64,000 bases of DNA from Gemmatimonadaceae bacterium (GTDB lineage Bacteria > Gemmatimonadota > Gemmatimonadetes > Gemmatimonadales > Gemmatimonadaceae), in NCBI GenBank assembly GCA_030647905.1, contig JAUSJA010000026.1, positions 496,001 through 560,000 of the forward strand. The letters run 5' to 3'. Of this stretch, positions 1 to 64,000 are shown one piece after another. The translations under genes and the position numbers were made by a program. The number at the start of each line of letters is the position of its first letter. Within the stretch, counting starts at the first letter, position 1. The notes under the pieces are model-generated. The model did no database searches. It saw only the letters and a list, made by a program, of their open reading frames with translations, and had not been told where the DNA came from.

Positions 1-2387
1 ATGTAGTCGATCCTGTGCTGAACCATCGAAAGCCGAATCGACGCATAGAAGTCCTTGCGGAAATCGTCGCGCACGGCTGCATAGCGAGTTGCCTCGGGCT
101 TGCCGAGCGTCTTCGCTATCTCCGCGGCGTCCTTGAATCCTCGCAAGGCGAAGAAATCGTCCCAGTAGGAATGCATCGGCTTCGCCGAATAGCCTTCGTG
201 ACTGATGGACTGCGGCATGAGACCGAAGAACACCCGCTTGTCGCCGGAGCGGTATTCCCCGGTCGTTAGCGAAAGGCGGAGGGAATCCATGAACGCGAAC
301 GCGCGGGACACGTTCGGCCACGTTCTCTCCAGCAGCTGCCGGTCTCCGGTATGCCGAAAATATTCGGCGATCAAATAGATGAATTCGCCGTGGCTGTCGT
401 TCTCGGGGACGGGATCGGCGCCGCGCGCATCCACGCAGCAGGGAATCTTGCCGTTCTCGAACTGGAAGCGGGCATACCAGTCTATGAAATCCCGTACTTC
501 CCCATATTGACCGAGCCGCAGTAGCGCGGCTGAGGTGAGCGCGCCATCGCGGATCCACGAGCGCTCGTATGATCGCGATCCCGGTTGAATCGCGGGTCCG
601 TCACGGTTGATGAGGATGTAGGCGAGATTTGCCCGAATTGTACTGGTGAATCGCGATGCCGAAGAAGGGAGTCGGATGTCTACGCGGCCGAGCTTCTCCC
701 GCCATCCCGATTCGACCGCCTCGAGCTGGCTGCGCACCCAGTTGCGTCCGCACTGCTCGAACGATGAGCCGCGTAAACAGGAAGGTCCAGCGGCGTGCAG
801 CGGAATCGCGACATCAATCGTGGAGTCGGAATTGGGCCGAAGCCGGACGTCCCAGGCGAGCGCGCCGGAGACCCGTCCGAGCTGATCCTGAACACTGGTT
901 GCGGATGGCAGCCGCGACAGCCGAAGCATGTCAACGATATTTCCCTCGTCGAACGACATCGCTCCGAAGCGGGATGCGGGCGTAAGAGGGATCACGGTGC
1001 GATCGGCGTTGACCTGAACGCGGCGCCCGTCGTACGAGATGCTGTCAATGGTCGCCACGCCACCCTGCGTGTTCAGGAACTGCCATGGCGGATTCACCTG
1101 GAATGGCCTGATCGCCAGATATAGCGTCGCGCGCTGAGGCAGAAACGCCGGATTGCGAATGCGATAGCGAGCATAAAGAACCGACGAGTCGGGTGCTCCG
1201 GCAGCGAAGGCCGTGACGGTCATCTCGAGTCGAGGTGTTTTCCACGTGACATAAGGGATGGGCAGGTCATTGCCCACCGATCCGGCGATTCTCGACGCGT
1301 CGTTCCAGGTGATCAGTCGTCCGTCGGTGAAAAGGAACGGCTCGACGGAGAACTGTCCCTTGCCCGATTCGAGCGTGCCTTGCTCGTCAATGAGCGCTTC
1401 GCGGGTGTCTCCACTCACTCCGATCACCGTCCAGTACGACTGCTTTCCGGAGAAATACCTCGGATAACTCCCGGACGGGGCGTCGCGCGCAACGGCCGAG
1501 AAGAAGTCGTTCTTCGTCGCGGACCAGGCGAGCGGCTTGACCGAGATTTCCTTCAGACCGATGACGTAGGGGGCCGATGTCTTGAACTTTGGCTGGGGTG
1601 AAAAAGCAAGACGGATGTAGCGTGCGTCGGACTCGGGGAGATAGAGGTAATCCCGCGATGCCATGCTGCGTCCGACGGTGTAGACCTTCGAGAACGCCGT
1701 CCCGTTGACTGATGTGCTGACCGCGTATGACGCCGGGCGGAGATTCTTTTCCCAGTCGATGACCAGTCCGCCGAACTCCCTCCGCTTGAGGAAGTCGATA
1801 TCCAGACGCTTATTACCGGACTCTCCTCCCAGGGTCATCCTCGGCTGAAGATTGTAGACGCCCTGAGGCTCGAGTGGCGTCAGCTCGAGGTCGTCGATCC
1901 AGACCGTACCCTTGCCTCCGGTACCGGCGGTGATCGCGATCTCGATGCCCGCGACCTCCTTCATGTCTCCGCCGCCGAGCGGTCCCCACGCGAAGGTGAT
2001 GTGCCGCTTCTTCCGTGTGATCTTTCGCCACTCGGCCGGGAAGAAAAATTCCGGCTGATTGGACCACCACACATTGTCGCCGCTCGGATCGATCAGCTTG
2101 AACTCGAGCGTGTTCACCGGAGCCTCGCCGCGAATCGAGAACGAGAACTCATAGTTGGCGGGCAGCGCCAGCTTCACGTCGCGGTGAATGACGGCGTATC
2201 CGCCGTGTCCATGAAAATCGAAGTCGAGCCGCATGGACTTGCCGCGCGCGCCCATGTCCTGTCCGATGCTCAGCGAGACATCATCGGAAGGAACCGCTTT
2301 CCATCCGGCGACGGACTCGAAGTCGTCGATGACGATTTCGGGCTGAAGCAGCAGCATCGCGGCGAGAGCGGAGAAAAGCGCGATCAT
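1..2387 (-). CDS. Secreted glycosidase-like protein with carbohydrate-binding domains (3' end cut by window)
   Basis: The reading frame is open from the ATG at 2387 to the window edge, about 795 codons, so the C-terminus is missing. A short hydrophobic leader precedes a jelly-roll-like segment (about residues 18-175) containing DDFESVAGW and the VWIDDLEL strand typical of carbohydrate-binding sandwich domains. A discoidin (F5/8 type C)-like segment follows, with SVNGTAFSKVY and YIRLAFSP. The last 250 residues, with ERSWIRDGALTSAALLR and ENDSHGEFIYLIAEY, look like an alpha/alpha six-hairpin glycosidase. The ATG overlaps the upstream permease stop by 4 nt, so it is the last visible gene of the sugar operon. 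The family and substrate are not assigned; a role on the same glucan is inferred from position. Confidence 0.8.
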   Translation of the reverse strand, partial: MIALFSALAAMLLLQPEIVIDDFESVAGWKAVPSDDVSLSIGQDMGARGKSMRLDFDFHGHGGYAVIHRDVKLALPANYEFSFSIRGEAPVNTLEFKLIDPSGDNVWWSNQPEFFFPAEWRKITRKKRHITFAWGPLGGGDMKEVAGIEIAITAGTGGKGTVWIDDLELTPLEPQGVYNLQPRMTLGGESGNKRLDIDFLKRREFGGLVIDWEKNLRPASYAVSTSVNGTAFSKVYTVGRSMASRDYLYLPESDARYIRLAFSPQPKFKTSAPYVIGLKEISVKPLAWSATKNDFFSAVARDAPSGSYPRYFSGKQSYWTVIGVSGDTREALIDEQGTLESGKGQFSVEPFLFTDGRLITWNDASRIAGSVGNDLPIPYVTWKTPRLEMTVTAFAAGAPDSSVLYARYRIRNPAFLPQRATLYLAIRPFQVNPPWQFLNTQGGVATIDSISYDGRRVQVNADRTVIPLTPASRFGAMSFDEGNIVDMLRLSRLPSATSVQDQLGRVSGALAWDVRLRPNSDSTIDVAIPLHAAGPSCLRGSSFEQCGRNWVRSQLEAVESGWREKLGRVDIRLPSSASRFTSTIRANLAYILINRDGPAIQPGSRSYERSWIRDGALTSAALLRLGQYGEVRDFIDWYARFQFENGKIPCCVDARGADPVPENDSHGEFIYLIAEYFRHTGDRQLLERTWPNVSRAFAFMDSLRLSLTTGEYRSGDKRVFFGLMPQSISHEGYSAKPMHSYWDDFFALRGFKDAAEIAKTLGKPEATRYAAVRDDFRKDFYASIRLSMVQHRIDY

Positions 2388-3247
2388 CCTTTCACGCTGC
2401 CCGCCATGACGCCCTGGATGTAGTACCGCTGAAGGAAGAGAAAGACGAGCATGACCGGAACGACCGTTATCACGGAGCCGGCCATCATCAGCTCCGTGTC
2501 CTGCACGTGCTCGCCGGCGAGATTCGCGAGCGCCACGGGAAGCGTGTAGCGGGACTCGTCGCTCAAGACGATGAGAGGCCACATGAAGTCGTTCCAGGTT
2601 GCGAGGAAGGTCCAGATGGCCAGAGTCGCGAGGATCGGAACGATTCCCGGAACCACTATCGACCAGAAGATCCGGAACTCGGATGCGCCATCTACGCGAG
2701 CGGCGTCGAGCATCTCGTCGGGGATGGCGAGCGCGTACTGGCGAACGAGGAATATTCCGAAGATGCTCGCCAGCCCGGGGATGATCACGCCCCAGTACGT
2801 ATTGATCAGCCCGAGGTTCTTGAGGAGGAGAAACAGCGGAAGCATGGCGACCTGAACGGGAAGGACAAGGCCTGTGGACAGCGCACGGAACAGCCGGTCG
2901 CGTCCTCTGAAGCGCAGCTTCGCGAACGCATAGCCGGCCAGCGAATTGATGGCGAGCGAGCTCAGCGTCACCACGAATGCAACGAACGCGCTGTTCAGCA
3001 GGTACCGCCCAAGGTTCAGGCGCGTGAACAGATCGACGTAGTGATCGAAGGTCACCCGGCTCGGAAAGAACCGCGGAGGAAATGAGCTCGCCTCGCCCGA
3101 TGGCATCAGCGAGGCGGATACCATCCAGACCATCGGGAGGAGAGCCATGACCGCGCCGATCAGCAGGAGCGCGTAGAGGAGAACGCGCGCGAACCGTTCG
3201 CGCTGGCGCGCGGATGACATCGGGTCGCGGTGCAGGGTGGCGGTCAT
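2384..3247 (-). CDS. Carbohydrate ABC transporter permease, MalG type
   Basis: A 287-aa inner-membrane permease of the binding-protein-dependent sugar transporter family. The first membrane helix (LLYALLLIGAVMALLP) is near the N-terminus. The cytoplasmic EAA-type loop that contacts the ATPase is visible as DEMLDAARVDGASEFRIF, followed by VVPGIVP. The chosen ATG at 3247 overlaps the stop of the upstream permease by 4 nt (ATGA). A longer frame reaches 3343 but would overlap that gene by 100 nt. It pairs with the MalF-type gene upstream and the binding lipoprotein before that. No ATPase gene lies in this operon, so a shared MsmK/MalK-like ATPase encoded elsewhere is inferred. Confidence 0.93.
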   Translation of the reverse strand: MTATLHRDPMSSARQRERFARVLLYALLLIGAVMALLPMVWMVSASLMPSGEASSFPPRFFPSRVTFDHYVDLFTRLNLGRYLLNSAFVAFVVTLSSLAINSLAGYAFAKLRFRGRDRLFRALSTGLVLPVQVAMLPLFLLLKNLGLINTYWGVIIPGLASIFGIFLVRQYALAIPDEMLDAARVDGASEFRIFWSIVVPGIVPILATLAIWTFLATWNDFMWPLIVLSDESRYTLPVALANLAGEHVQDTELMMAGSVITVVPVMLVFLFLQRYYIQGVMAGSVKG

Positions 3248-4143
3248 GCGCGCTCTTTCTGGAGGCGGAACTGCACCAGCGTCGCCAGCAGTATGACGAT
3301 GAAGAGCACGAACGCTATGGCCGCGGCGTATCCCATCCTCCACCAGCGGAATCCTTCCTCATACATCAGAAGCACGACGCTCGTCGTGCTGCGAAGCGGA
3401 CCCCCCTGCGTCATCACGTACGGCTCGGCGAACAACTGGAAGTAGCCGATCATCGTGATGACCGTCACGAAGACCAGGGTCGGCGACAGCATCGGCAAGG
3501 TGATGTTGAAGAAGCGGCGGAAGGGGCCGGCTCCGTCGATCGCGGCCGCGTCATACAGCTCTTCGGGAATCGCCTGAAGCCCGGCGATGAAGATGAGCAT
3601 GTTGTATCCGAAGCTCTTCCAGACCGCCATGAGGATTATCGCCGGCATGGCCCAGTGCGGATCTCCGAGCCAGTCGATCGGGGCGATGCCGATTGCGCCG
3701 AGGAGGTAGTTGAAGAGGCCGTAGCGCGTGTGGTAGAGATAGCGCCAGACGATCGCGACGGCGACGAGGGTCGTCACGAAGGGAGTGAAATAGATTGTGC
3801 GGAACAGTCCCTTGAACCGCACGAGCTTCGAGCTCAACAGGAGAGCCGCTCCGAGCGAGACGGCGATGGTGAGCGGACCGCCGACAAACGCGAAATAGAA
3901 AGTGTTCCTGAGAGCTACCCAGAAGTCGTGGGTTCGAAGAAGGCGTGAGTAGTTCGCCAGTCCGACGAACCGCGTGTTCCCGGGATCTGCTATTCCGTAC
4001 AGATCGAAATCGGTGACACTGAGGAGGAGAGAGGCGGCGACGGGTAAGAAGAAGAACACCCCGATGAGCGCGAGAGCCGGCGCGAGAAAAAACCAGGCGG
4101 CGGTATTCGCCTCTGAGGGGATTCGAAGCCGCGAAGTCTTCAC
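3244..4143 (-). CDS. Carbohydrate ABC transporter permease, MalF type
   Basis: A 299-aa inner-membrane permease, the other half of the sugar-import channel. The first helix (AWFFLAPALALIGVFFF) begins near residue 17. The EAA loop reads EELYDAAAIDGAGPFRRF, then ITLPMLSPT. I chose the GTG at 4143 because it overlaps the upstream stop in the same GTGA style as the next gene in the operon. An ATG at 4176 in the same frame would add 11 residues and overlap the binding-protein gene by 37 nt. The substrate is inferred from the locus (beta-1,2-gluco-oligosaccharides), not from this sequence. Confidence 0.92.
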   Translation of the reverse strand: MKTSRLRIPSEANTAAWFFLAPALALIGVFFFLPVAASLLLSVTDFDLYGIADPGNTRFVGLANYSRLLRTHDFWVALRNTFYFAFVGGPLTIAVSLGAALLLSSKLVRFKGLFRTIYFTPFVTTLVAVAIVWRYLYHTRYGLFNYLLGAIGIAPIDWLGDPHWAMPAIILMAVWKSFGYNMLIFIAGLQAIPEELYDAAAIDGAGPFRRFFNITLPMLSPTLVFVTVITMIGYFQLFAEPYVMTQGGPLRSTTSVVLLMYEEGFRWWRMGYAAAIAFVLFIVILLATLVQFRLQKERA

Positions 4144-5471
4144 CTTGCCGCGACCGACCGACGCGACAAAAGCCATCGCCGTTTCTCGAGAAGATTGTCG
4201 ACGTCGCGATCCAGTGCCGTCATCGCCTGCTTTGGAGTCTGCCGGCCACGCACGGCCCGCTCTCCATGCTCGAAGATTTTCGTGGCGATCTGCTCCCACT
4301 CGGGCACTTGTGGTGTGGGAACGACGCGCTCGAGCTGCTCACGGAACGCTGCGGCGTAGCGATTTCCGGCAAGAGACGAATCCATCCATGCGGTGCGGCG
4401 GGCCGGGAGATCGCCGGTCAGATGATGAAATTCCACCTGTACATCCGTACGGGAGAGATACTCCATCAGAGCCCAAGCTTCGCGCTTGTGCTGGCTTCGC
4501 CGGAACAGCGACAGAGTTGCGCCGCCGGCGAGGGAGACGCCGGGCCCGTCCACACCCGGAAGTGGAGCGGTCATCCATTTGTCCTGCATGTTCTTCGGCA
4601 GGCGGCTGCTGAACTCTCCGATCTGCCATGGACCGCTGATGTACATCGCGATGTTTCCGCGCTCGAACTCCTGGTAGAGATTCGATATCTCGGTGCCGCT
4701 CAGAGCTGGAGCGAGGCCGTCGCGAAAAAGGCTCACGTAGAAATCGAAGCCCTTGAGGAACTGCGGCTGACTGAACGCGCCGAACCGTCCCGCGTCCCGC
4801 AGCAGCGGTGATCCCGCCTGAAGTCCGAGAATCACCACCGGCGGCCACTCAGTGATGGGTATCAGCAGGGGATACTGATGGGCTCCCATACGTGACTTGA
4901 TCCGGCGCATCGCTTCCTGCCAATCGGCCCAGGTCGACGGCATCCGTTCGTAGCCCGCATTGGCAAGCAGGTCCGTTCGATAGAAGATGACGCGGGTGTC
5001 TACGTACCAGGGAATGCCGTAGGTAGTGCCGTCCACTACGTTGGTGCTCCAGATTCCGGGGAAATAGTCGCTACGTACGACGTCGCGTGAAGCCGCGACT
5101 CTCTGGTCGAGCGGCTCGAGCGCGTCCAGGGCAACGAATTCCGGGACCCAGGTATTGCCGAGCATCGCAATGTCAGGCGTTGCGTCTCCTACAAAGGCAG
5201 TGAGCAGCTTCTCATGCGCGGCTGACCATGGGATCTGCTGCACATCCACCTTGATTCCGGGGTGCTCACGCTCGAACGCTGGAACGAGCTGCGATACGAC
5301 TTCGCCTTCGCGACCCATCGCCCACAGTCGCAGTGTGGTCTGCTGATCGGTCGACGCGGGTGAGCAGGCTATACCCGCGGAGAGGACAGCGAACATGACG
5401 GAGGCCTGGATGAATGCCGCCCGTCTGCAGCACGCCAGGAGCAATCTCCGGCTACTGATCGAGCCACCCAC
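4140..5471 (-). CDS. Extracellular sugar-binding lipoprotein (solute-binding protein family 1)
   Basis: A 443-aa lipoprotein that captures oligosaccharide for the two permeases encoded downstream. The signal peptide ends in a lipobox-like LSAGIAC near residue 36. The body has family 1 features: REGEVVSQLVPAFEREHPGI, the hinge segment DIAMLGNTWVPEF, and YGIPWYVDTRVIFYRTD. The frame opens with GTG at 5471, overlapping the GH144 gene by 20 nt. An ATG at 5396 would keep only the end of the leader. Tight packing with GH144 upstream and the permeases downstream indicates one transcript. Confidence 0.92.
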   Translation of the reverse strand: MGGSISSRRLLLACCRRAAFIQASVMFAVLSAGIACSPASTDQQTTLRLWAMGREGEVVSQLVPAFEREHPGIKVDVQQIPWSAAHEKLLTAFVGDATPDIAMLGNTWVPEFVALDALEPLDQRVAASRDVVRSDYFPGIWSTNVVDGTTYGIPWYVDTRVIFYRTDLLANAGYERMPSTWADWQEAMRRIKSRMGAHQYPLLIPITEWPPVVILGLQAGSPLLRDAGRFGAFSQPQFLKGFDFYVSLFRDGLAPALSGTEISNLYQEFERGNIAMYISGPWQIGEFSSRLPKNMQDKWMTAPLPGVDGPGVSLAGGATLSLFRRSQHKREAWALMEYLSRTDVQVEFHHLTGDLPARRTAWMDSSLAGNRYAAAFREQLERVVPTPQVPEWEQIATKIFEHGERAVRGRQTPKQAMTALDRDVDNLLEKRRWLLSRRSVAAR

Positions 5472-6897
5472 CGGTGAAACCGGCCCGCTTCAGTCCGCGC
5501 ACGATGTGCGGGTTCTTGCGCATGGTCCGCCAAATCAGGTCGGAGCGATAGTTCTCGATCATGGCGATGATCGGTCCCTGATCGATGCCCAGGTAATCCG
5601 TGTCGAACCAGCCGATTCCGCGAACCACCCGCCCGTGTTGCGGCTTGATGTCGAGGTCGAAAGTGGGGTTGAACGAGTCCACGAACCCGTATGTCGAGAA
5701 CAGATCGTCGCCGTACCTCTCGCGCATCGCAACCAATGCAGGTATTGCAATCTCGGGTGCGAACGCCACCGAGCCTCCGGCAGCGGTCGGAGCGAGCGTG
5801 CCATCATCACGTATCTCTCCCGCCGCCGCGCCGCGCGCCGAATACGTCCAGAACAGTCGCCGGCGTCCGCCAATATCGAGCGTCGTATCGAGCGGCCCGT
5901 CAGCCGCGGTGAGTCCCCAGATGTCCGGTCCGTAGTCCTTCCACGCGCCGGGATTGGCGATTGCGTACGCGCGCTGCGAGTAAGTCGCTCTCCTCGAGTT
6001 CTCGAAGTAGTCGATTCCTTTCCCCCGCATGTACTCGTCGCGGATTCCGCGGAAATCGATCCAGATGTGAGAGTACTGGTGTCCGAACAGCGGCGCGAAG
6101 TTCAGGTGCGAGTACCCCTGAAATTCGCCCCACCTGTAGGTCGAGGTGAACCCGCTCCACGCGGAAGGATCGATCGGGTAGGTGGGAGAGCCTAGCGCGA
6201 GAACGTAGAGGATCATTCCCTCGTTGAACCCCCGCCAATCGGATTCGACGAACCCCCGCTCCGGCCGCCAGCCCATGTTCACAAGCGGCGCATTGGGGCG
6301 GATCCATTGCCAGTCTACGCGGAAGTAGAGCGAATCGGCGTACGCGCGGATTGCCGTCTCGGTGGGATCGGGGCCGGTGAAATACGACTGACTGAACAGC
6401 GCACCTGCGAGAAGAAGAGATGTATCTATTGTAGAGAGCTCCACCTGCTCGAACCGCTTTCCTGTCTCCATGTTGAGGAAGTGGTAGAAGAAACCCTTGT
6501 ATCCGCTGACGTTCGTTGCCTCCGGTCCCTGCGGTGCCCGGTACATGAAACGCAGCGTGTTCAGCGTCCGCTCGGCCGCTTGTTCGCGCGTGACATATTT
6601 GTGCTCGACGCCGACGGGATAGGCGGTCAGCGCGAATCCGATGGCGGCGACGCTGGAGAAGCTCTTGGTGGGCCAGCGATCGGGACTCAGACCTGTCGTG
6701 TGATCGCTCCGTTCCCAGAACCAGGCGAACGTGCGCTGCTGGAGCGTATCGAGGAACGCCTGCTGGCGTGGGGTAATCTGCGCCGACGGTTGTGTCGGCG
6801 GCGGAGCGACGGGACCGACCTGCGTCGCCGTGCAGCCAGCGGCGACGAGCAGCAGAGTGAGCGGCAGCCGCTCGAATGCCTTACGAAAACGACTCAT
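5452..6897 (-). CDS. GH144 / glycoamylase-like lipoprotein, predicted endo-beta-1,2-glucanase
   Basis: A 481-aa secreted lipoprotein with leader LTLLLVAAGC and a proline-rich linker. The rest is the alpha/alpha-toroid domain of the Glycoamylase family (PF10091, COG5368): FAWFWERSDHTTGL near the N-terminus, SAWSGFTSTYRWGEF and GHQYSHIWIDFRGIRDEY in the middle, and SFNPTFDLD near the end. Characterised GH144 members cleave beta-1,2-glucan internally. The related domain also occurs in cyclic beta-1,2-glucan synthase NdvB. The ATG at 6897 has a GGAG ribosome site 8 nt upstream; an in-frame ATG at 6927 lacks one. Linkage to an importer and a GH94 pair supports the beta-1,2-glucan assignment, which is still inference. 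Confidence 0.85.
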   Translation of the reverse strand: MSRFRKAFERLPLTLLLVAAGCTATQVGPVAPPPTQPSAQITPRQQAFLDTLQQRTFAWFWERSDHTTGLSPDRWPTKSFSSVAAIGFALTAYPVGVEHKYVTREQAAERTLNTLRFMYRAPQGPEATNVSGYKGFFYHFLNMETGKRFEQVELSTIDTSLLLAGALFSQSYFTGPDPTETAIRAYADSLYFRVDWQWIRPNAPLVNMGWRPERGFVESDWRGFNEGMILYVLALGSPTYPIDPSAWSGFTSTYRWGEFQGYSHLNFAPLFGHQYSHIWIDFRGIRDEYMRGKGIDYFENSRRATYSQRAYAIANPGAWKDYGPDIWGLTAADGPLDTTLDIGGRRRLFWTYSARGAAAGEIRDDGTLAPTAAGGSVAFAPEIAIPALVAMRERYGDDLFSTYGFVDSFNPTFDLDIKPQHGRVVRGIGWFDTDYLGIDQGPIIAMIENYRSDLIWRTMRKNPHIVRGLKRAGFTGGWLDQ

Positions 6898-6941
6898 GTG
6901 GCGATCTCCATCTGGCCGCGGTCGCAAAAATCAGAGGAGCG

Positions 6942-6973
6942 GCCGCAGGGCACCGTAATCGGTACCCTGCGGC
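6942..6973 (-). terminator. Stem-loop between the TonB receptor and GH144 genes
   Basis: The inverted repeat GCCGCAGGG / CCCTGCGGC encloses a further ACCG/CGGT pair and a TAAT loop, with one C-A mismatch. On the minus strand a run of five T lies about 11 nt after the stem. It starts 8 nt after the receptor stop and ends 45 nt before the GH144 start. It could end most receptor transcripts or act as a processing or stability hairpin that lets downstream expression differ. Confidence 0.6.
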
Positions 6974-6980
6974 AAAGAAG

Positions 6981-9941
6981 CTAGAAGTTCAATTCTGCAC
7001 CCAGCTGGTACCTCCGTGCGTCGGTGACAATGCAGTCGGGACTGCCGAAGTCCTTATCGCTTCTATTGCCGGTCTTGTAGCAACCGAAGTTGTCGCGGTT
7101 CAACGCGTTGAAAAGGTCGAGCGTTATGCCAAATGCCGTCGTCGTTCGCCCGAAGCTTGGGAAGTCCTTCCGGAACCGCAGATCGAGGTTCCGATAAGGG
7201 AACGTGCCCGGCACAGTGAAGCCTCCGCGTTCCCACTGATTGCCTGTAGTTCCCTCTCCACAGAACCGTTTCGGACATCCGATGTCCATCTTGTACTTGC
7301 CGCCGAGCGTCAACAGCCCGGAGAACTGAATCCCGAAGGCGTACGGTAGATCCGTGATCCAGTTGGCAACGACGCGCTGTTTCTCATCGTTGGACGGGTG
7401 CTTCGGAATGCTCAAGGCGTTGGGGAAAGCGAAGTCATCGTTGAGACCGTCGACACCCTGCACCGAGCGATTGGCGTAGGTGTACGCCAAGCCGACGCCC
7501 CAACCGATCGAGCTCTCGGAAACGCGCTGGTACGGCCGATCCACCTGGACCTGGATGGCATCGTACCATGTCTTCTTGTCGTTGGTCGAATAGATGAAGT
7601 TGCTGAAGCCGTGTGCGCCGATGTTGAAGTCGCGGCAGCACCGTCCGTCCGGATTGACGCCGACGTTCGCCCAGTTAAGCACCATCTGGTCCTCGCCCTC
7701 CACATTCGCGTACGTGGCGGAGATCGCGAAATCGCCAAGAAGCTGACGGATACCCACGTTCATCTGCGTCGAGTACGGCACCTTCGCCTCGCTGTCGATC
7801 AGCCAGGCCTCCGGCCGGCCCGAAGAGTGGACCAGCGCATCCAGAGTTGCCTTGTCGGCACTGAGATAGGTATCGCTCCACGCCACCTGCCCCGCGCCAG
7901 GCGCTACCCCCTTGGGCGCGAACCGCACCGTGAACTCGGGATGGCTCAGCTTCAGCTTCTCGTCTACCGCATAGAGATCGAACGGTATGCGATCGTAGTA
8001 AATGCCCCAGCCGCCGAAGACCGTCGTTCTGCTGTTCTTATCGACCGCGTAGGAGAAGCCGAGACGCGGTTGAACGGCGCCATAGAAGGGCTTGCGATTG
8101 CTTCCCGTGCTGATGTAGCGGCTCAGATCGAGTGGAGTGATGAGTTGACTGTTGTAGCGGGTAAGCGTGTCCACGACCATCTGTGGTGTCACGTAATCGC
8201 GGTTCAGCATGTGGGACTCATAGTCCCATCGTACGCCTACATTGAACGTCAGCCGCGGGACCGGGCTCCAATCGTCCTGCAGGTAGACGCCGAGCTGATT
8301 GTTGCTCGTATTCAAATTTCCGTCGCCTGTGCCGTACACCAGCTGAAACGGCGACCGGAAGCCGTAGTTCACCCCGTTTTCGATATTGCTGTACACGAAC
8401 TCGGGCGTGTTCCGGTTGCCTTTGAAGATGTCGTACTTCACGAAGTCGAGGCTCATACCACCCTTGACGATGTGCTCTCCGGCCATCTGGAATCCGGAGT
8501 AGGTGACGTCGTCACGCAGGCCAAGCCGCTTCTGTATGAAGTCCTGAGTGCTGAGGTTGCTGCCGATTCGTGCTTCACCATTCGGGTAGAAGATCAGGCG
8601 CGAAGGCATTCCCGGAGTATTGGGTGCCGGATTACGGCGGAAGCGCGAGTAGTCGACCTTCGCTTCGTTGAGCAGTGGTCCGGAGAAGTAATTGTACTTC
8701 AGCTGCCCGATGGAAACGTTCTGTCGGAAGTCCACCGCGGACTGGAATCCGACGTTTCCGCCGAAGTCCCGCACATCCGTCTCGTTACGATGGCTGAAGC
8801 TGAGCTCGGCCGAGGACTTGTCACTGATGGCGTCGGTCAGCTTGCCGAAAAGCAGCGTCTCACGGAAAGGTGACGTGAAGTTGCCGTTGTACTGTGTGAG
8901 ATTGACCGAGTCCAGCGCCGCGATCCCGGTCGGGGGAGTGGCGAAGCTCACGCGGTTTGCGCGGTCCTGGTAATTCCCCTCGTACGAACCGAAGACGTGA
9001 ATCTTGTCCTTGATAATGGGACCGCCCCCACTCAGGGCGGCGAGAGTTCGCTTGTAGTCAGGCTTCTTGAACGCCGGATTATTGTTCTTGTCGCGGCGCT
9101 GGAAGCTGTCGAGCCCTACCATGCCTTTGTTCTGGAAGCCGAACAACGCATTGCCAGTCCAGGTGTTGCCTCCCGACTTCGTCGTCGCCGTAATGATGGC
9201 GCTGGAGGCTTTCTGGTATTCGGCTTTGAAATTCTGACTGATGACCCGGTACTCCTGGATCGCGTTGCGCGGGAATGGATTACCGCGGCTTGCGTCCTGG
9301 CCGGCGACGCCACCGGCAGTCAGATCGTTCTTGAGGCTGGTGCCGTCAACGAAGAGGTTGACCGAGTTCGCCGACTGACCGCCAGCCGAGAAAGTTCTGA
9401 ACTGTCCGTTGACTCGATCTTCCGTGACCGTGATGCCAGGGGTAAGCGCGGCGAGGTCGAGAAAGTTGCGACTCGGAGTCGGCAGCTTTTCGATCTGCGC
9501 CTGCGTCACGTTGGTGGCCACCTCGGAGGTGCGGGTCTCGACGGTGGGCGCCGCCTGAATGAGCACCGTCTCAAGCTGCGCCGCCTGCTCCGAGAGGGAG
9601 AAGTCCTGGATCTGTGTCGCACCGATCTGAACGACCACGACCCGCGTTTGCGGCGCACTGCCTATCCGGCGAATGGTCATTTCGTACGTCGCCGGGGCAA
9701 GGCCGGCCAGAGTGTAGGAGCCGTCGTCTCGGGTCATGGTGCCCCGCTGCACTCCGGTCGCGGGGTTTCTCAGCTGGATCTGCGCGCTGCTCACGGCGGT
9801 TCCGCCGGAGGTCACTGATCCTCGAATGGTGCCGGTAGTGGTCTGCGCAAAGGCACTGGCCGCCGTCAGGGTGACGAGAGCAATGACCGCGAGTGCGACC
9901 GCTCGACAAAATCGCTGCAGCTTGAACTTGTCCGTAATCAT
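6981..9941 (-). CDS. TonB-dependent outer-membrane receptor, carboxypeptidase-regulatory (Oar-like) type
   Basis: A 986-aa outer-membrane transporter. A signal peptide ([17 protein letters not shown]) is followed by a CarboxypepD_reg domain (about 33-115; [18 protein letters not shown]). A plug domain comes next (about 140-260, with [15 protein letters not shown] and [14 protein letters not shown]), and the remainder is a long beta-barrel ending in an aromatic residue (AELNF). Such receptors move large ligands across the outer membrane using TonB energy. It heads the glucan-use genes and is separated from GH144 by a hairpin. The ATG is preceded by GGAG. A LacI-like palindrome covers the start codon, so it is probably repressed by the neighbouring regulator. 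No SusD partner is present. Confidence 0.9.
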
Positions 9942-9946
9942 TTACG
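9933..9946. promoter_or_regulatory. Putative LacI-type operator overlapping the receptor start codon
   Basis: CGTAATCATTTACG is an inverted repeat CGTAA/TTACG with a 4-nt centre holding the receptor ATG. It matches 11 of 14 positions of the TGTAATCGTTTACA site upstream of the GH94 genes and has the same half-site spacing. Binding here would block translation start or elongation. A chance match remains possible. Confidence 0.4.
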
Positions 9947-10002
9947 TATCTCCGGTTGTTGTGGTGTTGCAACGAGCCATCTGCGTTCACGAGCGAGGGA
10001 CT

Positions 10003-11043
10003 TCAGCGCGGTTTTCCGACGTGACGAATCGGGGGCGGTCGCTCGGCGTATGGCGCGCCGGTTGATCGGCGGACGACGAGCTCGGTGGGCACGCGCACGT
10101 GCTGGCGTGCGTGCTCGTTCTTGTGTGTGATCGCATGGAGCAGGATCTCGACAGCCCGCGCTCCAAGATCCGAGATGGGGACCCTGACCGACGAGAGCGG
10201 GGGATCCATGTAGCGCGCGAGCGGGATGTCGTCGAATCCTGCGACAGCCATGTCCTCTGGGACGCGCACGCCCGACTCCCGAAGCGCACTCAGCGCCCCT
10301 ATCGCCATCGAGTCGTTCGCTGCGAAGATCGCGGTGGGGCGGGGCTTCGCCGCAAGGAGCTCCAGAGTGGCGGCGTATCCGCCGGCTTCGGTAAAGTCTC
10401 CGTCGAGCTCGAGCGATCGCTCCGGCGCAATGCCCGCCTCACGCAGCGCAGTGCGATATCCTCGCAGTCTCTCGGCAGCGTCGTAGTTCCCGGGCGCACC
10501 CTTGATGATCGCGATTCGCCGGTGGCCAAGTGAGATCAGGTGTCTGACCATCTCGCGGGCGCCGCGAGAATTCTGGATGATGACGGAATCGGCGTCATGG
10601 CCTATTGACGCGGAGCAGAGGAGGACGACGGGCAGGCTGGCGGGAACGTTGAGGAGCGAATCGGCGTTGATGTCAGGTGACATCAGCAGTACGCCGTCAA
10701 CGCGCCCGCGCATGGCGCGCATGGCTTCCTCGGTCTCGGTGCGGCCCTCCCAGGAGCGTGAGACGAGAATGTGATAGCCGCTGCGGCGGGCAGTGAGATC
10801 GATCCCGTGGATCAGCTCGGAGAAGAACTCGCCAAAGAGGTCAGGGAGCAGCACGCCGAGCGTGTTTGTCCGGTTGGTGATCAGGCTGCGTGCTCCGCCG
10901 TGGGGTGCGTAGCGAAGAGCGGTGGCGACGTCCCTTATCCGGCGGGCGGTCTCCGCGCGCACGACTGCCGCGTCGTTGAAGACGCGGGACACGGTCGCTA
11001 CGGATACGGAGGCCTCTCGTGCAACGTCCTTTATTGTTGCCAT
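10003..11043 (-). CDS. LacI-family transcriptional regulator
   Basis: A 346-aa repressor. The LacI helix-turn-helix and hinge are at the N-terminus (ATIKDVAREASVSVATVSR, then VFNDAAVVRAETARRI). The effector domain follows (about 60-340), with TLGVLLPDLFGEFFSELIHG and AIFAANDSMAIGALSALRE, as in periplasmic-binding-protein-like sensors. The ATG at 11043 gives the standard LacI N-terminus. The frame stays open to 11202, but those residues are not part of the family. It is divergent from the GH94 genes and next to the receptor gene. By family logic it should bind palindromes with a central CG and respond to a glucan-derived sugar. Confidence 0.93.
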   Translation of the reverse strand: MATIKDVAREASVSVATVSRVFNDAAVVRAETARRIRDVATALRYAPHGGARSLITNRTNTLGVLLPDLFGEFFSELIHGIDLTARRSGYHILVSRSWEGRTETEEAMRAMRGRVDGVLLMSPDINADSLLNVPASLPVVLLCSASIGHDADSVIIQNSRGAREMVRHLISLGHRRIAIIKGAPGNYDAAERLRGYRTALREAGIAPERSLELDGDFTEAGGYAATLELLAAKPRPTAIFAANDSMAIGALSALRESGVRVPEDMAVAGFDDIPLARYMDPPLSSVRVPISDLGARAVEILLHAITHKNEHARQHVRVPTELVVRRSTGAPYAERPPPIRHVGKPR

Positions 11044-11071
11044 CGCCCCACGGGTTGACGGACAGGCCAGA

Positions 11072-11087
11072 ATGTAATCGTTTACAT
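11072..11087. promoter_or_regulatory. Putative LacI-family operator
   Basis: ATGTAATCGTTTACAT is a near-perfect palindrome with a central CG, the usual LacI-family layout. It lies 28 nt upstream of the lacI-type start and 98 nt upstream of the GH94 gene, in the only divergent intergenic region of the locus. Autoregulation together with GH94 control is inferred. Confidence 0.65.
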
Positions 11088-11185
11088 CCGGACGCGTAAG
11101 AAGTTTTTTTTCAACCCTCTCTGCCCGGGCTATCAGAAGACCATCCTCGTCAACGCGCTCCCTTGACGGGGACCCCGCGGTCCGG

Positions 11186-12553
11186 ATGCTGGACACGGCC
11201 AATACGCCGCTGCCGAGGATCGCGGTCCTCGGCCAGGTTCCTTATACCACCATCGTGAGCGGTGCCGGGAGTGGGGTGAGCCGACACGGCGACATCGCGG
11301 TTAATCGGTGGAGAAACGACAGCACACGCGACGCCTACGGACAGTGGTGCTATCTGAGGGACGTGCGGACGGGGAGAATCTGGTCCGCGGGTCATCAGCC
11401 GGTCTGCGCGGACTCTTCCTGGTACCGCGTGGCGCTGGCGAATGACCGTGTGACGTTTCACCGCCGCGATGGGAGCTTCGAGACTCTTACCGAGATAGTC
11501 GTCGTTCCCGGCGCGCCCGCCGAAGCGCGGCGGGTCGTCGTCTCGAACCTGTCGGACGCCGAGACGGAGATCGAGCTCACGAGCTATCAGGAGATCGTGC
11601 TGGCACCGCCTGTCTCCGACCGGGGACACCGCGCGTTCGGCAACCTGTTCGTGCAGACGGAGTGGCTGCCCGGGAGCGGATCCATTCTCGCCATGCGGCG
11701 GCCGCGCTCGGCGAAGGACAAGCCGGCGTGGTGCGGTCACACCATCGCGGCGGGCAGCGTCGGCAGCAGCTCGATCAGCTGCGAGACCGATCGTGCGCGT
11801 TTCATCGGGCGCGGACGCTCGTCGCGGAATCCAGTCGCGATGGACAATCCCGGCGAACTGTCGGGTACTGTCGGCGCGGTGCTCGATCCGGTTGTCGCAT
11901 TGAGGACGAGGCTGCTCATTCCCGCTGGCGAGTCGGCGCGAGTCATCTTCACGACCTTCGTCGCCGAGAAGCGCGATGAGGCGGTGCGGCTCGCCGGTTT
12001 CTATCATGTCATGGGCGATGCGGAGAGAGCATTCGATCTCTCTGCTGCGGAGGGAGAGCGGGAGCTTGGCGAGCTGGGTATCACTGCCGTCGCTGCGGCC
12101 GCGTATCAGGATATGGCTGGCGTGCTGCTCTACGGATCGCCTCCAGCGGGCGCGCTCGCGGCAGGACGCGGGGACGACGAACCGGGACGGGCTGAGCTCC
12201 TCGCGATGGGGATCACCGGGGAGTGGCCGATCCTCCTTGCAACCGTACAGACACTGGACGGCGTAGCTCGCGTGACGGAGCTCCTCACGTTGCATCGGTA
12301 CTGGCGGTGCAAGGGAATCGCCTGCGATCTCGTCATTCTCTGCGGGGTGGCTCAGAGCGATCAGCAGCTGAAGGATGAGGTCGTCTCGATCGTGATCGCG
12401 TCCGGTGAAAGCGACCTGCTCGATCAGCCGCGGGGCGTGTTCGTCCGCCGAAGCGACGCGCTCCGGCCGAAGGACGTCGAGCTGCTGGGGTCGAGCGCGC
12501 GGATTCGAGTGGACTGCAGCGGACCGACAATGATCGAGATCGCCGATGGCTGA
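11186..12553 (+). CDS. GH94-associated protein, N-terminal half of a phosphorylase / NdvB-like C-terminus
   Basis: A 455-aa protein resembling the first glycosyltransferase-36 super-sandwich domain of NdvB and 1,2-beta-oligoglucan phosphorylases. Characteristic stretches are YTTIVSGAGSGVSRHGDIAV, WCYLRDVRTGRIWSAGHQPV and the linker FIGRGRSSRNPVAM. It has no phosphorylase catalytic domain of its own. Its stop overlaps the start of the next gene by 8 nt (ATGGCTGA), consistent with translational coupling and a two-subunit enzyme. In characterised GH94 oligoglucan phosphorylases both parts are in one chain of about 1,100 residues. The frame is open upstream of the ATG, so a non-ATG start further 5' is possible. 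Confidence 0.8.
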   Translation: MLDTANTPLPRIAVLGQVPYTTIVSGAGSGVSRHGDIAVNRWRNDSTRDAYGQWCYLRDVRTGRIWSAGHQPVCADSSWYRVALANDRVTFHRRDGSFETLTEIVVVPGAPAEARRVVVSNLSDAETEIELTSYQEIVLAPPVSDRGHRAFGNLFVQTEWLPGSGSILAMRRPRSAKDKPAWCGHTIAAGSVGSSSISCETDRARFIGRGRSSRNPVAMDNPGELSGTVGAVLDPVVALRTRLLIPAGESARVIFTTFVAEKRDEAVRLAGFYHVMGDAERAFDLSAAEGERELGELGITAVAAAAYQDMAGVLLYGSPPAGALAAGRGDDEPGRAELLAMGITGEWPILLATVQTLDGVARVTELLTLHRYWRCKGIACDLVILCGVAQSDQQLKDEVVSIVIASGESDLLDQPRGVFVRRSDALRPKDVELLGSSARIRVDCSGPTMIEIADG

Positions 12554-14975
12554 TCGGGAGGATGCGAGCTTGCCCGGTCTGGCGTGCTTCAACGGGCTGG
12601 GCGGATTCAATGCTCGAGGGGAATATGAGATCAGGCTGAGCGGCGAGCAGCTTCCTCCCGCTCCGTGGACGAACGTGATCGCCAATCCCTCGGGCGGCTT
12701 TCTCGCGAGCGAAAGCGGAGCCGGCCCGACCTGGGCGGTCAACAGCAGCTTTTTCCGCCTCACTCCGTGGGAAAATGATCCGGTTTCGGATCCTCCGGGG
12801 GAATGCATATATCTGCGCGACGACGACAGCGGCGACATATGGACGGCCACGCCGGCGCCGATTCGCGAGACGACGCGCTACACGACGCGTCACGGCGCCG
12901 GCTACTCGGTCTTCGAGCACACTCACGACGGAATCGTGACGAATCTCCGCGTGGGGATGCCGGAAGCCGACACCGTGAAAATCCAGGTGCTGTCCCTCAC
13001 GAATTCGGGACCGCATTCCCGGAGAATCACGATCACCAGCTACGTCGAGTGGGTGCTGGGCATAGACCGCGAGAGGACGCAGGGCCACGTGCGGATCGAG
13101 ATGCTGCCCGACAGGAGTATCATGCTTGCATCGAACACTTTCGAGGCGGAGCTGGCGAGTCAGGTGGCATTCTCGGTCCTGGGTGAACGGTTGTCGGCAT
13201 TCTCCGCCGATCGCAGGAGCTTCATCGGGCGCAACGGAGCGCTCTCATCTCCAGCAGCGCTTCGGCGTGACGGCCTCGACGGAAGCGTCGACGGTGTTGC
13301 CGACCCGTGTGCCGCGCTGCAAACGCGTCTCGAGCTCGTGCCCGGCGAGACGCGCGAGGTAACCATTTTGCTGGGCTCCGGGAATGGCCGAGAAGAGGCG
13401 CTCACGCTGGCGGAGCGATACAGGGCGCCGTGCGATGCGAATGCCGCTCTCGATCGGTCGGCGGCGGGATGGCGTACCCGACTGGGCACGATCCGGGTGA
13501 CGACGCCGGAGCCGACGTTCGATCTCATCCTGAATGAGTGGTCGTTGTATCAGGCATTGTCCTGCAGGATGTGGGGCAGAATCGCGTTGTACCAGTCGAG
13601 CGGGGCGTTCGGATTCAGGGACCAGCTCCAGGACGTGATGGCGTTCGTTTACGCGGAGCCGCGCCTCGCCCGCGATCATATCGTCCACGCTTCGTCCAGG
13701 CAGTTCGAGGAAGGCGACGTTCAGCACTGGTGGCATCCACACAGCGGAAGGGGCGTACGGACGCGTTTCGCGGATGACCTGATCTGGCTGCCCTACGTGG
13801 TCAATCATTACATGCGAGTCGTTGGTGATACTTCGATCCTGGACGAGAGAACCCCGTACCTGAAATCGAGGCTCCTTCAATCGGACGAAGACGAGCTGTA
13901 CGAGGTGCCCGATGTCTCGGAGTGCGTCGAATCGGTCTACGATCACTGCGTGAGGGCGCTTAGGCGCGCGTGCACCGTGGGCGCGCACGGGCTTCCGCTG
14001 ATCGGTGGCGGCGACTGGAATGATGGGATGAACCGGGTGGGCAAAGAGGGGAAGGGCGAGAGCGTATGGCTCGCCTGGTTTCTCTGCATGACGCTGCGAG
14101 AATTCGCCGGCCACTCGAGGGCGCGAGGCGATCACGTGGCCGCGGATGAATTCACGGCGCTGGCAAATTCGTACAACGAGGCGGTGGAAAGGACGTCGTG
14201 GGATGGAGCCTGGTACCGGCGTGCCTATTACGACGACGGTGCACCTCTGGGCTCGCGTGACAACGCGGAATGCAGGATTGACTCGATCGCGCAGAGCTGG
14301 AGCGTTATCTCGGGGGCAGGCGAACCCGATCGCGCCGTTATGGCCATGCAATCGTTCGACGAACATCTCGTGCGTGACGACGCGCGCCTGCTGATGCTGC
14401 TGACGCCTCCTTTCGACCGGGGGGCGCACGACCCGGGGTACATCCAGGGGTACCTTCCCGGCGTACGCGAGAATGGAGCCCAGTATACTCACGCGGCATT
14501 GTGGGCAGTGCTTGCCACCGCGATGCTCGGCAAGGGAGACCGGGCGTTCGAGCTCTACCAGATGATCAATCCGGTGACCCACGCGTTGAGCCCGGAGGCG
14601 GTTTCCATCTACAAGGTAGAGCCCTACGTCGTCGCCGCCGATGTGTACACGGCCGAGGGACATCTTGGGCGCGGAGGGTGGACCTGGTACACGGGCTCTG
14701 CCAGCTGGCTTTATCGCGTGGGACTCGAGGCAATCCTCGGGTTCACCAAACGCGGAGGCACATTGAGCGTGGATCCGTGCATTCCCTCAGTCTGGCGGGA
14801 GTTTGCGCTCGAGTACCGGCATGGAGGGACATCATACTCGATCACCGTCAGGAATCCGGACGGGGTGCAGCGCGGTGTGGCTTCGACGACTGTCGGCGGC
14901 GTCCGGATCGAAGGCCCGATCGAACTGGTGGACGATGGCCGCCGTCGCGAGGTGGTCGTAACACTCGGGCGGTGA
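12546..14975 (+). CDS. GH94 glycoside phosphorylase catalytic subunit, predicted 1,2-beta-oligoglucan phosphorylase
   Basis: An 809-aa cytosolic enzyme with no signal peptide. Residues about 30-300 form a second super-sandwich domain (ECIYLRDDDSGDIWTATPAP, FIGRNGALSSPAAL). Residues about 310-730 form the alpha/alpha barrel (ALSCRMWGRIALYQSSGAFG, GGDWNDGMNRVG, YVVAADVYTAEGHLGRGGW). Asp490 in GGDWNDGM matches the general-acid aspartate of GH94. The close resemblance to the NdvB C-terminus, plus GH144 and an importer nearby, points to phosphorolysis of imported beta-1,2-gluco-oligosaccharides to glucose 1-phosphate. Cellobiose or laminaribiose phosphorylase activity is less likely but not excluded. 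Confidence 0.85.
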   Translation: MADREDASLPGLACFNGLGGFNARGEYEIRLSGEQLPPAPWTNVIANPSGGFLASESGAGPTWAVNSSFFRLTPWENDPVSDPPGECIYLRDDDSGDIWTATPAPIRETTRYTTRHGAGYSVFEHTHDGIVTNLRVGMPEADTVKIQVLSLTNSGPHSRRITITSYVEWVLGIDRERTQGHVRIEMLPDRSIMLASNTFEAELASQVAFSVLGERLSAFSADRRSFIGRNGALSSPAALRRDGLDGSVDGVADPCAALQTRLELVPGETREVTILLGSGNGREEALTLAERYRAPCDANAALDRSAAGWRTRLGTIRVTTPEPTFDLILNEWSLYQALSCRMWGRIALYQSSGAFGFRDQLQDVMAFVYAEPRLARDHIVHASSRQFEEGDVQHWWHPHSGRGVRTRFADDLIWLPYVVNHYMRVVGDTSILDERTPYLKSRLLQSDEDELYEVPDVSECVESVYDHCVRALRRACTVGAHGLPLIGGGDWNDGMNRVGKEGKGESVWLAWFLCMTLREFAGHSRARGDHVAADEFTALANSYNEAVERTSWDGAWYRRAYYDDGAPLGSRDNAECRIDSIAQSWSVISGAGEPDRAVMAMQSFDEHLVRDDARLLMLLTPPFDRGAHDPGYIQGYLPGVRENGAQYTHAALWAVLATAMLGKGDRAFELYQMINPVTHALSPEAVSIYKVEPYVVAADVYTAEGHLGRGGWTWYTGSASWLYRVGLEAILGFTKRGGTLSVDPCIPSVWREFALEYRHGGTSYSITVRNPDGVQRGVASTTVGGVRIEGPIELVDDGRRREVVVTLGR

Positions 14976-15014
14976 AACGGCCGGCCCGTCTCGCTGAAGG
15001 TCAGTCGATTTCCA

Positions 15015-16682
15015 TCACTCTTCGGCCATGAACGGGTACCTGTAATCCGTCGGCGGAGAAAAGGTCTCCTTGATGTTCCGCGCGCTCACCCAGCGGGTGA
15101 GGTTGAGCTTCGATCCCGCCTTGTCGTTCGTCCCCGATCCGCGGGCGCCGCCGAAAGGTTGCTGGCCCACCACTGCGCCAGTGGGTTTGTCGTTCACGTA
15201 GAAGTTTCCGGCAGCATTGCGCAAAGCCACCGAAGCAGTGCGCACCGCGGCGCGATCGCGCGAGAACACCGCGCCGGTGAGCGCGTACGGCGACGTCCGG
15301 TCAACCGTCTCCAGCGTCTCCTCCCACTTGGCATCGGGATAGACATGCGCAGTAACGACGGGCCCGAAGATCTCCTCGCAGAGAAGCTTGTACGCCGGAT
15401 CGCGCGTCTCGATGAGAGTCGGTTCGATGAAGTATCCATCGTCGCCGTGCGCTCCGCCGCCGGCGATGATCCTTGCGTTGGCGCGGCCGTGCGTTATGTA
15501 CTCGCCGATCTTGTCGAACGCTTTCCTGTCGATCACCGCACCCATGAAGTTGCGGAAATCGGCGGGGTCGCCCATCCTGATCTCCTCCATGATCGCGACG
15601 GTGCGGTCGCGCACTTCGGGCCAGATTGACTCCGGCACGTAGATACGGCTCGCCGCCGAGCATTTCTGGCCCTGGTACTCGAATCCGCCTCTGGCTATCG
15701 CGACTGAGAGAGCGATGGGATCGGCCGAAGGGTGCGCGACGATGAAGTCCTTGCCGCCTGTCTCGCCGACGATGCGCGGATACGACCGATAATTTGACAT
15801 GCTCGCCCCGATCGTCTTCCACATGCTGTTGAAGACACCGGTGCTTCCGGTGAAATGCACCCCGGCGAGATCGCGGTGTGCGAGCAGCTTGTCGGAGATC
15901 ATCGCCGCGTCGCCGGGGACGAAGTTGATCACACCCGGCGGAAGTCCCGCTTCCTCGAGCAGCTTCATCAGGTAGTACGCGCTGAGCGTGGCGCTCGACG
16001 CGGGCTTCCAGATCACCGTGTTCCCCATCAGCGCCGGCGCGGTGGGGAGATTCCCCGCGATGGAGGTGAAGTTGAACGGCGTCACCGCGTAGACGAATCC
16101 TTCGAGACCGCGGTAGTCGAGCTGGTTCCACATGCTGTGATCGGACAGCGGCTGCTCGTCGTAGAGCTGCTGCGCGTAGTACGGATTGAACCGCCAGAAG
16201 TCTATCAGCTCGCATGCGGCGTCAATCTCCGCCTGAAACGCCGTCTTCGACTGGCCGAGCATGGTGGCGGAGTTGATCGTCGCGCGCCACGTAGTGGTGA
16301 GGAGCTCGGCCGCCTTGAGGAATACCGCGGCGCGATCCTCCCACGACCAGTTGGCCCAGTCGTGCTGCGCTTCGCGCGACGCGGCGATCGCGGCATCCAC
16401 ATCAGCGGCGGTGGCCTTGTGCCAGTCGGCAAGAACATGATGGTGATCGTGCGGCATCACCGACTGTGCCACATCTCCATTTCGCGCCTCACGTCCGCCG
16501 ATGATACACGGAACGTCCGGCTTCTCGTGCGACATGGAGCGAAGGCGGTCCTTGAGCGCGGTGCGCTCGGGAGATCCGGGTGCGTAGCTCTTCACCGGCT
16601 CGTTCACCGGGGGCGGCACGCGGCGATTGCCGTTGAATCCGGAGACGACGCTCGTTGCGGGGGAGTGGGTGGAGGCGGTCAT
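15015..16682 (-). CDS. pruA: L-glutamate gamma-semialdehyde (1-pyrroline-5-carboxylate) dehydrogenase
   Basis: A 555-aa NAD-dependent aldehyde dehydrogenase that oxidises glutamate semialdehyde to glutamate, the second step of proline breakdown. The catalytic cysteine lies in GFEYQGQKCSAASRIYVP and the catalytic glutamate region in RIVGETGGKDFIVAHP. The substrate segment AVTPFNFTSIAGNLP is characteristic of the stand-alone P5CDH type. The ATG at 16682 gives the normal family N-terminus; the open frame runs to 16868. No proline dehydrogenase gene lies next to it. The gene is convergent with the GH94 pair and probably not part of that locus. Confidence 0.95.
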   Translation of the reverse strand: MTASTHSPATSVVSGFNGNRRVPPPVNEPVKSYAPGSPERTALKDRLRSMSHEKPDVPCIIGGREARNGDVAQSVMPHDHHHVLADWHKATAADVDAAIAASREAQHDWANWSWEDRAAVFLKAAELLTTTWRATINSATMLGQSKTAFQAEIDAACELIDFWRFNPYYAQQLYDEQPLSDHSMWNQLDYRGLEGFVYAVTPFNFTSIAGNLPTAPALMGNTVIWKPASSATLSAYYLMKLLEEAGLPPGVINFVPGDAAMISDKLLAHRDLAGVHFTGSTGVFNSMWKTIGASMSNYRSYPRIVGETGGKDFIVAHPSADPIALSVAIARGGFEYQGQKCSAASRIYVPESIWPEVRDRTVAIMEEIRMGDPADFRNFMGAVIDRKAFDKIGEYITHGRANARIIAGGGAHGDDGYFIEPTLIETRDPAYKLLCEEIFGPVVTAHVYPDAKWEETLETVDRTSPYALTGAVFSRDRAAVRTASVALRNAAGNFYVNDKPTGAVVGQQPFGGARGSGTNDKAGSKLNLTRWVSARNIKETFSPPTDYRYPFMAEE

Positions 16683-16788
16683 GCTCGTGGTCCTCTGTTG
16701 TGGTGCCGATGTGCTCTCAAAGATACCAGTCGCGGGAGTGGCGGCGAACCTCCGTGCATCATTCGCCGCGCGCCGAATAGCTTTAGGG

Positions 16789-17550
16789 ATGCGAAGAACA
16801 GCCGGCGGCCTTCTGTTCACCGTCGTCCTCGCCGCGTGCGGCGGAGAGGCGGTGCAGTGGAGCGACATCGTCTACAGCGGCGCGCCCCCGGAGCCGCTGG
16901 ACGCTCCGGCTGAGACCGTCGAGCCGTCGCTCGCCGCGGGAGCGTGTCGCGCATCGCTTCGGATCGCGTCGGCGGGCGGTGATTCGTTCGCTACATGGTG
17001 GCAGGTGCGCCAGGATTCGAGCGTGATGCTGATGGTGTCCCGCGCGGAGCGCGAGCCTGGCGTCGCGTGGTCTCCTCCAGTGATCGCCGATTCCACCGAT
17101 CATGGCGTGAGAGGCTGCGGGCGTCCCGCGCCCGCCATCGCGGCTGACGCGGTGAGCGGTTATGTGCATCTCGCGTACTTTGCCGAACCGACCAGCGGCG
17201 CGGGACTGTTCTTCGCGCACTCGATGGACAGCGCCGCGTCATTTCACTCCCCGGTGCCGATCGTGTACGGTGAAAATCCGTCGCGTGTGAGCGTCGCCGC
17301 GGAGGGCGACAGGGTCGCGGTCGCATACGAGGATCCGAACGCAGGGCAGCCGCTGATCGGCATCGCCCTGTCGGCCACGATGGGTCACATCTTCGAGAAT
17401 AGACTGAACGCGACGAGCGACAACGGGCGCGCGCGGCAGCCGGTGGTGCGACTGGCGGGCGATTCCATCCGGCTGTGGTGGAGAGAGTACTCTCCGTCTC
17501 CGACGGTGAACGCGACGCGGCCGATGTACCGTGCTGGCAGATGGGACTGA
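16789..17550 (+). CDS. Hypothetical lipoprotein with sialidase-like beta-propeller features
   Basis: A 253-aa predicted lipoprotein. The leader LLFTVVLAACGG carries a clear lipobox ending at Cys16-17. Repeated segments such as GVAWSPPVIADS and AASFHSPVPIVYGENPSRV resemble Asp-box/BNR blades of the exo-sialidase fold, although canonical SxDxGxTW boxes are not evident. I picked the ATG at 16789 because it creates the lipoprotein leader; the open frame begins at 16627. It is divergent from pruA with a 106-nt gap. No enzymatic role is assigned. Confidence 0.65.
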   Translation: MRRTAGGLLFTVVLAACGGEAVQWSDIVYSGAPPEPLDAPAETVEPSLAAGACRASLRIASAGGDSFATWWQVRQDSSVMLMVSRAEREPGVAWSPPVIADSTDHGVRGCGRPAPAIAADAVSGYVHLAYFAEPTSGAGLFFAHSMDSAASFHSPVPIVYGENPSRVSVAAEGDRVAVAYEDPNAGQPLIGIALSATMGHIFENRLNATSDNGRARQPVVRLAGDSIRLWWREYSPSPTVNATRPMYRAGRWD

Positions 17551-17678
17551 GCAACGCACGGGGCCGGGAAACTACGGTTGCACTTTTGTTCTGGCGATCT
17601 AGCTTCGCCCCTTTGCGGCAATGCGTCGCAACCGTTCCGCGCCGGGTGCGGAGCGTCACCCCGGCATGGAGAAGCGGA

Positions 17679-18308
17679 ATGCACCGAATCGGGAAGCAGC
17701 TCTCAGCGTTGATCACTGTCGCGGCGCTCGCCGCTTTCGTTCCAGCGTCAGGCGTGAGCGCGCAGGAGAATCTCGCGAGCCGGTTCACGGCGGGTGCCTT
17801 CGGAGGAATCTCCCTTCCCACTGGTGACCTCAAGAACGAAGCGAACGTGGGCTGGCACGCCGGCGCGATGGTCAAGGCCGATGTGTACGGCGCGCTCGAT
17901 CTGCGGCTCGACGGCGCGTACTCGAAGTTCGGTAAGAAGGACGTGGATCTGGGCACGGCCAAAGTCACGACGAAGACGGGCATTGTGCTTGGAACGCTCA
18001 ACGCCGTGCTCAACCTGGGTACCGATTCGGCCGCCTATCCCGGCGACAATACAGTTTCTCCCTACATCATCGGGGGATACGGAGTGTACCGGTTCAGCTT
18101 CGACGATGTGTGCTCGGGCTCCTGCACGGGATTCAACCTTGTCGGCGACCACACGTATCGCGGTTTCAACATCGGCGGCGGCGCCACTGTGCCGATCAGC
18201 GGGATCAGGACGTTCGTCGAGGCGCGATATCACCGCGTCTCCATCTCCAGCAACGAGGGCGGGAACAGAACGATGCTCCTCGCGTCATTCGGCGTGAAGT
18301 TCAGATAA
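17679..18308 (+). CDS. Outer-membrane beta-barrel protein
   Basis: A 209-aa protein with a signal peptide (LITVAALAAFVPASGVSA) and alternating amphipathic strands: GAFGGISLPTGDLKN, LDLRLDGAYSKFG, and a C-terminal MLLASFGVKFR ending in aromatic plus basic residues as in OmpA/opacity-type barrels. The loop DVCSGSCTGF holds two cysteines that may form a disulfide. GGAG lies 7 nt upstream of the chosen ATG. The frame is open from 17475, but that extension overlaps the preceding lipoprotein. The barrel fold is clear; the function is not. Confidence 0.75.
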   Translation: MHRIGKQLSALITVAALAAFVPASGVSAQENLASRFTAGAFGGISLPTGDLKNEANVGWHAGAMVKADVYGALDLRLDGAYSKFGKKDVDLGTAKVTTKTGIVLGTLNAVLNLGTDSAAYPGDNTVSPYIIGGYGVYRFSFDDVCSGSCTGFNLVGDHTYRGFNIGGGATVPISGIRTFVEARYHRVSISSNEGGNRTMLLASFGVKFR

Positions 18309-18349
18309 CCCGACGGACGGCAAGCATGCTTCCTGCCTGAGAACCGCAC

Positions 18350-19231
18350 ATGGCCAGATTCCTCGGTGCGCACACGATAAACAACGGCGGCATCCACATG
18401 GCGGTGAAGCGCGCCGGCAACGCGGGAATGACCGCGATGCAGCTCTTCACGGCGATTCCGAAATACTATGGCGACAAGGTCTCGATAAAGCCGGAGAGAG
18501 TGGAACGGTTCAAGGCGGCGCTGGCGGAGACCAGGATCCGTCCGGAGAACATCGTTGTGCACGCGGCCTACGTTCTGAACGTGGCCACGTCTGATGACGA
18601 GAAGTGGATGCGCGCCGCGGGAGGACTGATGAAGGAGCTTGAGCGCTCGAGCGCGCTCGGCGTGGGCACGGTGTGTTTTCACCCGGGGTCCGCGGGCACG
18701 AGCGAGAGGTCGGATTCGGCGAAGCGCATTGCTCTCGCGATTACCAGGGCGCTCGAAGCGGTCGATTCATGCACCCGTCTTCTCATCGAGAATACCGCCG
18801 GCGCGGGCCGCACCATGGGGAGAACGGCCGAGGAGATCGCGGAGATTCTCTCGCACATTCCGAAGGCGGTGAGAGGGCGGACGGGCTACGGGCTCGATAC
18901 CTGTCACCTGTTCGCGTCGGGATACGACATCTCGGAATCGAAGAAGACGTTCACGGCGATACTCGATGAATTCGAGGAGAAAATCGGCGAAGCGCCGTCA
19001 TTCTTCCACCTGAACGACAGCGAGGGCGCGCTCGGCTCGAACAAGGACAGGCACGTGCTGATCGGAGAGGGGCAGATCGGCAGGGATCCGTTCGACTGGC
19101 TGATGCAGGACCCGCGGTCGAAAGACGTGCCGCTGATTCTCGAGACGCCTCAAAAGAACTACGACATTGGTGACGACGATCCGTCTCCCGATCCGTACGA
19201 TGTACGGATGATGGAGCTTCTCTCCTCGTAG
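18350..19231 (+). CDS. nfo: Endonuclease IV (deoxyribonuclease IV)
   Basis: A 293-aa AP endonuclease that nicks DNA 5' of abasic sites in base-excision repair. It is a TIM barrel with the trinuclear zinc ligands in family order: NIVVHAAYVLNVA, GTVCFHPGSAG, LIENTAGAG, GYGLDTCHLFASGYD, FFHLNDSEGALGSNKDRH, GEGQIG and PLILETP. The length is normal for the family. It starts 41 nt after the barrel gene on the same strand, with no strong ribosome site visible. Confidence 0.95.
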   Translation: MARFLGAHTINNGGIHMAVKRAGNAGMTAMQLFTAIPKYYGDKVSIKPERVERFKAALAETRIRPENIVVHAAYVLNVATSDDEKWMRAAGGLMKELERSSALGVGTVCFHPGSAGTSERSDSAKRIALAITRALEAVDSCTRLLIENTAGAGRTMGRTAEEIAEILSHIPKAVRGRTGYGLDTCHLFASGYDISESKKTFTAILDEFEEKIGEAPSFFHLNDSEGALGSNKDRHVLIGEGQIGRDPFDWLMQDPRSKDVPLILETPQKNYDIGDDDPSPDPYDVRMMELLSS

Positions 19232-19269
19232 AAACCCCGGTTTTCCCTCTTGCAATTGGCTAATGCGGC

Positions 19270-19275
19270 TATACT
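19270..19275 (+). promoter_or_regulatory. Probable -10 element of the SWIB gene
   Basis: TATACT lies 70 nt upstream of the SWIB start codon, after the nfo stop. A good -35 is not obvious; CTCTTG at 17-nt spacing is the nearest candidate. Confidence 0.4.
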
Positions 19276-19345
19276 TTGCCTCGCGAGACGGCGCACCGGC
19301 CTCGGTGTAAACGGGCCACCCCGATTCAATCACTCAGGAGAAGCG

Positions 19346-19717
19346 ATGGCAACTGCGAAGAAGAAGAGCTCGGCGAAGAAGTCCTCGAAGTCAGTAAAGA
19401 AGACTCCCGCCAAGAAGAAAGCTCCCGCCAAGAAGAAGGCTCCCGCCAAGAAGAAGGCCGCGAAGCGCGTGCCGAGCGCGGCATTCATGAAGCCGATGAT
19501 GCCGAGCGCAGCGCTGAGCATGGTAGTGGGAACTGCTCCGCTTCCGCGCACCGAAGTCACGAAGAAGCTCTGGGCCTACATCAAGCGGAAGGGACTCCAG
19601 GATTCGAAGAACCGTCGCATGATCAACGCTGACGACAACCTCCGCCCCGTGTTCAACGGCGTTAGGCAGGTCTCCATGTTCGAGATGACCCGCCTCGTCA
19701 ACAAGCACCTGAAGTAG
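19346..19717 (+). CDS. SWIB/MDM2-domain protein with lysine-rich histone H1-like tail
   Basis: A 123-aa protein. Residues 1-41 are a basic tail with three repeats of APAKKK-type units, like bacterial histone H1-like proteins. Residues about 60-123 form a SWIB domain (RTEVTKKLWAYIKRKGLQ, then INADDNLRPVF and MFEMTRLVNKHLK). SWIB domains are known from eukaryotic chromatin remodelling and from Chlamydia and other bacteria. DNA binding through the tail is likely; the exact role is unknown. AGGAG lies 6 nt before the ATG. A hairpin with a T-run follows the gene. Confidence 0.9.
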   Translation: MATAKKKSSAKKSSKSVKKTPAKKKAPAKKKAPAKKKAAKRVPSAAFMKPMMPSAALSMVVGTAPLPRTEVTKKLWAYIKRKGLQDSKNRRMINADDNLRPVFNGVRQVSMFEMTRLVNKHLK

Positions 19718-19726
19718 ACAAGCACA

Positions 19727-20494
19727 TTGGCTGTCGCGTCGAACAAGGGGCGTGCTCAAGAGGCGCGCCCCTTTGCGCAGCGGTCCGCGCTGCGCCGGTT
19801 CTGGGAGAATTTCAAGGCGCTGCTCAGCGCTCTCTTGTTCTTCATCGTTCTCCGCACCTTCATAGTTGAAGCGTATCGGATTCCGTCGGGGAGCATGATT
19901 CCGACGCTGCTCGTCGGCGACTGGCTGTTCGTGAACAAGCTCGTGTACGGGCCCCATGTCCCGTTCACCAGTATCACTCTTCCGGGTTATCGCGATCCCC
20001 AGCATCGCGACGTCGTCGTGTTCAAGTCACCGACGCAGGCTGATCAACTGTGGGATCCCAATCCCACTCTCGTGAAGCGGCTGATTGGAATGCCGGGAGA
20101 CACTCTCTACATGCGGAAGGGAGTGCTTTTCATAAACGGAGTGCAGCAGCGGCAGCCGGGCCCGGTTCCGGCGGACCAGGTGATCGATTCGATTGATCCG
20201 CTGTTCGACTGGCAGAAGACGCTTGGGCTTAAGGCATCGAGGTTCGGCCCGGCACCGGCGCAGCCCACGCACGATAACTGGGGACCACTGATCGTGCCGG
20301 CGGGGCACTACTTCATGATGGGCGACAGTCGCTACAACTCGAAGGACAGCCGCTACTGGAGCTTCGTCCCGAGGGAGAACATCCGCGGCCAGCCGATGTT
20401 CGTGTACTATGCCTACAACGCCGACGACAGCGATCGCCCTCTTCCGTTCATCACCGACATCCGCTGGAGCAGGATCGGGCACTGGATCCACTGA
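19727..20494 (+). CDS. lepB: Signal peptidase I
   Basis: A 255-aa membrane-anchored protease that removes signal peptides from exported proteins. One N-terminal membrane helix (ALLSALLFFIVLRTFIV) precedes box B with the catalytic serine, IPSGSMIPTLLVGD (Ser56). The general-base lysine is in LVKRLIGMPGDT (Lys117). Box E is YFMMGDSRYNSKDSRYW. The only usable start is TTG at 19727, since the SWIB stop lies three codons upstream in the same frame. No good ribosome site is visible, and a terminator-like hairpin covers codons 7-16, so the real start may differ. Confidence 0.93.
   Translation: MAVASNKGRAQEARPFAQRSALRRFWENFKALLSALLFFIVLRTFIVEAYRIPSGSMIPTLLVGDWLFVNKLVYGPHVPFTSITLPGYRDPQHRDVVVFKSPTQADQLWDPNPTLVKRLIGMPGDTLYMRKGVLFINGVQQRQPGPVPADQVIDSIDPLFDWQKTLGLKASRFGPAPAQPTHDNWGPLIVPAGHYFMMGDSRYNSKDSRYWSFVPRENIRGQPMFVYYAYNADDSDRPLPFITDIRWSRIGHWIH
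19745..19774 (+). terminator. Terminator-like hairpin after the SWIB gene, inside the lepB 5' coding region
   Basis: AAGGGGCG and CGCCCCTT form a perfect 8-bp stem with a 13-nt loop, and the right arm ends in TTT. It begins 28 nt after the SWIB stop, as an intrinsic terminator would, but lies within codons 7-16 of the lepB frame. Confidence 0.5.
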
Positions 20495-20518
20495 GCTCGG
20501 GCCGCCCGATCCGGATTT

Positions 20519-20950
20519 CTATTCGGCGACGAGTGCGAGCGGCCTGGTGAAGGTCGAGTCGAACGTCACAGCACGGTGATAATCGTCCGGGCGATAATCC
20601 GGATCCATGACCACGTAGCGGTCGCCCACGCGAAGGATGTGCACCTTGCGGTCCGGCGACTCCGCGTGCAACGCTCGTCCGTACGCGATCGCGGCGCGAG
20701 CGCAGAGAGCAGGATCACTCACCGGCTTCACGTCACGCGACTTGACGCGCATCACGTTGTATACCGCGAGGGTGCGCTCGGCGATTGCGTCCCTGCGTCT
20801 CATCAGCGACGTGAACAGCCGCTGATTGTACCGTGCCCCAGGCGCCGGACGCACGCAGCCAGCTTCGTGGGTGGCCGGAAACGCCACGGGGCTAAGCGCC
20901 AGAATCGGCGTCGCCGCGACGGCCGCGGCAATCCAGAGTCGAGTATGCAT
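20519..20950 (-). CDS. Hypothetical secreted protein
   Basis: A 143-aa protein with a signal peptide (WIAAAVAATPILALSPVAFPA). The mature part has two cysteines (AGCVRPAP and DPALCARAA) and a central helix-rich region (RRRDAIAERTLAVYNVMRV), then KVHILRVGDRYVVMDPDYRPDD. I do not recognise the family. It stands alone, convergent with lepB. The biased composition and leader argue for a real exported protein rather than a chance frame. Confidence 0.65.
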   Translation of the reverse strand: MHTRLWIAAAVAATPILALSPVAFPATHEAGCVRPAPGARYNQRLFTSLMRRRDAIAERTLAVYNVMRVKSRDVKPVSDPALCARAAIAYGRALHAESPDRKVHILRVGDRYVVMDPDYRPDDYHRAVTFDSTFTRPLALVAE

Positions 20951-21104
20951 GGCAGGAATACGACTGATCGCTCCGGGCAGAGGTAACCGGCGGCGCCTGT
21001 ATCAGGCGGCCGGAACCCGCTCGGCACGATGAGCACCGTCTTCGCGTCGCAACCGGGAGTGCCTCCGCAATAACGGGATTCGCGCCGGACAGTACATTCT
21101 CCGC

Positions 21105-21692
21105 ATGCGCGATTTCATCGCCAGGCAGAACAGCGAGCGTCTTCGTCAGCGGTTGTCGGCGGGAATCAGGGTTCGCGAGCCGGCGGCATTCGGGAAACTG
21201 GCGCGATCGCTTGTGGAGATGGCGCTCATCACCGGTATCGTGGCGCGCGTGTACCGCGCGATGGTGCTGAGCCGTTCCTCGGGCGCGAGTGGCGCCTACA
21301 TCGCAGTGGCGCTGACCGTCGGCGCACTTTTCCTGCTTCTGATGGCGACGCTGCACCTGAGCCGTTATCCGCTTCGCGACTGGACGTGGCGCGCGCCGGT
21401 ATTCGCGTTCGCCGAGGGCGGGTTCGAGATGCTGACCAGTCTCGCGTTGATTGGGATGTCGCGCGAGCCGCTCGGCACATCCGCGGCGCATCTGCGCGAC
21501 TGGCCGGGAATGGCCATCGGCACCGTCGGATGGCGGGTCTTCACGATTTCGTTGTTCGCGCTCCTGCTGGCGGGTGTCGTGAAGTGGGTGCGCTACGTGC
21601 TGCTCCGAAAGGAACATGCGGCGTGGACTGACGGGACGGTGAAGGCCGGAATTCGCGGCGAGAGCTTCGTGGAGCGGCGCCGCCCACGCTAG
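21105..21692 (+). CDS. Hypothetical integral membrane protein
   Basis: A 195-aa protein with about four predicted membrane helices: LVEMALITGIVARVY (weak), AYIAVALTVGALFLLLMATL, FEMLTSLALIGMS (weak) and VFTISLFALLLAGVVKWV. Basic N- and C-termini suggest both are cytoplasmic. No family is recognised. It lies just upstream of the bacilliredoxin gene on the same strand, with a -10-like TATAAT between them, so co-transcription is uncertain. Confidence 0.65.
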   Translation: MRDFIARQNSERLRQRLSAGIRVREPAAFGKLARSLVEMALITGIVARVYRAMVLSRSSGASGAYIAVALTVGALFLLLMATLHLSRYPLRDWTWRAPVFAFAEGGFEMLTSLALIGMSREPLGTSAAHLRDWPGMAIGTVGWRVFTISLFALLLAGVVKWVRYVLLRKEHAAWTDGTVKAGIRGESFVERRRPR

Positions 21693-21712
21693 GGTCCTCC
21701 CGGGAACCTCGT

Positions 21713-21718
21713 TATAAT
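21713..21718 (+). promoter_or_regulatory. Probable -10 element of the bacilliredoxin gene
   Basis: A consensus TATAAT lies 38 nt upstream of the bacilliredoxin ATG. No matching -35 hexamer is clear. Confidence 0.4.
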
Positions 21719-21756
21719 TCGAAAGCAGGCATTACAACAACAAGTGGGGTTACGGG

Positions 21757-22200
21757 ATGTACGATGAGAGAATTGTCACGCCGATGCGGCAGGAGCTCAC
21801 GCGGCTCGGTGTCGAAGAGATGCGGACACCGGAAGAGGTGGACGCCAAGCTGAAGGATGCCAGGGGAACGGCGCTCGTAGTGGTCAACTCCGTCTGCGGC
21901 TGCGCTGCGCGCAACGCGCGCCCCGCCGTGGCGAAGGCACTCGAGCATGCAGTGAAGCCCGACGCGCTGACGACCGTTTTCGCCGGCCAGGATATACAGG
22001 CCGTGCAGCGGGCGCGCAGCTATTTCACCGGCTACCCGCCTTCCTCACCGCAGATCGGGCTTTTGAAGGACGGCAAGCTGGTGTTCATGCTCGAGCGCCA
22101 TCAGATCGAAGGACGCACGGCGAACGAGGTCGCCGAGGATCTGGTCGGAGCCTTCGATAAGTACTGCGAGGGGACCGTGGCCGTACAGGCGATGGCCTGA
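21757..22200 (+). CDS. BrxA/BrxB (YphP/YqiW) family bacilliredoxin
   Basis: A 147-aa thioredoxin-fold protein of the UPF0403 family. The signature is the CGC motif in VVVNSVCGCAARNARP (Cys46 and Cys48). Bacilliredoxins remove bacillithiol from protein disulfides in Firmicutes. Other conserved stretches are TVFAGQDIQAVQRAR, GYPPSSPQIGLLKDGK and ERHQIEGR. The length is normal. A YpdA-like protein, the reductase of the same pathway, is encoded at 58068-58781 but lacks its NAD(P)H-binding segment. Whether this organism makes bacillithiol cannot be seen here. Confidence 0.93.
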   Translation: MYDERIVTPMRQELTRLGVEEMRTPEEVDAKLKDARGTALVVVNSVCGCAARNARPAVAKALEHAVKPDALTTVFAGQDIQAVQRARSYFTGYPPSSPQIGLLKDGKLVFMLERHQIEGRTANEVAEDLVGAFDKYCEGTVAVQAMA

Positions 22201-22254
22201 TCGCTTGAAGGCGTTCTCGGTTGCAGTTATTTAGTATTAATAAGTGACTAAAGT

Positions 22255-23541
22255 TTACCGAGAGTAGCTAATCCACCGTCCCATCTCCCTCATCGTCGGC
22301 CGCTTGCCGTACATCAGCAGCCCCACCCGGTAGATCCGTGCGGCCAGCCACGTCGCGCCGAGGCAGGCGAGAATGAGCCCGATCAGCGTGCCGACCAGCT
22401 CGTACCACGGCACACTCCCGAGACTCAGGCGCAACGGCATGATGATCGGCGCGGAGAAGGGAAGCCACGACATCACGCTCGCCAGCCGCGAAGTCGGATT
22501 GAGCAGAATGGGGTTGATGAAGATCGCCGTCGCCACGAGCAGGATCAGCATTGGCTGCACCGCCTGCTGCGCTTCCTGCTCGGTGTTCACGGACGACCCG
22601 ACTGCCGCGTAGAGCGACGAATAGAAGATGAATCCAAGCACGAAAAACAGCAGCAGCAGCAGCGCGAGTCCGATCGAGATCTCGGGGAGCGCGAAAGGCA
22701 TGGTGCTGATTCCGAACTTCTGAAGTATCGGCTGCCGCAGCTTGAACATGATGACGGTGGTGATCACCCACAGTATCTGCTGGGTGAGACCCACCGCACC
22801 GACGCCGAGGATCTTGCCCGCGAGCAGCGTCTCCGGGGGCACACTCGACACCACGACTTCGGCCACGCGGGTCGTCTTCTCCTCCAGCACTCCGCGCAGG
22901 ACGTTCTGTCCGTACAGCACGATGGACATGTACAGCAGGAAGGCGATCGCGCCGGCGAAGATGATGCTCACGGTGCCCGATCCGCCGCGCCCCTTGTCCG
23001 TGATCCGCTCGGAGTTGAGCCGGAGTGGAATGAACGTCAGAGCGGTTACCTTGCTGGAATCGATTCCGGCGTTGGTGAGCCGCTGCGCCAGGAGCGCCTC
23101 CTTGACGGCCGCCCGCAGCCGTTCCATGTCGCCGAGCGATGTGGCGTTTCGGCCGGAGTAGCTCGCTTCCTCGCCACCGATGGTGCGGCTGTCGGCGACG
23201 AGATATCCGCTCAACTGCCTCGCCATCACCTGCCTGGTCGCGGTGCTCTCGGCCTGCGTGAGCTCGCCTGGCTTGAGCACCACCACCTGCGGAGGAACGG
23301 AGCCCGGCTCGCGGCCGCGGCTCATCACGTCCGCGATGCGCTGTCCGATGCCAGTGGTGGTGGCGTCGAGGATCCGTGTGTTGGTGAACTCGGCGGTCGA
23401 CTTCGACCGCTTGGCCAGGACCGCCGGAACGATGATCATCGCCCCGAAGAAGAGCGGACCGAAGATCGTCGCGAAGATGAACCACTTCGTGCGGACGCGC
23501 TCGAGATACTCGCGCTTGATGATCGCCCAGAGCTTAGCCAT
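22255..23541 (-). CDS. ABC transporter permease, NatB-like
   Basis: A 428-aa membrane protein of the NatB/ABC-2 type. A first helix (WFIFATIFGPLFFGAMIIV) is followed by a large extracytoplasmic domain (about 45-190), then five or six C-terminal helices, including IIFAGAIAFLLYMSIVLYG and ALLLLLFFVLGFIFYSSLYA. Members of COG1668 act in Na+ or multidrug export with a NatA ATPase. It overlaps the ATPase gene by 8 nt, so the two form one operon. It is convergent with the bacilliredoxin gene across an AT-rich 54-nt gap. Confidence 0.9.
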   Translation of the reverse strand: MAKLWAIIKREYLERVRTKWFIFATIFGPLFFGAMIIVPAVLAKRSKSTAEFTNTRILDATTTGIGQRIADVMSRGREPGSVPPQVVVLKPGELTQAESTATRQVMARQLSGYLVADSRTIGGEEASYSGRNATSLGDMERLRAAVKEALLAQRLTNAGIDSSKVTALTFIPLRLNSERITDKGRGGSGTVSIIFAGAIAFLLYMSIVLYGQNVLRGVLEEKTTRVAEVVVSSVPPETLLAGKILGVGAVGLTQQILWVITTVIMFKLRQPILQKFGISTMPFALPEISIGLALLLLLFFVLGFIFYSSLYAAVGSSVNTEQEAQQAVQPMLILLVATAIFINPILLNPTSRLASVMSWLPFSAPIIMPLRLSLGSVPWYELVGTLIGLILACLGATWLAARIYRVGLLMYGKRPTMREMGRWISYSR

Positions 23542-24499
23542 GTCCAGTCATCCCCATTTCAACGCCGGCGGCCCCGACTCTCTCGAGGAATATCTGATGC
23601 AGCGACGGTTGCACGATCTCGAATCTGTTGATGGAAGCCCCGGCGGTAACGATCCTCTGCAGAAGAGCCTGCGGATCTGCACCCTTCGCCAGCTCGATCT
23701 CGAAGTATCGGTTGGAGTCATCCACCCGGTCCACCAGCGATCTGTCGCTTAGTACCGCGGAGACGGCGGCGGATGGCTGGCCGCCAAGGCCAAGTGCAAT
23801 GTTGCGCGTGCCGTGCGACTGTTTGATCTCGGTGATCGAGCCGTCGAGAACCTTCTCGCCCCGCGCGATGATGCACACCGAGTCGCAGATCCGCTCGGCG
23901 TTGTCCATCAGGTGTGTGCTGAAGATGATCGTCTTGCCGCGTTGCTTGAGCTCGACGATGGTGTCTTTCAGCGCCTGCGTATTGATCGGGTCGAGTCCGC
24001 TGAACGGCTCGTCGAGGATGATGAGATCGGGGTCGTGCAGCAGTGTGCCGATGAACTGTACTTTCTGCTGCATGCCGCGGGAGAGCTCGTCGATCCTGGA
24101 AAGTCCCCAGTCCTTTTCTGCCGTCTTGAGGTCCAGCCGCTCCAGCCACTCGGTGATGCGACGGTCGGCCACGTCCCGCTTCATCCCCTTGAGCTCGGCC
24201 AGGAAGCGGAGGATGCGACGAACCTGCATCTTGCGATATAGCCCGCGCTCCTCGGGGAGGTATCCGATGTGATCGGTGAGCGCGGGGTCGTTCGCGGGGC
24301 GTCCGAGAATGCGGATGGAGCCCTGATCCGGAGCGATGATGTTGAGGATCATCCGGATGGTCGTTGTCTTCCCTGCGCCGTTCGGCCCGAGAAGACCGTA
24401 TACGGCTCCGCGCGGAACGCGAAGCGACAGATCGCGCACCGCGACATGCTCGGCGTAGCGCTTGTAGGCGTTATCTATTTCTATGCTGAAGTCGGCCAT
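23534..24499 (-). CDS. ABC transporter ATP-binding protein, NatA-like
   Basis: A 321-aa ATPase partner of the downstream permease. Walker A is GLLGPNGAGKTTT, the signature is IDELSRGMQQKVQF, and Walker B is LIILDEPFSGLDP. The H-loop is in IIFSTHLMDNAE. A C-terminal extension (about 225-321) is usual for ABC-2 exporters. The ATG at 24499 gives the canonical N-terminus (FSIEIDNAYKRYAEHVAV); the open frame runs upstream to 24787. The signature reads LSRGM instead of LSGGQ, a common variant in this subgroup. Confidence 0.92.
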   Translation of the reverse strand: MADFSIEIDNAYKRYAEHVAVRDLSLRVPRGAVYGLLGPNGAGKTTTIRMILNIIAPDQGSIRILGRPANDPALTDHIGYLPEERGLYRKMQVRRILRFLAELKGMKRDVADRRITEWLERLDLKTAEKDWGLSRIDELSRGMQQKVQFIGTLLHDPDLIILDEPFSGLDPINTQALKDTIVELKQRGKTIIFSTHLMDNAERICDSVCIIARGEKVLDGSITEIKQSHGTRNIALGLGGQPSAAVSAVLSDRSLVDRVDDSNRYFEIELAKGADPQALLQRIVTAGASINRFEIVQPSLHQIFLERVGAAGVEMGMTGHG

Positions 24500-24555
24500 G
24501 TAGTCCAGGTTCTCGCGTTGCCGTACAATATAGGTGTGACATTCCCGGAACGCGG

Positions 24556-25737
24556 TTGACCGCGAACAGAGTTTACAGGTCGTTCGCACATGCGTTCTCC
24601 CGGGACCGCATCCGCTTCGACCGGAACGAGTTGGCGGGCGCGTTTGGCGACATCGGCACCGATTTGCCTCTGCTGGTGGGGATGATTCTCGCGGCGGGTC
24701 TTCACAGCGCGAGCGTGCTCGTGATGTTCGGGCTGATGCAGTACATGACCGCGATATCGTACGGCATGCCGATGCCGGTGCAGCCACTCAAGGCCGTCGC
24801 GGTGATCGTGATCACACAGAAGATCGCGCCGGGCGTTCTGTACGGCGGCGGTCTGGCGATCGGCATCGCGATGCTCGCGCTCACCGTGACCGGCGGAATT
24901 GACTGGCTCGCGCGTGTGGTGCCGAAGGCGGTAGTGCGCGGACTTCAGCTCGGGCTCGGAATTCAGCTGTCGTTGCTGGCGCTCCGCGACTACGTGCAAG
25001 CGGACGGCCCTCGCGGATATGTCCTCGCTATCGTCGCATTCGCGCTCATCATCGCGCTCTTCGGCAATCGCCGCTTTCCGCCTGCGCTCCCGGTGATCGC
25101 GCTCGGCATCGTCTACGCGCTGGTATTCAAACTGAGCGGCACGGACTTCACGGCCGCAGCAGGGCTGACGCTGCCGCGCATCCAGCCGGTGAGCACGGCG
25201 GACATGGTAACCGGGTTCCTCGTGCTCGCGCTCCCGCAGATACCGCTCTCACTCGGGAATTCAGTTCTCGCCACGCGCCAGGTGGCGGAGGACCTGTTTC
25301 CGGAGCGACGGATACGCGTGAAGCGCCTCAGCCTGACCTATGCGCTGATGAATCTCGTGAATCCGTTTTTCGGGGGCGTGCCGACCTGCCATGGGTCGGG
25401 CGGGCTCGTCGGGCATTACACGTTCGGCGCGAGGACGGGCGGCTCGATCATCATCTACGGCTCCATTTTTCTCGTGCTCGGGTTGTTCTTCGCTCACGGA
25501 TTCCAGCAGGTGGTGGAGGTATTTCCGCTACCGATGCTGGGCGTTCTGCTCTTCTTCGAGGGTGCGGCACTGATGTTGATGGTGCGGGATCAGGCCGGTG
25601 ACCGGAACGATCTGTTCATCGCTGTGGTCGTCGGGCTTATCGCCAATGGCGTTCCCTACGGCTATGCCGTCGCTCTCGTGATCGGGACGCTCTTATCATA
25701 CCTGAGACGCGCACCGGGCAACGCAGATTCGAAGTAG
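24556..25737 (+). CDS. MOT1-type molybdate (or sulfate) transporter
   Basis: A 393-aa membrane protein with about ten hydrophobic segments. The paired family motifs are GAFGDIGTDLPLLVGMI near residue 28 and NPFFGGVPTCHGSGGLVGHY near residue 275, with LPQIPLSLGNSVLATRQVA between them. These mark the MFS_MOT1/SulP-related molybdate transporters. No STAS domain is present, unlike typical SulP sulfate transporters. The start is TTG at 24556. It is divergent from the NatA-like gene, with only 56 nt holding both promoters. Substrate choice between molybdate and sulfate is not resolved. Confidence 0.88.
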   Translation: MTANRVYRSFAHAFSRDRIRFDRNELAGAFGDIGTDLPLLVGMILAAGLHSASVLVMFGLMQYMTAISYGMPMPVQPLKAVAVIVITQKIAPGVLYGGGLAIGIAMLALTVTGGIDWLARVVPKAVVRGLQLGLGIQLSLLALRDYVQADGPRGYVLAIVAFALIIALFGNRRFPPALPVIALGIVYALVFKLSGTDFTAAAGLTLPRIQPVSTADMVTGFLVLALPQIPLSLGNSVLATRQVAEDLFPERRIRVKRLSLTYALMNLVNPFFGGVPTCHGSGGLVGHYTFGARTGGSIIIYGSIFLVLGLFFAHGFQQVVEVFPLPMLGVLLFFEGAALMLMVRDQAGDRNDLFIAVVVGLIANGVPYGYAVALVIGTLLSYLRRAPGNADSK

Positions 25738-25756
25738 AGCAGGAAGTGTCGAGCCG

Positions 25757-27472
25757 CTACCTGAGCTCGATGTTCCGGGTAGTCGCAGCCCTCTGGCCGC
25801 CTGAATCTCCCGCTTCGATACGAAGCACGTACTTCCCCTTCGGAATCAGGGACAGGTCGAGAACCACAGACCTGGCGGTGACACTCCCGAGCGCCGCTGT
25901 CTCGTGCCACGAGATCTTCAACGGGCTGCTTCGCGAAGCGAGGCCGATTGATTCACCAAGGCGGCGGAGCGCTCCCGCCGGGACGCGGGTGAGTGTGAGC
26001 GAAACGGGGAGGGCGCTATCGGTTCTCACGAGTCCGTACGCTTCCCAGTAGAGTCCGAGCTTGCGGCGCGCGACCTCGGTACCACCGATCGCCGTTTTCA
26101 TCGCCGCGCCGAGATCGCCGGCTTCGCTCTCCACCGGCTCGAACAACAGAACGTCCGACATCGTCACCGCGCCTTGCTCGTGCAGGGAAAGCATGAGCCC
26201 GGTCCTCTTCCATGCGGCGCGCCGCTTCTCCGTCGCGATGACCTCCAGACTCATGATGGCCGGCCGTGAATCCACAATCACGCTCACCGCCGACCTCGTC
26301 CCCTCTGTGAACCCGATGTACGGACTCGAGTTTTCGTCGCGCGCGATCACCAGCGCCGCACCAACGCGCGATGAATCGAGGTCGGCACTATGCGACACGT
26401 CGTACGCCACCACGACGAGCGCCGAATCCCCACGCCGGAATACCGCCACCTGCGGATCGAGCTTGAACACGCGTTCCGCCATCACCGGCGCGTAGCGTTC
26501 GGCGGACGCATTCGTGTCGAGGTCGAACGCCACCACCGGGACGGAGTCGAGACGCAGTGACACGGGGATGAAATGATAGTTGGGCGTCGCCTCGTGTCCG
26601 GAAATCGGTCCGTTGTACGGATCCATGGATGAGCCGCGGTCTCGAGTCCAGTAGCGTGCCCAGCCGTACCGCACGATCATCTCGCGCATGTCGTTCGCCC
26701 ATCTGAGGTTGAACGTGTTGCGCGCCGGCTCTAGAATGCGCGCCATGGTGTGACGCGCGTAGTGCTCTGTTCGCCTGTCGTTGCCGGCAAGCGACCAGAA
26801 TGGGTCGGCCATCCACCACAGGCGCTCGGCGACCTCCTCGTTGCGGCCGCATCCCACCCGGCCGAACCGCTTTCGCTGATCTGCGTCGAGAATCGGCGAC
26901 ATATCGGTCCACCGGCACCGCTCGGACGCAGGCATCGCGCGGAGCGCACGTGTGAACGCGCTGTCGGACCCCGCGCCCGACGCTGTCTCGTGAAGAGCGA
27001 GGCCCTGGAGCGCGGCGCACCACCACTCTGATGCCTGGCATTCGTTTGCCACTCTCACCGCGGCGGTGTCGTTCCCGGACTCCAGGAGATAGCGCAAACG
27101 CTGGCCGGTTATCCATCCGTCGCGTGGCGACTTTGCGGCTGCGCTGTCGAGAGTTGCGAGGAGCGCTGTGCGAGCGCGCCGGATGGACCTCGGGTCCTTT
27201 GCCTCGACGGTGTCATCCTCCGAATTCCATTGGCAGAAGCGGCCTATGCGAGCGTCGCAACGATGGGGGTCTCGTCCGCCAAGCTGGAACGGGAGATTCT
27301 GGCGCCGGACACTCTCGAAGCGCTCCTGTGCGCGGACGACACGCCGGTGCACCCGGGCCGAGTCGCTCTTCTGCTGTGCAGCAGCGGGATGGGAAGCGAA
27401 GACTGCAAGCGCTGCCGCCGTCGTCGTGAGGAATCCCGTCGCATGAAGGAGAGAGGCCCTGCCAGCGCGCAT
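25757..27472 (-). CDS. Secreted GWxTD-like protein of unknown function
   Basis: A 571-aa exported protein with leader GFLTTTAAALAVFASHPAAAQ. Residues about 205-300 resemble the GWxTD domain: ERLWWMADPFWSLAGNDRR, NTFNLRWANDMREMIVRYGW and a closing WTRDRGSS. Residues 300-571 look like beta-sandwich repeats ending in LSLIPKGKYVLRIEAGDSGG. Such proteins are frequent in Gemmatimonadota and Acidobacteria, but none has a firm function known to me. It is convergent with the MOT1-like gene and upstream of sufU on the same strand. Confidence 0.7.
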   Translation of the reverse strand: MRAGRASLLHATGFLTTTAAALAVFASHPAAAQQKSDSARVHRRVVRAQERFESVRRQNLPFQLGGRDPHRCDARIGRFCQWNSEDDTVEAKDPRSIRRARTALLATLDSAAAKSPRDGWITGQRLRYLLESGNDTAAVRVANECQASEWWCAALQGLALHETASGAGSDSAFTRALRAMPASERCRWTDMSPILDADQRKRFGRVGCGRNEEVAERLWWMADPFWSLAGNDRRTEHYARHTMARILEPARNTFNLRWANDMREMIVRYGWARYWTRDRGSSMDPYNGPISGHEATPNYHFIPVSLRLDSVPVVAFDLDTNASAERYAPVMAERVFKLDPQVAVFRRGDSALVVVAYDVSHSADLDSSRVGAALVIARDENSSPYIGFTEGTRSAVSVIVDSRPAIMSLEVIATEKRRAAWKRTGLMLSLHEQGAVTMSDVLLFEPVESEAGDLGAAMKTAIGGTEVARRKLGLYWEAYGLVRTDSALPVSLTLTRVPAGALRRLGESIGLASRSSPLKISWHETAALGSVTARSVVLDLSLIPKGKYVLRIEAGDSGGQRAATTRNIELR

Positions 27473-27494
27473 CGCTACATCCCCGCTTTCTCTG

Positions 27495-27947
27495 CTATTC
27501 CGCGCGCTTCGCCAGTGCCGTCTCGAGTGCGTTCCAGGCGAGCAGCGCGCATTTTACCCGTGCAGGAAATCTGGCGACTCCGCTCAATGCGCGCAGCGAC
27601 CCGAGCGCCGCATCGTCCGCCGCCTGCGCGTCGCCCATGACCATGCTGCGGAAGCGCGCGCTCAGCGCCTCGATCTCGGCGACGCTTTTTCCCTTCACGA
27701 GCTGTGTCATCATGGACGCCGACGCCTGCGAGATGGAGCAGCCGCGCCCGGAGAAGCTGAGATCGCCGATCGCATCACCGTCGTAGCGGACGTGAACAGT
27801 GATCTCGTCGCCGCAGAGCGGATTCTTCATCACCACCGATGCATCCGGGTTCGCGATCTCACCCTTGTTGCGTGGACGGCGGTAGTGATCGAGGATCAAC
27901 TCCTGGTAAAGCGCGCCGATCTGCGCCGAGCGGTCAGACGGCGGCAT
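27495..27947 (-). CDS. sufU: SUF iron-sulfur assembly protein SufU
   Basis: A 150-aa NifU-N/IscU-fold protein. The three conserved cysteines are in MKNPLCGDEITVHV, FSGRGCSISQAS and ARVKCALLAWNAL, with Asp44 next to the first, as in zinc-bound SufU. SufU takes persulfide from SufS. The SufU insertion between the second and third cysteines (DAQAADDAALGSLRAL) separates it from IscU. Its start overlaps the sufS end by 14 nt, so translation is coupled. Confidence 0.94.
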   Translation of the reverse strand: MPPSDRSAQIGALYQELILDHYRRPRNKGEIANPDASVVMKNPLCGDEITVHVRYDGDAIGDLSFSGRGCSISQASASMMTQLVKGKSVAEIEALSARFRSMVMGDAQAADDAALGSLRALSGVARFPARVKCALLAWNALETALAKRAE

Positions 27948-29148
27948 GTCCGAAGATCTCCTTTGCCTTCATGACCCCTTCGATGAGCGCGTCGAGGTCG
28001 GTGCGGTCGTTGTAGATGTAGAACGAAGCACGGGCTGTCGAGCTCACGTCGAGACGCCGCATGAGCGGCTGCGTGCAGTGGTGGCCGGCGCGTATGCAGA
28101 CGCCGTCTCCATCGAGAATCGTCGCGAGGTCGTGGGGATGCACGTCGCTGAGGGTGAAGCTGATGACCCCGCTCCGCAGCGATGGCACGGGTCCGTATAT
28201 CGTCACGCCGTCGATGGCGGAGAGCCGCGCGTACGCTTCGGCTACGAGCTCGCGCTCGTGCTTCAGCACCTCGTCCATGCCGATCGCGTCGAGATAATCG
28301 GCGGCGGCGGCGAGGCCAACGGCGCCAGCGGCGTTCGGCGTCCCCGCCTCGAACTTGTGCGGCAGGACATTCCACGTCGTCGTCTCGTCGTAGACGAACT
28401 CGATCATGTCGCCGCCCATCTGGTACGGCGGCATCGCCTCGAGCAGGTCGCGCCGGCCGATCAAACCGCCGATACCCATCGGCCCGCACATCTTGTGGCC
28501 GCTGAAGGCGTAGAAGTCCACGCCCAGCTCGTCGAATCCGACGCGCATATGGGGAACCGCCTGGGCTCCATCGCATACGACGATCGCCGATGTCCGCTCC
28601 CGGGCCATCCGGACGATCTCGGCGACCGGATTGATGGTGCCAAGCGCGTTCGACACGTGGTTGAACGCGAGGATCTTCGTCTTCGGCGACAGCAGGCCGG
28701 CGAGACAGTCGAGGTCGAGCTGCCCGTCCGGCGTCAGCTCGCAGACCTTGAACGCCGCCCCCTTCTCGATGGCGAGCTGCTGCCACGGGACGAAGTTGGA
28801 GTGGTGCTCGAGTGCGGTGACGACGATCTCGTCGCCGCGCGAGACATTCTGGCGTCCCCACGACGACGCGACGAGGTTGAGCGCCTCGGTGGTGCCGCGT
28901 GTGAACACGAGGCAGTCAGGGTCGCCAAGGCCGAGGAACGTCGCCATCCGGCTGCGGGCGTGATCGTAGCAATCGGTGGCGGCGACCGAGAGCGCGTATG
29001 CGCCGCGGTGAGGATTGGCGTAGCTCGTCTCGTAGAAATCGCGAATCGCATCGAGGACGACAGTGGGCTTCTGTGCGGTGGCTGCGGAATCCAGGTAGTG
29101 GAGATCCGGGTTGGATGCGAGCAGCGGGAAATCGGCTCGTCGGCTCAT
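27934..29148 (-). CDS. sufS: Cysteine desulfurase SufS
   Basis: A 404-aa PLP enzyme that takes sulfur from cysteine for Fe-S assembly. The PLP lysine is in FYAFSGHKMCGPMGIGG and the catalytic cysteine in VCIRAGHHCTQPLM, the short-loop SufS form. YLDSAATAQKP near the N-terminus and TRGTTEALNLVA are classic class V aminotransferase stretches. The ATG at 29148 gives the normal length; the frame is open to 29256. It is divergent from sufBCD, with a 207-nt shared promoter region. Confidence 0.95.
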   Translation of the reverse strand: MSRRADFPLLASNPDLHYLDSAATAQKPTVVLDAIRDFYETSYANPHRGAYALSVAATDCYDHARSRMATFLGLGDPDCLVFTRGTTEALNLVASSWGRQNVSRGDEIVVTALEHHSNFVPWQQLAIEKGAAFKVCELTPDGQLDLDCLAGLLSPKTKILAFNHVSNALGTINPVAEIVRMARERTSAIVVCDGAQAVPHMRVGFDELGVDFYAFSGHKMCGPMGIGGLIGRRDLLEAMPPYQMGGDMIEFVYDETTTWNVLPHKFEAGTPNAAGAVGLAAAADYLDAIGMDEVLKHERELVAEAYARLSAIDGVTIYGPVPSLRSGVISFTLSDVHPHDLATILDGDGVCIRAGHHCTQPLMRRLDVSSTARASFYIYNDRTDLDALIEGVMKAKEIFGHAAV

Positions 29149-29284
29149 CGGGTTTTCTCCGCGTGCGATGCGTGTTCGGGGACGGGATGCAGAGCGCGAA
29201 AAGGCCCTCGCCGCACGGCGTGCGACCGTGCTTAAACGACTGTCTGGCAACGACATACGCCATGTTTGCCTAACGCCGGTTCGC

Positions 29285-29313
29285 TTGACTATCCCGACAA
29301 GTTTACTTAGGAT
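29285..29313 (+). promoter_or_regulatory. Sigma-70-type promoter of the sufBCD operon
   Basis: TTGACT (29285-29290), a 17-nt spacer and TAGGAT (29308-29313) lie upstream of the sufB ATG, which has AAGGAG 6 nt before it. The spacing is optimal and the site is in the sufS-sufB divergent gap. Confidence 0.6.
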
Positions 29314-29355
29314 TCAATCTACGTCACGAAGTGCCGTAACGCCAAGGAGTTAGGG

Positions 29356-30792
<1,437 letters not shown>

Positions 30793-30795
30793 AAG

Positions 30796-30812
30796 GGCCC
30801 GGTCACCGGGCC
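30796..30812 (+). terminator. Hairpin in the sufB-sufC gap
   Basis: GGCCCGGTCACCGGGCC can form a 6-bp GC stem just after the sufB stop. No T-run follows, so attenuation or mRNA processing is more likely than full termination. Confidence 0.35.
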
Positions 30813-30842
30813 GTCGAATAATTCAACCAGAAAGACATACAA

Positions 30843-31592
30843 GTGCTTGAAATCAAGAACCTGCACGCCGCCATCGGCGAGAAGGAAATACTGAAGGGAA
30901 TAGATCTCACTGTCAACGCGGGCGAGATCCACGCAGTGATGGGTCCCAATGGCTCTGGCAAGAGCACGCTGGCGCAGGTGCTTGCGGGACACCCCGGTTA
31001 CGAGGTCACTGAAGGCGAAGTGCTGTACGACGGACGCAACCTGCTGGAGATGGACCCCGAGGTGCGCGCCCAGGAAGGGATCTTCCTCGCGTTCCAGTAT
31101 CCGATCGAGATTCCCGGCGTCACCAACGCCTACTTCCTGCGCTCGGCGTACAACGAGATCCGCAAGGCGAAGGGGATGACTGAACTCGATCCGCTCGAGT
31201 TTCTCGATCTGATGGACGAAAAGACGAAGCTCATGGACATAGATCCGGCGATGATGAATCGCTCGGTCAACACGGGATTCTCCGGTGGTGAGAAAAAGCG
31301 GAACGAGATCCTGCAGATGGCGGTGCTCGAGCCGCGTCTGGCGATTCTCGACGAGACGGATTCCGGGCTCGACATTGACGCGCTCAAGGTCGTAGCGAAT
31401 GGTGTGAATGCCCTTCGACGCCCTGACAATGCGACGATCGTCGTCACGCACTACCAGCGGCTGCTGAACTACATCGTTCCCGACTTCGTTCACGTTCTCG
31501 CGAACGGCCGGATCGTGATGTCGGGTGGCAAGGAACTGGCGTTCGAGCTCGAGGAGAAAGGATACGACTGGATTCCCGGTGCAGCCGCGTGA
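30843..31592 (+). CDS. sufC: Fe-S cluster assembly ATPase SufC
   Basis: A 249-aa ABC-type ATPase that drives SufBD remodelling. Walker A is MGPNGSGKSTLAQVL, the signature is TGFSGGEKKRNEILQM, and Walker B is LAILDETDSGLDIDAL, where Glu-Thr replaces the usual Glu-Pro as in SufC. The H-loop is in IVVTHYQRLL. The start is GTG at 30843. The stop overlaps the GTG start of sufD (GTGA). Confidence 0.97.
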   Translation: MLEIKNLHAAIGEKEILKGIDLTVNAGEIHAVMGPNGSGKSTLAQVLAGHPGYEVTEGEVLYDGRNLLEMDPEVRAQEGIFLAFQYPIEIPGVTNAYFLRSAYNEIRKAKGMTELDPLEFLDLMDEKTKLMDIDPAMMNRSVNTGFSGGEKKRNEILQMAVLEPRLAILDETDSGLDIDALKVVANGVNALRRPDNATIVVTHYQRLLNYIVPDFVHVLANGRIVMSGGKELAFELEEKGYDWIPGAAA

Positions 31593-32854
31593 GTGAAGCG
31601 GTGATGCAGGCGGCGCCGCCTTGCGAGCCCGGGTGGCTGCGCGACTTTCGGCGTTCCGCGATGGCCCAGTTCGAGTCGAAGGGATTCCCGACGATGAAGG
31701 ACGAGGACTGGCATTTCACCAGCGTCGCTCCGATTGCGGAGAGAACGTTCGGCGTCGCGCACCCGGGAGCCCCGGTTTCCGCGGACGTCCTGAAGCGGTT
31801 TGCGCATGGGCAAGACTGGCACACGTTCGTCTTCGTGAACGGCTGGCTGGAAAGCAGCGCGGACAGCCTGCCTTCGGGAGTGACCGTCGGCGGTCTCGCC
31901 GACGCAATCGAGAACAGCGCCGAGCTCGTCGAGCGTCATCTTGGTAAGCTTGCGACAGCGGAATCGGGTGCGTTCACCGCGCTCAACGCAGCGCGGGCGA
32001 CCGATGGCGCGGTGATCCGCATTGCCGCCGACGCGGTCGTGGACAAGCCGATCCACCTGCTGTTCATCTCCGATTCCGGCGCCGAGGGCGCGGCGGTGCA
32101 CACCCGCAATCTCGTTTTTGCGGAGCGACATTCGCAGTGCACGCTCATCGAGAGCTACGTGAGCGTCGGCGGGGACAGCTACTTCACCAACGCGGTGACC
32201 GAGGTCTACGTCGCCGACGGGGCGCGGCTCGGCCACTACAAGCTGCAGACCGAGAGCCGCAACGCGTTCCACGTCGGGACGGTGCAGGTGCATCAGTCAC
32301 GCGACAGCCGCTACGAGTCGTTCTCGTTCGCGACCGGCGCGAAGTTGTCGCGCACAAACGTGTACACCACTCTTGCCGGAGACGCGGCAGAGGCGGTGCT
32401 CAACGGGCTGTACATGGTGGACGGCTCGCAGCACGTGGATCACCAGACGCGCATCGAGCACGTCGCGCCGAACTGCCCGAGCCACGAGCTCTACAAGGGC
32501 ATTCTCGACGGCAACTCGCACGGTGTGTTCAACGGGAAGGTGTACGTACATCCCGAGGCGCAGAAAACCGACGGAAAGCAGACCAACAACAACCTGCTGC
32601 TGTCGGATGCAGCGCGGATTGATACCAAGCCGCAGCTCGAGATATTCGCCGATGACGTGAAGTGCACGCACGGCGCTACGGTGGGGCGCCTGGATGACAC
32701 GGCGCTGTTCTACATGCGGAGCCGCGGGATCGAGCCGGCGCAGGCGAAACGGCTGCTTACCTACGCGTTCGCTGCTGATGTTCTGGAGAAGATCGAGCTG
32801 GAGCCGCTCAGGGAATCACTCGAGGCGCAGGTCCTCGAGCGATTCACTGGCTGA
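31589..32854 (+). CDS. sufD: Fe-S cluster assembly protein SufD
   Basis: A 421-aa SufBD-core protein, third part of the SufBC2D scaffold. Typical segments are KDEDWHFTSVAPI near the N-terminus, VDHQTRIEHVAPNCPSHELY, GVFNGKVYVHPEAQKTDGKQ and LFYMRSRGIEPAQAKRLLTY. The GTG start overlaps sufC. The gene is complete. A diverged copy of its last 45 or so codons lies at 41730-41876, with two blocks of perfect identity (31 and 25 nt), suggesting that DNA was inserted at this gene's 3' end. Confidence 0.96.
   Translation: MSEAVMQAAPPCEPGWLRDFRRSAMAQFESKGFPTMKDEDWHFTSVAPIAERTFGVAHPGAPVSADVLKRFAHGQDWHTFVFVNGWLESSADSLPSGVTVGGLADAIENSAELVERHLGKLATAESGAFTALNAARATDGAVIRIAADAVVDKPIHLLFISDSGAEGAAVHTRNLVFAERHSQCTLIESYVSVGGDSYFTNAVTEVYVADGARLGHYKLQTESRNAFHVGTVQVHQSRDSRYESFSFATGAKLSRTNVYTTLAGDAAEAVLNGLYMVDGSQHVDHQTRIEHVAPNCPSHELYKGILDGNSHGVFNGKVYVHPEAQKTDGKQTNNNLLLSDAARIDTKPQLEIFADDVKCTHGATVGRLDDTALFYMRSRGIEPAQAKRLLTYAFAADVLEKIELEPLRESLEAQVLERFTG
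32766..32796. repeat. Left copy of a 31-bp direct repeat inside the sufD 3' end
   Basis: This 31-bp block is identical to 41788-41818. A second identical block is 32822-32846 (25 bp), repeated at 41844-41868. Both pairs are colinear in homologous coding sequence, so the repeat is a partial sufD duplication rather than a simple short repeat. Confidence 0.9.
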
Positions 32855-32880
32855 ACTGCAGAACTGCTGAACTGCAGAAC
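32852..32880. repeat. Short tandem repeat after sufD
   Basis: TGAACTGCAGAAC occurs twice, at 32852-32864 and 32868-32880, separated by TGC. The first copy contains the sufD stop codon. It sits between sufD and the large inverted repeat. Confidence 0.8.
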
Positions 32881-32891
32881 TACGTAAGTTA

Positions 32892-33010
32892 GAACTACCC
32901 GGCGACCGGCTGATGGCTCAAGACTGCGCGGTGGGCTTTGGGCTTGGCTGCGAGGTTGGCCCAAAGCCCACTGCGCCTCACCAAGCCCACCGCCGGTCGC
33001 CGGGTAGTTC
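32892..33010. repeat. 119-bp inverted-repeat element downstream of sufD
   Basis: The outer arms 32892-32910 and 32992-33010 are perfect 19-bp inverted complements (beginning GAACTACCCGGCG). Inside them GTGGGCTTTGGGC and GCCCAAAGCCCAC form a second inverted pair, and the intervening sequence is imperfectly complementary. The whole unit can fold into one long hairpin. It lies between convergent genes, so it may be a bidirectional terminator, a REP/MITE-like element or an island-end structure. Confidence 0.85.
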
Positions 33011-33022
33011 CATCGTTGTTCT

Positions 33023-34651
33023 TCAGGTGCCGCCCGCAAGCGTAACACCAGCCCAAGCAGTGCCTGCGGATCGATCGCCCGTCGGCCGGAATCCCGAACC
33101 ATTTCCTCTGGGCGTGAGCTGCTCGTATCGTCCCGCGATCCAGAAAGCTGCGGCGCTGGAGCTCTGCCATCTGATCGCGCCCGAAAATGCCTGCGACATC
33201 GAGCCCGACGTCTCGATCGCCAACTCCGGAGCGAAGAACCTCTTGTAGATATCTCCGCGGGAGAGCGGCGAAGGAACCGAGCCGTTCACGGAGTAACCCG
33301 CGATTGCGTAGCCGCCAATCACGAGCATCCGCGGTGACAACAGTCGGCCGAGCTCGATCAATGCGGACGGCGTCACTCCATCGACCGTCGTGCTGACCTT
33401 AGCGATCGCATCGGTTCGCACTCTGTGTTCGGTCTCAACGCCCAGACCAAATGCTCCCGTCCACCTGCTTGCGCCGGGAGGAATGCGGATCTCTCCGTGC
33501 GCCCGTGCCGATCTCTCCTCCGCATCGAAGCCTTTGCGCGGCGGAAGTACCTGCTCGGCGTGCCCTGTTAACGACGTCAGAACGGCGTCAGCGGTTACCA
33601 GAGCGCGGCCATGTATCACGGGAAGTTGCAGCGCGATGCCACCGCTTCCGCTCGTCGTTGCCCAGAGATCTGTCGCGGGATTGTCCTGGTTCTGGCTCGT
33701 CAGTCGCTGGCGGAAATGTCCTCCGCCTCCGTACGCAACCCATCGGAACGCGCCACTCCGTCCTCCCAGGCTGACCTGACCTGACCGCGACTCATCCAGC
33801 ATTCTTCGCGAATAGAACAGATCGGTCTCTCTCGGCAGAATTTCCCGGTAGCCTTCCAGTGCGTAGAGCACCCCTTGCTGCGCATACTCGAAGAGGCTGA
33901 TCGACTCCTTTCCTCCATTCCAGTTTCCCACAAGTCCTGCCTGTAATCGATCATCATTGAAGGAGCGAACGACCCCAACCCCGACGCCTGACTGCACGGT
34001 CCGATTGCGTCGCGCAAACGGCGAAGAGATTGTTGCAGTGTTGCGTGTATCGTAACCGAGCGAAAGCCCGAGCCCCCAGTTTCCCAGTCGCCATCCGCCC
34101 GCGCCTTCGAGTCGGGCACGGCTCTGGCGAACGGCCGACGTTGAAGAATCGGTGACGACGAATGGGCTCGACCCGTACGGATCGTTCACGTCGCTTCGGG
34201 TGCCGGGATTCTTGATGTTGCGGTTGAAGATCGTCCGGCCGATCAATGCGCCTCTCTTCTCGACCGGCTGCCATCCCATGCCGGAGATCTGCGTGAGCCG
34301 CGTCGCAGCCGGATCGAGCGGACGCCGATACGTGCCATCCTGCGTCGAGCGCGCCGCAGCGATGTCGCCTCGCTTGTCGCTCACGTCCCACGGGAGTGCG
34401 GCGGGATTGGCGGCACTCCAGAATAGTCCGACCTTGGGCGCAGGCATGAGCAGCGACGGCAATGCAACAGACGCGCTTGGTAACTTCCTCGGCAGATCTC
34501 CCTGCGGTGTCAGCGGGCTCCACGTTTCGAGCCACTGAGGAAGATCACGTCCTGATGCGACGCTGAGTGATTGCGCATCGGCAACTGAGACCGGCAACGC
34601 CGCTGTTACGATCGAGCCGAGGACGATCAAACCATGAGCTCTCAGCGCCAT
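33023..34651 (-). CDS. Outer-membrane beta-barrel protein, DUF6850-like
   Basis: A 542-aa exported protein with leader VLGSIVTAALPVSVADA. Most of the sequence is alternating strands with aromatic girdles (GGWRLGNWGLGLSLGYDT, RWVAYGGGGHFRQRL, AAAFWIAGRYEQLTP) and a glycine-rich end. It resembles Bacteroidota barrels annotated DUF6850 that sit beside TonB receptors and DUF4876 lipoproteins, and both partners occur here. That link is from memory of gene neighbourhoods, not a search. The start overlaps the end of the TonB receptor gene by 10 nt, so the two are co-translated. The partner substrate is unknown. Confidence 0.7.
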   Translation of the reverse strand: MALRAHGLIVLGSIVTAALPVSVADAQSLSVASGRDLPQWLETWSPLTPQGDLPRKLPSASVALPSLLMPAPKVGLFWSAANPAALPWDVSDKRGDIAAARSTQDGTYRRPLDPAATRLTQISGMGWQPVEKRGALIGRTIFNRNIKNPGTRSDVNDPYGSSPFVVTDSSTSAVRQSRARLEGAGGWRLGNWGLGLSLGYDTRNTATISSPFARRNRTVQSGVGVGVVRSFNDDRLQAGLVGNWNGGKESISLFEYAQQGVLYALEGYREILPRETDLFYSRRMLDESRSGQVSLGGRSGAFRWVAYGGGGHFRQRLTSQNQDNPATDLWATTSGSGGIALQLPVIHGRALVTADAVLTSLTGHAEQVLPPRKGFDAEERSARAHGEIRIPPGASRWTGAFGLGVETEHRVRTDAIAKVSTTVDGVTPSALIELGRLLSPRMLVIGGYAIAGYSVNGSVPSPLSRGDIYKRFFAPELAIETSGSMSQAFSGAIRWQSSSAAAFWIAGRYEQLTPRGNGSGFRPTGDRSAGTAWAGVTLAGGT

Positions 34652-37524
34652 GCGAAAAGCGCCTCCAACGGCATCGTGACCTCGAGCCCGAATCGTGTTG
34701 ACTGATAGAAGTTCGGCGCTCTTCCGCCGCCTCCGAATCTGCCGATCTTGTCGAACGCATTGAAGGCGTAGAACGACAGCCGACCATCGAGGGGAAGCGT
34801 CTTCGCCGCCTGAAAACTGAACAGCCAGTCGCTCGCGCCATTCTGTCCCGCAGCGATTACGTTGCGACGTGGAATACGGATCGTGAAAAATTCAGGGCGG
34901 TTCTTTTCTGTCTCGGGGACAGGCACGAGCGAGCCACCGCGTGTCACGTAACCGACGAACGAAAGGGTGTCCGTGCGGCCGATGTTCTGTTTCCTGTCGC
35001 GGAGCGTGTGTTGAATCGTGCCGGTCAAGGCGAGGCCAACCGCGGGCTGGTGATGTATGACTCGCGTGGCCAGCAGGAGGCGTTGACCCGTACGAGCGAT
35101 CGGATCGTAGTAGGGCGAACGTGGCTGATTCTGCGCGATCTGGAATTCGTCGAAGTTGCCCGCGAACTCGAGCCCATCCTTATCGAGACGACTTTTCACG
35201 AGCGCGCTCTGGAATTCGACTCGCGTCCGGATTGGCGTTATCTCCGGAAGGCCTGCCGTCAACTCGAACCCGCTGCTGGTCTGGTCCAGGTTGTTGGCGC
35301 GGCGGTCTATGAGTACGGGCACCGAATCCACCGAGCTCGCGGGCTCGACAATGACGGGAGGCTTTCCCGAGCCGGGAGCGGTGTTGGTCAGAGTAAAGTG
35401 CTCGCGCAGAAGAAACGTCGGCTCGGCCCTGATTCCAACTCCTCCAGTGAGCTTCTCCCGGAAGGCGACGAAGCTGAGATTTCCGCCGCGGCCGAATCGC
35501 ATCTCCAGTCCGGCTTCGGCCTTGTCGGCAATGGAGTAATGCAGGTCAGGATTGCCGGGGTCGAATGTGGACGTGGTCAGAACAGCCAGCCGCTCCGCCG
35601 GATTGTTGGCGAAGAAGTTCACGTTGATGACGTCGTAGTACTGAAGTGCAGGATACAGATCATCGAGCGACGGGAGTTTCGCCACACGCCCGGCACCAGC
35701 GCGCAACCGCAACCACGGGCGCGGCGCAAGCTCCGCATTGAGGCGTGGCTGGATTACACCGTCACGCGAGCCCGGTGCCCAGGTGCCTCCCTGGTGCAGC
35801 ACGTCGGCACGAACTCCGCCTTGGATGTTGAGGAGCATTCCACTGGCGAAGGAGCGCGAAAGCCGGTCGTCGAGATAGAAGGCGCTAGTCGCGAGAGCCG
35901 GAATCTCAGCGTATGTGCGCGGGCGCGCGAACCCGCGCGCGCCATTGAACTGATCCTGGGGTGGAAACTCGATGTCAAACTGATATCCCGCGCCCGAGTT
36001 CACTTCACGGCGCAGTTCGCCGCCGAGGCGAATGTCGTGTGAGAAACCGAGCATGTCACGGGGACTGCTCAGCTCAGCGCGTGTATAGAACATTTGCGGC
36101 TTGCCGTCCACGTTCACGCGCGCGTTGTAGATGCCCGCCACGTAACGTCCAATCTCGCGGCCCGGTGTGGTTCTATTGGTCACCGGTGTCGTGGACCGCA
36201 GCTTGTTCTGCCGCGAGAATGATTCCTGGCGTCCGGCATCGAATGCCCCCGTGAGCTCAAGGCGAGAGCGCTGGCCTATACGGAGCCGTGCGCGCTCAGA
36301 GATGCGGAGCCCGGAATCTCGAGATCTTGACTCCATACCCGGGAGTGCTGCCTGCTCCGGCCGCTGATCGAGCAACTGGAAGAAATCGGCGCGCGTATCG
36401 AGAACGAGCCGGGCATCGAGCGGGCTGCCGTCGAGCACTGACTCACCGGTTCTCTGCCCGAAAATGGCACGATGGGCGAGTTGGCTGGAAAAGTGCGTTG
36501 CTTGGTCGTCGCGGGTGCCGCTGGGCACCCGTGTACGTGCCAGATCTGCTGTCACGCTGCCGGTCTGGTGTGGGCCCAGCCGTGTTCCCCCGACGATGCT
36601 TGCTTCGGTGGTTTGCGCATCCGCGCGGAGCGATGCTTCGGGAGGAATTACGCCTGCCCTTGTGTCGATGATGATCGCGCCCTGGGTGAGATCACCGAAT
36701 CTCGCGGACGGAATTCCGCGGATAACCTCGACACGCTCGATGGTCGTCGCCGGAATTCTGCGAAGGTCGATGCCACCGCCCGCCGAGCTGCTGAAGCCGA
36801 GCTCCGCACGTGAGCCGAGTGACTGCAGGTTGGCGTTGTTGGACAGGGGAACGCCGTCGAGGATGATCAGGGTTCCAAACGCGGCGAGCTGCTGGGCAGA
36901 GCGATCGGAGGAGCCGGGGTCGCCGCCGGAAATGGGCACAGCCCGAAGCGATATCTGCTGGACGTTGTCGAGGCCGGGCGCCTGGAGAGGTACGCCGGGA
37001 AGAAGCTCGAGAATTCCGGAGAGGCTTGCGGCTGTCTGGTTCTTGATCGCTTCCTGCTCTATGACGCTTGCTGTGCCGAGCTCTCCGCGCGCGCGGCTGG
37101 CCGGATCGGCCGTCACGGTGATGCCGGTAAGCTCCAGCGCGTGCTTCGCCATCGCGATGTTCCGCCGGAGCTCACCAGTCGCGGGAACGACGATGTTAAT
37201 GCGCGTAGGTGCATAGCCGATGCGTTGCGCACGGAGAACCTGAGGTCCGGCGGGAGCGCGCCCTATGCGAAAAGAGCCCGTGCTGTCTGTCGTAGCGCCC
37301 ACACGGGTTCCTTCGAGTGTGACGCTTACCCCGACGAGTGGACGGCTGGTGCTCGCTTCGGTGACCTGGCCGGTGATGTGTGCTTCACCGGCCGCTCCTC
37401 CCTGCGCGAAGGCTCTCGAGGAAATCGAGGTCATCGAGCCAATGAGCGTGGCGCCGAGAACCACATACTCAAGCCGTCGTGCGATCGTGAACTTGTCAGT
37501 CTTCATATGCTGCATCTTCTCCAT
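34642..37524 (-). CDS. TonB-dependent receptor of the island locus
   Basis: A 960-aa outer-membrane receptor. A leader (LGATLIGSMTSISSRAFA) precedes a carboxypeptidase-regulatory domain (about 45-130; ITGQVTEASTSRPLVGVSV, GSFRIGRAPAGPQVLRAQ). The plug follows (about 140-270; SLSGILELLPGVPLQAPG, IERVEVIRGIPSARFGDL), then a barrel ending GLEVTMPLEALFAWR. I chose the ATG at 37524 because GAGAG lies 6 nt upstream. ATGs at 37515 and 37506 also fit, and the frame is open to 37590. It overlaps the barrel gene downstream and follows a thioredoxin-like gene. Confidence 0.85.
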   Translation of the reverse strand: MEKMQHMKTDKFTIARRLEYVVLGATLIGSMTSISSRAFAQGGAAGEAHITGQVTEASTSRPLVGVSVTLEGTRVGATTDSTGSFRIGRAPAGPQVLRAQRIGYAPTRINIVVPATGELRRNIAMAKHALELTGITVTADPASRARGELGTASVIEQEAIKNQTAASLSGILELLPGVPLQAPGLDNVQQISLRAVPISGGDPGSSDRSAQQLAAFGTLIILDGVPLSNNANLQSLGSRAELGFSSSAGGGIDLRRIPATTIERVEVIRGIPSARFGDLTQGAIIIDTRAGVIPPEASLRADAQTTEASIVGGTRLGPHQTGSVTADLARTRVPSGTRDDQATHFSSQLAHRAIFGQRTGESVLDGSPLDARLVLDTRADFFQLLDQRPEQAALPGMESRSRDSGLRISERARLRIGQRSRLELTGAFDAGRQESFSRQNKLRSTTPVTNRTTPGREIGRYVAGIYNARVNVDGKPQMFYTRAELSSPRDMLGFSHDIRLGGELRREVNSGAGYQFDIEFPPQDQFNGARGFARPRTYAEIPALATSAFYLDDRLSRSFASGMLLNIQGGVRADVLHQGGTWAPGSRDGVIQPRLNAELAPRPWLRLRAGAGRVAKLPSLDDLYPALQYYDVINVNFFANNPAERLAVLTTSTFDPGNPDLHYSIADKAEAGLEMRFGRGGNLSFVAFREKLTGGVGIRAEPTFLLREHFTLTNTAPGSGKPPVIVEPASSVDSVPVLIDRRANNLDQTSSGFELTAGLPEITPIRTRVEFQSALVKSRLDKDGLEFAGNFDEFQIAQNQPRSPYYDPIARTGQRLLLATRVIHHQPAVGLALTGTIQHTLRDRKQNIGRTDTLSFVGYVTRGGSLVPVPETEKNRPEFFTIRIPRRNVIAAGQNGASDWLFSFQAAKTLPLDGRLSFYAFNAFDKIGRFGGGGRAPNFYQSTRFGLEVTMPLEALFAWR

Positions 37525-37564
37525 CACGGACTCTCGCGAATATGCACGCAGGTAGTGCGGTATG

Positions 37565-38032
37565 TCAGCCCGTTGATCGAGCTGGAACACGTGCCGTTGG
37601 CGACATGGCCTGCTTTTCGGTCGCCGCCGGAGGAGCAGGCGGCCGCAGCGCTTCGTTGACGACTGAATCTTCTACGGCCACTAACTCGATGACTCCGCTT
37701 CTCGAGTAGAGAATTCGTCCTTCGGAATTCAGAATCAACGTTTGCGGTACGACTGCTGCGCGCGAAAGGCGTACCAGTTTGCGTTCGGGAAAGACGAGCA
37801 ACGGAAACGGGAACTTTCCCCTTTTCTGAAATCGCTTTGCTTCCGGAAGAGAGTCCGGAGTGAGACCGAGCACCGTTATTCTGCTCCGAGGCTGTGAGTT
37901 GAGTCGCGCTGCGATTCTGCGCCAGGAAGGAATGGTCCTGCGGCAGTACGGGCAGGCCAGTCGGTGAATCTGATTCTTCGCATTGTCTTTCCTGTGGTGT
38001 GTGCCGGCAGCCGAGGGGAAATCGGACTGCAT
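37565..38032 (-). CDS. Thioredoxin-like protein with CPYC motif, possibly N-terminally truncated
   Basis: A 155-aa frame containing a redox motif, RLACPYCRRTIPSW, near residue 27. A thioredoxin/TlpA-like core follows (ITVLGLTPDSL, FPLLVFPERKLVRL, and the cis-proline loop AVVPQTLILNSEGRILYSRSG). In TlpA-type proteins about 60-100 residues with a leader precede the CxxC; here only 26 atypical residues do, and no signal peptide is visible. The 5' end may be lost or frameshifted. It lies 40 nt upstream of the TonB receptor gene, divergent from the cysteine-rich peptide. A role in disulfide chemistry of that peptide is a tempting inference. Confidence 0.6.
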   Translation of the reverse strand: MQSDFPSAAGTHHRKDNAKNQIHRLACPYCRRTIPSWRRIAARLNSQPRSRITVLGLTPDSLPEAKRFQKRGKFPFPLLVFPERKLVRLSRAAVVPQTLILNSEGRILYSRSGVIELVAVEDSVVNEALRPPAPPAATEKQAMSPTARVPARSTG

Positions 38033-38070
38033 TGGTGAATGCGTTCACAGGAGATGACGGAAGATGGTTA

Positions 38071-38095
38071 CCACGTGGGGATGTAACCCACATCC
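38071..38095. promoter_or_regulatory. Palindromes in the island's divergent promoter region
   Basis: CCACGTGG (38071-38078) is a perfect palindrome. It is followed at once by GGATGT-aaccc-ACATCC (38079-38095). Both lie between the thioredoxin-like start and the peptide start and could bind a shared regulator. Confidence 0.35.
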
Positions 38096-38173
38096 GTCAA
38101 CAAGGCAGAGGGAGAGACGTGCTCTTTCCTCATGAGCGGCTCGACCGCTCGTCCATTCTTCATGGAGAGAAAA

Positions 38174-38407
38174 ATGCGTAGGACAAAGCTGGTAGCGAGG
38201 GCGGCTCTGCTGTTTTCGCTGGTTGGGAGCCTGACGTTCGGCGCGTCAGAAGTTTTCGCTGCCGATCCCGCGAGAACATGTCCGAACGACGGGTACAACG
38301 CGTTCGGTGAGTGCGTGAGTTTAGAGAATTGCCAGTTCCTCTGCGAAGGTGTCGGGGGCATTCAGGGCAATTGTATCTCCGCGAACTGCTGCTTCTGCGA
38401 ACACTGA
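38174..38407 (+). CDS. Secreted cysteine-rich peptide with defensin-like (CS-alpha-beta) cysteine spacing
   Basis: A 77-aa precursor. A basic start and hydrophobic core (ALLFSLVGSLTFGASEVFA) give a signal peptide likely cut after VFA at residue 29. The 48-residue mature part has eight cysteines at 36, 47, 53, 57, 67, 72, 73 and 75: C-x10-C-x5-C-x3-C-x9-C-x4-CC-x-C. The C-x3-C helix motif, the GNC segment resembling a gamma-core GXC, and the C-terminal C-x-C are the hallmarks of the CS-alpha-beta fold. The first four intervals equal those of plant defensins; the last plant cysteine is absent and an extra one precedes C-x-C. GGAG lies 6 nt before the ATG. Antimicrobial, signalling or receptor-ligand roles are all possible. 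NVEALA-type exported peptides of Bacteroidota are an alternative relation. Confidence 0.75.
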   Translation: MRRTKLVARAALLFSLVGSLTFGASEVFAADPARTCPNDGYNAFGECVSLENCQFLCEGVGGIQGNCISANCCFCEH

Positions 38408-38414
38408 GGTCAGA

Positions 38415-38444
38415 AGCCGGCTCGGTCATATGACCGAGCCGGCT
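38415..38444. terminator. Perfect 30-bp palindrome after the cysteine-rich peptide gene
   Basis: AGCCGGCTCGGTCAT and its exact complement form an uninterrupted palindrome 8 nt after the peptide stop. As RNA it folds into a strong hairpin. No T-run follows, so partial termination or 3'-end protection of an abundant peptide mRNA is likely, with some read-through to the lipoprotein gene. Confidence 0.7.
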
Positions 38445-38505
38445 CGCGGTCTTGTGCGGGGACGTTCCGCGTTGGTATCATCCGAATAACCTCAAGGAGC
38501 TCGAC

Positions 38506-39786
38506 ATGTCAGTCTGGGGTAAATTTCGCGGTGCTATGGCCTCGCATCATATTGCTGGGCTCGCCGCTTTCCTGGCACTGGGCTGCTCAGGCGGGGAAGT
38601 GAAGATCGTCGATCCGCCCCCCACGGGCAGCTCAGGTCTCAAGATCACCATTGCGCCTGAGCCTGCAGATCAGTCGTTCGCTCAACTCCTCGGCTGGACC
38701 AGTGGAATTCCTGGTGCTGAAATCAGAGTCACTCCGCTCGATTCTACCGTCGGCCGTTCTCAGACCTTCACTGCCGACGCCTCTGGATCAGCTTCAGTTT
38801 CGGGCCTGGCACCGGAGCAATACGTTGTCGAAGCGAGGAGACTCCTGTCCGCATCTGAACTTGCAAAGTTCGGCACGGGGCGTGACCCGACAGGGTTCGC
38901 AGGGAGGGGAACGATTCACGTTTCTCCGACTGTGTCATCGGCCATTGTCACCATTCCTGCCAGCCGCCGCCGATCACTCCTGATTAACGAAGTGTCCTGG
39001 CAAGCTGTGTTCCAAGCCCTGCCGGATGGAGCGACCTACTACGATAACGGCTTCATCGAGATGTACAACAACTCGGACACGATTATCCACCTGGATGGGA
39101 TGACCATCGGACAGCCAATAAATATCTTCCGTAACTACCCGGACTTTCCATGTTCGATGTTCGAGAGGTTTCGCAACGATGCGACGGGAATCTGGGCTCA
39201 GGTCATTTTTGTGTTTCCCGGAGCGGGGCAGGATTATCCACTGGCTCCCGGGAAGCTCGTGGTTGTAGCGCAGGACGCAATTGACCATTCCGGTATTTTC
39301 CCAGGGTTGCCGGATCTGAGTGGCGCCGCTTTCGAGTTCACTGGAAGACCCGGCGATGTAGATAACCCGGCTTCCGCGAATTTGATTAGCCGTGGGGGTT
39401 ACACTGCTCCTCACGGGATGCTGAATATGTCGCTCGGTGGAACCATTTTTGTTGCAGCTCCTGTCAACTTTGCGGACCTGGAGAGTGGGCGTGATCCGCG
39501 CAATGACAATGTTCTCAGTAAATTTCCGGCGGCCACGATACTTGACACCTTCTCCACCGTGTTCCCAAATGACGACTATCCTGAAAACCCATATTGCTCG
39601 GAGCTTGTGAACCGCGCCTTCGACCGCGAAACCGGGAAGTTCTTCTCAGAGTCACGGGGTAGCTTCCAAATCTCCCAATCACGCAGATCGATAGGCGTCA
39701 CGGCCGACAGCCGGCCAATCGTTCAGAGCACGCGTTCGAGTGCGATGGATTTTGTGAACGGCCCTTTCAGTCCAGGAAGGATGTAG
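38506..39786 (+). CDS. Lipoprotein resembling DUF4876 proteins
   Basis: A 426-aa lipoprotein with lipobox AFLALGC. An N-terminal Ig-like domain (about 40-150; GIPGAEIRVTPLDSTVG, SGSASVSGLAPEQYVVEARR) precedes a lamin-tail/DUF4876-like domain (about 160-420; LLINEVSWQAV, NGFIEMYNNSDTIIHLDGM, DYPLAPGKLVVVAQDAIDHS). AAGGAG lies 6 nt before the ATG. Related lipoproteins sit beside TonB receptors and DUF6850 barrels in Bacteroidota. It follows the cysteine-rich peptide and is divergent from the receptor. GC content is visibly lower than in the flanking housekeeping genes, consistent with transfer. Confidence 0.72.
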   Translation: MSVWGKFRGAMASHHIAGLAAFLALGCSGGEVKIVDPPPTGSSGLKITIAPEPADQSFAQLLGWTSGIPGAEIRVTPLDSTVGRSQTFTADASGSASVSGLAPEQYVVEARRLLSASELAKFGTGRDPTGFAGRGTIHVSPTVSSAIVTIPASRRRSLLINEVSWQAVFQALPDGATYYDNGFIEMYNNSDTIIHLDGMTIGQPINIFRNYPDFPCSMFERFRNDATGIWAQVIFVFPGAGQDYPLAPGKLVVVAQDAIDHSGIFPGLPDLSGAAFEFTGRPGDVDNPASANLISRGGYTAPHGMLNMSLGGTIFVAAPVNFADLESGRDPRNDNVLSKFPAATILDTFSTVFPNDDYPENPYCSELVNRAFDRETGKFFSESRGSFQISQSRRSIGVTADSRPIVQSTRSSAMDFVNGPFSPGRM

Positions 39787-39817
39787 CCGCCCGAGTTCGG
39801 CTGAGGCGGACGCGCTC

Positions 39818-40498
39818 TTAAGCCGTCCGTCGAAACCTGGCGATTACCGTCCCGAGGACGAGCGACAAGTCCTTTGGAATGTCGAACGAGCGAGAACGCG
39901 GGTTAAGCGAGGTAAGCTTCAATCGCGAGTTCGTGATCTCCTTCACGCGTTTTACGACGTAGCCCTCATCCGGGCGGCGCGCAACGATAATGTCGTTTAT
40001 CGTTACCCTCGCTCCAAGCTTCACGACGATGACGTCGCCGTTTTCCAGAAAAGGAGACATGCTTGCTCCCGAAACGTGCAACGCGACGTGCCCCGCAGCA
40101 GAATTCCCAAGCGGAAACTCGATCCATCTTTCTGCTTCCTCGTCGAGCAATTCCCGCCCTTCGCCTGCAGCGACTCGGCTGTCAATCAGCGGTACGCATT
40201 CGAGCGACGCGGCAATTGGAAACACTTCGCGTACGCGACCCACGACGGGAGCGGGGATGTCGTAGAGATGCATGACAGGCATCTCTTTCATTATACGCTC
40301 GGCGGCAAGACGCGCCTCGAGCTGCTCAGCAAAAGTCTGAGCATGTTTCTGAGTATCCCGCTTTTCTTCCACGGTCATCGCGCGCACAGTATCCCTGATG
40401 AGCCAGTCAACGAATCCCTCATGATCCAATCCCGTCGCATCAGAGCGTTGCGCAACCAGTTTCTCTATCGAGGGCTGTCTTGATTCAGAATCAGTCAT
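39818..40498 (-). CDS. LexA/CI-like S24 peptidase without a recognisable DNA-binding domain
   Basis: A 226-aa protein whose C-terminal half (about 105-226) is an S24 self-cleaving protease. The serine is in HVSGASMSPFLENGD (Ser146), the lysine in GYVVKRVKEI (Lys183), and the likely cleavage site is Ala111-Gly112 in DSRVAAGEG. The first 100 residues are helical but do not match a LexA or CI helix-turn-helix. Its start overlaps the sigma-like gene upstream by 4 nt (ATGA), so DNA binding may come from that partner. A phage-type or SOS-type switch is inferred. Confidence 0.8.
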   Translation of the reverse strand: MTDSESRQPSIEKLVAQRSDATGLDHEGFVDWLIRDTVRAMTVEEKRDTQKHAQTFAEQLEARLAAERIMKEMPVMHLYDIPAPVVGRVREVFPIAASLECVPLIDSRVAAGEGRELLDEEAERWIEFPLGNSAAGHVALHVSGASMSPFLENGDVIVVKLGARVTINDIIVARRPDEGYVVKRVKEITNSRLKLTSLNPRSRSFDIPKDLSLVLGTVIARFRRTA

Positions 40499-40992
40499 TC
40501 TCCCTCCTCTGACTGTCCCAGCTCGGGGACATACTTCGCCAGTTCAGCTCGCTCTTTCTCATCGAGTCTCCTGGCATAGAGAGCTGCCGCGCGCTTCAAC
40601 CTGTTGCGAAGACGGTGAATTCGAACTTTCGTCGTGGGTGCGGAAATGCCGAGCCAGTTTGCGATGTCGTGAGCAGGAACCCGATAGGATATCCAGGTGA
40701 GAACCGCACGATCGGGGTCGCCTAACGGAGCAAGGATCTCGTCGAGCATGGCCGTTAGAACCGCCGGTGCCGGTTCTCGTGCGTAAGAATCCGGTCCAGC
40801 GGCAGACCGCAAGGCATGCTCCGAGCAGCAACTGATGATTGCTTCCTCCGCGGAGCCCGCGAGCCTGCTCATTGCTTCACCCGACATCCAATCGCGAGAC
40901 GAAAGGGTGGCTGTGGAGTCGGGCGCGGGTCTGGTCAAGAGTCGTCTGCATGACTGGCCACGCGCTGCGAACTCTCCTGCGATTCCAGCCAT
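40495..40992 (-). CDS. Sigma-70 region 4-like helix-turn-helix protein
   Basis: A frame of up to 165 aa. Residues about 85-140 (ILAPLGDPDRAVLTWISYRV, ANWLGISAPTTKVRIHRLRN) match sigma region 4 of ECF-type factors. The segment before it does not look like region 2, so it may be a stand-alone regulator rather than a full sigma factor. The 40992 start overlaps the ERF-like gene by 58 nt. ATGs at 40887 and 40872 avoid that, and the latter has GGGTGA upstream. The stop overlaps the S24 gene (ATGA). Confidence 0.65.
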   Translation of the reverse strand: MAGIAGEFAARGQSCRRLLTRPAPDSTATLSSRDWMSGEAMSRLAGSAEEAIISCCSEHALRSAAGPDSYAREPAPAVLTAMLDEILAPLGDPDRAVLTWISYRVPAHDIANWLGISAPTTKVRIHRLRNRLKRAAALYARRLDEKERAELAKYVPELGQSEEGE

Positions 40993-41561
40993 TGTCTCAA
41001 CTTGCTCGCCCAGCTTTCGAGTCGAGCCGGTTTGGGGAGACGATGATGGTTGAGACGCCGCCTGATCGGTTCGCTCATTTCCGTTGCGAACCCAAGCTGC
41101 TCGGCCTCGGAGAGGAGTCTCGACACTTCGGCGGCGAGCCGCCGCGCATCGGCGAGCTTATAGGAACTTGCGATACCAGACCTCTCCCGAATTCTTTTCG
41201 CGCGGGCAACCTTGGCCATTTCTTCCGAGCTCGGACGAAAAGTTGATGCCGTGAATCCAAGATTCGCGAGCGCACGCCCGATCGCGGATGTCTCCGTATT
41301 CTCGAGACAAGCGTAAGTGTTGATCTGTCCGTCGTCCTCGCGTTCCGAGGCCCACCCAGTCGAGGAAGGAGCCGCATCCTCCGCCGTTCGGAAGACCTGG
41401 GACTTGAAGGTGATTTCTCCGTCTTCGCGCGACATCAGCTCAGTGAGAATTCGACCTGTCGGATGACGCTCGTAGAAGAGCGTTATACGGTCGGCGACCA
41501 GCGCATATCCGCCACTCCGGATCGAAAGCACCTTTGGCACGTTCACCTTCCAATGCGTCAC
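40935..41561 (-). CDS. ERF-like single-strand annealing protein (phage-type)
   Basis: A 208-aa protein. The segment CLENTETSAIGRALANLGF (about 86-104) is the most typical stretch of ERF-superfamily single-strand annealing proteins, with VFRTAEDAAPSSTGWAS before it in the position of their acidic loop. The C-terminal part is helical and basic. Such proteins pair homologous DNA during phage recombination. It leads the three-gene minus-strand module with the sigma-like and S24 genes, inside the proposed island. Low-stringency similarity only; another recombination-associated function is possible. Confidence 0.55.
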   Translation of the reverse strand: MTHWKVNVPKVLSIRSGGYALVADRITLFYERHPTGRILTELMSREDGEITFKSQVFRTAEDAAPSSTGWASEREDDGQINTYACLENTETSAIGRALANLGFTASTFRPSSEEMAKVARAKRIRERSGIASSYKLADARRLAAEVSRLLSEAEQLGFATEMSEPIRRRLNHHRLPKPARLESWASKLRQWLESQESSQRVASHADDS

Positions 41562-41729
41562 AAGGAGGACCGAATAAACGCCGAAGCGACAGAATGTGAC
41601 TTAGCGACCCTCTATTGGTAAGACGTAAACGGGTTACACGGTCAGGCGATGACCAAGCGGGTTGTCGTGACTCGTATCGCGGAGAGACGGTCCGTGCGAT
41701 CGTGAACGACCACAGGATTACAGTGCTGG

Positions 41730-41876
41730 TTCCACACGCGCAGCCGCGGCGTGGGATCCGCGCAGGCGAAGCGACTGCTCACCTACACGTTCGCTGCTGA
41801 TGTTCTGGAGAAGATCGAACTCGCGCCGCTGCGCGAAGCGCTGGAGGCGCAGGTCCTCGAGCGATTCATCGCATGA
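41730..41876 (+). pseudogene. Remnant of a sufD 3' end
   Basis: Reading from 41739 in frame to TGA at 41874-41876 gives RSRGVGSAQAKRLLTY and further residues that match the C-terminus of SufD (32716-32854) almost residue for residue, ending in LERFIA rather than LERFTG. Upstream of about 41730 the similarity fades and an in-frame stop appears. There is no start codon. Most differences from the intact copy are at third codon positions, so this is a related sufD end, not a recent exact duplicate. It probably marks the far edge of the inserted segment. Confidence 0.85.
41788..41818. repeat. Right copy of the 31-bp sufD direct repeat
   Basis: Identical to 32766-32796. The paired 25-bp block is 41844-41868. 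The distance between the copies is 9,022 bp. Confidence 0.9.
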
Positions 41877-42378
41877 CGAAGTAGTACACCGCCGCCGCGA
41901 CCAGCAGCAGGAAAAGGAAGCGCGTCGGTACGGCGCTCTTCCTCTTTTCCGACGGTGCCTGAGAGGCGCCGAGGATCGGGTTGGTGATCGTGCTGCGCTT
42001 CGTCATTGCATCGGGATCGTGCCCGAGCGGGCTGGCGGTATCCACGACCGACACACCGAGTGGCAGGCGTCCACGGCGGAAGGTCAGCTCCGCCGACCCG
42101 ATCTCGATGCGGTCGCCGTCGGTGAGCTTCGTCGGTACCGTCGCCGGGACCCCGTTGAGTCGTGTCCCCGTCGCTCCCGTGGGATGGAGAATGAAATCAT
42201 CACCTTCGGGGCGCACCTCCGCGTGAGAGCGGGACACCGCCGGCTCACGCACGACGATGTTGCTGCCCGCGTCGCGGCCGATGGTGAATGCGCCATCAGA
42301 CAGTGGGTAGGCCCGGCGCTCGAACTCGTACACGAGGTACGGCGCCTCGCTCATTGAATCGTTTGTCATCCTATCCAT
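41866..42378 (-). CDS. FHA-domain protein with C-terminal membrane anchor
   Basis: A 170-aa protein. The FHA domain (about 20-100) contains FTIGRDAGSN, VSRSHAEVRPEGDDFIL and GTRLNGVPATVPTKLTDGD, the residues that bind phosphothreonine. A linker leads to a single C-terminal helix (RFLFLLLVAAAVYYFV), a tail anchor that places the FHA domain in the cytoplasm. ATGs at 42369 and 42354 are alternative starts. Its stop overlaps the sufD remnant on the opposite strand by 11 nt, so it now ends within the island boundary. No Ser/Thr kinase gene is adjacent. Confidence 0.85.
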   Translation of the reverse strand: MDRMTNDSMSEAPYLVYEFERRAYPLSDGAFTIGRDAGSNIVVREPAVSRSHAEVRPEGDDFILHPTGATGTRLNGVPATVPTKLTDGDRIEIGSAELTFRRGRLPLGVSVVDTASPLGHDPDAMTKRSTITNPILGASQAPSEKRKSAVPTRFLFLLLVAAAVYYFVMR

Positions 42379-42449
42379 GGAAACCGGTTGTAGCGAAATT
42401 GCCAGCGTGGTGAAGATGCATCATTCGAACCCTGACTCCGAGGAATTTA

Positions 42450-42659
42450 ATGGCTACGAAACTCGACAAGGTCCTCAAGCGGGAGATCGAGATCGACGGG
42501 CAGGCCTACATCGCCGCGATCTCGCCTGACGGGATCAAGGTCACGAAAAAGGGTTTCCGGAAGGGCAACGAGATCTCATGGCGCTCGATCATCAGTGGAG
42601 ATGCGCAGCTCAACGAGGATCTGAACAGTTCCGTGGAAGCGACTGATACCGGAGTATAG
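42450..42659 (+). CDS. Conserved hypothetical small protein
   Basis: A 69-aa acidic/basic mixed protein with no leader or helix for membranes. A compact beta-rich start (VLKREIEIDGQAYIAAIS, then GIKVTKKGFRKGNEISW) ends in a short acidic tail. It reads like a small DNA- or RNA-binding or adaptor fold, but I do not recognise a family. It is divergent from the FHA gene with 71 nt between. Good codon usage supports a real gene. Confidence 0.65.
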   Translation: MATKLDKVLKREIEIDGQAYIAAISPDGIKVTKKGFRKGNEISWRSIISGDAQLNEDLNSSVEATDTGV

Positions 42660-42940
42660 TCGAAGATCGGAATCAGCATTGAACTGGATCGGTGGCTCAA
42701 TGCTCCCGGGCTGACGATGCCGCCGGAGCTCGGCGCGCGTCGTTGATATGTGGCCGCTGCTCATACTGTCACCATGTTGAGACAATAATTGTCATCGGCA
42801 GAGGACAAGAAAAGGGTGCGATCGCGATTCCAAGGGGGAAACTGCAATGGCTCGGCCGTTGCACTCCGGGGTATCAGTTTCTGCGGCCCGAATGCCAGAC
42901 CGGCAACGGGTGACTGCCCGGGCAGGACACGGAGGACAAG

Positions 42941-43567
42941 GTGCGAACGATAGTCAGGCTGGCTGGTATCGCCGGAGCATTGACGCTGGCGGCGTGCAGT
43001 GGGAAAGATGCGGCGATGAATGCCGATCTGAAGAAGGATCTCGAAATGGCGTCGCGCTCCGACGCGATCTCGCTTCCGACGTCGCAGCCAGCGGCGCAGG
43101 TCGTATCGGCTATCGAGCGCACGACTCCGCCGGCACCCCGTCGGATGGCTCCGTCGCAGAGGGTGGCGAAGCATCGGGCGGCTCCGCGCGGAACACCGGC
43201 GCCCGTCGAGGTCGAGCAGGCCGATGTGAGCGAGGACGTGCAGCAGACGCTGGTGGAACCATCCCCGGCGCCAGTCGAAGTGGCTCCGCTGCCGAGCCCG
43301 CGTCCGCGGCCCGTCGCGTCGAGCGGCGCTGGATCGGGTGACGGCAGCATCGGCCGTGGCAGAGGCGACCAGGGCATCGGCATAGGCACGATTATCGGCG
43401 TCATCCTTCGCGGTGGAGTTGTGGACGGCGACCAATGCGATCCGCGCACCGACGGCAGGCGCGGCGGCATTCACACGGCAGTCAACAATCGCATCCCTGT
43501 GATCGGGACGTTTCCCGGCAGCGGCCGCATTGGCGGCGGCTTGCCGCGCGGGCGGACGCGCTTCTAG
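42941..43567 (+). CDS. Proline-rich hypothetical lipoprotein
   Basis: A 208-aa predicted lipoprotein (leader AGIAGALTLAAC). After the lipobox the sequence is low-complexity, rich in Pro, Ala and Arg (PAPVEVAPLPSPRPRPVAS), then Gly-rich (GSIGRGRGDQGIGIGTIIG). GTG at 42941 is the start, with GGAGG 5 nt upstream. The N-terminal layout (NADLKKDLEMAS) resembles that of the next lipoprotein (TSLTRDLALANE), so the two may be diverged paralogues. Function unknown. Confidence 0.7.
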   Translation: MRTIVRLAGIAGALTLAACSGKDAAMNADLKKDLEMASRSDAISLPTSQPAAQVVSAIERTTPPAPRRMAPSQRVAKHRAAPRGTPAPVEVEQADVSEDVQQTLVEPSPAPVEVAPLPSPRPRPVASSGAGSGDGSIGRGRGDQGIGIGTIIGVILRGGVVDGDQCDPRTDGRRGGIHTAVNNRIPVIGTFPGSGRIGGGLPRGRTRF

Positions 43568-43577
43568 ATCTATACTT

Positions 43578-43620
43578 CACGCGGCGCCGCGGTAATTCAC
43601 CACTGTGGCGCCGCGTGTTT
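43578..43620 (+). terminator. Intrinsic terminator between two lipoprotein genes
   Basis: CACGCGGCGCC (43578-43588) and GGCGCCGCGTG (43607-43617) form a perfect 11-bp stem with an 18-nt loop, followed by TTT. It lies 11 nt after the upstream stop and 19 nt before the next start. Confidence 0.7.
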
Positions 43621-43638
43621 CGTCATACCGTATCCAAC

Positions 43639-44538
43639 ATGAAAAGACATCTCGCACCTTCTTTCGCCCTGCTTCTCGCCGTCGCCGCGCTCGCCGCGTG
43701 CAGCGATCGCAAGAGCAACGACGACGTTCTCGCACAGGATACGAGTCTCACGCGCGATCTCGCTCTCGCGAACGAGGACACGGCATCGCGTCCGCAGCTT
43801 CAGGACGTGCCGGTGAGCCCGGAGCCGGCTCCCGTCGTCAGCGAGCTCGCGCCCGCGCCGCGTGTCGCGAGAAGAGCAGCAGCGCCAACGCGGACTGTAC
43901 CGCGCCGTACGACTCCAAGGCCTGCACCGGCTGCTGCAGCGCCAGCCGAGCGTGTCACCGAGAGCGGCAACACCGAGAGGGTCAGCGAGCGCGGCTCTGA
44001 GCGACCGCTCGGCGTAGTCTCGGCGGGATCCGAGATTGCCCTCTCTGCCGGCCAGAGGATCTGCACGAACACGAATGCAGTCGGCGACAGGTTCACGGCG
44101 CAGATCGCCGATCCCGTGATGGGTGCGAACGGCACCGTGATTCCAGTCGGTGCAACGGCGACCGTATCCATCTCTTCGCTTCACAAGAGCAAGCGCGCGG
44201 GCGACAACATCGAGATCGGGCTGCGCGTCGAATCGATCACCTTCCAGGGCAAGACATACCCCGTGAGATCGGAAGTCACCTACGCGCAGGTGGACAAGGT
44301 GCGCGCGTCGTCGCGCGGTGATGACACCCGCAAGGTCGTCACCGGCGCGGCGATCGGCGCGGTGCTCGGCCAGATACTCGGCCGCAAGACGAAGTCCACC
44401 GTGATCGGCGCGGCGACAGGCGCGGCGGCAGGAGCGGTGGTCGCGAGCCGCAATGCGAACTACGACGGATGCGTGCCGAGCGGCGGCAGGATCACCATCC
44501 GGCTTACCGAGCCGCTAACGATTCAGGCGACCGGGTAA
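43639..44538 (+). CDS. Lipoprotein with glycine-zipper region
   Basis: A 299-aa lipoprotein with leader LLLAVAALAAC. A disordered Pro/Ala/Arg-rich stretch (50-115) precedes a beta-rich domain (125-215; AGSEIALSAGQRICTNTNA, FQGKTYPVRSEVTYAQV). Next come glycine-zipper repeats (225-265; VVTGAAIGAVLGQILGRKT, TVIGAATGAAAGAVVAS) and a short final strand. Glycine zippers in similar lipoproteins insert into or associate with membranes. The frame is open from 43435, but ATG at 43639 gives the lipoprotein leader. A hairpin terminator follows. Confidence 0.75.
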   Translation: MKRHLAPSFALLLAVAALAACSDRKSNDDVLAQDTSLTRDLALANEDTASRPQLQDVPVSPEPAPVVSELAPAPRVARRAAAPTRTVPRRTTPRPAPAAAAPAERVTESGNTERVSERGSERPLGVVSAGSEIALSAGQRICTNTNAVGDRFTAQIADPVMGANGTVIPVGATATVSISSLHKSKRAGDNIEIGLRVESITFQGKTYPVRSEVTYAQVDKVRASSRGDDTRKVVTGAAIGAVLGQILGRKTKSTVIGAATGAAAGAVVASRNANYDGCVPSGGRITIRLTEPLTIQATG

Positions 44539-44545
44539 ATTTGCC

Positions 44546-44574
44546 GTCGCCTCGAGCAATTGACTCGAGGCGAC
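44546..44574. terminator. Intrinsic hairpin after the glycine-zipper lipoprotein
   Basis: GTCGCCTCGAG and CTCGAGGCGAC form a perfect 11-bp stem with a 7-nt loop, starting 8 nt after the stop. It can serve both this gene and the decayed cytochrome gene on the other strand. Confidence 0.65.
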
Positions 44575-44581
44575 GCGATCG

Positions 44582-44988
44582 TCAGGGAGCCTTTTCGTTG
44601 ACTGTCGGATAGGGCGCGGCGGGATAGGAACCGATCTTCGCGAGGGTGTATTCGCTCGCCCAGAAATCGGGCGGACCGTCGCTGTCCTTGAGAAGCACGG
44701 AGTGGCATTGGGCACTAAGGCACACGGCCCGATCTTGAATTCCATCTCGGGGCCGGTCGCTCCCGCAAGCCATCCCTTCGCCGCGGGATCGGATCAGCCG
44801 CCATGGCATCCACCACAGTCGTGCTCGATTACCATCTGTCGCCCGCGAAGGATCTGCTCCCGCGTTGCCTGATTCTTCGAGGCATTCGACGTCGGTGTCG
44901 CCGTCGCCTGTCCTACGCAACCCGCCACAGTGACGGCAATGAGTGATGAAACACCGGCGAGCCGTGCTCTGCTTAACCATCGCATCAT
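44582..44988 (-). pseudogene. Decayed c-type cytochrome gene
   Basis: The 5' part encodes a lipoprotein leader (SLIAVTVAGC) and one heme motif in VIEHDCGGCHGG. A TGA follows at once (44794-44796). Beyond it the same frame continues with SDPAAKGWLAGATGPEMEF, then the coding sense moves to another frame (DFWASEYTLAKIGSYPAAPYP) that ends at 44582. One nonsense change and one frameshift therefore separate three matching pieces. It lies just downstream of the broken multicopper oxidase, and both were probably one metal-oxidation or denitrification-type operon. Confidence 0.65.
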
Positions 44989-45001
44989 GTTCGTCTCCTT
45001 G

Positions 45002-46236
45002 TTATTTGACTTCGAGAACGCCCATCATCCCATGATCCTCGTGATCAAGGATGTGGCAGTGGAACATCCACTTCCCCGGGTAATCGGCGTAGTGCACGAT
45101 GAATCGGACAGTGGTGTGCCTGGGCACGTTCACGGTGTCCTTCCACGTCCGCTGCGATACGGGCACTCCGTCGCGGTCCAGCACCTGAAATTGAAATCCA
45201 TGCAGATGGAACGGGTGGTCCATGCCGACGACGTTTTCGATCTGCCAGATCTCCGTCGCGCCGAGCGGTGCGGTAACGTCCATGCGGTTCATGTCGTGCG
45301 TCCTGCCATTGATGAGGCCCTGGCTGAGTACCATCAAGCGGGTCGCCGTCACCTTCGTCGTGTCAAGAACTGGAATCGCGCGGAGCACTTCGGGCAGCTT
45401 CACCGGGGTGACCGGCTTCCGGGACGTGTACTGCAGCGTGAGCAGATCGCGCGGCTTGTCCCAGTCGGCTGGCCGCGTCTGCGGTACGTAGCGGTCATAC
45501 GGAAGTGTCTGCAGCACTGTGCGCTCGCCCGGCCGGCCAGTGCCTCGCACCAGGAGCTCGACGCGTTCGCTGTTGGCGACGAGGATGTCCTTGACCTCGA
45601 CCGAATGCTCGAACAGCCCGCCATCGTCGCCGATGTGAAGGAACGTATGGCCCGGGATCGCGAGCCGGTAAACGCGGGCGGCCGACGCATTGATGATTCG
45701 CCATCGCTGCACCTCGCCGCTTCGGATGCTGATTGTCGGCATCACCTGCCCGTTCACGAAGAGCACGTTGCCTTCGCGTCCGTTCTCCTCGTCAATTTCG
45801 CCCGCTAATGATTCCGGATCGGGCAGGTCGATAGATCCGTCGGGGAGGAATTGATTGTCGGAGAGAATCAGGAGGTTGTCGGTCACACCGGCAGGAACTG
45901 GATCTACAGGCGGCCGGACGATGATCCCTCCGAACAGACCTTTCGCGATCTGCCGTCAGATGTGACCGGGATGTGCAGGCCGTGCCAGTGAATCGTCGTC
46001 ATTTCCGGCAGGCGGTTCCGGAAGTGAACGATGACGCGATCGCCTTCGTGCACGTCGAGTGTCGGTCCGGGGACCCTGCCGTTATAGGCATACGCGGGTG
46101 TCGTTCCACCCGGCACGATCGACAACCGCGTCGGCTCGGCGGTAATGGTTACTTCTACGGTGTGAGGAACTCTGGAGACGTTGACGAGGACGGGGGGCCC
46201 GGGGACGACGGCAACGGATGAAAATGGAGAGACACA
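45002..46236 (-). pseudogene. Multicopper oxidase with central deletion and frameshift
   Basis: The N-terminal piece (to about 45960) has the first cupredoxin motifs, NGRVPGPTLDVHEGDRVIV and MTTIHWHGLHIPVTSDG, where HWHG binds copper. The reading then jumps frame to RQIAKGLFGGIIVRPP, skipping the 40-50 residues that normally carry the second copper motif (HxH). The rest is intact: GMDHPFHLHGFQFQVL and WMFHCHILDHEDHGMMG, the T1/T2/T3 ligand sets. No start codon or export signal is found in frame at the 5' end. A functional oxidase cannot be made from this copy. Confidence 0.8.
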
Positions 46237-46382
46237 ATATCAGCGGGGGGGCGTTTCGCGGAAGGAGGATTAATGTCAGAGGATGCGGCGACGCTTCTGG
46301 CAGCGGGTTTATCTCCCCGGTTCGGCGGTCAGCCTTCCGCCTCGCACGGTTGCGCCCAGTATTAGCGCTTTCACGCGACGCC

Positions 46383-46925
46383 TTAACCCGACAGCCGTTG
46401 CAGCAGGAGCTTGCGAATGCGCTGCTCGAGCTCGCCGGTCGAGACACACCGAACGGCGCCAGTGCTCGTGCCTTCCACCGATGTCGCAGAGCCTGACACT
46501 TCAGTCGTGAGACGGGTGCGGTCGGCGGCCTCAGGCTGCACCGTCGTCGTGATCGAGAGACGAGTCCGATACGCTCCGCTTGCCGAAGGGCCGGCGCCCT
46601 GGTTGCCGCAACGCACGAGCTCGGCGGTGCGCTTGCCGGCAAGACGACTCTGCGTATAGCTCCTGATGCCGAAAGTGCGAGTACTGGCGTCGAGGACATC
46701 ACCCGCGATCTCGAGCTCTTGATAAACCTCCGGCAACAGGGCCCACACCCGATCGGGCGAAGCCGCGACGATGGCGGTGGTTCCTCCCGATTCCTCGTTC
46801 AGTCGCACGAAGTTGCCGGTCTCCGTCTCGGTGATGCTGGCGGGCCCTGTGTTTCGTGCGGGAGCAGGAGCCGAACTCGCGGAGGCGCAGGAAATCGTCG
46901 CCAGTGCCAGCAGTATCGCTTTCAT
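46383..46925 (-). CDS. Hypothetical lipoprotein
   Basis: A 180-aa predicted lipoprotein (leader ILLALATISCAS). The mature sequence (TTAIVAASPDRVWALLPEV, IRSYTQSRLAGKRTAELVRC) has a pattern of strands and a starting helix that loosely recalls the SRPBCC/START fold. Two cysteines (ELVRCGNQ and AVRCVSTG) may pair. GGGAG lies upstream of the ATG at 46925. The start overlaps the Nif3-like fragment by 4 nt. I do not assign a function. Confidence 0.65.
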   Translation of the reverse strand: MKAILLALATISCASASSAPAPARNTGPASITETETGNFVRLNEESGGTTAIVAASPDRVWALLPEVYQELEIAGDVLDASTRTFGIRSYTQSRLAGKRTAELVRCGNQGAGPSASGAYRTRLSITTTVQPEAADRTRLTTEVSGSATSVEGTSTGAVRCVSTGELEQRIRKLLLQRLSG

Positions 46926-47134
46926 CGATCGGTTCTCCCGGGTTGAAGTGCATGCAACGGGTCGCGCGTCGGCACAAACTCGATCGGCACGTCCTTCATG
47001 AATGTCGCAAGCCAGCGTGCACACTCCTCCATGCCCGCTTCCTCAGAAGGTATATGGCCGATGACGATCAGTCCTTTCTTCTTGCCGACCGTTACCGCAT
47101 CCACGGCCAGCTGGACCGCCTGCCGCTTGAGACG
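46922..47134 (-). pseudogene. C-terminal fragment of a Nif3-like dinuclear-metal protein
   Basis: About 70 codons remain, with GKKKGLIVIGHIPSEEAGME and ARWLATFMKDVPIEFVP matching the end of Nif3/YqfO-family proteins (usually 250-370 aa). An in-frame TAG lies just upstream and no family-typical N-terminus is present. A GTG at 47104 could still start a 60-aa product. Most likely a truncated relic. Confidence 0.55.
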
Positions 47135-47188
47135 CTACGCTGAACGGATGCCTGGTCAAGGAGCGGCACAGCCCCTCCCGTGCCAGGC

Positions 47189-47749
47189 CTATTGCGGCCA
47201 GAGCCAGCCGAACGCGCCAGCTGTGAGCAGCGCGTATATGAGTCCGTCCACGGTCGCCTTGATCGTCGTGCTCCATGAGCGACGGTACCAGATGGACATC
47301 TGCCACAGCGCGACCGAGTGGCCGATGAATGCCGTCGCGGCTGCGAAGCGGAAGACCTGCATGTATTCCGTGCCGGCGGGAAGCGCGCGCCCGCTGATGT
47401 ATCCGGCGAAGACCCCAACTGCGAGGAGATACGCGAACCACATGCTGAGGTTGCGCCCCATGGACCAGGGGCCGTTGGGGATGACTGTCAACACCATGTT
47501 CGGCCCTTCAGCCATCTTCGCCGCGAATTCCGCGGACTTCATCTCTTCCATGCTTGCCGCGTGGGGCAGCATGTAGTCGCCCGGCGGAATTGCGAAGGGC
47601 CGCAGCGCCTGCCTCACTTCATCCTGGTGCGGCACCGCCAGATAGTCCGACTTGTGCCACGGGGAGGCCATGTGGATGATCGAGCTCACGATGAACACGA
47701 TCACGGCTGACAGCAGTATCGGGAGCCAAAGCGAGGACAGTCCGACCAT
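47189..47749 (-). CDS. Hypothetical membrane protein
   Basis: A 186-aa protein with an N-terminal helix ([22 protein letters not shown]), a soluble stretch with [18 protein letters not shown] and [16 protein letters not shown], and three later helices ([53 protein letters not shown]). A strong AGGAGG lies 5 nt before the ATG at 47749. The open frame goes to 47818. I recall similar uncharacterised proteins from Gemmatimonadota and Acidobacteria. Function unknown. Confidence 0.75.
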
Positions 47750-47961
47750 GACGACCTCCTGATTGGGATTGGGCTTCTCACTCCGCCGTCCGGCAACCGG
47801 CGAGACGACGGCACTCATAAATGTGTATGGAAATCATCTTTCGCGACAGTTTCGTAGTCAAATCGCGCGAGCACGGGCTCGATTGACCCTTCGCCGCGGT
47901 GGCGGTATACTCGGCCGCTGTTCTTCCTGGTAACACATCTTCGTCTCATCATTGCCCGCCC

Positions 47962-48897
47962 ATGACTTTCGCCGGTGTTGATCTTGGCGGGACCAAGCTT
48001 GCCGCCGCGGCCTTCACGGATGACGGCGAGTTGCTGCATCGCGAGAGCATCGCGCTCGCGGGACGCGACGGCGCCGATGTCGGAGCCCTGATCGCTGAGC
48101 GCATCAATGCACTGTGCGCGGACTACGACTGTGAGGCTGCGGGCGTGTGTGTGCCGGGTATTTACCGTTCCGCGTCAGGCACCGTCTGGGCGCCCAACAT
48201 TCCCGGCTGGGATGACTACCCGCTTCTCGACGAGCTGCGCGCAGCCGTTGCCCCGGGCGTGGGCGTCACGATCGACAGCGATCGGGCCGCATGCATACTC
48301 GGCGAGACATGGCAGGGCGTGGCGCGCGGCGCTCGCGACGCGATTTTTCTCACGGTAGGCACCGGCATCGGGGCGGGCATTCTCTCCGCCGGTCGTGTGC
48401 TTCGCGGTCACGGGGATATCGCCGGCGCGATCGGCTGGCTGGGCCTCGATCGCCCTTTTGCGCAGCGCTACGTGCAGCACGGCTGTTTCGAAGACCAGGC
48501 GTCGGGCCCGGGTCTCGTGCGCGTCGCGCGTGATCTCATGCACAGCGATCCGGACTACGGCGGCGAGCTTCGCGAGCGTGGCGATGATCTCGATTCCGGA
48601 GATGTCTTCGCCGCACATGATCGTGGCGATCCGATCGCCGTGAGAGTGATGGACAATGCGATCGAGTTGTGGGGCATGGCCGCGGCGAATCTCGTGAGTC
48701 TCTTCAATCCACAGATGATAGTGTTCGGCGGTGGAATCTTCGGCCCTGCCTCGAAGTTTCTCGCCCGCATTGACGACGAAGCGCGACGCTGGGCGCAGCC
48801 CATTGCCATCGAGCAAGTGAGATTCGTCGTCAGCGAGCTCGGCAGCGACGCGGCTCTCTACGGCGCCGGCCGGCTCGCGATGACATCGGAGGCATGA
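47962..48897 (+). CDS. ROK-family sugar kinase
   Basis: A 311-aa kinase. The ATP-binding phosphate-1 motif is FAGVDLGGTKLAAA, the catalytic aspartate is in VTIDSDRAACILGE, and the adenosine motif is NPQMIVFGGGIFG. TVGTGIGAGILSAGRVLRG is the central ROK stretch. The usual ROK zinc-binding cysteine cluster (CxCGxxGC) appears reduced to QHGCFED, so zinc binding may be lost. It is first in a tight operon with an MFS transporter (1-nt gap) and a SIS-domain protein, suggesting phosphorylation of an imported hexose or amino sugar. Confidence 0.88.
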   Translation: MTFAGVDLGGTKLAAAAFTDDGELLHRESIALAGRDGADVGALIAERINALCADYDCEAAGVCVPGIYRSASGTVWAPNIPGWDDYPLLDELRAAVAPGVGVTIDSDRAACILGETWQGVARGARDAIFLTVGTGIGAGILSAGRVLRGHGDIAGAIGWLGLDRPFAQRYVQHGCFEDQASGPGLVRVARDLMHSDPDYGGELRERGDDLDSGDVFAAHDRGDPIAVRVMDNAIELWGMAAANLVSLFNPQMIVFGGGIFGPASKFLARIDDEARRWAQPIAIEQVRFVVSELGSDAALYGAGRLAMTSEA

Positions 48898-48898
48898 C

Positions 48899-50062
48899 AT
48901 GACCACAAGCTCGCGCCGCTCTCTTTTTGCATGCGCATGCCTCGGAATGCTGACGTTCGGCATCGTCCTGACGACGCTCGGGGCGGTGCTGCCGTCCATC
49001 ATCGAGCGTTTTGGGATAGACAAGACCCAGGCGGGCGCGCTTTTCCTGCTCATGACTTTCGGCATACTCGCCGGGTCGCTTGTGTTCGGGCCGATGGTGG
49101 ATCGCTACGGCTACAAGGGAATGCTTCTCCTGGCTGCCACCCTCATTGTGGCAGGGCTCGAGGGAATCGCCTTCGCGCCTTCGATGGGAATCCTGCGCGG
49201 CGCCATCGCGTGCATCGGATTTGGCGGCGGAATCATCAACGGCGGCGCGAACGCGCTCGTTGCCGACATCAGCAGTGAGGAGAAAGGAGCGAACCTGAAT
49301 CTGCTCGGCGTGTTCTTCGGCATTGGAGCCGTGGGAGTGCCGTTCGTGCTCGCGACCATGATGAGCAGATTTTCGCATGCGGCGTTGATCGCGGGAGTGG
49401 GAGCACTCGTGATAGCGCCTATTGTCTTCATTGCCGTCACGCCATTTCCCGCACCGAAGCAGCCGCAGGGATTCCCGATCGCCGCGGCGGGGCGCCTCTT
49501 TCGCGATCCGCTGCTGCTCCTGATGGGATTCATGCTCTTTCTTGAGAGCGGAATGGAGATCACGGTCGGCGGCTGGACGTCCACGTTCGTCAAGGAAGAG
49601 CTGGCGGTGGCCGAGCGAAGCGCGCTCATCCTGCTTTCTCTATACTGGATGGGGATGATGCTCGCGCGCCTCGCGCTTGGCTCCATCCTCCGGCGCGGGT
49701 CGCCATATCGTGTTCTCTATTCCTGTATTTCGATCGCGCTCGCGGGTGCGGTGATCCTGCTGACGACGAAGAGCGTTCCATTCGCCGCACTGGGAGTGTT
49801 CCTCATGGGCGTTGGCTTCGCCGCGACGTTTCCGACAGTGCTCGGTTTCGTCGGAGATCGCTACGCGGCGCTTTCCGGCACTGCCTTCAGTCTTGCGATC
49901 GCGATGGCGCTCTGCGGTGGAATGCTGCTTCCGTACGCTGCCGGCGCGCTCGGCGAGAGATACGGCATGCGGGGGTCGTTCGTGATCGTCCCGGTCGCGC
50001 TCGTCCTGCTGGCGGGACTGCTCGGAATCCTGTCGCGCCGCTTGCGCACTTCTTCGCCGTAA
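48899..50062 (+). CDS. MFS sugar transporter (FucP-like group)
   Basis: A 387-aa transporter with 12 hydrophobic segments. The loop 2-3 motif is FGPMVDRYGYKGMLLLA and the second half begins near RLFRDPLLLLMGFMLFLESG. ESGMEITVGGWTSTFV is typical of the fucose/glucose permease group. It begins 1 nt after the ROK kinase stop and is followed by the SIS-domain gene after 33 nt. The substrate is inferred to be a sugar that the kinase phosphorylates. Confidence 0.85.
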   Translation: MTTSSRRSLFACACLGMLTFGIVLTTLGAVLPSIIERFGIDKTQAGALFLLMTFGILAGSLVFGPMVDRYGYKGMLLLAATLIVAGLEGIAFAPSMGILRGAIACIGFGGGIINGGANALVADISSEEKGANLNLLGVFFGIGAVGVPFVLATMMSRFSHAALIAGVGALVIAPIVFIAVTPFPAPKQPQGFPIAAAGRLFRDPLLLLMGFMLFLESGMEITVGGWTSTFVKEELAVAERSALILLSLYWMGMMLARLALGSILRRGSPYRVLYSCISIALAGAVILLTTKSVPFAALGVFLMGVGFAATFPTVLGFVGDRYAALSGTAFSLAIAMALCGGMLLPYAAGALGERYGMRGSFVIVPVALVLLAGLLGILSRRLRTSSP

Positions 50063-50095
50063 TGTTGATCTCCGTCACTTCATCGGGTTTCACGA

Positions 50096-50851
50096 ATGCT
50101 CAGTAAGCGCTGGCTATCCGCGACACGCATGATTCTGGACGACATCGAGAATTCGCAGCTCCCGGCGATTCAGCAGGCGGCTACGCTCATGGCCGACTCG
50201 ATTGGCGCTGAGCGATGGGTGCATACTTTCGGGTGCGGTCACGCGACGATTCCGGTGGAGGAGATGTATCCCCGCATCGGAGGGTTCGTCGGATTCCACC
50301 CCATGGTCGAGCTCCCGCTCACGTTCTTTACCCGCATCACCGGCGAGATGGGGATTCACCAGTTTCTCTTTCTCGAGCGCGCCGAGGGATACGGGAACGC
50401 GATCATGAAGAGCTATTCGTTTGACGAGCGCGACACGATGTGGATCTTCTCGCACACGGGGATCAACAACGTGAACATAGACGTTGCGCTGAGAGCGAAG
50501 GAGCTGGGAATGCGCATTGTTGCGACGGGATCGGCGGCACAGGCGTCGAAGTCGCGGCATCCATCCGGAAAGACGCTCTTCGAGATTGCCGACGTGGTGA
50601 TAGACACGCGTGTGCCAGCGGGTGATTCGGCTGTGCCGCTCGTGAATCACACCGACAACGTCGGGCCGGTGTCCACGATGGCGTTTGTCGCCGTGGTATG
50701 GATGACGATCACCACCGTTGCGGAGATTCTCGCCGGGCGCGGGGTGAAGCTTTACATCCATCCATCGCACAACGTGCCCGGCGATACGACGGCTCACCAG
50801 CGCCTCGACGAAGCGCTGGGTGAGTACAAGCGGCGGATAGCCGGAGTGTGA
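50096..50851 (+). CDS. SIS-domain phosphosugar-binding protein
   Basis: A 251-aa protein of the UPF0309-type SIS family. The SIS core includes RWVHTFGCGHATIPVEEMY, MWIFSHTGINNVNIDVAL and GMRIVATGSAAQASKSRHP. The C-terminal NHTDNVGPVSTMAFVAVVW is also conserved in this group. SIS domains bind or isomerise phosphosugars. Its place after a ROK kinase and MFS importer suggests handling of an amino-sugar phosphate, as in GlcNAc or MurNAc use. No lyase or deacetylase gene is adjacent. Confidence 0.88.
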   Translation: MLSKRWLSATRMILDDIENSQLPAIQQAATLMADSIGAERWVHTFGCGHATIPVEEMYPRIGGFVGFHPMVELPLTFFTRITGEMGIHQFLFLERAEGYGNAIMKSYSFDERDTMWIFSHTGINNVNIDVALRAKELGMRIVATGSAAQASKSRHPSGKTLFEIADVVIDTRVPAGDSAVPLVNHTDNVGPVSTMAFVAVVWMTITTVAEILAGRGVKLYIHPSHNVPGDTTAHQRLDEALGEYKRRIAGV

Positions 50852-50858
50852 CCCGCGA

Positions 50859-52433
50859 CTACCAGTCCGTCGGCCGGTAGTCCTTGAGGAATTTCCCCCA
50901 GACGTGCTCGCCGGTGTTGAATCCGGCGATGATCGGATCCACGATGCGTGCGGCGCCATCCACGATGTCGAGCGGCGGATGGAACCGGTGCTCGGCCGTC
51001 TTCCGCGCCGCGATCTCGACCGGATCCTCATCGGTTACCCAGCCGGTATCCACGCTGTTCATGTGGATGCCGTCGGCGCGGTAATCCGCGGCTGAGGTTC
51101 GCGTCATCATGTTGAGCGCGGCCTTCGCCATGTTCGTGTGCGGATGGCGTGTGGTCTTGAACCTCCGGTAGAACTGGCCTTCCACGGCCGAGACGTTGAC
51201 GATGTGCTTGTCGCGTCCCGGGGTGCGCAGCATGAGCGGCTTGAGCCGGGCGTTGATGATGAACGGTGCGACGGCATTCACGAGGTGCACCTCGAGCAGC
51301 TCGACCGACGGAACTTCGGCCATCGTCAGACGCCACGAGTTGCGATCGCGAAGGTCTATCTGCTGAAGGTCCTGGTCGAGGCGACCTTCCGGGAAAAGAG
51401 CCTTCTGGGCGGCGAGCTCCTCCGGCAGAAGGGGAACCTGCGAGAGCTCCGCCGAGCGCGTAAGCCCGGCAACTTCAGATATGCGTCTGTCCAGAGCGAC
51501 CGGAGCGGCGCTTCCCTCGGGCAGCATGTGATAACCGCGGAGTCCTTCGTACGTACCGAGGAGTGCACGGACCTTCTCCGGAATGTCGCCGAGCGACGCC
51601 GTTTCGCCGGCCATCATGTGCTCGTAGAAATCGGGAGGGCGGCGAACCGTCTGGCAGGCGTTGTTGATGATGAAGTCGAGCCGGTCGCGGGTGGAGAGCA
51701 GCTCGCGGCAGAACGCCTCCACGCTCGGTGTGTGGCGGAGGTCCAGTCCGAAAATCTCGAGACGATCACCCCATTCATCGAAGTCCAGCTCCTGCGCGTA
51801 GCGGGCGGCGGAATCGCGAGGAAACCGCGTGGTGACGATGAGCTGCGCGCCGGCGCGGAGGAGCTTGATGCCTGCCTGATAGCCGATCTTCACGCGTCCG
51901 CCGGTGAGCAGCGCGACCCGGCCGGTCAGGTCGGCAAGCTCGCCGCGCTTGGCGAAGTTCACCTCGGCGCATGGAGGGCAGAGCTGGTCGTAGAAGTGAT
52001 GCAGCTCCGAGAAATCCTTCTTGCAGATGTAGCAGTTCTGCGTCTCGAGCTGTTCGCCGATCTCCTCATCGCTGTTGACATCGCGCGGCTCGAATCCGGA
52101 AGGCGGGAAATAGTTCGGGGTCGTGAAGACGGACTGGCGGTGCAGCTTCCGGATTCCCGTCGCAGCGAGAGCGCTTTCGGCTCGCTGCACTTTTTCCGCT
52201 TTGCGCTGGCGCTTGGTGACTTTCAGGAGACGCCGGCGATCGATCGCGTCTGGCCGGGAGACCTGGCCCGCTGCCTGGAGGAGGCGTGTGCGGTCCTGGC
52301 GCGGTATGCGCGAGAGAAGCGCGCGGTCTTCGGCGATCGATTCGAGGAGCTCTGTAGCCGCCTGCACGCTCGCTTCGAGCGTGGCAGTACGGACTGGCGG
52401 AGCGATCGTGGCGGTACGTGAAGTGGTCGGCAT
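50859..52433 (-). CDS. SDR-fold protein with N-terminal zinc ribbon and atypical active site
   Basis: A 524-aa protein. The first 120 residues are helical and basic. A CxxC pair follows in [17 protein letters not shown] and another in [12 protein letters not shown], likely one zinc site. The Rossmann domain begins at [17 protein letters not shown] and includes [15 protein letters not shown]. The canonical SDR Tyr-x3-Lys is replaced: the segment [13 protein letters not shown] has Thr in the tyrosine position (about residue 432), with the lysine kept. The serine region ([11 protein letters not shown]) is present. Similar proteins occur in plants and some bacteria, but their reaction is unknown to me. 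Confidence 0.8.
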
Positions 52434-52518
52434 GGCACTGGTAAATCTAGAAGGGAGGGGGTCGATGCCGACTCTTTCGTTGACCCCGGGCCCCTCCGGC
52501 AGTTAATGTCTGCCGGTC

Positions 52519-53142
52519 ATGACTGCCGTCCGCGAGCTGCTCCCGTTCATTGCCCCTGACCGACGACGCCTCAAGATCGCGTTCGTGGGCACGCACGGCG
52601 TGGGCAAAACCACCCTCTGCTTCGACCTCGCATCGCAGCTCAAGCGTCTCGACCTCGGCGTGGATCTGGTGAAGGAGGTCGCGCGGCGCTGCCCGCTGCC
52701 GATCAACGAAGAGACGACGGCAGACGCACAGGCGTGGATACTTCATACGCAGATCGCCGAGGAGATCGCGGCCGCGGCAACGTATGAGGTGGTCGTCTGC
52801 GACCGGTCCGTGCTCGACAACTATGCTTACCTCGTCGCGCGGGCCGGACGGCAGTTGGAGCTCGACCCGCTTGTCGGAAGCTGGATCCGCACTTATGACG
52901 CGCTATTCAAGGTGCCGGTGCTCGCGGCACCATCGTTCGACGGTACGCGGGCGGTCAGTCGGAGTTTTCAACTGGAAATTGATGCCACCATTAACCAATT
53001 GGTGACTGCGTTCGGCGTGGACGTAGTACCGCTTGATCCATCCGATCGAGGCGGGTGGATCAGCGTGGTGATGCGCACGCTCGGCATGCCCGCCCGCCCG
53101 CCGCAGACAGATCTCTTCGGCGCGGGCGTAGCGAGCGTCTGA
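52519..53142 (+). CDS. P-loop AAA-type ATPase/kinase
   Basis: A 207-aa protein with Walker A IAFVGTHGVGKTTLCFDL (about 21-38) and a Walker B-like YEVVVCDRSVLDNYAYLV. The layout matches AAA_28/NadR-kinase-like proteins, which phosphorylate small molecules such as nucleosides. The C-terminus (RTLGMPARPPQTDLFG) is not part of the kinase fold. It is divergent from the SDR gene. The substrate is not assigned. Confidence 0.8.
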   Translation: MTAVRELLPFIAPDRRRLKIAFVGTHGVGKTTLCFDLASQLKRLDLGVDLVKEVARRCPLPINEETTADAQAWILHTQIAEEIAAAATYEVVVCDRSVLDNYAYLVARAGRQLELDPLVGSWIRTYDALFKVPVLAAPSFDGTRAVSRSFQLEIDATINQLVTAFGVDVVPLDPSDRGGWISVVMRTLGMPARPPQTDLFGAGVASV

Positions 53143-53169
53143 GGCGCGTCGCCAACCGCGGCGGGGATC

Positions 53170-53670
53170 TCAGACGGCGAAAGGAACGATCCGACGTAAG
53201 AGGCCCGCGCGTTTCTGGAGCAGGTAGGAGCCTGCCAGAAGCACGGCGAGCGAATTGGCCACCACGATGGACCACCAGGGCAGTACCGGCCGCATCGGGG
53301 TCGTCAGCAGGCCGACCGCGAGGATCGTGACAACGAACCCCGCGGCAATCGCAGAGAGCACCAGGAATCCCTGTGACGGATGTCGCTCGGCGTGGTCCAC
53401 GAGGCCGGTCACGATAAGCCCGATCGCCAACGAGATCAGAAGGTGCAACCCGTTGTACCAGAAGATCGCTGTCGGGTCGAGCTGAGTCGGGAACTGCAGG
53501 ATCGAGGGGTCGCGCAGTCCCTGGAAGACGGCCTTGCCCAGAAGATCCACTGTGTATAGGGTCCCGCGCGAAGCGAGCAGATCGAAGGCGCTGTAGAACA
53601 CGGCCACGGACACGTAGGCGATGAGCCCCACCACCAGCCCATCTCGCGTCGTACGACTTGCGCGCACCAT
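53170..53670 (-). CDS. Hypothetical integral membrane protein
   Basis: A 166-aa protein with four predicted helices: GLVVGLIAYVSVAVFYSAFD, NGLHLLISLAIGLIVTGLV, FLVLSAIAAGFVVTILAVGL and SIVVANSLAVLLAGSYLL. The loop with SRGTLYTVDLLGKAVFQGL lies outside or inside between helices 1 and 2. GGAGG lies 6 nt before the ATG at 53670. No family is recognised. Confidence 0.7.
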   Translation of the reverse strand: MVRASRTTRDGLVVGLIAYVSVAVFYSAFDLLASRGTLYTVDLLGKAVFQGLRDPSILQFPTQLDPTAIFWYNGLHLLISLAIGLIVTGLVDHAERHPSQGFLVLSAIAAGFVVTILAVGLLTTPMRPVLPWWSIVVANSLAVLLAGSYLLQKRAGLLRRIVPFAV

Positions 53671-53800
53671 TGATGACCTCCGGAAAGCCTGCCTGTCAAC
53701 ACGCACGTGACCTGAATACATTGTAGCCGGTCGCGATTGCGCGCAAGAATTTCCTGGCGCAGCCGAGCCCACGTTTGAAATGCTCTTACCTCACGGGATC

Positions 53801-55966
53801 ATGAAAAACTTCAGCCTGCTTCCAGTCGCGCTCGTTGCTTTTACTTCCTTCGCCTGCGCCCCAGCGGCGAGCACCGTCCCATCCCCCGCCGGGCAACCGG
53901 CTGTCGTCCGAGCTTCGGAAGCGCCGGTCCTGAGGCCGACAGGATACAGGCCGGAGTTCGGTACGATGTGGACGTTCGACGCGCCGCCCCTCGACTACTG
54001 GAGAAGCACCTACAACTTCTCCCCGGACAAGGCGTGGCTGGATCACGTTCGTCTCGCCGCGGTCAGGCTGCCCAACTGTTCCGCATCGTTCGTCTCCGCG
54101 AATGGACTGGTCATTACGAATCATCACTGCGTCCGCGGCTGCGCCTCGGCTGTCTCACCGCGTGATACCAACTACATCGAAACGGGATTCGTCGCGCGCG
54201 GAATGGGGGAAGAGAAGAAATGTCCGGGCTTCTATGTGGATCAGCTCGAGTCCATTGAAAACGTCACAGGTCGCGTGAGGGCCGGGATCACCGCGACGAC
54301 CGCCGAAGCGCAGGCCCACCAGAGAACCGAGGTGACCGCGCAGATAGAGACGGAGTGCAACCGTCAGACAGGCCTCACCTGTCAGGTCGTATCTCTGTAT
54401 CAGGGAGGGATGTACTCGCTGTACCGCTACAAGCGGTACGACGATCTTCGCCTCGTCTTCGCGCCCGAGGATCAGGTCGCTTCGTTCGGCGGCGACCCCG
54501 ATAACTTCACCTATCCACGCTACGACCTGGACGCGGGAATACTGCGCGTCTATGTGAACGACCAGCCGCATAAGCCCGACAACTATCTTCGGTGGAGCAC
54601 ATCGGGCGCGGGCGACGGCGAGCCCGTCTTCGTTGTCGGCAATCCGGGATCGACGGGCCGGCTGAACACGATCGCGCAGATGCAGTTCCTGCGGGATTAC
54701 CAGTACCCGGCGCAGCTTGCGGGATACGAGCGCACGCTGGCCATATACCGCGAGCTCGCGCGCACTGATCCTGCCGCGGCCCGCCGTTACGAGAACAACG
54801 TTTTCTCGCTGGAGAATTCGAGAAAGGCGGTGACTGGTTACAGGTCCGGCCTCACGGACTCGGTGTACATGGCTACGAAGGCCGCGTTCGAGCGCGAGTT
54901 CCGCGCGCGACTGGCGGCCGATTCGCGGTTGTCGGCTCAGTATTCCGGGACATACGACGCAATCGCCGCGGCGCAGCGAGAGCTTGCCAGCTTTGACGCC
55001 GTGCGTCGCAACAGAAGCTTCGGGCCGACGGTCCCCGCGGGGGGATCGAGACTTCTCAACATGGCGGGGCAGCTCGTCCGCCTTCCCGTTGAATCTGCGT
55101 TGCCCGATTCGGCGCGACTCGCGGCGTATCGCGGGAACCTCGCGAACACGATCCGTGCTTCACTGCTTCGAGACCAACCGATTGATTCCGCCTTCGAGAG
55201 ACTGGCGATCGCCGCGCAGCTGAGGGCCGTCCAGGCCGAGCTGAGTGCCGACGATCCGTTCCTGCGAGCGACGCTCGCGGGCCGGACGCCGGAGCAGGCC
55301 GCTGCAGCTCTCGTCAGCGGCACCCATGTTGGCGATGTGGCATTCAGGCGCTCGCTCGTGGAAGGCGGCGCGGCCGCCGTCGCGGCAACGGACGATCCGA
55401 TGATCGCCCTCGCTCGGCGGATAGATCCGCTCAACCGGGAAGTGCTGGCGCGTGCCGACCGGTTGAATGCGGTCATCACGTCGAATACGGAGAAGGTCGG
55501 CCGCGCGCTGTTCGAGACCTACGGCACGGCGCTGCCTCCGGACGCGACGTTCACTCTTCGCATCAGCGACGGAGTGGTAAAGGGCTACCCGATGAACGGC
55601 ACCATCGCCCCCTACAAGACGGTTTTCATGGGGATGTACTCGCGCTCGGCAGAATTCGATGGCAGGCCGCCATTCGATCTGCCCCGTCGCTGGACGGACC
55701 GGAAGGACCGACTCGATCTGACGACGCCTTTCAATTTCGTTTCCACCACGGACATCATCGGGGGCAACTCCGGCAGCCCGGTGATAAATCGCAATGGCGA
55801 GGTCGTCGGCCTCGCATTCGACGGGAACATCGAGGGAGTGGCCAACCGCTTTCTGTATCAGTCGGAAAAGCAGCGCACGGTGAGCGTGAGCTCACAGTCA
55901 ATCGTCGAGGCGCTCAGGAAGGTGTATGACGCGGCGGCGCTGGCAACCGAGCTTCAGGGAAGGTGA
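53801..55966 (+). CDS. S46-family dipeptidyl peptidase (DPP7/DPP11-like), lipoprotein
   Basis: A 721-aa exported serine peptidase with leader LVAFTSFAC. The chymotrypsin-like lobes carry the histidine in LVITNHHCVRGCASAVS (around residue 108) and the serine in IIGGNSGSPVINRNGEVVG (Ser657). A helical insert lies between, including FGGDPDNFTYPRYDLD, as in DPP7/DPP11. These enzymes release dipeptides from N-termini in the periplasm. The ATG at 53801 gives the leader; 53780 is an alternative upstream start. The length is normal. Confidence 0.92.
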   Translation: MKNFSLLPVALVAFTSFACAPAASTVPSPAGQPAVVRASEAPVLRPTGYRPEFGTMWTFDAPPLDYWRSTYNFSPDKAWLDHVRLAAVRLPNCSASFVSANGLVITNHHCVRGCASAVSPRDTNYIETGFVARGMGEEKKCPGFYVDQLESIENVTGRVRAGITATTAEAQAHQRTEVTAQIETECNRQTGLTCQVVSLYQGGMYSLYRYKRYDDLRLVFAPEDQVASFGGDPDNFTYPRYDLDAGILRVYVNDQPHKPDNYLRWSTSGAGDGEPVFVVGNPGSTGRLNTIAQMQFLRDYQYPAQLAGYERTLAIYRELARTDPAAARRYENNVFSLENSRKAVTGYRSGLTDSVYMATKAAFEREFRARLAADSRLSAQYSGTYDAIAAAQRELASFDAVRRNRSFGPTVPAGGSRLLNMAGQLVRLPVESALPDSARLAAYRGNLANTIRASLLRDQPIDSAFERLAIAAQLRAVQAELSADDPFLRATLAGRTPEQAAAALVSGTHVGDVAFRRSLVEGGAAAVAATDDPMIALARRIDPLNREVLARADRLNAVITSNTEKVGRALFETYGTALPPDATFTLRISDGVVKGYPMNGTIAPYKTVFMGMYSRSAEFDGRPPFDLPRRWTDRKDRLDLTTPFNFVSTTDIIGGNSGSPVINRNGEVVGLAFDGNIEGVANRFLYQSEKQRTVSVSSQSIVEALRKVYDAAALATELQGR

Positions 55967-55993
55967 GGTGACGCTGTTTCCGACTGACGTCGC

Positions 55994-56500
55994 ATGAAGC
56001 TGCTCGTCGTACGCCACGCCGTGGCGATGGACAGGGAAGAGTTCGCAAAGACGGGGCAGTCCGACGACCTGCGGCCTCTCACGGCTGACGGCGCGCGCAA
56101 GATGAAGCGAGCGGCCAAGAGGCTGCGCGCAGAAGTCGAGACGCTGGATCTGCTGGTGACAAGTCCCCTTGTGCGCGCCGTTCAGACAGCAGACATCGTT
56201 GCCAATGCGTACGGGACCGGCGTTGCCGGAACCACGACGTCGCTATTGCCTGACGCTCCGCTGGAAGAATTCGAGAAGTCCTGCTCCGGGCTTCGCGGGA
56301 AGGAGATCCTTGCCGTTGTCGGGCATGAGCCGCACCTCAGCCGCCTGGTTACCTGGCTTCTGACGGGGCGGCGGGAGTCGCGGCTTCGCCTCAGGAAGGG
56401 CGGGGCGTGTCTGCTGGAGTTCGAATCGCGAGTACGCCGGGATTCGGGAACGCTGATCTGGCTGCTCACGCCACGTCAACTGGCTACGAGGTCACGATAG
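55994..56500 (+). CDS. sixA: Phosphohistidine phosphatase SixA
   Basis: A 168-aa histidine phosphatase. The catalytic RHx motif is LLVVRHAVAMDREEF (Arg7, His8) and the second histidine is in LAVVGHEPHLSRLVTW. LTADGARKMKRAAKRLR and LVTSPLVRAVQTADIV are typical SixA segments. It removes phosphate from phosphohistidine proteins. It lies 27 nt after the S46 peptidase gene and may be co-transcribed. Confidence 0.92.
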   Translation: MKLLVVRHAVAMDREEFAKTGQSDDLRPLTADGARKMKRAAKRLRAEVETLDLLVTSPLVRAVQTADIVANAYGTGVAGTTTSLLPDAPLEEFEKSCSGLRGKEILAVVGHEPHLSRLVTWLLTGRRESRLRLRKGGACLLEFESRVRRDSGTLIWLLTPRQLATRSR

Positions 56501-56562
56501 TCGTCGTCGAGCGAGCAAGTGTGCGTGGTTGCGCAGCGCTTTCCATATGTGGAGACGTCGCC

Positions 56563-57855
56563 TCAGGCGTAAAGCTCGGCGCGGGAGAGCGGAACGCCCG
56601 CACGCCCGTTGTCGGGCTTCGAAAAGAGGGTCTGGTTGACGCTGATTCGGCCTGTCCTGAACCGATGGGCAGACGCGGCGAAGTAGAGGCGCCATGCTCG
56701 CCATGTGGGACGCCCGACGAGCCGCACGGCGTCGCTCTCGTGGTCCTCGAGGCGGCGGATCCAGTGCTGTAGCGTCAGGTCGTAATGCTCCCGCACGTTC
56801 TCGACATCGCGAACCTCAAATCCCGCCCGCTCCGCGGCGAGATTGACCTCGCTTAGCGCGATGAGCTCGGAATCGGGGAACACGTACTTCGTCATCGGCG
56901 ACGTTCCAACTATGAGATGATTGAGCGGATCCTTGAGCATTGAGCCGACGGTTCTCTTCGGTGCGGTCGCTTCGCGGGAGATTCCATGGTTGAGGAAGAG
57001 GCCGCCCGGCCGCAGCGCACTGCGGATGCGGCGAAAATACTCCGGCAGCCGCGCCCGGCCGACATGCTCGAACATGCCGATGCTCGCAATCTTGTCGAAA
57101 ATCTCTCCCGACATGTTGCGGTAGTCGAGCAGGCGGATCTCGATGCTCCCCTTGAGTCCCGCGGTCGCGACCCGTGCGGAGGCGAGCTCGTACTGCCGCT
57201 CGCTCAGCGTGATGCCCACACCGGTGATGTCGTAATGCTCGGCGGCGTAAATGAGGAGGCCGCCCCACCCGCAGCCGACGTCGAGCATGTGATCACCGGC
57301 GCGAAGCCGGAGCTTCCGGCAGATCTGCTCCAGCTTGTACTCCTGTGCCGCCGCCAGATCCTCGTCGCAATTCCGGAAGTACGCGCAGGAATAGATCATG
57401 CGCGGATCGAGAAAGAGCTGGAAGAACTCGTTCCCCAGATCGTAATGGTAGACCACTGCGGCGCGGTCACGCTCCCGCGTGTGCTTCGCTCCTGAAAGAT
57501 GAGCCGCCGCCAGGGTCCTCGTGTGTGAGGCGCCATTGCTTCGCGGGAGCGCGCGCCAGAGACGGATCAGTGCCGCAAGATCGCGGGGAGCACGCGCGGC
57601 GGTGCGGCAAGCCTCCACGACGGGAAACGCGCTGCAGATGTCGCCTTCTATCTCCAGGTCACCGTTCAGAAAGGCTTCGCCGAGGGAAGCCTCTACCGGC
57701 GGACGGAACATGTTTCGGAGGGCGTCGGGAGAGGCGATCACCAGGGTGAACGCCGCCGTTCCGTCCGCGGGAAGAAGTGTATCAGCCCCCGTGCGGACGT
57801 CGAAGCCGCGGGGGGCGGGGAAGAGCCGTTCGAGGAACGCGTGCGGGGCTGACAT
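56563..57855 (-). CDS. cfa: Cyclopropane-fatty-acyl-phospholipid synthase family methyltransferase
   Basis: A 430-aa methyltransferase acting on membrane lipid double bonds with S-adenosylmethionine. The SAM motif is HMLDVGCGWGGLLIYAAEH. VVYHYDLGNEFFQLFLD and IASIGMFEHVGRARLPEYF are family-specific. The N-terminal lipid-binding region (about 1-120) is present. GGAGG lies 5 nt before the ATG at 57855, which is why I prefer it to MM at 57921. It is divergent from the YpdA-like gene. Confidence 0.9.
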   Translation of the reverse strand: MSAPHAFLERLFPAPRGFDVRTGADTLLPADGTAAFTLVIASPDALRNMFRPPVEASLGEAFLNGDLEIEGDICSAFPVVEACRTAARAPRDLAALIRLWRALPRSNGASHTRTLAAAHLSGAKHTRERDRAAVVYHYDLGNEFFQLFLDPRMIYSCAYFRNCDEDLAAAQEYKLEQICRKLRLRAGDHMLDVGCGWGGLLIYAAEHYDITGVGITLSERQYELASARVATAGLKGSIEIRLLDYRNMSGEIFDKIASIGMFEHVGRARLPEYFRRIRSALRPGGLFLNHGISREATAPKRTVGSMLKDPLNHLIVGTSPMTKYVFPDSELIALSEVNLAAERAGFEVRDVENVREHYDLTLQHWIRRLEDHESDAVRLVGRPTWRAWRLYFAASAHRFRTGRISVNQTLFSKPDNGRAGVPLSRAELYA

Positions 57856-58067
57856 GCTGCCTCCGTCAAACGCTTTAGCGGTGAGTGGATTACTGCCTGC
57901 GTCCTCGAACGTGCGCATCATTCGTACCGCCTGCCCGCAGACAACGATAGTGAGCTTGTGGGAATCATCGCTCGACCAGGATCCACCGCAGGCCGCCAAA
58001 TCGACGTCGAGCTTCTGCGAGGAGTTTCGCCATCTTGTAGTGGTCAATAAACAGGTCAGAGGGTGCA

Positions 58068-58781
58068 GTGACTGAGAAAGACGTCGAGTTCGACCTTTTA
58101 GTGATAGGCGCGGGACCGTGCGGGCTTGCGTCGGCGATATCCGCGCAGCGTGCTGGATTCGATGCAGTTGTGGTTGAAGCGCAGGTGGTGGTAAGCACCA
58201 TCGCACAATACCCGACCTATGCGCGGTTTTTCTCGACCGCGGAAAAGCTCTCGCTTGGAGGAGTACCCTTTGTCGTCGCGACGGAGAAGCCATCACGTCG
58301 AGATGCGCTGGCGTACTATCGAGCGGTCATTCGGCACTTCGGCCCAACATTCGACAAGAAGATCAAGCCGTGGGTGCTGCCCGATTTCGTGAATCGAACG
58401 AAGGAGGGAGAAATCGCCGTGCGGTGGGACAGCCGGGTCAGTGCCATCGAGAGCGACAGCGTGCTCATAACGGGGCCATCGGGAGAGGAGCGGTTGCCGG
58501 CCACCTTCGTGTATGTGATGACGGGCTTTGCTCCGACGCTGGATCTGCTGCGCCAGGCCAAGGTCCCCATCGATGCGCAGACCGGCATTCCAGAGCACGA
58601 TCCGGCAACGCTCGAGACATCGGTCCCGGGAATCTTCATCGCGGGCGTAGTCGTGGCAGGTTACGACGCGAACAAGGTCTTCATCGAGAACGGCCGATAC
58701 CACGGCGAGAAGATCGTGGCGCGGCTGCTGGGACGAAACGCTCCAAGTGAACCAAAGCTCAGCGTGGAGCTGGATACGTAG
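58068..58781 (+). CDS. YpdA-like bacillithiol disulfide reductase lacking its NAD(P)H-binding segment
   Basis: A 237-aa flavoprotein-like chain. The N-terminal FAD site is LLVIGAGPCGLASAISAQ, and YPTYARFFSTAEKLSLGG and the C-terminal PGIFIAGVVVAGYDANKVF are strongly YpdA-like. Family members have about 325 residues. Here the text runs from YYRAVIRHF directly to KKIKPWVLPDF, so roughly 90-100 residues with the second GxGxxG/A are missing in frame, near 58338. The result should not bind NAD(P)H normally. Either it is a decaying gene, or it works with another reductase. The start is GTG. Confidence 0.8.
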   Translation: MTEKDVEFDLLVIGAGPCGLASAISAQRAGFDAVVVEAQVVVSTIAQYPTYARFFSTAEKLSLGGVPFVVATEKPSRRDALAYYRAVIRHFGPTFDKKIKPWVLPDFVNRTKEGEIAVRWDSRVSAIESDSVLITGPSGEERLPATFVYVMTGFAPTLDLLRQAKVPIDAQTGIPEHDPATLETSVPGIFIAGVVVAGYDANKVFIENGRYHGEKIVARLLGRNAPSEPKLSVELDT

Positions 58782-58852
58782 GGCCCGTGGCCTGCGTTCT
58801 TTTCCAGTGCAACTATGCCCTCTCGCAGGTGCCACTATATTGAATGCAATGA

Positions 58853-60301
<1,449 letters not shown>

Positions 60302-60339
60302 GTCGGGCGATCGGCCTCGCCATTGTTTCCGGTGTACGC

Positions 60340-60368
60340 AGGGGCGTGTCATTCGATGGCGCGCCCCT
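60340..60368 (+). terminator. Hairpin after thiC
   Basis: AGGGGCG and CGCCCCT pair around a 15-nt loop, 39 nt after the thiC stop. No T-run follows, so it is a weak candidate terminator. Confidence 0.4.
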
Positions 60369-60392
60369 CGGCCGTTCAGTTGCTGGAGTGAG

Positions 60393-60968
60393 ATGACTCG
60401 ACGAATTCCATGTATCGTGGCCTTGCTGTTCGCCGCCGGATGCGCGACAGCGAGACAGCCAATCCCTTGGCCGCCGGTGAGTCCGTCCGTCACTCCCGCC
60501 GACGCCGCCTATTTCGCAACGCATCCGTTGATGGTCCCGGTGGCCGGAATCTCGCCGCGGGATCTGCGGGATTCGTTCAACGACGGGCGCGGCGACGGCC
60601 GGATTCATCGTGCGACCGACATCCTCGTACCGCGCGGAACGCCAGTCGTCGCCGCGATCTCCGGCGAAATCGTCCGCCTGAGACAGAATTCCTCGGGCGG
60701 AATCACGGCTTACCTCGTGGATGATGAGAGACGCTATGTGTACTATTACGCACATCTCGATCACTACTCGGATCGCGTCACGGAAGGGCTCAAGGTTGAC
60801 CAGGGCTTCGTGATCGGATACGTCGGCACGAGCGGCAACGCTCCACCCGACACGCCGCACCTTCATTTCCAGGCGATGCGGCTAAGGAACGGACAGCGCG
60901 ACTGGTGGAACGGCGCGCCGGTGGACGTACGCTCATTCATGACCACGAAGGGGAAGATCCACGAATGA
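60393..60968 (+). CDS. M23-family peptidase lipoprotein
   Basis: A 191-aa lipoprotein (leader IVALLFAAGC). The M23 zinc ligands are in GRIHRATDILVPRGT (His and Asp), YYYAHLDHYS and TPHLHFQAM. The spacing between the first His and Asp is three residues (HRATD) as in the LytM core. It likely cuts or binds cell-wall peptides in the envelope. The ATG at 60393 restores the lipobox. Its stop overlaps the YhbY-like gene by 4 nt. Confidence 0.88.
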   Translation: MTRRIPCIVALLFAAGCATARQPIPWPPVSPSVTPADAAYFATHPLMVPVAGISPRDLRDSFNDGRGDGRIHRATDILVPRGTPVVAAISGEIVRLRQNSSGGITAYLVDDERRYVYYYAHLDHYSDRVTEGLKVDQGFVIGYVGTSGNAPPDTPHLHFQAMRLRNGQRDWWNGAPVDVRSFMTTKGKIHE

Positions 60969-61270
60969 TAGGCAGCGAGCGCGCCGCCCTGAGGGCGGAA
61001 GCGCATCACCTGACCGCGACGGTGCACGTTGGACAGCACGGCCTGACGCCCGCGCTCGTCACGTCACTGGACGACGCGCTCAGGACCCACGAGCTCGTCA
61101 AGGTGAAGCTGGGAAAAAGCGCGGAGCTCAAGGCAAAGGACGCCGCTGGCCAGCTCGCGAGCGCCACTCAGTCCGAGGTCGTCCAGGTGATCGGACGAAC
61201 CGCGACTTTCTATCGGGAGAATCCGGATCTCGACAAGAAAAAGGGCGATCTTCCACCCTGGCGGCGATGA
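60965..61270 (+). CDS. CRM/YhbY-domain RNA-binding protein
   Basis: A 101-aa protein with a CRM (CRS1-YhbY) domain: LRAEAHHLTATVHVGQHGL, HELVKVKLG and VVQVIGRTATFYRENPD. The GxxG-type loop is present as VGQHG. E. coli YhbY associates with pre-50S ribosomal particles. The ATG overlaps the M23 stop (ATGA). Length is normal for the family. Confidence 0.92.
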   Translation: MIGSERAALRAEAHHLTATVHVGQHGLTPALVTSLDDALRTHELVKVKLGKSAELKAKDAAGQLASATQSEVVQVIGRTATFYRENPDLDKKKGDLPPWRR

Positions 61271-61455
61271 GTTGCGCCGTTCCTTCCTTGGAACGTTTTT
61301 GTTACAAAAGCTGATCGAGACGCTCCCGGATTTATGTTCATTCAGGCACATTCGCCCGCAACCGGTGGACGCAGCCTATGTATCGTGTGCTCAACGACTT
61401 ATCGATAATGGCCTGCCGTTAACAAATGTCTATTTGGTATCCCCTTAGAATAAGC

Positions 61456-61471
61456 TAACCACCGGTTGGTA
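61456..61471. promoter_or_regulatory. Putative TetR-type operator
   Basis: TAACCACCGGTTGGTA is a 12-of-16 palindrome centred on CCGG, just 5 nt before the TetR-like ATG. Position and shape suggest autoregulation. Confidence 0.45.
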
Positions 61472-61476
61472 TCATC

Positions 61477-62073
61477 ATGTCACCTCGTCCACGTACCGTA
61501 GAAGACTCCGCGATTCTCGACGCCGCTTTCCGTGCACTCAGCCGGATCGGCCCCGAGCATCTGACCCTCGCCGACGTCGGCGCCGAAGCCGGCCTGTCCG
61601 CCGCCACGCTGGTGCAGCGATTCGGATCCAAGCGCGATCTCCTGCTCTCGCTTTTCCGCCACGCTACGGGAGCGATCGACGAGGGATTCCTGTCGGCCGT
61701 CCTGGCCAACGACTCTCCGCTCGACTCGTTGTTCGCGGCGGCAATTGGCCGCGCGGGCCCGACCGACGGACCTGCGTCCATCGCCAACCGAATGGCGTTC
61801 TTCCTCTCGGGGATCGATGATCCCGAATTCCACGAACACGCGAGGGGACCACGCCCGTCGCGTCGTGGAAGGCTACAAGGGCATGCTCGACGGAGCCGAT
61901 CGCCCGGGGGCAAAGCTTCCGTCTTTGCCCCCTGTGACCGCATAACATCGCCAATACGTAATTCGGTTTCCGCTACGGCACATCGCAGTAGCGGCTGGCG
62001 CCCGCGGGCCTATCTTGAATTGTACCTCTTCGCTGGAGAGCGAGATTGGGCGCAACCGCGGCTATCGCCGTAA
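61477..62073 (+). pseudogene. TetR-family regulator with frameshifted C-terminus
   Basis: The N-terminal helix-turn-helix is intact: DSAILDAAFRALSRIG, LTLADVGAEAGLSAATLVQR and FGSKRDLLLSLFRHA. After DDPEFHEHARG (near 61850) the frame turns into Arg/Ser/Pro-rich sequence, while the second frame resumes the family pattern (HARRVVEGYKGMLDG) before stopping at 61945. The ligand-binding domain is thus broken by a single-base shift and then lost. A 198-aa product could still be made and bind DNA. Sequencing error is an alternative. Confidence 0.7.
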
Positions 62074-62357
62074 TGAGACGGAAGGAACGCGAAGTGCGTG
62101 CGGAGTTTTACGCCGCCGGGGCCACCATAGCGGCCAATGCCATGTCAATGGCGGATTTGCGACTGGATGACAGCATGGCGCTGCGCCGGCTCCGCAGGCG
62201 CGCGGTAATCCGGGAAGCTTCCCCTGGACTCTTCTATTTCGACGAAGATGTCTGGCACGCGCTCCACGCGATGCGGGTCCGCATGGCGCTCCTCCTCGTC
62301 GGCACCATCGTACTCTTCGGTCTGCTCATCGCGTACGGCTCGGTCTCGCTAAAGTGA
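62046..62357 (+). CDS. Hypothetical single-helix membrane protein
   Basis: A 103-aa protein. A basic helical part (MRRKEREVRAEFYAAG) and LRRRAVIREASPGLFYFDED lead to a C-terminal membrane helix (MALLLVGTIVLFGLLIAYG). TTG at 62046 has GGAG 7 nt upstream; ATG at 62073 is the alternative. It overlaps the end of the degraded TetR frame by 28 nt. No family is recognised. Confidence 0.6.
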   Translation: MGATAAIAVMRRKEREVRAEFYAAGATIAANAMSMADLRLDDSMALRRLRRRAVIREASPGLFYFDEDVWHALHAMRVRMALLLVGTIVLFGLLIAYGSVSLK

Positions 62358-62432
62358 CCGGCCGGCGGTGTTGATATTCGACACCTCCGGTCTATTTTTC
62401 GCATACGATTCACCGCAAAACAGAGCCGATAA

Positions 62433-62696
62433 ATGCCCTACGTCATTACCGAAGCCTGCAAGGATACGAAGGATAGAGCGTGCGTGGACGTCTGCCCCGT
62501 GGATTGCATCTACGAAGGGCCGGACCAGCTCTACATTCACCCCGACGAGTGCATCGACTGCGGAGCGTGCGAGCCCGAGTGTCCTGTGACGGCCATCTTC
62601 CCCGAAGAGGACGTCCCCGCGAACCTGAAGGAGTACGTGCAGATCAATCGCGACGTGTTCAAGAGCCCCGACCCGCCAGGACGCCCCAACCGCTGA
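62433..62696 (+). CDS. Ferredoxin, 3Fe-4S/4Fe-4S type
   Basis: An 87-aa electron carrier. The cysteines are in [18 protein letters not shown] and [16 protein letters not shown]. The first set, with Cys9 then Cys17 and Cys21, and the second CxxCxxCxxxCP set match seven-iron FdxA-like ferredoxins. No partner enzyme is adjacent. An imperfect terminator with a seven-T run follows. Confidence 0.92.
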
Positions 62697-62734
62697 GGAT
62701 CGTCACCCGCGGAGTCGCATCGCACCAAACGAAA

Positions 62735-62766
62735 AGCCCGACCCATTGCGGGTCCGGTTTTTTATC
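62735..62766. terminator. Bidirectional terminator between the ferredoxin and the methyltransferase-like gene
   Basis: CCCGACCC and GGGTCCGG form a stem with one mismatch around ATTGC. The plus strand ends in a six-T run and the minus strand in GCTTTT. It lies in the 65-nt convergent gap and touches the stop of the minus-strand gene. Confidence 0.7.
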
Positions 62767-63424
62767 TCGTGAAGTAATCCTTCGCGATGAATGCGCCGAC
62801 GAGCACCGCGTACTGGAGGAAAGTGCTGATCTCGCTTCGCCACGCCTCGCGCCAGTCGTTCTCGCCGGTCGCCGGCTCGTCGGGTTTCCGCGGAAGCCAC
62901 CGGGGCGCGGAGTTCTTGTAGTCCAGGTACTCGCGTCCGAACGTGGACTCGAGCACTCCCTCCTCATACCGCACGATAAGACTGTACTCGGCCGCGAACA
63001 ACAGCACCGCGACCGGAAGGAACCACATCACTCCCGAGATGACGCAGAAGCCGATCCACACGAGGAAGTTTCCGTTGTACAGCGGATTCCTGCTCCACGC
63101 GAAGATGCCGTAGGTCACGAGCCGCTGCACGTCGCGCGAGCGACGGCGCGTCTTGGTTCCCGCGGCGGCAACACCCGCGAGCCGGAAATACTCCCCGATG
63201 GCGATCAGCACTCCGCCGATCACCCAGCGGCTCGGCGACGTCGTTCCCCTGTTTATGAGCGGGATGCCAAGAAAAAGGATCGGCAGCCATCCGCGATTCC
63301 GGAAAAGGATCGCGCCTATCCGCGCCGACGGTGACAGCTCCGCGGCGCTGACCTGCTGCCGCGGCGGCACAGGCTGGTCTTCCTCCCTCGTCACTTCGCT
63401 CGGCAGCTCCGGCCAACCGGGCAT
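62762..63424 (-). CDS. Isoprenylcysteine carboxyl methyltransferase-like membrane protein
   Basis: A 220-aa protein with four or five membrane helices. The PEMT/ICMT motif is LVTYGIFAWSRNPLYNGNF, followed by the C-terminal EYSLIVRYEEGVLESTFGREY and PRWLPRK. These enzymes methylate small lipid or thiol substrates using S-adenosylmethionine; the bacterial substrate is unknown. The start overlaps the thioesterase stop by 1 nt (TGATG), so the two are coupled. The open frame runs to 63724 within the thioesterase gene. Confidence 0.85.
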   Translation of the reverse strand: MPGWPELPSEVTREEDQPVPPRQQVSAAELSPSARIGAILFRNRGWLPILFLGIPLINRGTTSPSRWVIGGVLIAIGEYFRLAGVAAAGTKTRRRSRDVQRLVTYGIFAWSRNPLYNGNFLVWIGFCVISGVMWFLPVAVLLFAAEYSLIVRYEEGVLESTFGREYLDYKNSAPRWLPRKPDEPATGENDWREAWRSEISTFLQYAVLVGAFIAKDYFTR

Positions 63425-63822
63425 CAATCCCCCCACGGGGAAAAAATCTCGCGCCACTCGTCGGGAACCGGCATTGGCTTTCCCTCGGGAGAGAGCGTGA
63501 CGTACACCACCTTCGCCTCGCAGACAGGCGCGCCGCGCTGGTTCGTCGCGACCTGCCTCACGGTGAAGCTGGTCTTGCCGATCGCCTGCAGTCCGGTGCG
63601 GACTATGAAGTCGTCGCCGGGCAGCGCGGGAGTGCTGTACGAGGCCTCGACGTGCCGCACCACCGCCCACTGCGCGCGCTTGACGTAATCCTCGAACCGC
63701 ATGTGTTTCTCGAGCGCACTCCATCGCGCGCGCTCGAGAAGCATGAGTATGTTCGCGTGGTTAACGTGCCCGGCGGTATCGCAGTCGCTCGGATAGATAT
63801 GGATCTTCAGTTCGTCAGACAT
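63424..63822 (-). CDS. Acyl-CoA thioesterase, YbgC/FadM type
   Basis: A 132-aa hotdog-fold enzyme. The active-site aspartate is in YPSDCDTAGHVNHANILMLL, the usual place for 4-hydroxybenzoyl-CoA-thioesterase-like proteins. PALPGDDFIVRTGLQAIGKT and the C-terminal AKVVYVTLSPEGKP also match. It hydrolyses acyl-CoA in the cytoplasm. It leads a two-gene operon with the methyltransferase-like gene. Confidence 0.92.
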   Translation of the reverse strand: MSDELKIHIYPSDCDTAGHVNHANILMLLERARWSALEKHMRFEDYVKRAQWAVVRHVEASYSTPALPGDDFIVRTGLQAIGKTSFTVRQVATNQRGAPVCEAKVVYVTLSPEGKPMPVPDEWREIFSPWGD

Positions 63823-63906
63823 GATGCGTCAAAAGTTAACACGGGGTCTGCACGATCGTGGATTTGTGTCTGCACCGGTGGCTGCCTGACCTGCTAGATT
63901 GGCTGA

Positions 63907-64000
63907 ATGGCCATTTTGGATTCAGAAGCGCTGCTGTACATAGAGACCGAGCAGGAGGCGGACGACTTCCTGGACGACATCTCGGGAGTGCGCGAAATCG
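63907..64000 (+). CDS. Hypothetical protein, cut by window end
   Basis: An ATG at 63907 opens a frame that stays open to the window edge (31 codons). The start is acidic (ILDSEALLYIETEQEADDF). No family can be assigned from this length. Confidence 0.4.
   Translation, partial: MAILDSEALLYIETEQEADDFLDDISGVREI

What the first reader, a model, noticed from the sequence alone, without database searches (positions are those of the whole stretch)
33023..39786. Divergent locus joining the cysteine-rich peptide to a thioredoxin-like protein, TonB receptor, barrel protein and lipoprotein
Minus strand: CPYC protein, TonB receptor, overlapping barrel gene. Plus strand: exported peptide, palindrome, lipoprotein. 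They share a 141-nt intergenic region with two palindromes. TonB receptor, DUF6850-like barrel and DUF4876-like lipoprotein recall a module I associate with Bacteroidota. Adding a defensin-like peptide suggests a peptide-linked outer-membrane system: export, immunity, or uptake of a peptide-bound ligand such as a metal. I know of no description of this set.
Basis: inference. Interest (0 to 1): 0.8.

Follow-up and report, generated by a model that had tools for sequence, protein, structure and literature searches.

The report
Defensin-fold peptide with TonB receptor module
This uncultured bacterium carries, on a 9-kb acquired island, a small exported peptide predicted to fold like plant and insect defensins, together with a thioredoxin-like protein and an outer-membrane uptake complex related to metal-scavenging systems; the same set recurs across its phylum, so the peptide looks like a fixed partner of the receptor, more likely for nutrient (metal) capture than for killing.

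Summary
The window is from Gemmatimonadota. The 77-aa exported 8-Cys peptide (38174-38404 +) has a predicted cis-defensin (CS-alpha-beta) fold: cystine framework, all 60 listed PDB profile hits, the AlphaFold model and all 50 listed Foldseek matches agree. Relatives with a conserved signal sequence lie beside the same genes (ResA/TlpA-like thioredoxin, TonB receptor, DUF6850 barrel, DUF4876 lipoprotein) at about a dozen other Gemmatimonadota loci; in that receptor clade the peptide-less loci are scattered. Bacteroidota-type relatives of the module lack peptide and thioredoxin; those modules sit beside zinc-chaperone ZigA genes far above chance (6 of 31 genomes, 0.07 expected), and published data show them induced by iron depletion, so metal uptake is their likely role. 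Receptor-linked peptides are acidic (mean -4.4), orphan relatives in tandem arrays neutral. Best reading: the peptide is the secreted, disulphide-folded partner of a TonB-dependent, probably metal, capture complex (0.42); a bacteriocin reading stays open. Here the locus is a 9-kb island inserted between sufD and an FHA gene. I found no earlier description of the set or of defensins in this phylum.

The parts
38174..38407 (+). exported 77-aa peptide, 8 Cys in the mature part, predicted CS-alpha-beta (cis-defensin) fold, net charge -5
   Evidence: framework and charge, PDB profile hits, AlphaFold, Foldseek, conserved relatives
38408..38508 (+). intergenic hairpin (perfect 15+15 palindrome 38415-38444) between peptide and lipoprotein genes
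   Evidence: (-44.8 kcal/mol, z -4.0)
38509..39786 (+). DUF4876-type lipoprotein (lipobox LGC, Cys 26)
38033..38173 (.). divergent 141-nt intergenic region with a 17-nt dyad 38055-38099 and a 6-nt dyad 38134-38150
   Evidence: not conserved in other loci
37565..38032 (-). thioredoxin-like protein (AhpC-TSA 8e-7; relatives score as ResA), CPYC, without the N-terminal membrane anchor of its relatives
34642..37524 (-). TonB-dependent receptor with CarboxypepD_reg_2 domain
33023..34651 (-). DUF6850 outer-membrane barrel
32847..41868 (.). about 9-kb inserted island that carries the locus; its far end (41729-41868) is a second, 84% copy of the last 140 nt of the sufD region (32707-32846)
39818..41561 (-). 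three further island genes: S24/CI-like repressor (39818-40498), sigma-like (40495-40992), phrog_11717-like (40935-41561)

Best explanation
A conserved Gemmatimonadota outer-membrane capture module with a defensin-fold peptide as its soluble partner. Shown or strongly predicted: the peptide has a signal sequence and a CS-alpha-beta fold, and it is inherited together with a thioredoxin-like protein, a TonB receptor, a DUF6850 barrel and a DUF4876 lipoprotein. Inferred: the peptide is exported, possibly in excess of its neighbours (a hairpin follows its gene); its four disulphides form with help of the thioredoxin-like protein; it binds a ligand, probably a metal ion or metal complex, through its acidic surface and conserved N-terminal loop (C-P/Q-N-D-G-x-N..G-x-C); and it hands the ligand to, or is part of, the DUF4876-TonB complex, which imports it with TonB energy. 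In this genome the module arrived on a 9-kb island.
For: Peptide, thioredoxin and lipoprotein travel with the receptor across the clade and are absent or present together. At L044 thioredoxin-peptide-lipoprotein is repeated as a unit behind one receptor-barrel pair. At L177 peptide and thioredoxin stand beside another TonB receptor. The related module is next to ZigA zinc GTPases in 6 of 31 genomes, 0.07 expected, and is induced by iron depletion in Porphyromonas and Bacteroides (PMC10434189). Receptor-linked peptides are acidic, mean -4.4, against about 0 for orphans. [quoted passage not shown]
Against: No metal gene lies near the peptide-bearing loci and this genome has no ZigA, so the ligand is inferred across about 30% receptor identity. 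The window's thioredoxin-like protein lacks the anchor or signal needed to act in the periplasm. Some peptide-thioredoxin pairs have no receptor beside them, and orphan arrays exist. Peptide-less loci of the same clade persist. Charge comparison is not corrected for relatedness. No interaction was tested.
Confidence: 0.42

Rival explanations
1. The peptide is a defensin-like bacteriocin; the lipoprotein or receptor gives immunity to the producer or is the door by which the peptide enters related target cells.
For: Fold shared with actifensin-type bacteriocins and eukaryotic defensins (PMC6989792); gamma-core GxC present; relatives in tandem arrays with conserved signal and diverged mature part; locus on a mobile island.
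Against: Receptor-linked peptides are acidic; the related receptor module exists widely without any peptide, so its ancestral role is not immunity; no ABC exporter or protease as in actifensin operons (PMC6989792).
Confidence: 0.25
2. The peptide is a structural or assembly subunit of the outer-membrane complex (for example a plug or clamp on the DUF4876 lipoprotein), not a free ligand carrier.
For: Co-duplication of peptide and lipoprotein at L044 and nearness of the two genes in most loci.
Against: Closely related loci in the same clade work without it (L045, L050, L051); a hairpin behind the gene suggests unequal amounts.
Confidence: 0.2
3. Peptide and thioredoxin are a separate small secreted system that merely lies next to the receptor genes.
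For: The peptide family occurs without the receptor module (L164, L166, L179 with thioredoxin only; orphan arrays); the two strands are divergent and no shared operator was found.
Against: Recurrence of the set at many loci with varied gene order and strand, and joint absence with the thioredoxin elsewhere.
Confidence: 0.13

Closest known systems
Bacterial cis-defensins (actifensin, actinomycesin, xanthusin; classes I-V of PMC11561630)
   Same: Cystine framework C..CxxxC..C..CxC, GxC gamma-core, predicted CS-alpha-beta fold; several copies per genome in some lineages
   Different: Other phylum; four disulphides possible (8 Cys with CCxC); acidic; tied to a thioredoxin-like gene and a TonB-DUF4876-DUF6850 module; surveys list only Proteobacteria, Acidobacteria and Actinobacteria
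TonB receptor-DUF4876-DUF6850 operons of Bacteroidota (PG1019-22; BT1933-39 with structure 4q1z; BT3625-33)
   Same: Same three outer-membrane gene families; lipoprotein model matches 4q1z
   Different: Receptor only about 30% identical; no peptide and no thioredoxin; ZigA neighbours not seen in the peptide-bearing clade
NVEALA-type peptides of Bacteroidota (recalled from memory, not tested by a fold comparison)
   Same: Small exported Cys-rich peptide beside a TlpA-like thioredoxin
   Different: No Pfam or NCBIfam match between the families

Membership tests
cis-defensin (CS-alpha-beta) peptides | cystine framework C..CxxxC..C..CxC in a secreted peptide | tested here: met
   window peptide and 47-48 of 51 relatives; for the window sequence alone the framework has p about 0.04 on shuffling, so the family evidence carries the claim
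cis-defensin (CS-alpha-beta) peptides | strand-helix-strand-strand fold | tested here: met
   prediction only: AlphaFold mature part pLDDT about 90; all listed Foldseek matches are CS-alpha-beta
cis-defensin (CS-alpha-beta) peptides | disulphide connectivity of the fold | not testable with these tools
   needs mass mapping or NMR
defensin-like bacteriocins (actifensin type) | antimicrobial activity | not testable with these tools
defensin-like bacteriocins (actifensin type) | ABC transporter and protease genes beside the structural gene | tested here: not met
   none among the genes of the island; actifensin operon as in PMC6989792
TonB receptor-DUF4876-DUF6850 module | TonB receptor, DUF4876 lipoprotein and DUF6850 barrel together | tested here: met
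   DUF4876 met by structure and profile, not by the Pfam cut-off
ResA/TlpA-like thiol-disulphide oxidoreductases | CxxC thioredoxin fold with N-terminal membrane anchor or signal | tested here: inconclusive
   CPYC and family match met; anchor missing in the window and apparently in L163, present in L040, L042, L043, L044 and L046

The most novel reading that the evidence does not exclude
A genetically encoded, defensin-fold peptide metallophore: a ribosomal peptide secreted to bind a metal or metal complex and delivered back through its own cognate surface lipoprotein and TonB receptor, that is, the defensin fold used for nutrient capture in bacteria.
Probability: 0.22. Interest if true: 0.9.

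Novelty: new variant of a known kind. Interest (0 to 1): 0.72.

Why it matters
Bacterial cis-defensins have been reported from actinobacteria, myxobacteria and a few other Proteobacteria and Acidobacteria, and are mostly read as killers. Here is a large family in another phylum, one branch of which is tied to an outer-membrane uptake complex. That gives a concrete setting in which to test a non-killing role for bacterial defensins, and a handle on the ligand of the widespread but uncharacterised DUF4876-DUF6850 receptors of Bacteroides and Porphyromonas, which their ZigA linkage points to as metal importers.

Tried and rejected
Lipoprotein alone as query in genome contigs found nothing, being too divergent; the receptor profile worked. 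A shared operator in upstream regions: none above shuffled controls. Sigma-70 promoter and intrinsic-terminator consensus: none. Defence-system library: no match. NCBIfam for peptide, barrel and lipoprotein: no match. Peptide in Bacteroidota-type genomes that have the module: none in 38, though that search had no positive control within the set. A second copy of the peptide in this genome: none. One peptide hit (L181) was dropped as a chance match in a wrong frame.

Full report
WHAT IS IN THE WINDOW. The genome is a 3.1-Mb assembly of Gemmatimonadota kind: the closest loci on named contigs are Gemmatimonadota. Minus strand: a DUF6850 barrel (33023-34651), a TonB receptor (34642-37524) and a thioredoxin-like CPYC protein (37565-38032). 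Plus strand: an exported peptide (38174-38407) and a lipoprotein (38509-39786). Barrel and receptor genes overlap by 10 nt. The 141-nt divergent region holds a 17-nt dyad and a 6-nt dyad, and a perfect 30-nt palindrome follows the peptide gene. Pfam confirms DUF6850 (2.1e-15) and the receptor and gives DUF4876 only below its cut-off; the AlphaFold model of the lipoprotein (pLDDT 87) matches the DUF4876 structure 4q1z with E 2.2e-21.

THE PEPTIDE IS A PREDICTED CIS-DEFENSIN. Single-sequence family searches say almost nothing (gamma-thionin E 0.19). Family evidence does. Seven peptides from related loci gave a profile that found strong relatives in a phylum sample of 395 genomes, up to 14 matches in one genome. 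Of 51 distinct peptides, 47-48 carry the framework CxxxC..C..CxC after the signal sequence; shuffled mature sequences give 1.2-1.6. A 12-row profile against PDB sequences lists 60 chains, all of them CS-alpha-beta proteins: charybdotoxin 0.0026, plant defensins from 0.0032, plectasin, xanthusin-1. The AlphaFold model of the window peptide has the strand-helix-strand-strand order with pLDDT about 90 in the mature part, and all 50 listed Foldseek matches are plant or insect defensins or scorpion toxins, best probability 0.97. The E-values are modest one by one, as expected for 45 residues; their unanimity is the argument.

THE SET IS CONSERVED. Receptors 45-55% identical to the window's form one clade (100/100) apart from the Bacteroidota-type receptors. 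The peptide lies with the receptor module at the window, L040, L042, L043, L044 (two cassettes), L085 (two loci), L088, L093, L095, L097, L099 and L163; L048 and L169 are broken contigs with peptide and lipoprotein genes. The thioredoxin-like gene is in the same gene string at all of these, except L099, where the 975 bases upstream hold none, and L048, which is cut. Loci without the peptide (L045, L047, L050, L051) also lack the thioredoxin. On the tree the peptide-less loci are scattered, so losses are likelier than repeated gains. At L044 thioredoxin-peptide-lipoprotein is repeated as a unit behind one receptor-barrel pair, which ties the peptide to the lipoprotein. At L177 peptide and thioredoxin stand beside a different TonB receptor. 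Hairpins follow the peptide gene at the window (z -4.0), L163 (z -6.7), L043 and L048; that would fit a peptide made in other amounts than its neighbours (inference).

WHAT THE MODULE PROBABLY DOES. The related module (receptor, DUF4876, DUF6850) in Bacteroidota, Chlorobi, Balneolota and other Gemmatimonadota has no such peptide; 38 such genomes gave no peptide hit. It is often next to a ZigA-type zinc GTPase (L103, L104, L106, L107, L108, L115, L121, L131, L142, L036; motif scan; family models for four of them). Counted on whole genomes, ZigA has 17 copies in 31 genomes, so about 0.07 neighbourhoods are expected by chance and 6 were seen (p about 1e-10). Fur-family regulators lie beside two loci. 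Published transcriptomes show DUF4876-TonB operons of Porphyromonas gingivalis (PG1019-22) and Bacteroides thetaiotaomicron (BT3625-33) strongly induced by iron depletion (PMC10434189). So the related module is most likely a metal importer. For the peptide-bearing clade this is an inference from kinship: no metal gene was seen near it and this genome has no ZigA.

WHAT THE PEPTIDE PROBABLY DOES. Receptor-linked peptides (16) average net charge -4.4 and 15 have 8 Cys; 28 orphan peptides average about 0 and mostly have 6 Cys (not corrected for relatedness). Several receptor-linked peptides share a loop C-P/Q-N-D-G-x-N..G-x-C that the orphans lack. An acidic peptide kept with an uptake complex fits a ligand-capturing or complex-forming partner better than a membrane-active killer; [quoted passage not shown]). 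I therefore put capture of a probably metal-containing ligand first (0.42), bacteriocin second (0.25), structural subunit third (0.2) and mere adjacency fourth (0.13). The thioredoxin-like protein is the likely folding helper in relatives, where it is membrane-anchored; in the window, and apparently in L163, the anchor is missing, so this step is uncertain here.

MOBILITY. In 12 congeners sufD is followed directly by the FHA gene. In the window 9 kb lie between them, ending in a second, 84% identical copy of the last 140 nt of the sufD region. The inserted genes have GC3 0.59-0.71 against 0.80-0.83 for the flanks, and three further genes on it have phage-type matches (repressor/S24, sigma-like, phrog_11717). 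The lipoprotein was not found in 18 congeners. The locus is best read as a horizontal acquisition.

PRIOR KNOWLEDGE. Surveys report bacterial cis-defensins from Proteobacteria (mostly myxobacteria), Acidobacteria and Actinobacteria (PMC11561630), or from actinobacteria and myxobacteria only (PMC8819291). Neither text contains 'Gemmatimon'. A search for defensin with the phylum's names listed no paper on the subject among its best. DUF4876 and DUF6850 appear in three papers in all. Absence from this open-access library is not proof of absence.

VERDICT. Real, conserved, and unusual in combination. Anatomy and predicted fold are well supported (about 0.9); the mechanism is inference.

Noticed in passing
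window 32847-41868: About 9-kb insertion between sufD and an FHA gene that are neighbours in 12 congeners, bracketed by a duplicated sufD end (140 nt, 84%); carries S24/CI-like repressor, sigma-like and phrog_11717-like genes but no recognised integrase.
   Followed up: partly
L168, L173, L174 (genomes of genus g72, family f6): Tandem arrays of up to nine small exported 6-Cys peptides with the defensin framework, no thioredoxin or receptor beside them; up to 14 family matches in one genome. A large untested peptide family.
   Followed up: partly
L103, L104, L106, L107, L108, L115, L121, L131, L142, L036: TonB-DUF4876-DUF6850 loci next to ZigA zinc-chaperone GTPase genes, sometimes with a Fur-family regulator: points to a zinc or other metal importer of unknown mechanism.
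   Followed up: yes
L042 9945-10616 (-) and L093 15960-16265 (-): A second kind of small exported Cys-rich peptide beyond the barrel gene, outside the defensin framework.
   Followed up: no
L104 4182-4523 and 9517-9870; L110 9595-9990: Small His-rich, apparently exported proteins just upstream of the Bacteroidota-type receptor genes; no family match for the one scanned.
   Followed up: no
window 32892-32918 / 32984-33010: 27-nt inverted repeat (89%) just after sufD, at the left border of the island.
   Followed up: no

What the first reader, a model, noticed from the sequence alone, without database searches (positions are those of the whole stretch)
38174..38407. Bacterial defensin-like secreted peptide
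A 48-residue mature peptide with eight cysteines whose first four intervals (x10, x5, x3, x9) equal those of plant defensins, ending in C-x-C. Predicted pairing: 47-67, 53-73, 57-75, leaving 36-72. CS-alpha-beta peptides are rare in bacteria (a few defensin-like peptides are known, for example in myxobacteria). A strong ribosome site and signal peptide support a real product.
Basis: partly seen in the sequence, partly recalled or inferred. Interest (0 to 1): 0.85.

Follow-up and report, generated by a model that had tools for sequence, protein, structure and literature searches.

The report
Defensin-fold peptide in TonB uptake cassette
A bacterium encodes a small secreted peptide that very probably has the same disulfide-locked fold as plant and insect defensins, and its relatives form a large, apparently undescribed bacterial family that usually travels with a nutrient-uptake receptor and a disulfide-forming enzyme rather than with classical antibiotic genes.

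Summary
The 77-residue ORF at 38174-38407 (+) has an SD site, a signal peptide and eight cysteines spaced x10,x5,x3,x9,x4,x0,x1. It is a real gene: relatives occur across at least seven families of its phylum (probably Gemmatimonadota), mostly under purifying selection. The defensin-fold reading is well supported. A mature-only profile of its 8-Cys relatives hits solved CS-alpha-beta toxins and defensins (best E=7e-5) and little else; 6-Cys relatives reach E=1.8e-5. Cysteines are lost in pairs matching the proposed bridges. One single-sequence AlphaFold model shows strand-helix-hairpin; a shorter construct did not reproduce it.

The peptide sits in a cassette: CxxC thiol-oxidoreductase, peptide, DUF4876 lipoprotein, TonB-dependent receptor, DUF6850 barrel. 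In Bacteroidota the last three occur without the peptide, in iron-starvation-induced loci. One genome has at least nine peptide-lipoprotein pairs; another family carries up to 28 mostly orphan copies per genome. Cassette peptides are anionic (mean -4), unlike antimicrobial defensins. Best guess (function inferred): an oxidatively folded, secreted ligand-capture partner of the lipoprotein/TonB system. A bacteriocin role remains open. It is not a plant-type defensin, and I found no published report in this phylum.

The parts
38164..38169 (+). Shine-Dalgarno-like GGAGAG, 4 nt before the ATG
   Evidence: read directly from sequence
38174..38260 (+). signal peptide of the Cys-rich peptide (residues 1-29, cleavage after VFA inferred)
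   Evidence: hydrophobic leader with conserved FGA...A motif in relatives
38261..38404 (+). mature CS-alpha-beta peptide, 48 aa, 8 Cys, net charge -5
   Evidence: stop codon 38405-38407
37565..38032 (-). redoxin / thiol-disulfide oxidoreductase with CPYC; this copy lacks the N-terminal membrane anchor present in its homologues
   Evidence: Pfam AhpC-TSA 8e-7, StoA-like 1e-4, alignment, three-frame check of the minus strand
38506..39786 (+). lipoprotein, DUF4876 family, lipobox LALGC
   Evidence: DUF4876 1e-4 for this copy (below curated cut-off); all 22 aligned homologues match DUF4876, best 5.8e-15
34642..37590 (-). TonB-dependent receptor with CarboxypepD_reg domain
   Evidence: Pfam plug 8.9e-12, barrel 9.7e-15, CarbopepD_reg_2 6.7e-16
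33023..34651 (-). DUF6850 family, outer-membrane barrel
   Evidence: Pfam 2.1e-15

Best explanation
The ORF encodes a secreted peptide of the CS-alpha-beta (cis-defensin) fold with four disulfides (36-72, 47-67, 53-73, 57-75). It belongs to a large family in this phylum. I think it is exported by Sec, oxidatively folded with help from the neighbouring exported thiol-oxidoreductase (intact in relatives, truncated in this genome), and works outside the cell as a small ligand-capturing or adaptor partner of the DUF4876 lipoprotein, feeding the TonB-dependent receptor and DUF6850 barrel. The system is probably for iron or another scarce metal or cofactor. Shown: gene, family, cassette, family-level link to CS-alpha-beta proteins. 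Inferred: the disulfides, the folding helper, the partner contact, the ligand. Separate confidences: fold/family about 0.92; role in the uptake system about 0.4.
For: Profiles hit solved CS-alpha-beta proteins almost exclusively: 8-Cys mature profile best 7e-5, noxiustoxin; 6-Cys profile 1.8e-5, cobatoxin, then insect defensins and plectasin; single sequence, all 7 hits CS-alpha-beta though weak, best 0.077. Profile-profile link between 8- and 6-Cys groups, E=1.5e-5, probability 80%. Paired Cys loss: L072 lacks C2 and C5 together; 29 of 74 have six cysteines, lacking both C1 and C6, while 28 have the 8-Cys CCxC form. AlphaFold residues 30-77: strand, helix, two strands, core pLDDT 73-81; Foldseek top hits are defensins and scorpion toxins. 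Cassette seen in six families. At DUF4876 loci, redoxin is present when a peptide is (13 genomes both, 11 neither; Fisher 4e-7). In one genome at least 9 peptide-lipoprotein units, whose distances correlate (Mantel r=0.50, p=0.002). Bacteroidota TonB/DUF4876/DUF6850 operons; loci with DUF4876 and TonB genes are induced 20-215 fold by iron limitation in P. gingivalis and 38-128 fold in B. thetaiotaomicron (PMC10434189). Cassette peptides average -4.2 charge.
Against: No binding, expression or structure data. Foldseek E-values are weak (best 0.1), and a 43-aa construct gave a low-confidence model without the hairpin. Bacteroidota versions have no such peptide beside them, so it is not essential to uptake. 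Peptide-lipoprotein correlation also holds for the signal peptide, so it may be simple co-inheritance. One locus (L109) has peptide and lipoprotein but no redoxin. No Fur-box-like site clearly above shuffles. Orphan arrays in family f6 have no DUF4876 neighbour.
Confidence: 0.45

Rival explanations
1. Bacteriocin with self-protection: the peptide kills or inhibits neighbouring bacteria (for example by binding lipid II as actifensin does), and the DUF4876 lipoprotein gives immunity or is the receptor.
For: Same fold as actifensin, which binds lipid II (PMC12284004); 15 of 60 members weakly match the actinodefensin model, best 9e-5. Multiplied copies, up to 28 per genome, conserved leader with diverging mature part in one tandem pair (dN 0.034 vs 0.435), one lipoprotein per peptide in G213.
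Against: Cassette peptides are strongly anionic; the window copy does not match the actinodefensin model. No ABC exporter recognised beside them, unlike actifensin clusters. A TonB receptor and DUF6850 barrel are unusual parts for a bacteriocin cluster. Purifying selection dominates. Xanthusin-1 of Myxococcus, same fold, showed no antimicrobial activity (PMC11561630).
Confidence: 0.3
2. Secreted signalling, adhesion or enzyme-inhibitor peptide that uses the CS-alpha-beta scaffold, with the lipoprotein as its sensor or anchor.
For: Paired peptide-lipoprotein paralogues; conserved scaffold with variable loops; the scaffold is functionally versatile in eukaryotes (established knowledge).
Against: No sensor kinase or anti-sigma gene was noticed as a recurring part of the cassettes; direct evidence is lacking.
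Confidence: 0.18
3. Unrelated cysteine-rich family that matches CS-alpha-beta proteins only through its cysteine spacing.
For: Single-sequence scores are weak (Pfam E=0.19; PDB E=0.08); the second AlphaFold run did not show the hairpin.
Against: Profiles of the 8-Cys and 6-Cys groups each pick CS-alpha-beta structures and hardly any other Cys-rich fold; CxxxC, GxC and CxC are kept; Cys losses fit the scheme.
Confidence: 0.07

Closest known systems
Bacterial cis-defensins, class III (cellulosin-type, Polyangiaceae; PMC11561630)
   Same: CS-alpha-beta motif, GxC, secreted, fourth disulfide described there as between cysteines 1 and 6, as inferred here
   Different: Only three sequences, all Polyangiaceae; that survey lists only Proteobacteria, one Acidobacteria and one Actinobacteria; TonB and Gemmatimonadota are not mentioned in its text; sequences not compared directly here
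Actifensin / actinodefensin (NF038042; PMC6989792)
   Same: Bacterial CS-alpha-beta peptide, multiple copies per operon; some members of the present family match the model weakly
   Different: Window peptide does not match the model; actifensin clusters have ABC transporters, LuxR regulator and subtilisin-like protease, not seen here; actifensin is antimicrobial
Plant defensins / gamma-thionins (PF00304)
   Same: First four Cys intervals and helix-hairpin core; among the best Foldseek matches (1gpt, 1gps, ZmD32)
   Different: Below Pfam cut-off; C1 best paired with C6 rather than C8; CCxC ending; anionic
Scorpion short-chain K-channel toxins and insect defensins (fold only)
   Same: Core C..CxxxC..GxC..CxC; best profile hits (noxiustoxin, cobatoxin)
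   Different: Bacterial, extra fourth bridge, different genomic setting; no evidence of channel activity
Bacteroidota TonB/DUF4876/DUF6850 operons (P. gingivalis PG1019-22 and B. thetaiotaomicron BT3625-33 carry the DUF4876 and TonB genes)
   Same: Homologous TonB receptor and DUF4876 lipoprotein, with a DUF6850 barrel
   Different: No redoxin and no CS-alpha-beta peptide found beside them in the Bacteroidota loci read

Membership tests
CS-alpha-beta (cis-defensin) superfamily | C-xxx-C on a helix and C-x-C on a strand (sequence pattern) | tested here: met
   C53xxxC57 and C73xC75; these four cysteines are invariant in 60 aligned relatives
CS-alpha-beta (cis-defensin) superfamily | GxC gamma-core before the last strand | tested here: met
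   G65-N-C67; GxC invariant in the 6-Cys group and G65, C67 nearly invariant in 24 sequences
CS-alpha-beta (cis-defensin) superfamily | sequence-profile relation to known members | tested here: met
   E=7e-5 (8-Cys profile) and 1.8e-5 (6-Cys profile)
CS-alpha-beta (cis-defensin) superfamily | helix packed on a beta hairpin | tested here: inconclusive
   one single-sequence AlphaFold model shows it (mean pLDDT 65.6), a shorter construct does not (56.9)
CS-alpha-beta (cis-defensin) superfamily | three core disulfides C2-C5, C3-C7, C4-C8 | tested here: inconclusive
   C2 and C5 lost together in L072; the other two pairs never vary; no chemistry possible
Antimicrobial defensin | cationic | tested here: not met
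   net charge -5, cassette mean -4.2
Antimicrobial defensin | kills microbes | not testable with these tools
   needs peptide and assay
Plant defensin (PF00304) | Pfam score above 25.1 | tested here: not met
   12.5 bits
Plant defensin (PF00304) | C1-C8 disulfide | tested here: not met
   C1 and C6 are lost together while C8 is retained; inference from sequence, not chemistry
Bacterial defensin class III | fourth disulfide C1-C6 | tested here: inconclusive
   co-loss of C1 and C6 in 29 of 74 sequences agrees, by inference only
Bacterial defensin class III | sequence relation to cellulosins | not tested
   sequences not fetched
Actinodefensin NF038042 | match to NCBIfam model | tested here: not met
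   no NCBIfam match for the window peptide; 15 of 60 relatives match weakly, best 9e-5
TonB/DUF4876/DUF6850 operon (partner genes) | all three genes present together | tested here: met
   the window DUF4876 match alone is below Pfam cut-off (22.9 vs 27.9)
TonB/DUF4876/DUF6850 operon (partner genes) | iron-regulated | not testable with these tools
   no expression data for this organism; no clear Fur-like box

The most novel reading that the evidence does not exclude
Defensin-fold peptides in this phylum are dedicated working parts of a TonB-linked uptake machine, each matched to its own lipoprotein and folded by its own oxidoreductase. That would be a non-antimicrobial role for the fold in bacteria, with orphan tandem copies diversified separately in one family.
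Probability: 0.35. Interest if true: 0.88.

Novelty: new variant of a known kind. Interest (0 to 1): 0.72.

Why it matters
Bacterial cis-defensins have been described in few groups (myxobacteria and other Proteobacteria, Actinobacteria, one Acidobacteria), and whether eukaryotic defensins descend from bacterial ones is debated. A phylum in which the fold is abundant, diversified, tied to a thiol-oxidoreductase and to an uptake system gives a new place to look for ancestral function, and raises the possibility that killing microbes was not the original job. It also gives directly testable peptide-lipoprotein pairs.

Tried and rejected
Two genome-contig scans confirmed no relative; the family was found instead by the genome search. 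Plasmid tblastn with the peptide gave nothing. A Fur-box-like site was sought in 11 upstream regions; none clearly beats shuffles (best case L111, 11 of 19 bases, reached by 13 of 200 shuffles). Peptide-lipoprotein co-divergence was considered as proof of contact and rejected, because the signal peptide correlates too. A second AlphaFold run on residues 35-77 gave a poor model. Plant-defensin membership was rejected (score below cut-off, different inferred fourth bridge). An M16 protease as a general partner was considered, because a Prevotella DUF4876 locus has one, but the cassettes here were not searched systematically for it. The phylum was not named by a tool; Gemmatimonadota is inferred from hits to Gemmatirosa plasmids and my own knowledge.

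Full report
OBSERVATION. The ORF at 38174-38407 (+) encodes the stated 77 residues: a Shine-Dalgarno-like GGAGAG four bases before the ATG, a hydrophobic leader ending VFA, and eight cysteines at 36, 47, 53, 57, 67, 72, 73, 75 (intervals x10, x5, x3, x9, x4, x0, x1). The copy is unique in its own genome, a 3.1-Mb assembly of 37 contigs.

IS IT A REAL GENE. Searching 199 related genomes with the single sequence gave three true homologues (E 3.6e-10 to 7e-6). In all three the redoxin and the DUF4876 lipoprotein of the window are neighbours too. A four-sequence profile over 288 genomes of the order and a 24-sequence profile over 395 genomes of the phylum found many more. Nei-Gojobori counts on eleven pairs of relatives give dN/dS at or below 0.35 in the mature part in ten of them; the exception is a tandem pair in L104 with a conserved leader (dN 0.034) and a fast-changing mature part (dN 0.435, ratio 0.94). 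In the genus only this genome has a convincing copy. The stretch from 38 to 42 kb is poorer in G+C (0.57-0.59 against 0.62) and borders a phage-like repressor, which suggests acquisition by transfer.

FOLD. The window sequence alone scores weakly against Pfam gamma-thionins (E=0.19, 12.5 bits against a cut-off of 25.1), but all seven PDB sequence matches at E<=10 are plant defensins or a scorpion-type CS-alpha-beta peptide (best 0.077). A profile of 19 mature 8-Cys relatives, with little or no signal peptide included, reaches noxiustoxin at 7e-5 and then mostly other CS-alpha-beta proteins, with only a few other hits further down the list. A profile of the 6-Cys relatives reaches cobatoxin at 1.8e-5, then nasonin, coprisin, plectasin and insect defensin A. 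The 60-sequence profile also lists the bacterial defensin xanthusin-1 (0.027). Two big defensins, which belong to the other defensin superfamily, also appear in that list, so specificity is high but not total. The 8- and 6-Cys groups align with each other at E=1.5e-5, probability 80%. AlphaFold on residues 30-77 without an alignment gives strand 13-14, helix 21-30, strands 35-40 and 43-47, with core pLDDT 73-81 but mean 65.6; the other four models are less confident. Foldseek finds defensins and scorpion toxins with E of 0.1 or worse. A 43-residue construct gave a poor model with the helix but no hairpin. The fold therefore rests mainly on the profile evidence and cysteine covariation.

DISULFIDES. 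Of 74 sequences, 28 have eight cysteines with a CCxC ending and 29 have six without it, i.e. they lack both C1 and C6. L072 keeps CCxC but lacks C2 and C5 together. This fits 36-72 and 47-67; C53, C57, C73 and C75 are invariant in the 60-sequence alignment and are assigned 53-73 and 57-75 by analogy with known structures. Some members place the extra cysteines elsewhere (L105, L108, L111), and a subgroup in G213/G214 has nine cysteines, one of which follows a lipobox-like sequence (inference).

CASSETTE. Beside the peptide lie a redoxin with CPYC (37565-38032), a DUF4876 lipoprotein (38506-39786), a TonB-dependent receptor (34642-37590) and a DUF6850 barrel (33023-34651). The DUF4876 assignment is weak for the window copy but all 22 homologues match, best 5.8e-15. 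The same set, complete or partial, recurs in families f1, f2, f4, f5, f7 and f9. Among DUF4876 loci found independently with a lipoprotein profile, a redoxin lies within 1.5 kb when a Cys-rich peptide does and not otherwise: 13 genomes with both, 11 with neither, Fisher p=4e-7; these genomes are related, so the p-value is only indicative. L109 is an exception, with peptide and lipoprotein but no redoxin. The redoxin of the window itself lacks the N-terminal anchor that its homologues have, in every minus-strand frame, so this particular copy may be decayed.

EXPANSION. Genome G213 holds at least nine convergent peptide-lipoprotein units, whose peptide and lipoprotein distances correlate (Mantel r=0.50, p=0.002), but signal peptides correlate as well, so this shows co-inheritance rather than contact. 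In family f6 the peptides are mostly 6-Cys and orphan, often in tandem: up to 28 in one genome, present in 11 of 21 genomes. In two f6 loci a redoxin gene directly precedes the peptides (L103, L112).

HOW IT MIGHT WORK. Cassette-linked peptides are anionic (mean -4.2, n=31), the others near neutral (-0.3, n=40); none is strongly cationic. In Bacteroidota the TonB, DUF4876 and DUF6850 genes occur together, and no such peptide or redoxin was found beside them. Loci with DUF4876 and TonB genes are among the most strongly iron-starvation-induced there (P. gingivalis PG1019-22, 20-215 fold; B. thetaiotaomicron BT3625-33, 38-128 fold; PMC10434189) and hemin-responsive (PMC10470040). In Prevotella nigrescens the operon lies beside feoB and carries an M16 peptidase. 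In the window it borders sufU/sufS/sufB/sufD. I infer that the peptide, folded by its redoxin, helps the lipoprotein capture a ligand for TonB-dependent uptake, probably iron-related. No clear Fur-like site was found. A bacteriocin role is the main rival.

KNOWN AND NEW. Bacterial cis-defensins are known: five classes, 74 peptides, in Proteobacteria with one Acidobacteria and one Actinobacteria sequence (PMC11561630); actifensins and AMSIN in Actinobacteria and myxobacteria (PMC6989792, PMC8819291). [quoted passage not shown] My literature searches in the held open-access library found no report in Gemmatimonadota; subscription papers and preprints were not covered. Hence: a new variant of a known kind, with a new genomic setting.

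TAXONOMY. The phylum is inferred as Gemmatimonadota from a kinase of G213 whose best plasmid matches are Gemmatirosa kalamazoonensis and from general knowledge; f6 would then be Longimicrobiaceae-like (inference).

Noticed in passing
window 27495-32854: suf iron-sulfur assembly genes (SufU, SufS, SufB, SufD) lie directly beside the cassette.
   Followed up: partly
window 39818-41561: Phage-like remnant next to the cassette: S24 repressor-like, weak sigma-factor-like, and a phrog_11717 protein, within a G+C dip.
   Followed up: partly
window 37565-38032: The redoxin lacks the N-terminal anchor of its homologues and none of the three minus-strand frames restores it.
   Followed up: yes
L060, L061, L062 (G213): At least nine convergent peptide-lipoprotein units in two clusters about 300 kb apart; a subgroup has a lipobox-like GC before nine cysteines.
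   Followed up: partly
L100, L101, L102, L104 (family f6): Tandem arrays of mostly 6-Cys peptide genes about 250-400 bp apart; up to 28 family copies per genome.
   Followed up: partly
L060:14009-14461 (-): A different small Cys-rich, possibly secreted protein within the G213 cluster.
   Followed up: no
L151 (Prevotella nigrescens): TonB, DUF6850 and DUF4876 genes followed by an M16 insulinase-family protease and feoB, reminiscent of a protease-associated import system.
   Followed up: no
window 45002-45886 (-): Multicopper oxidase domains in a 294-aa ORF that may be partial.
   Followed up: no
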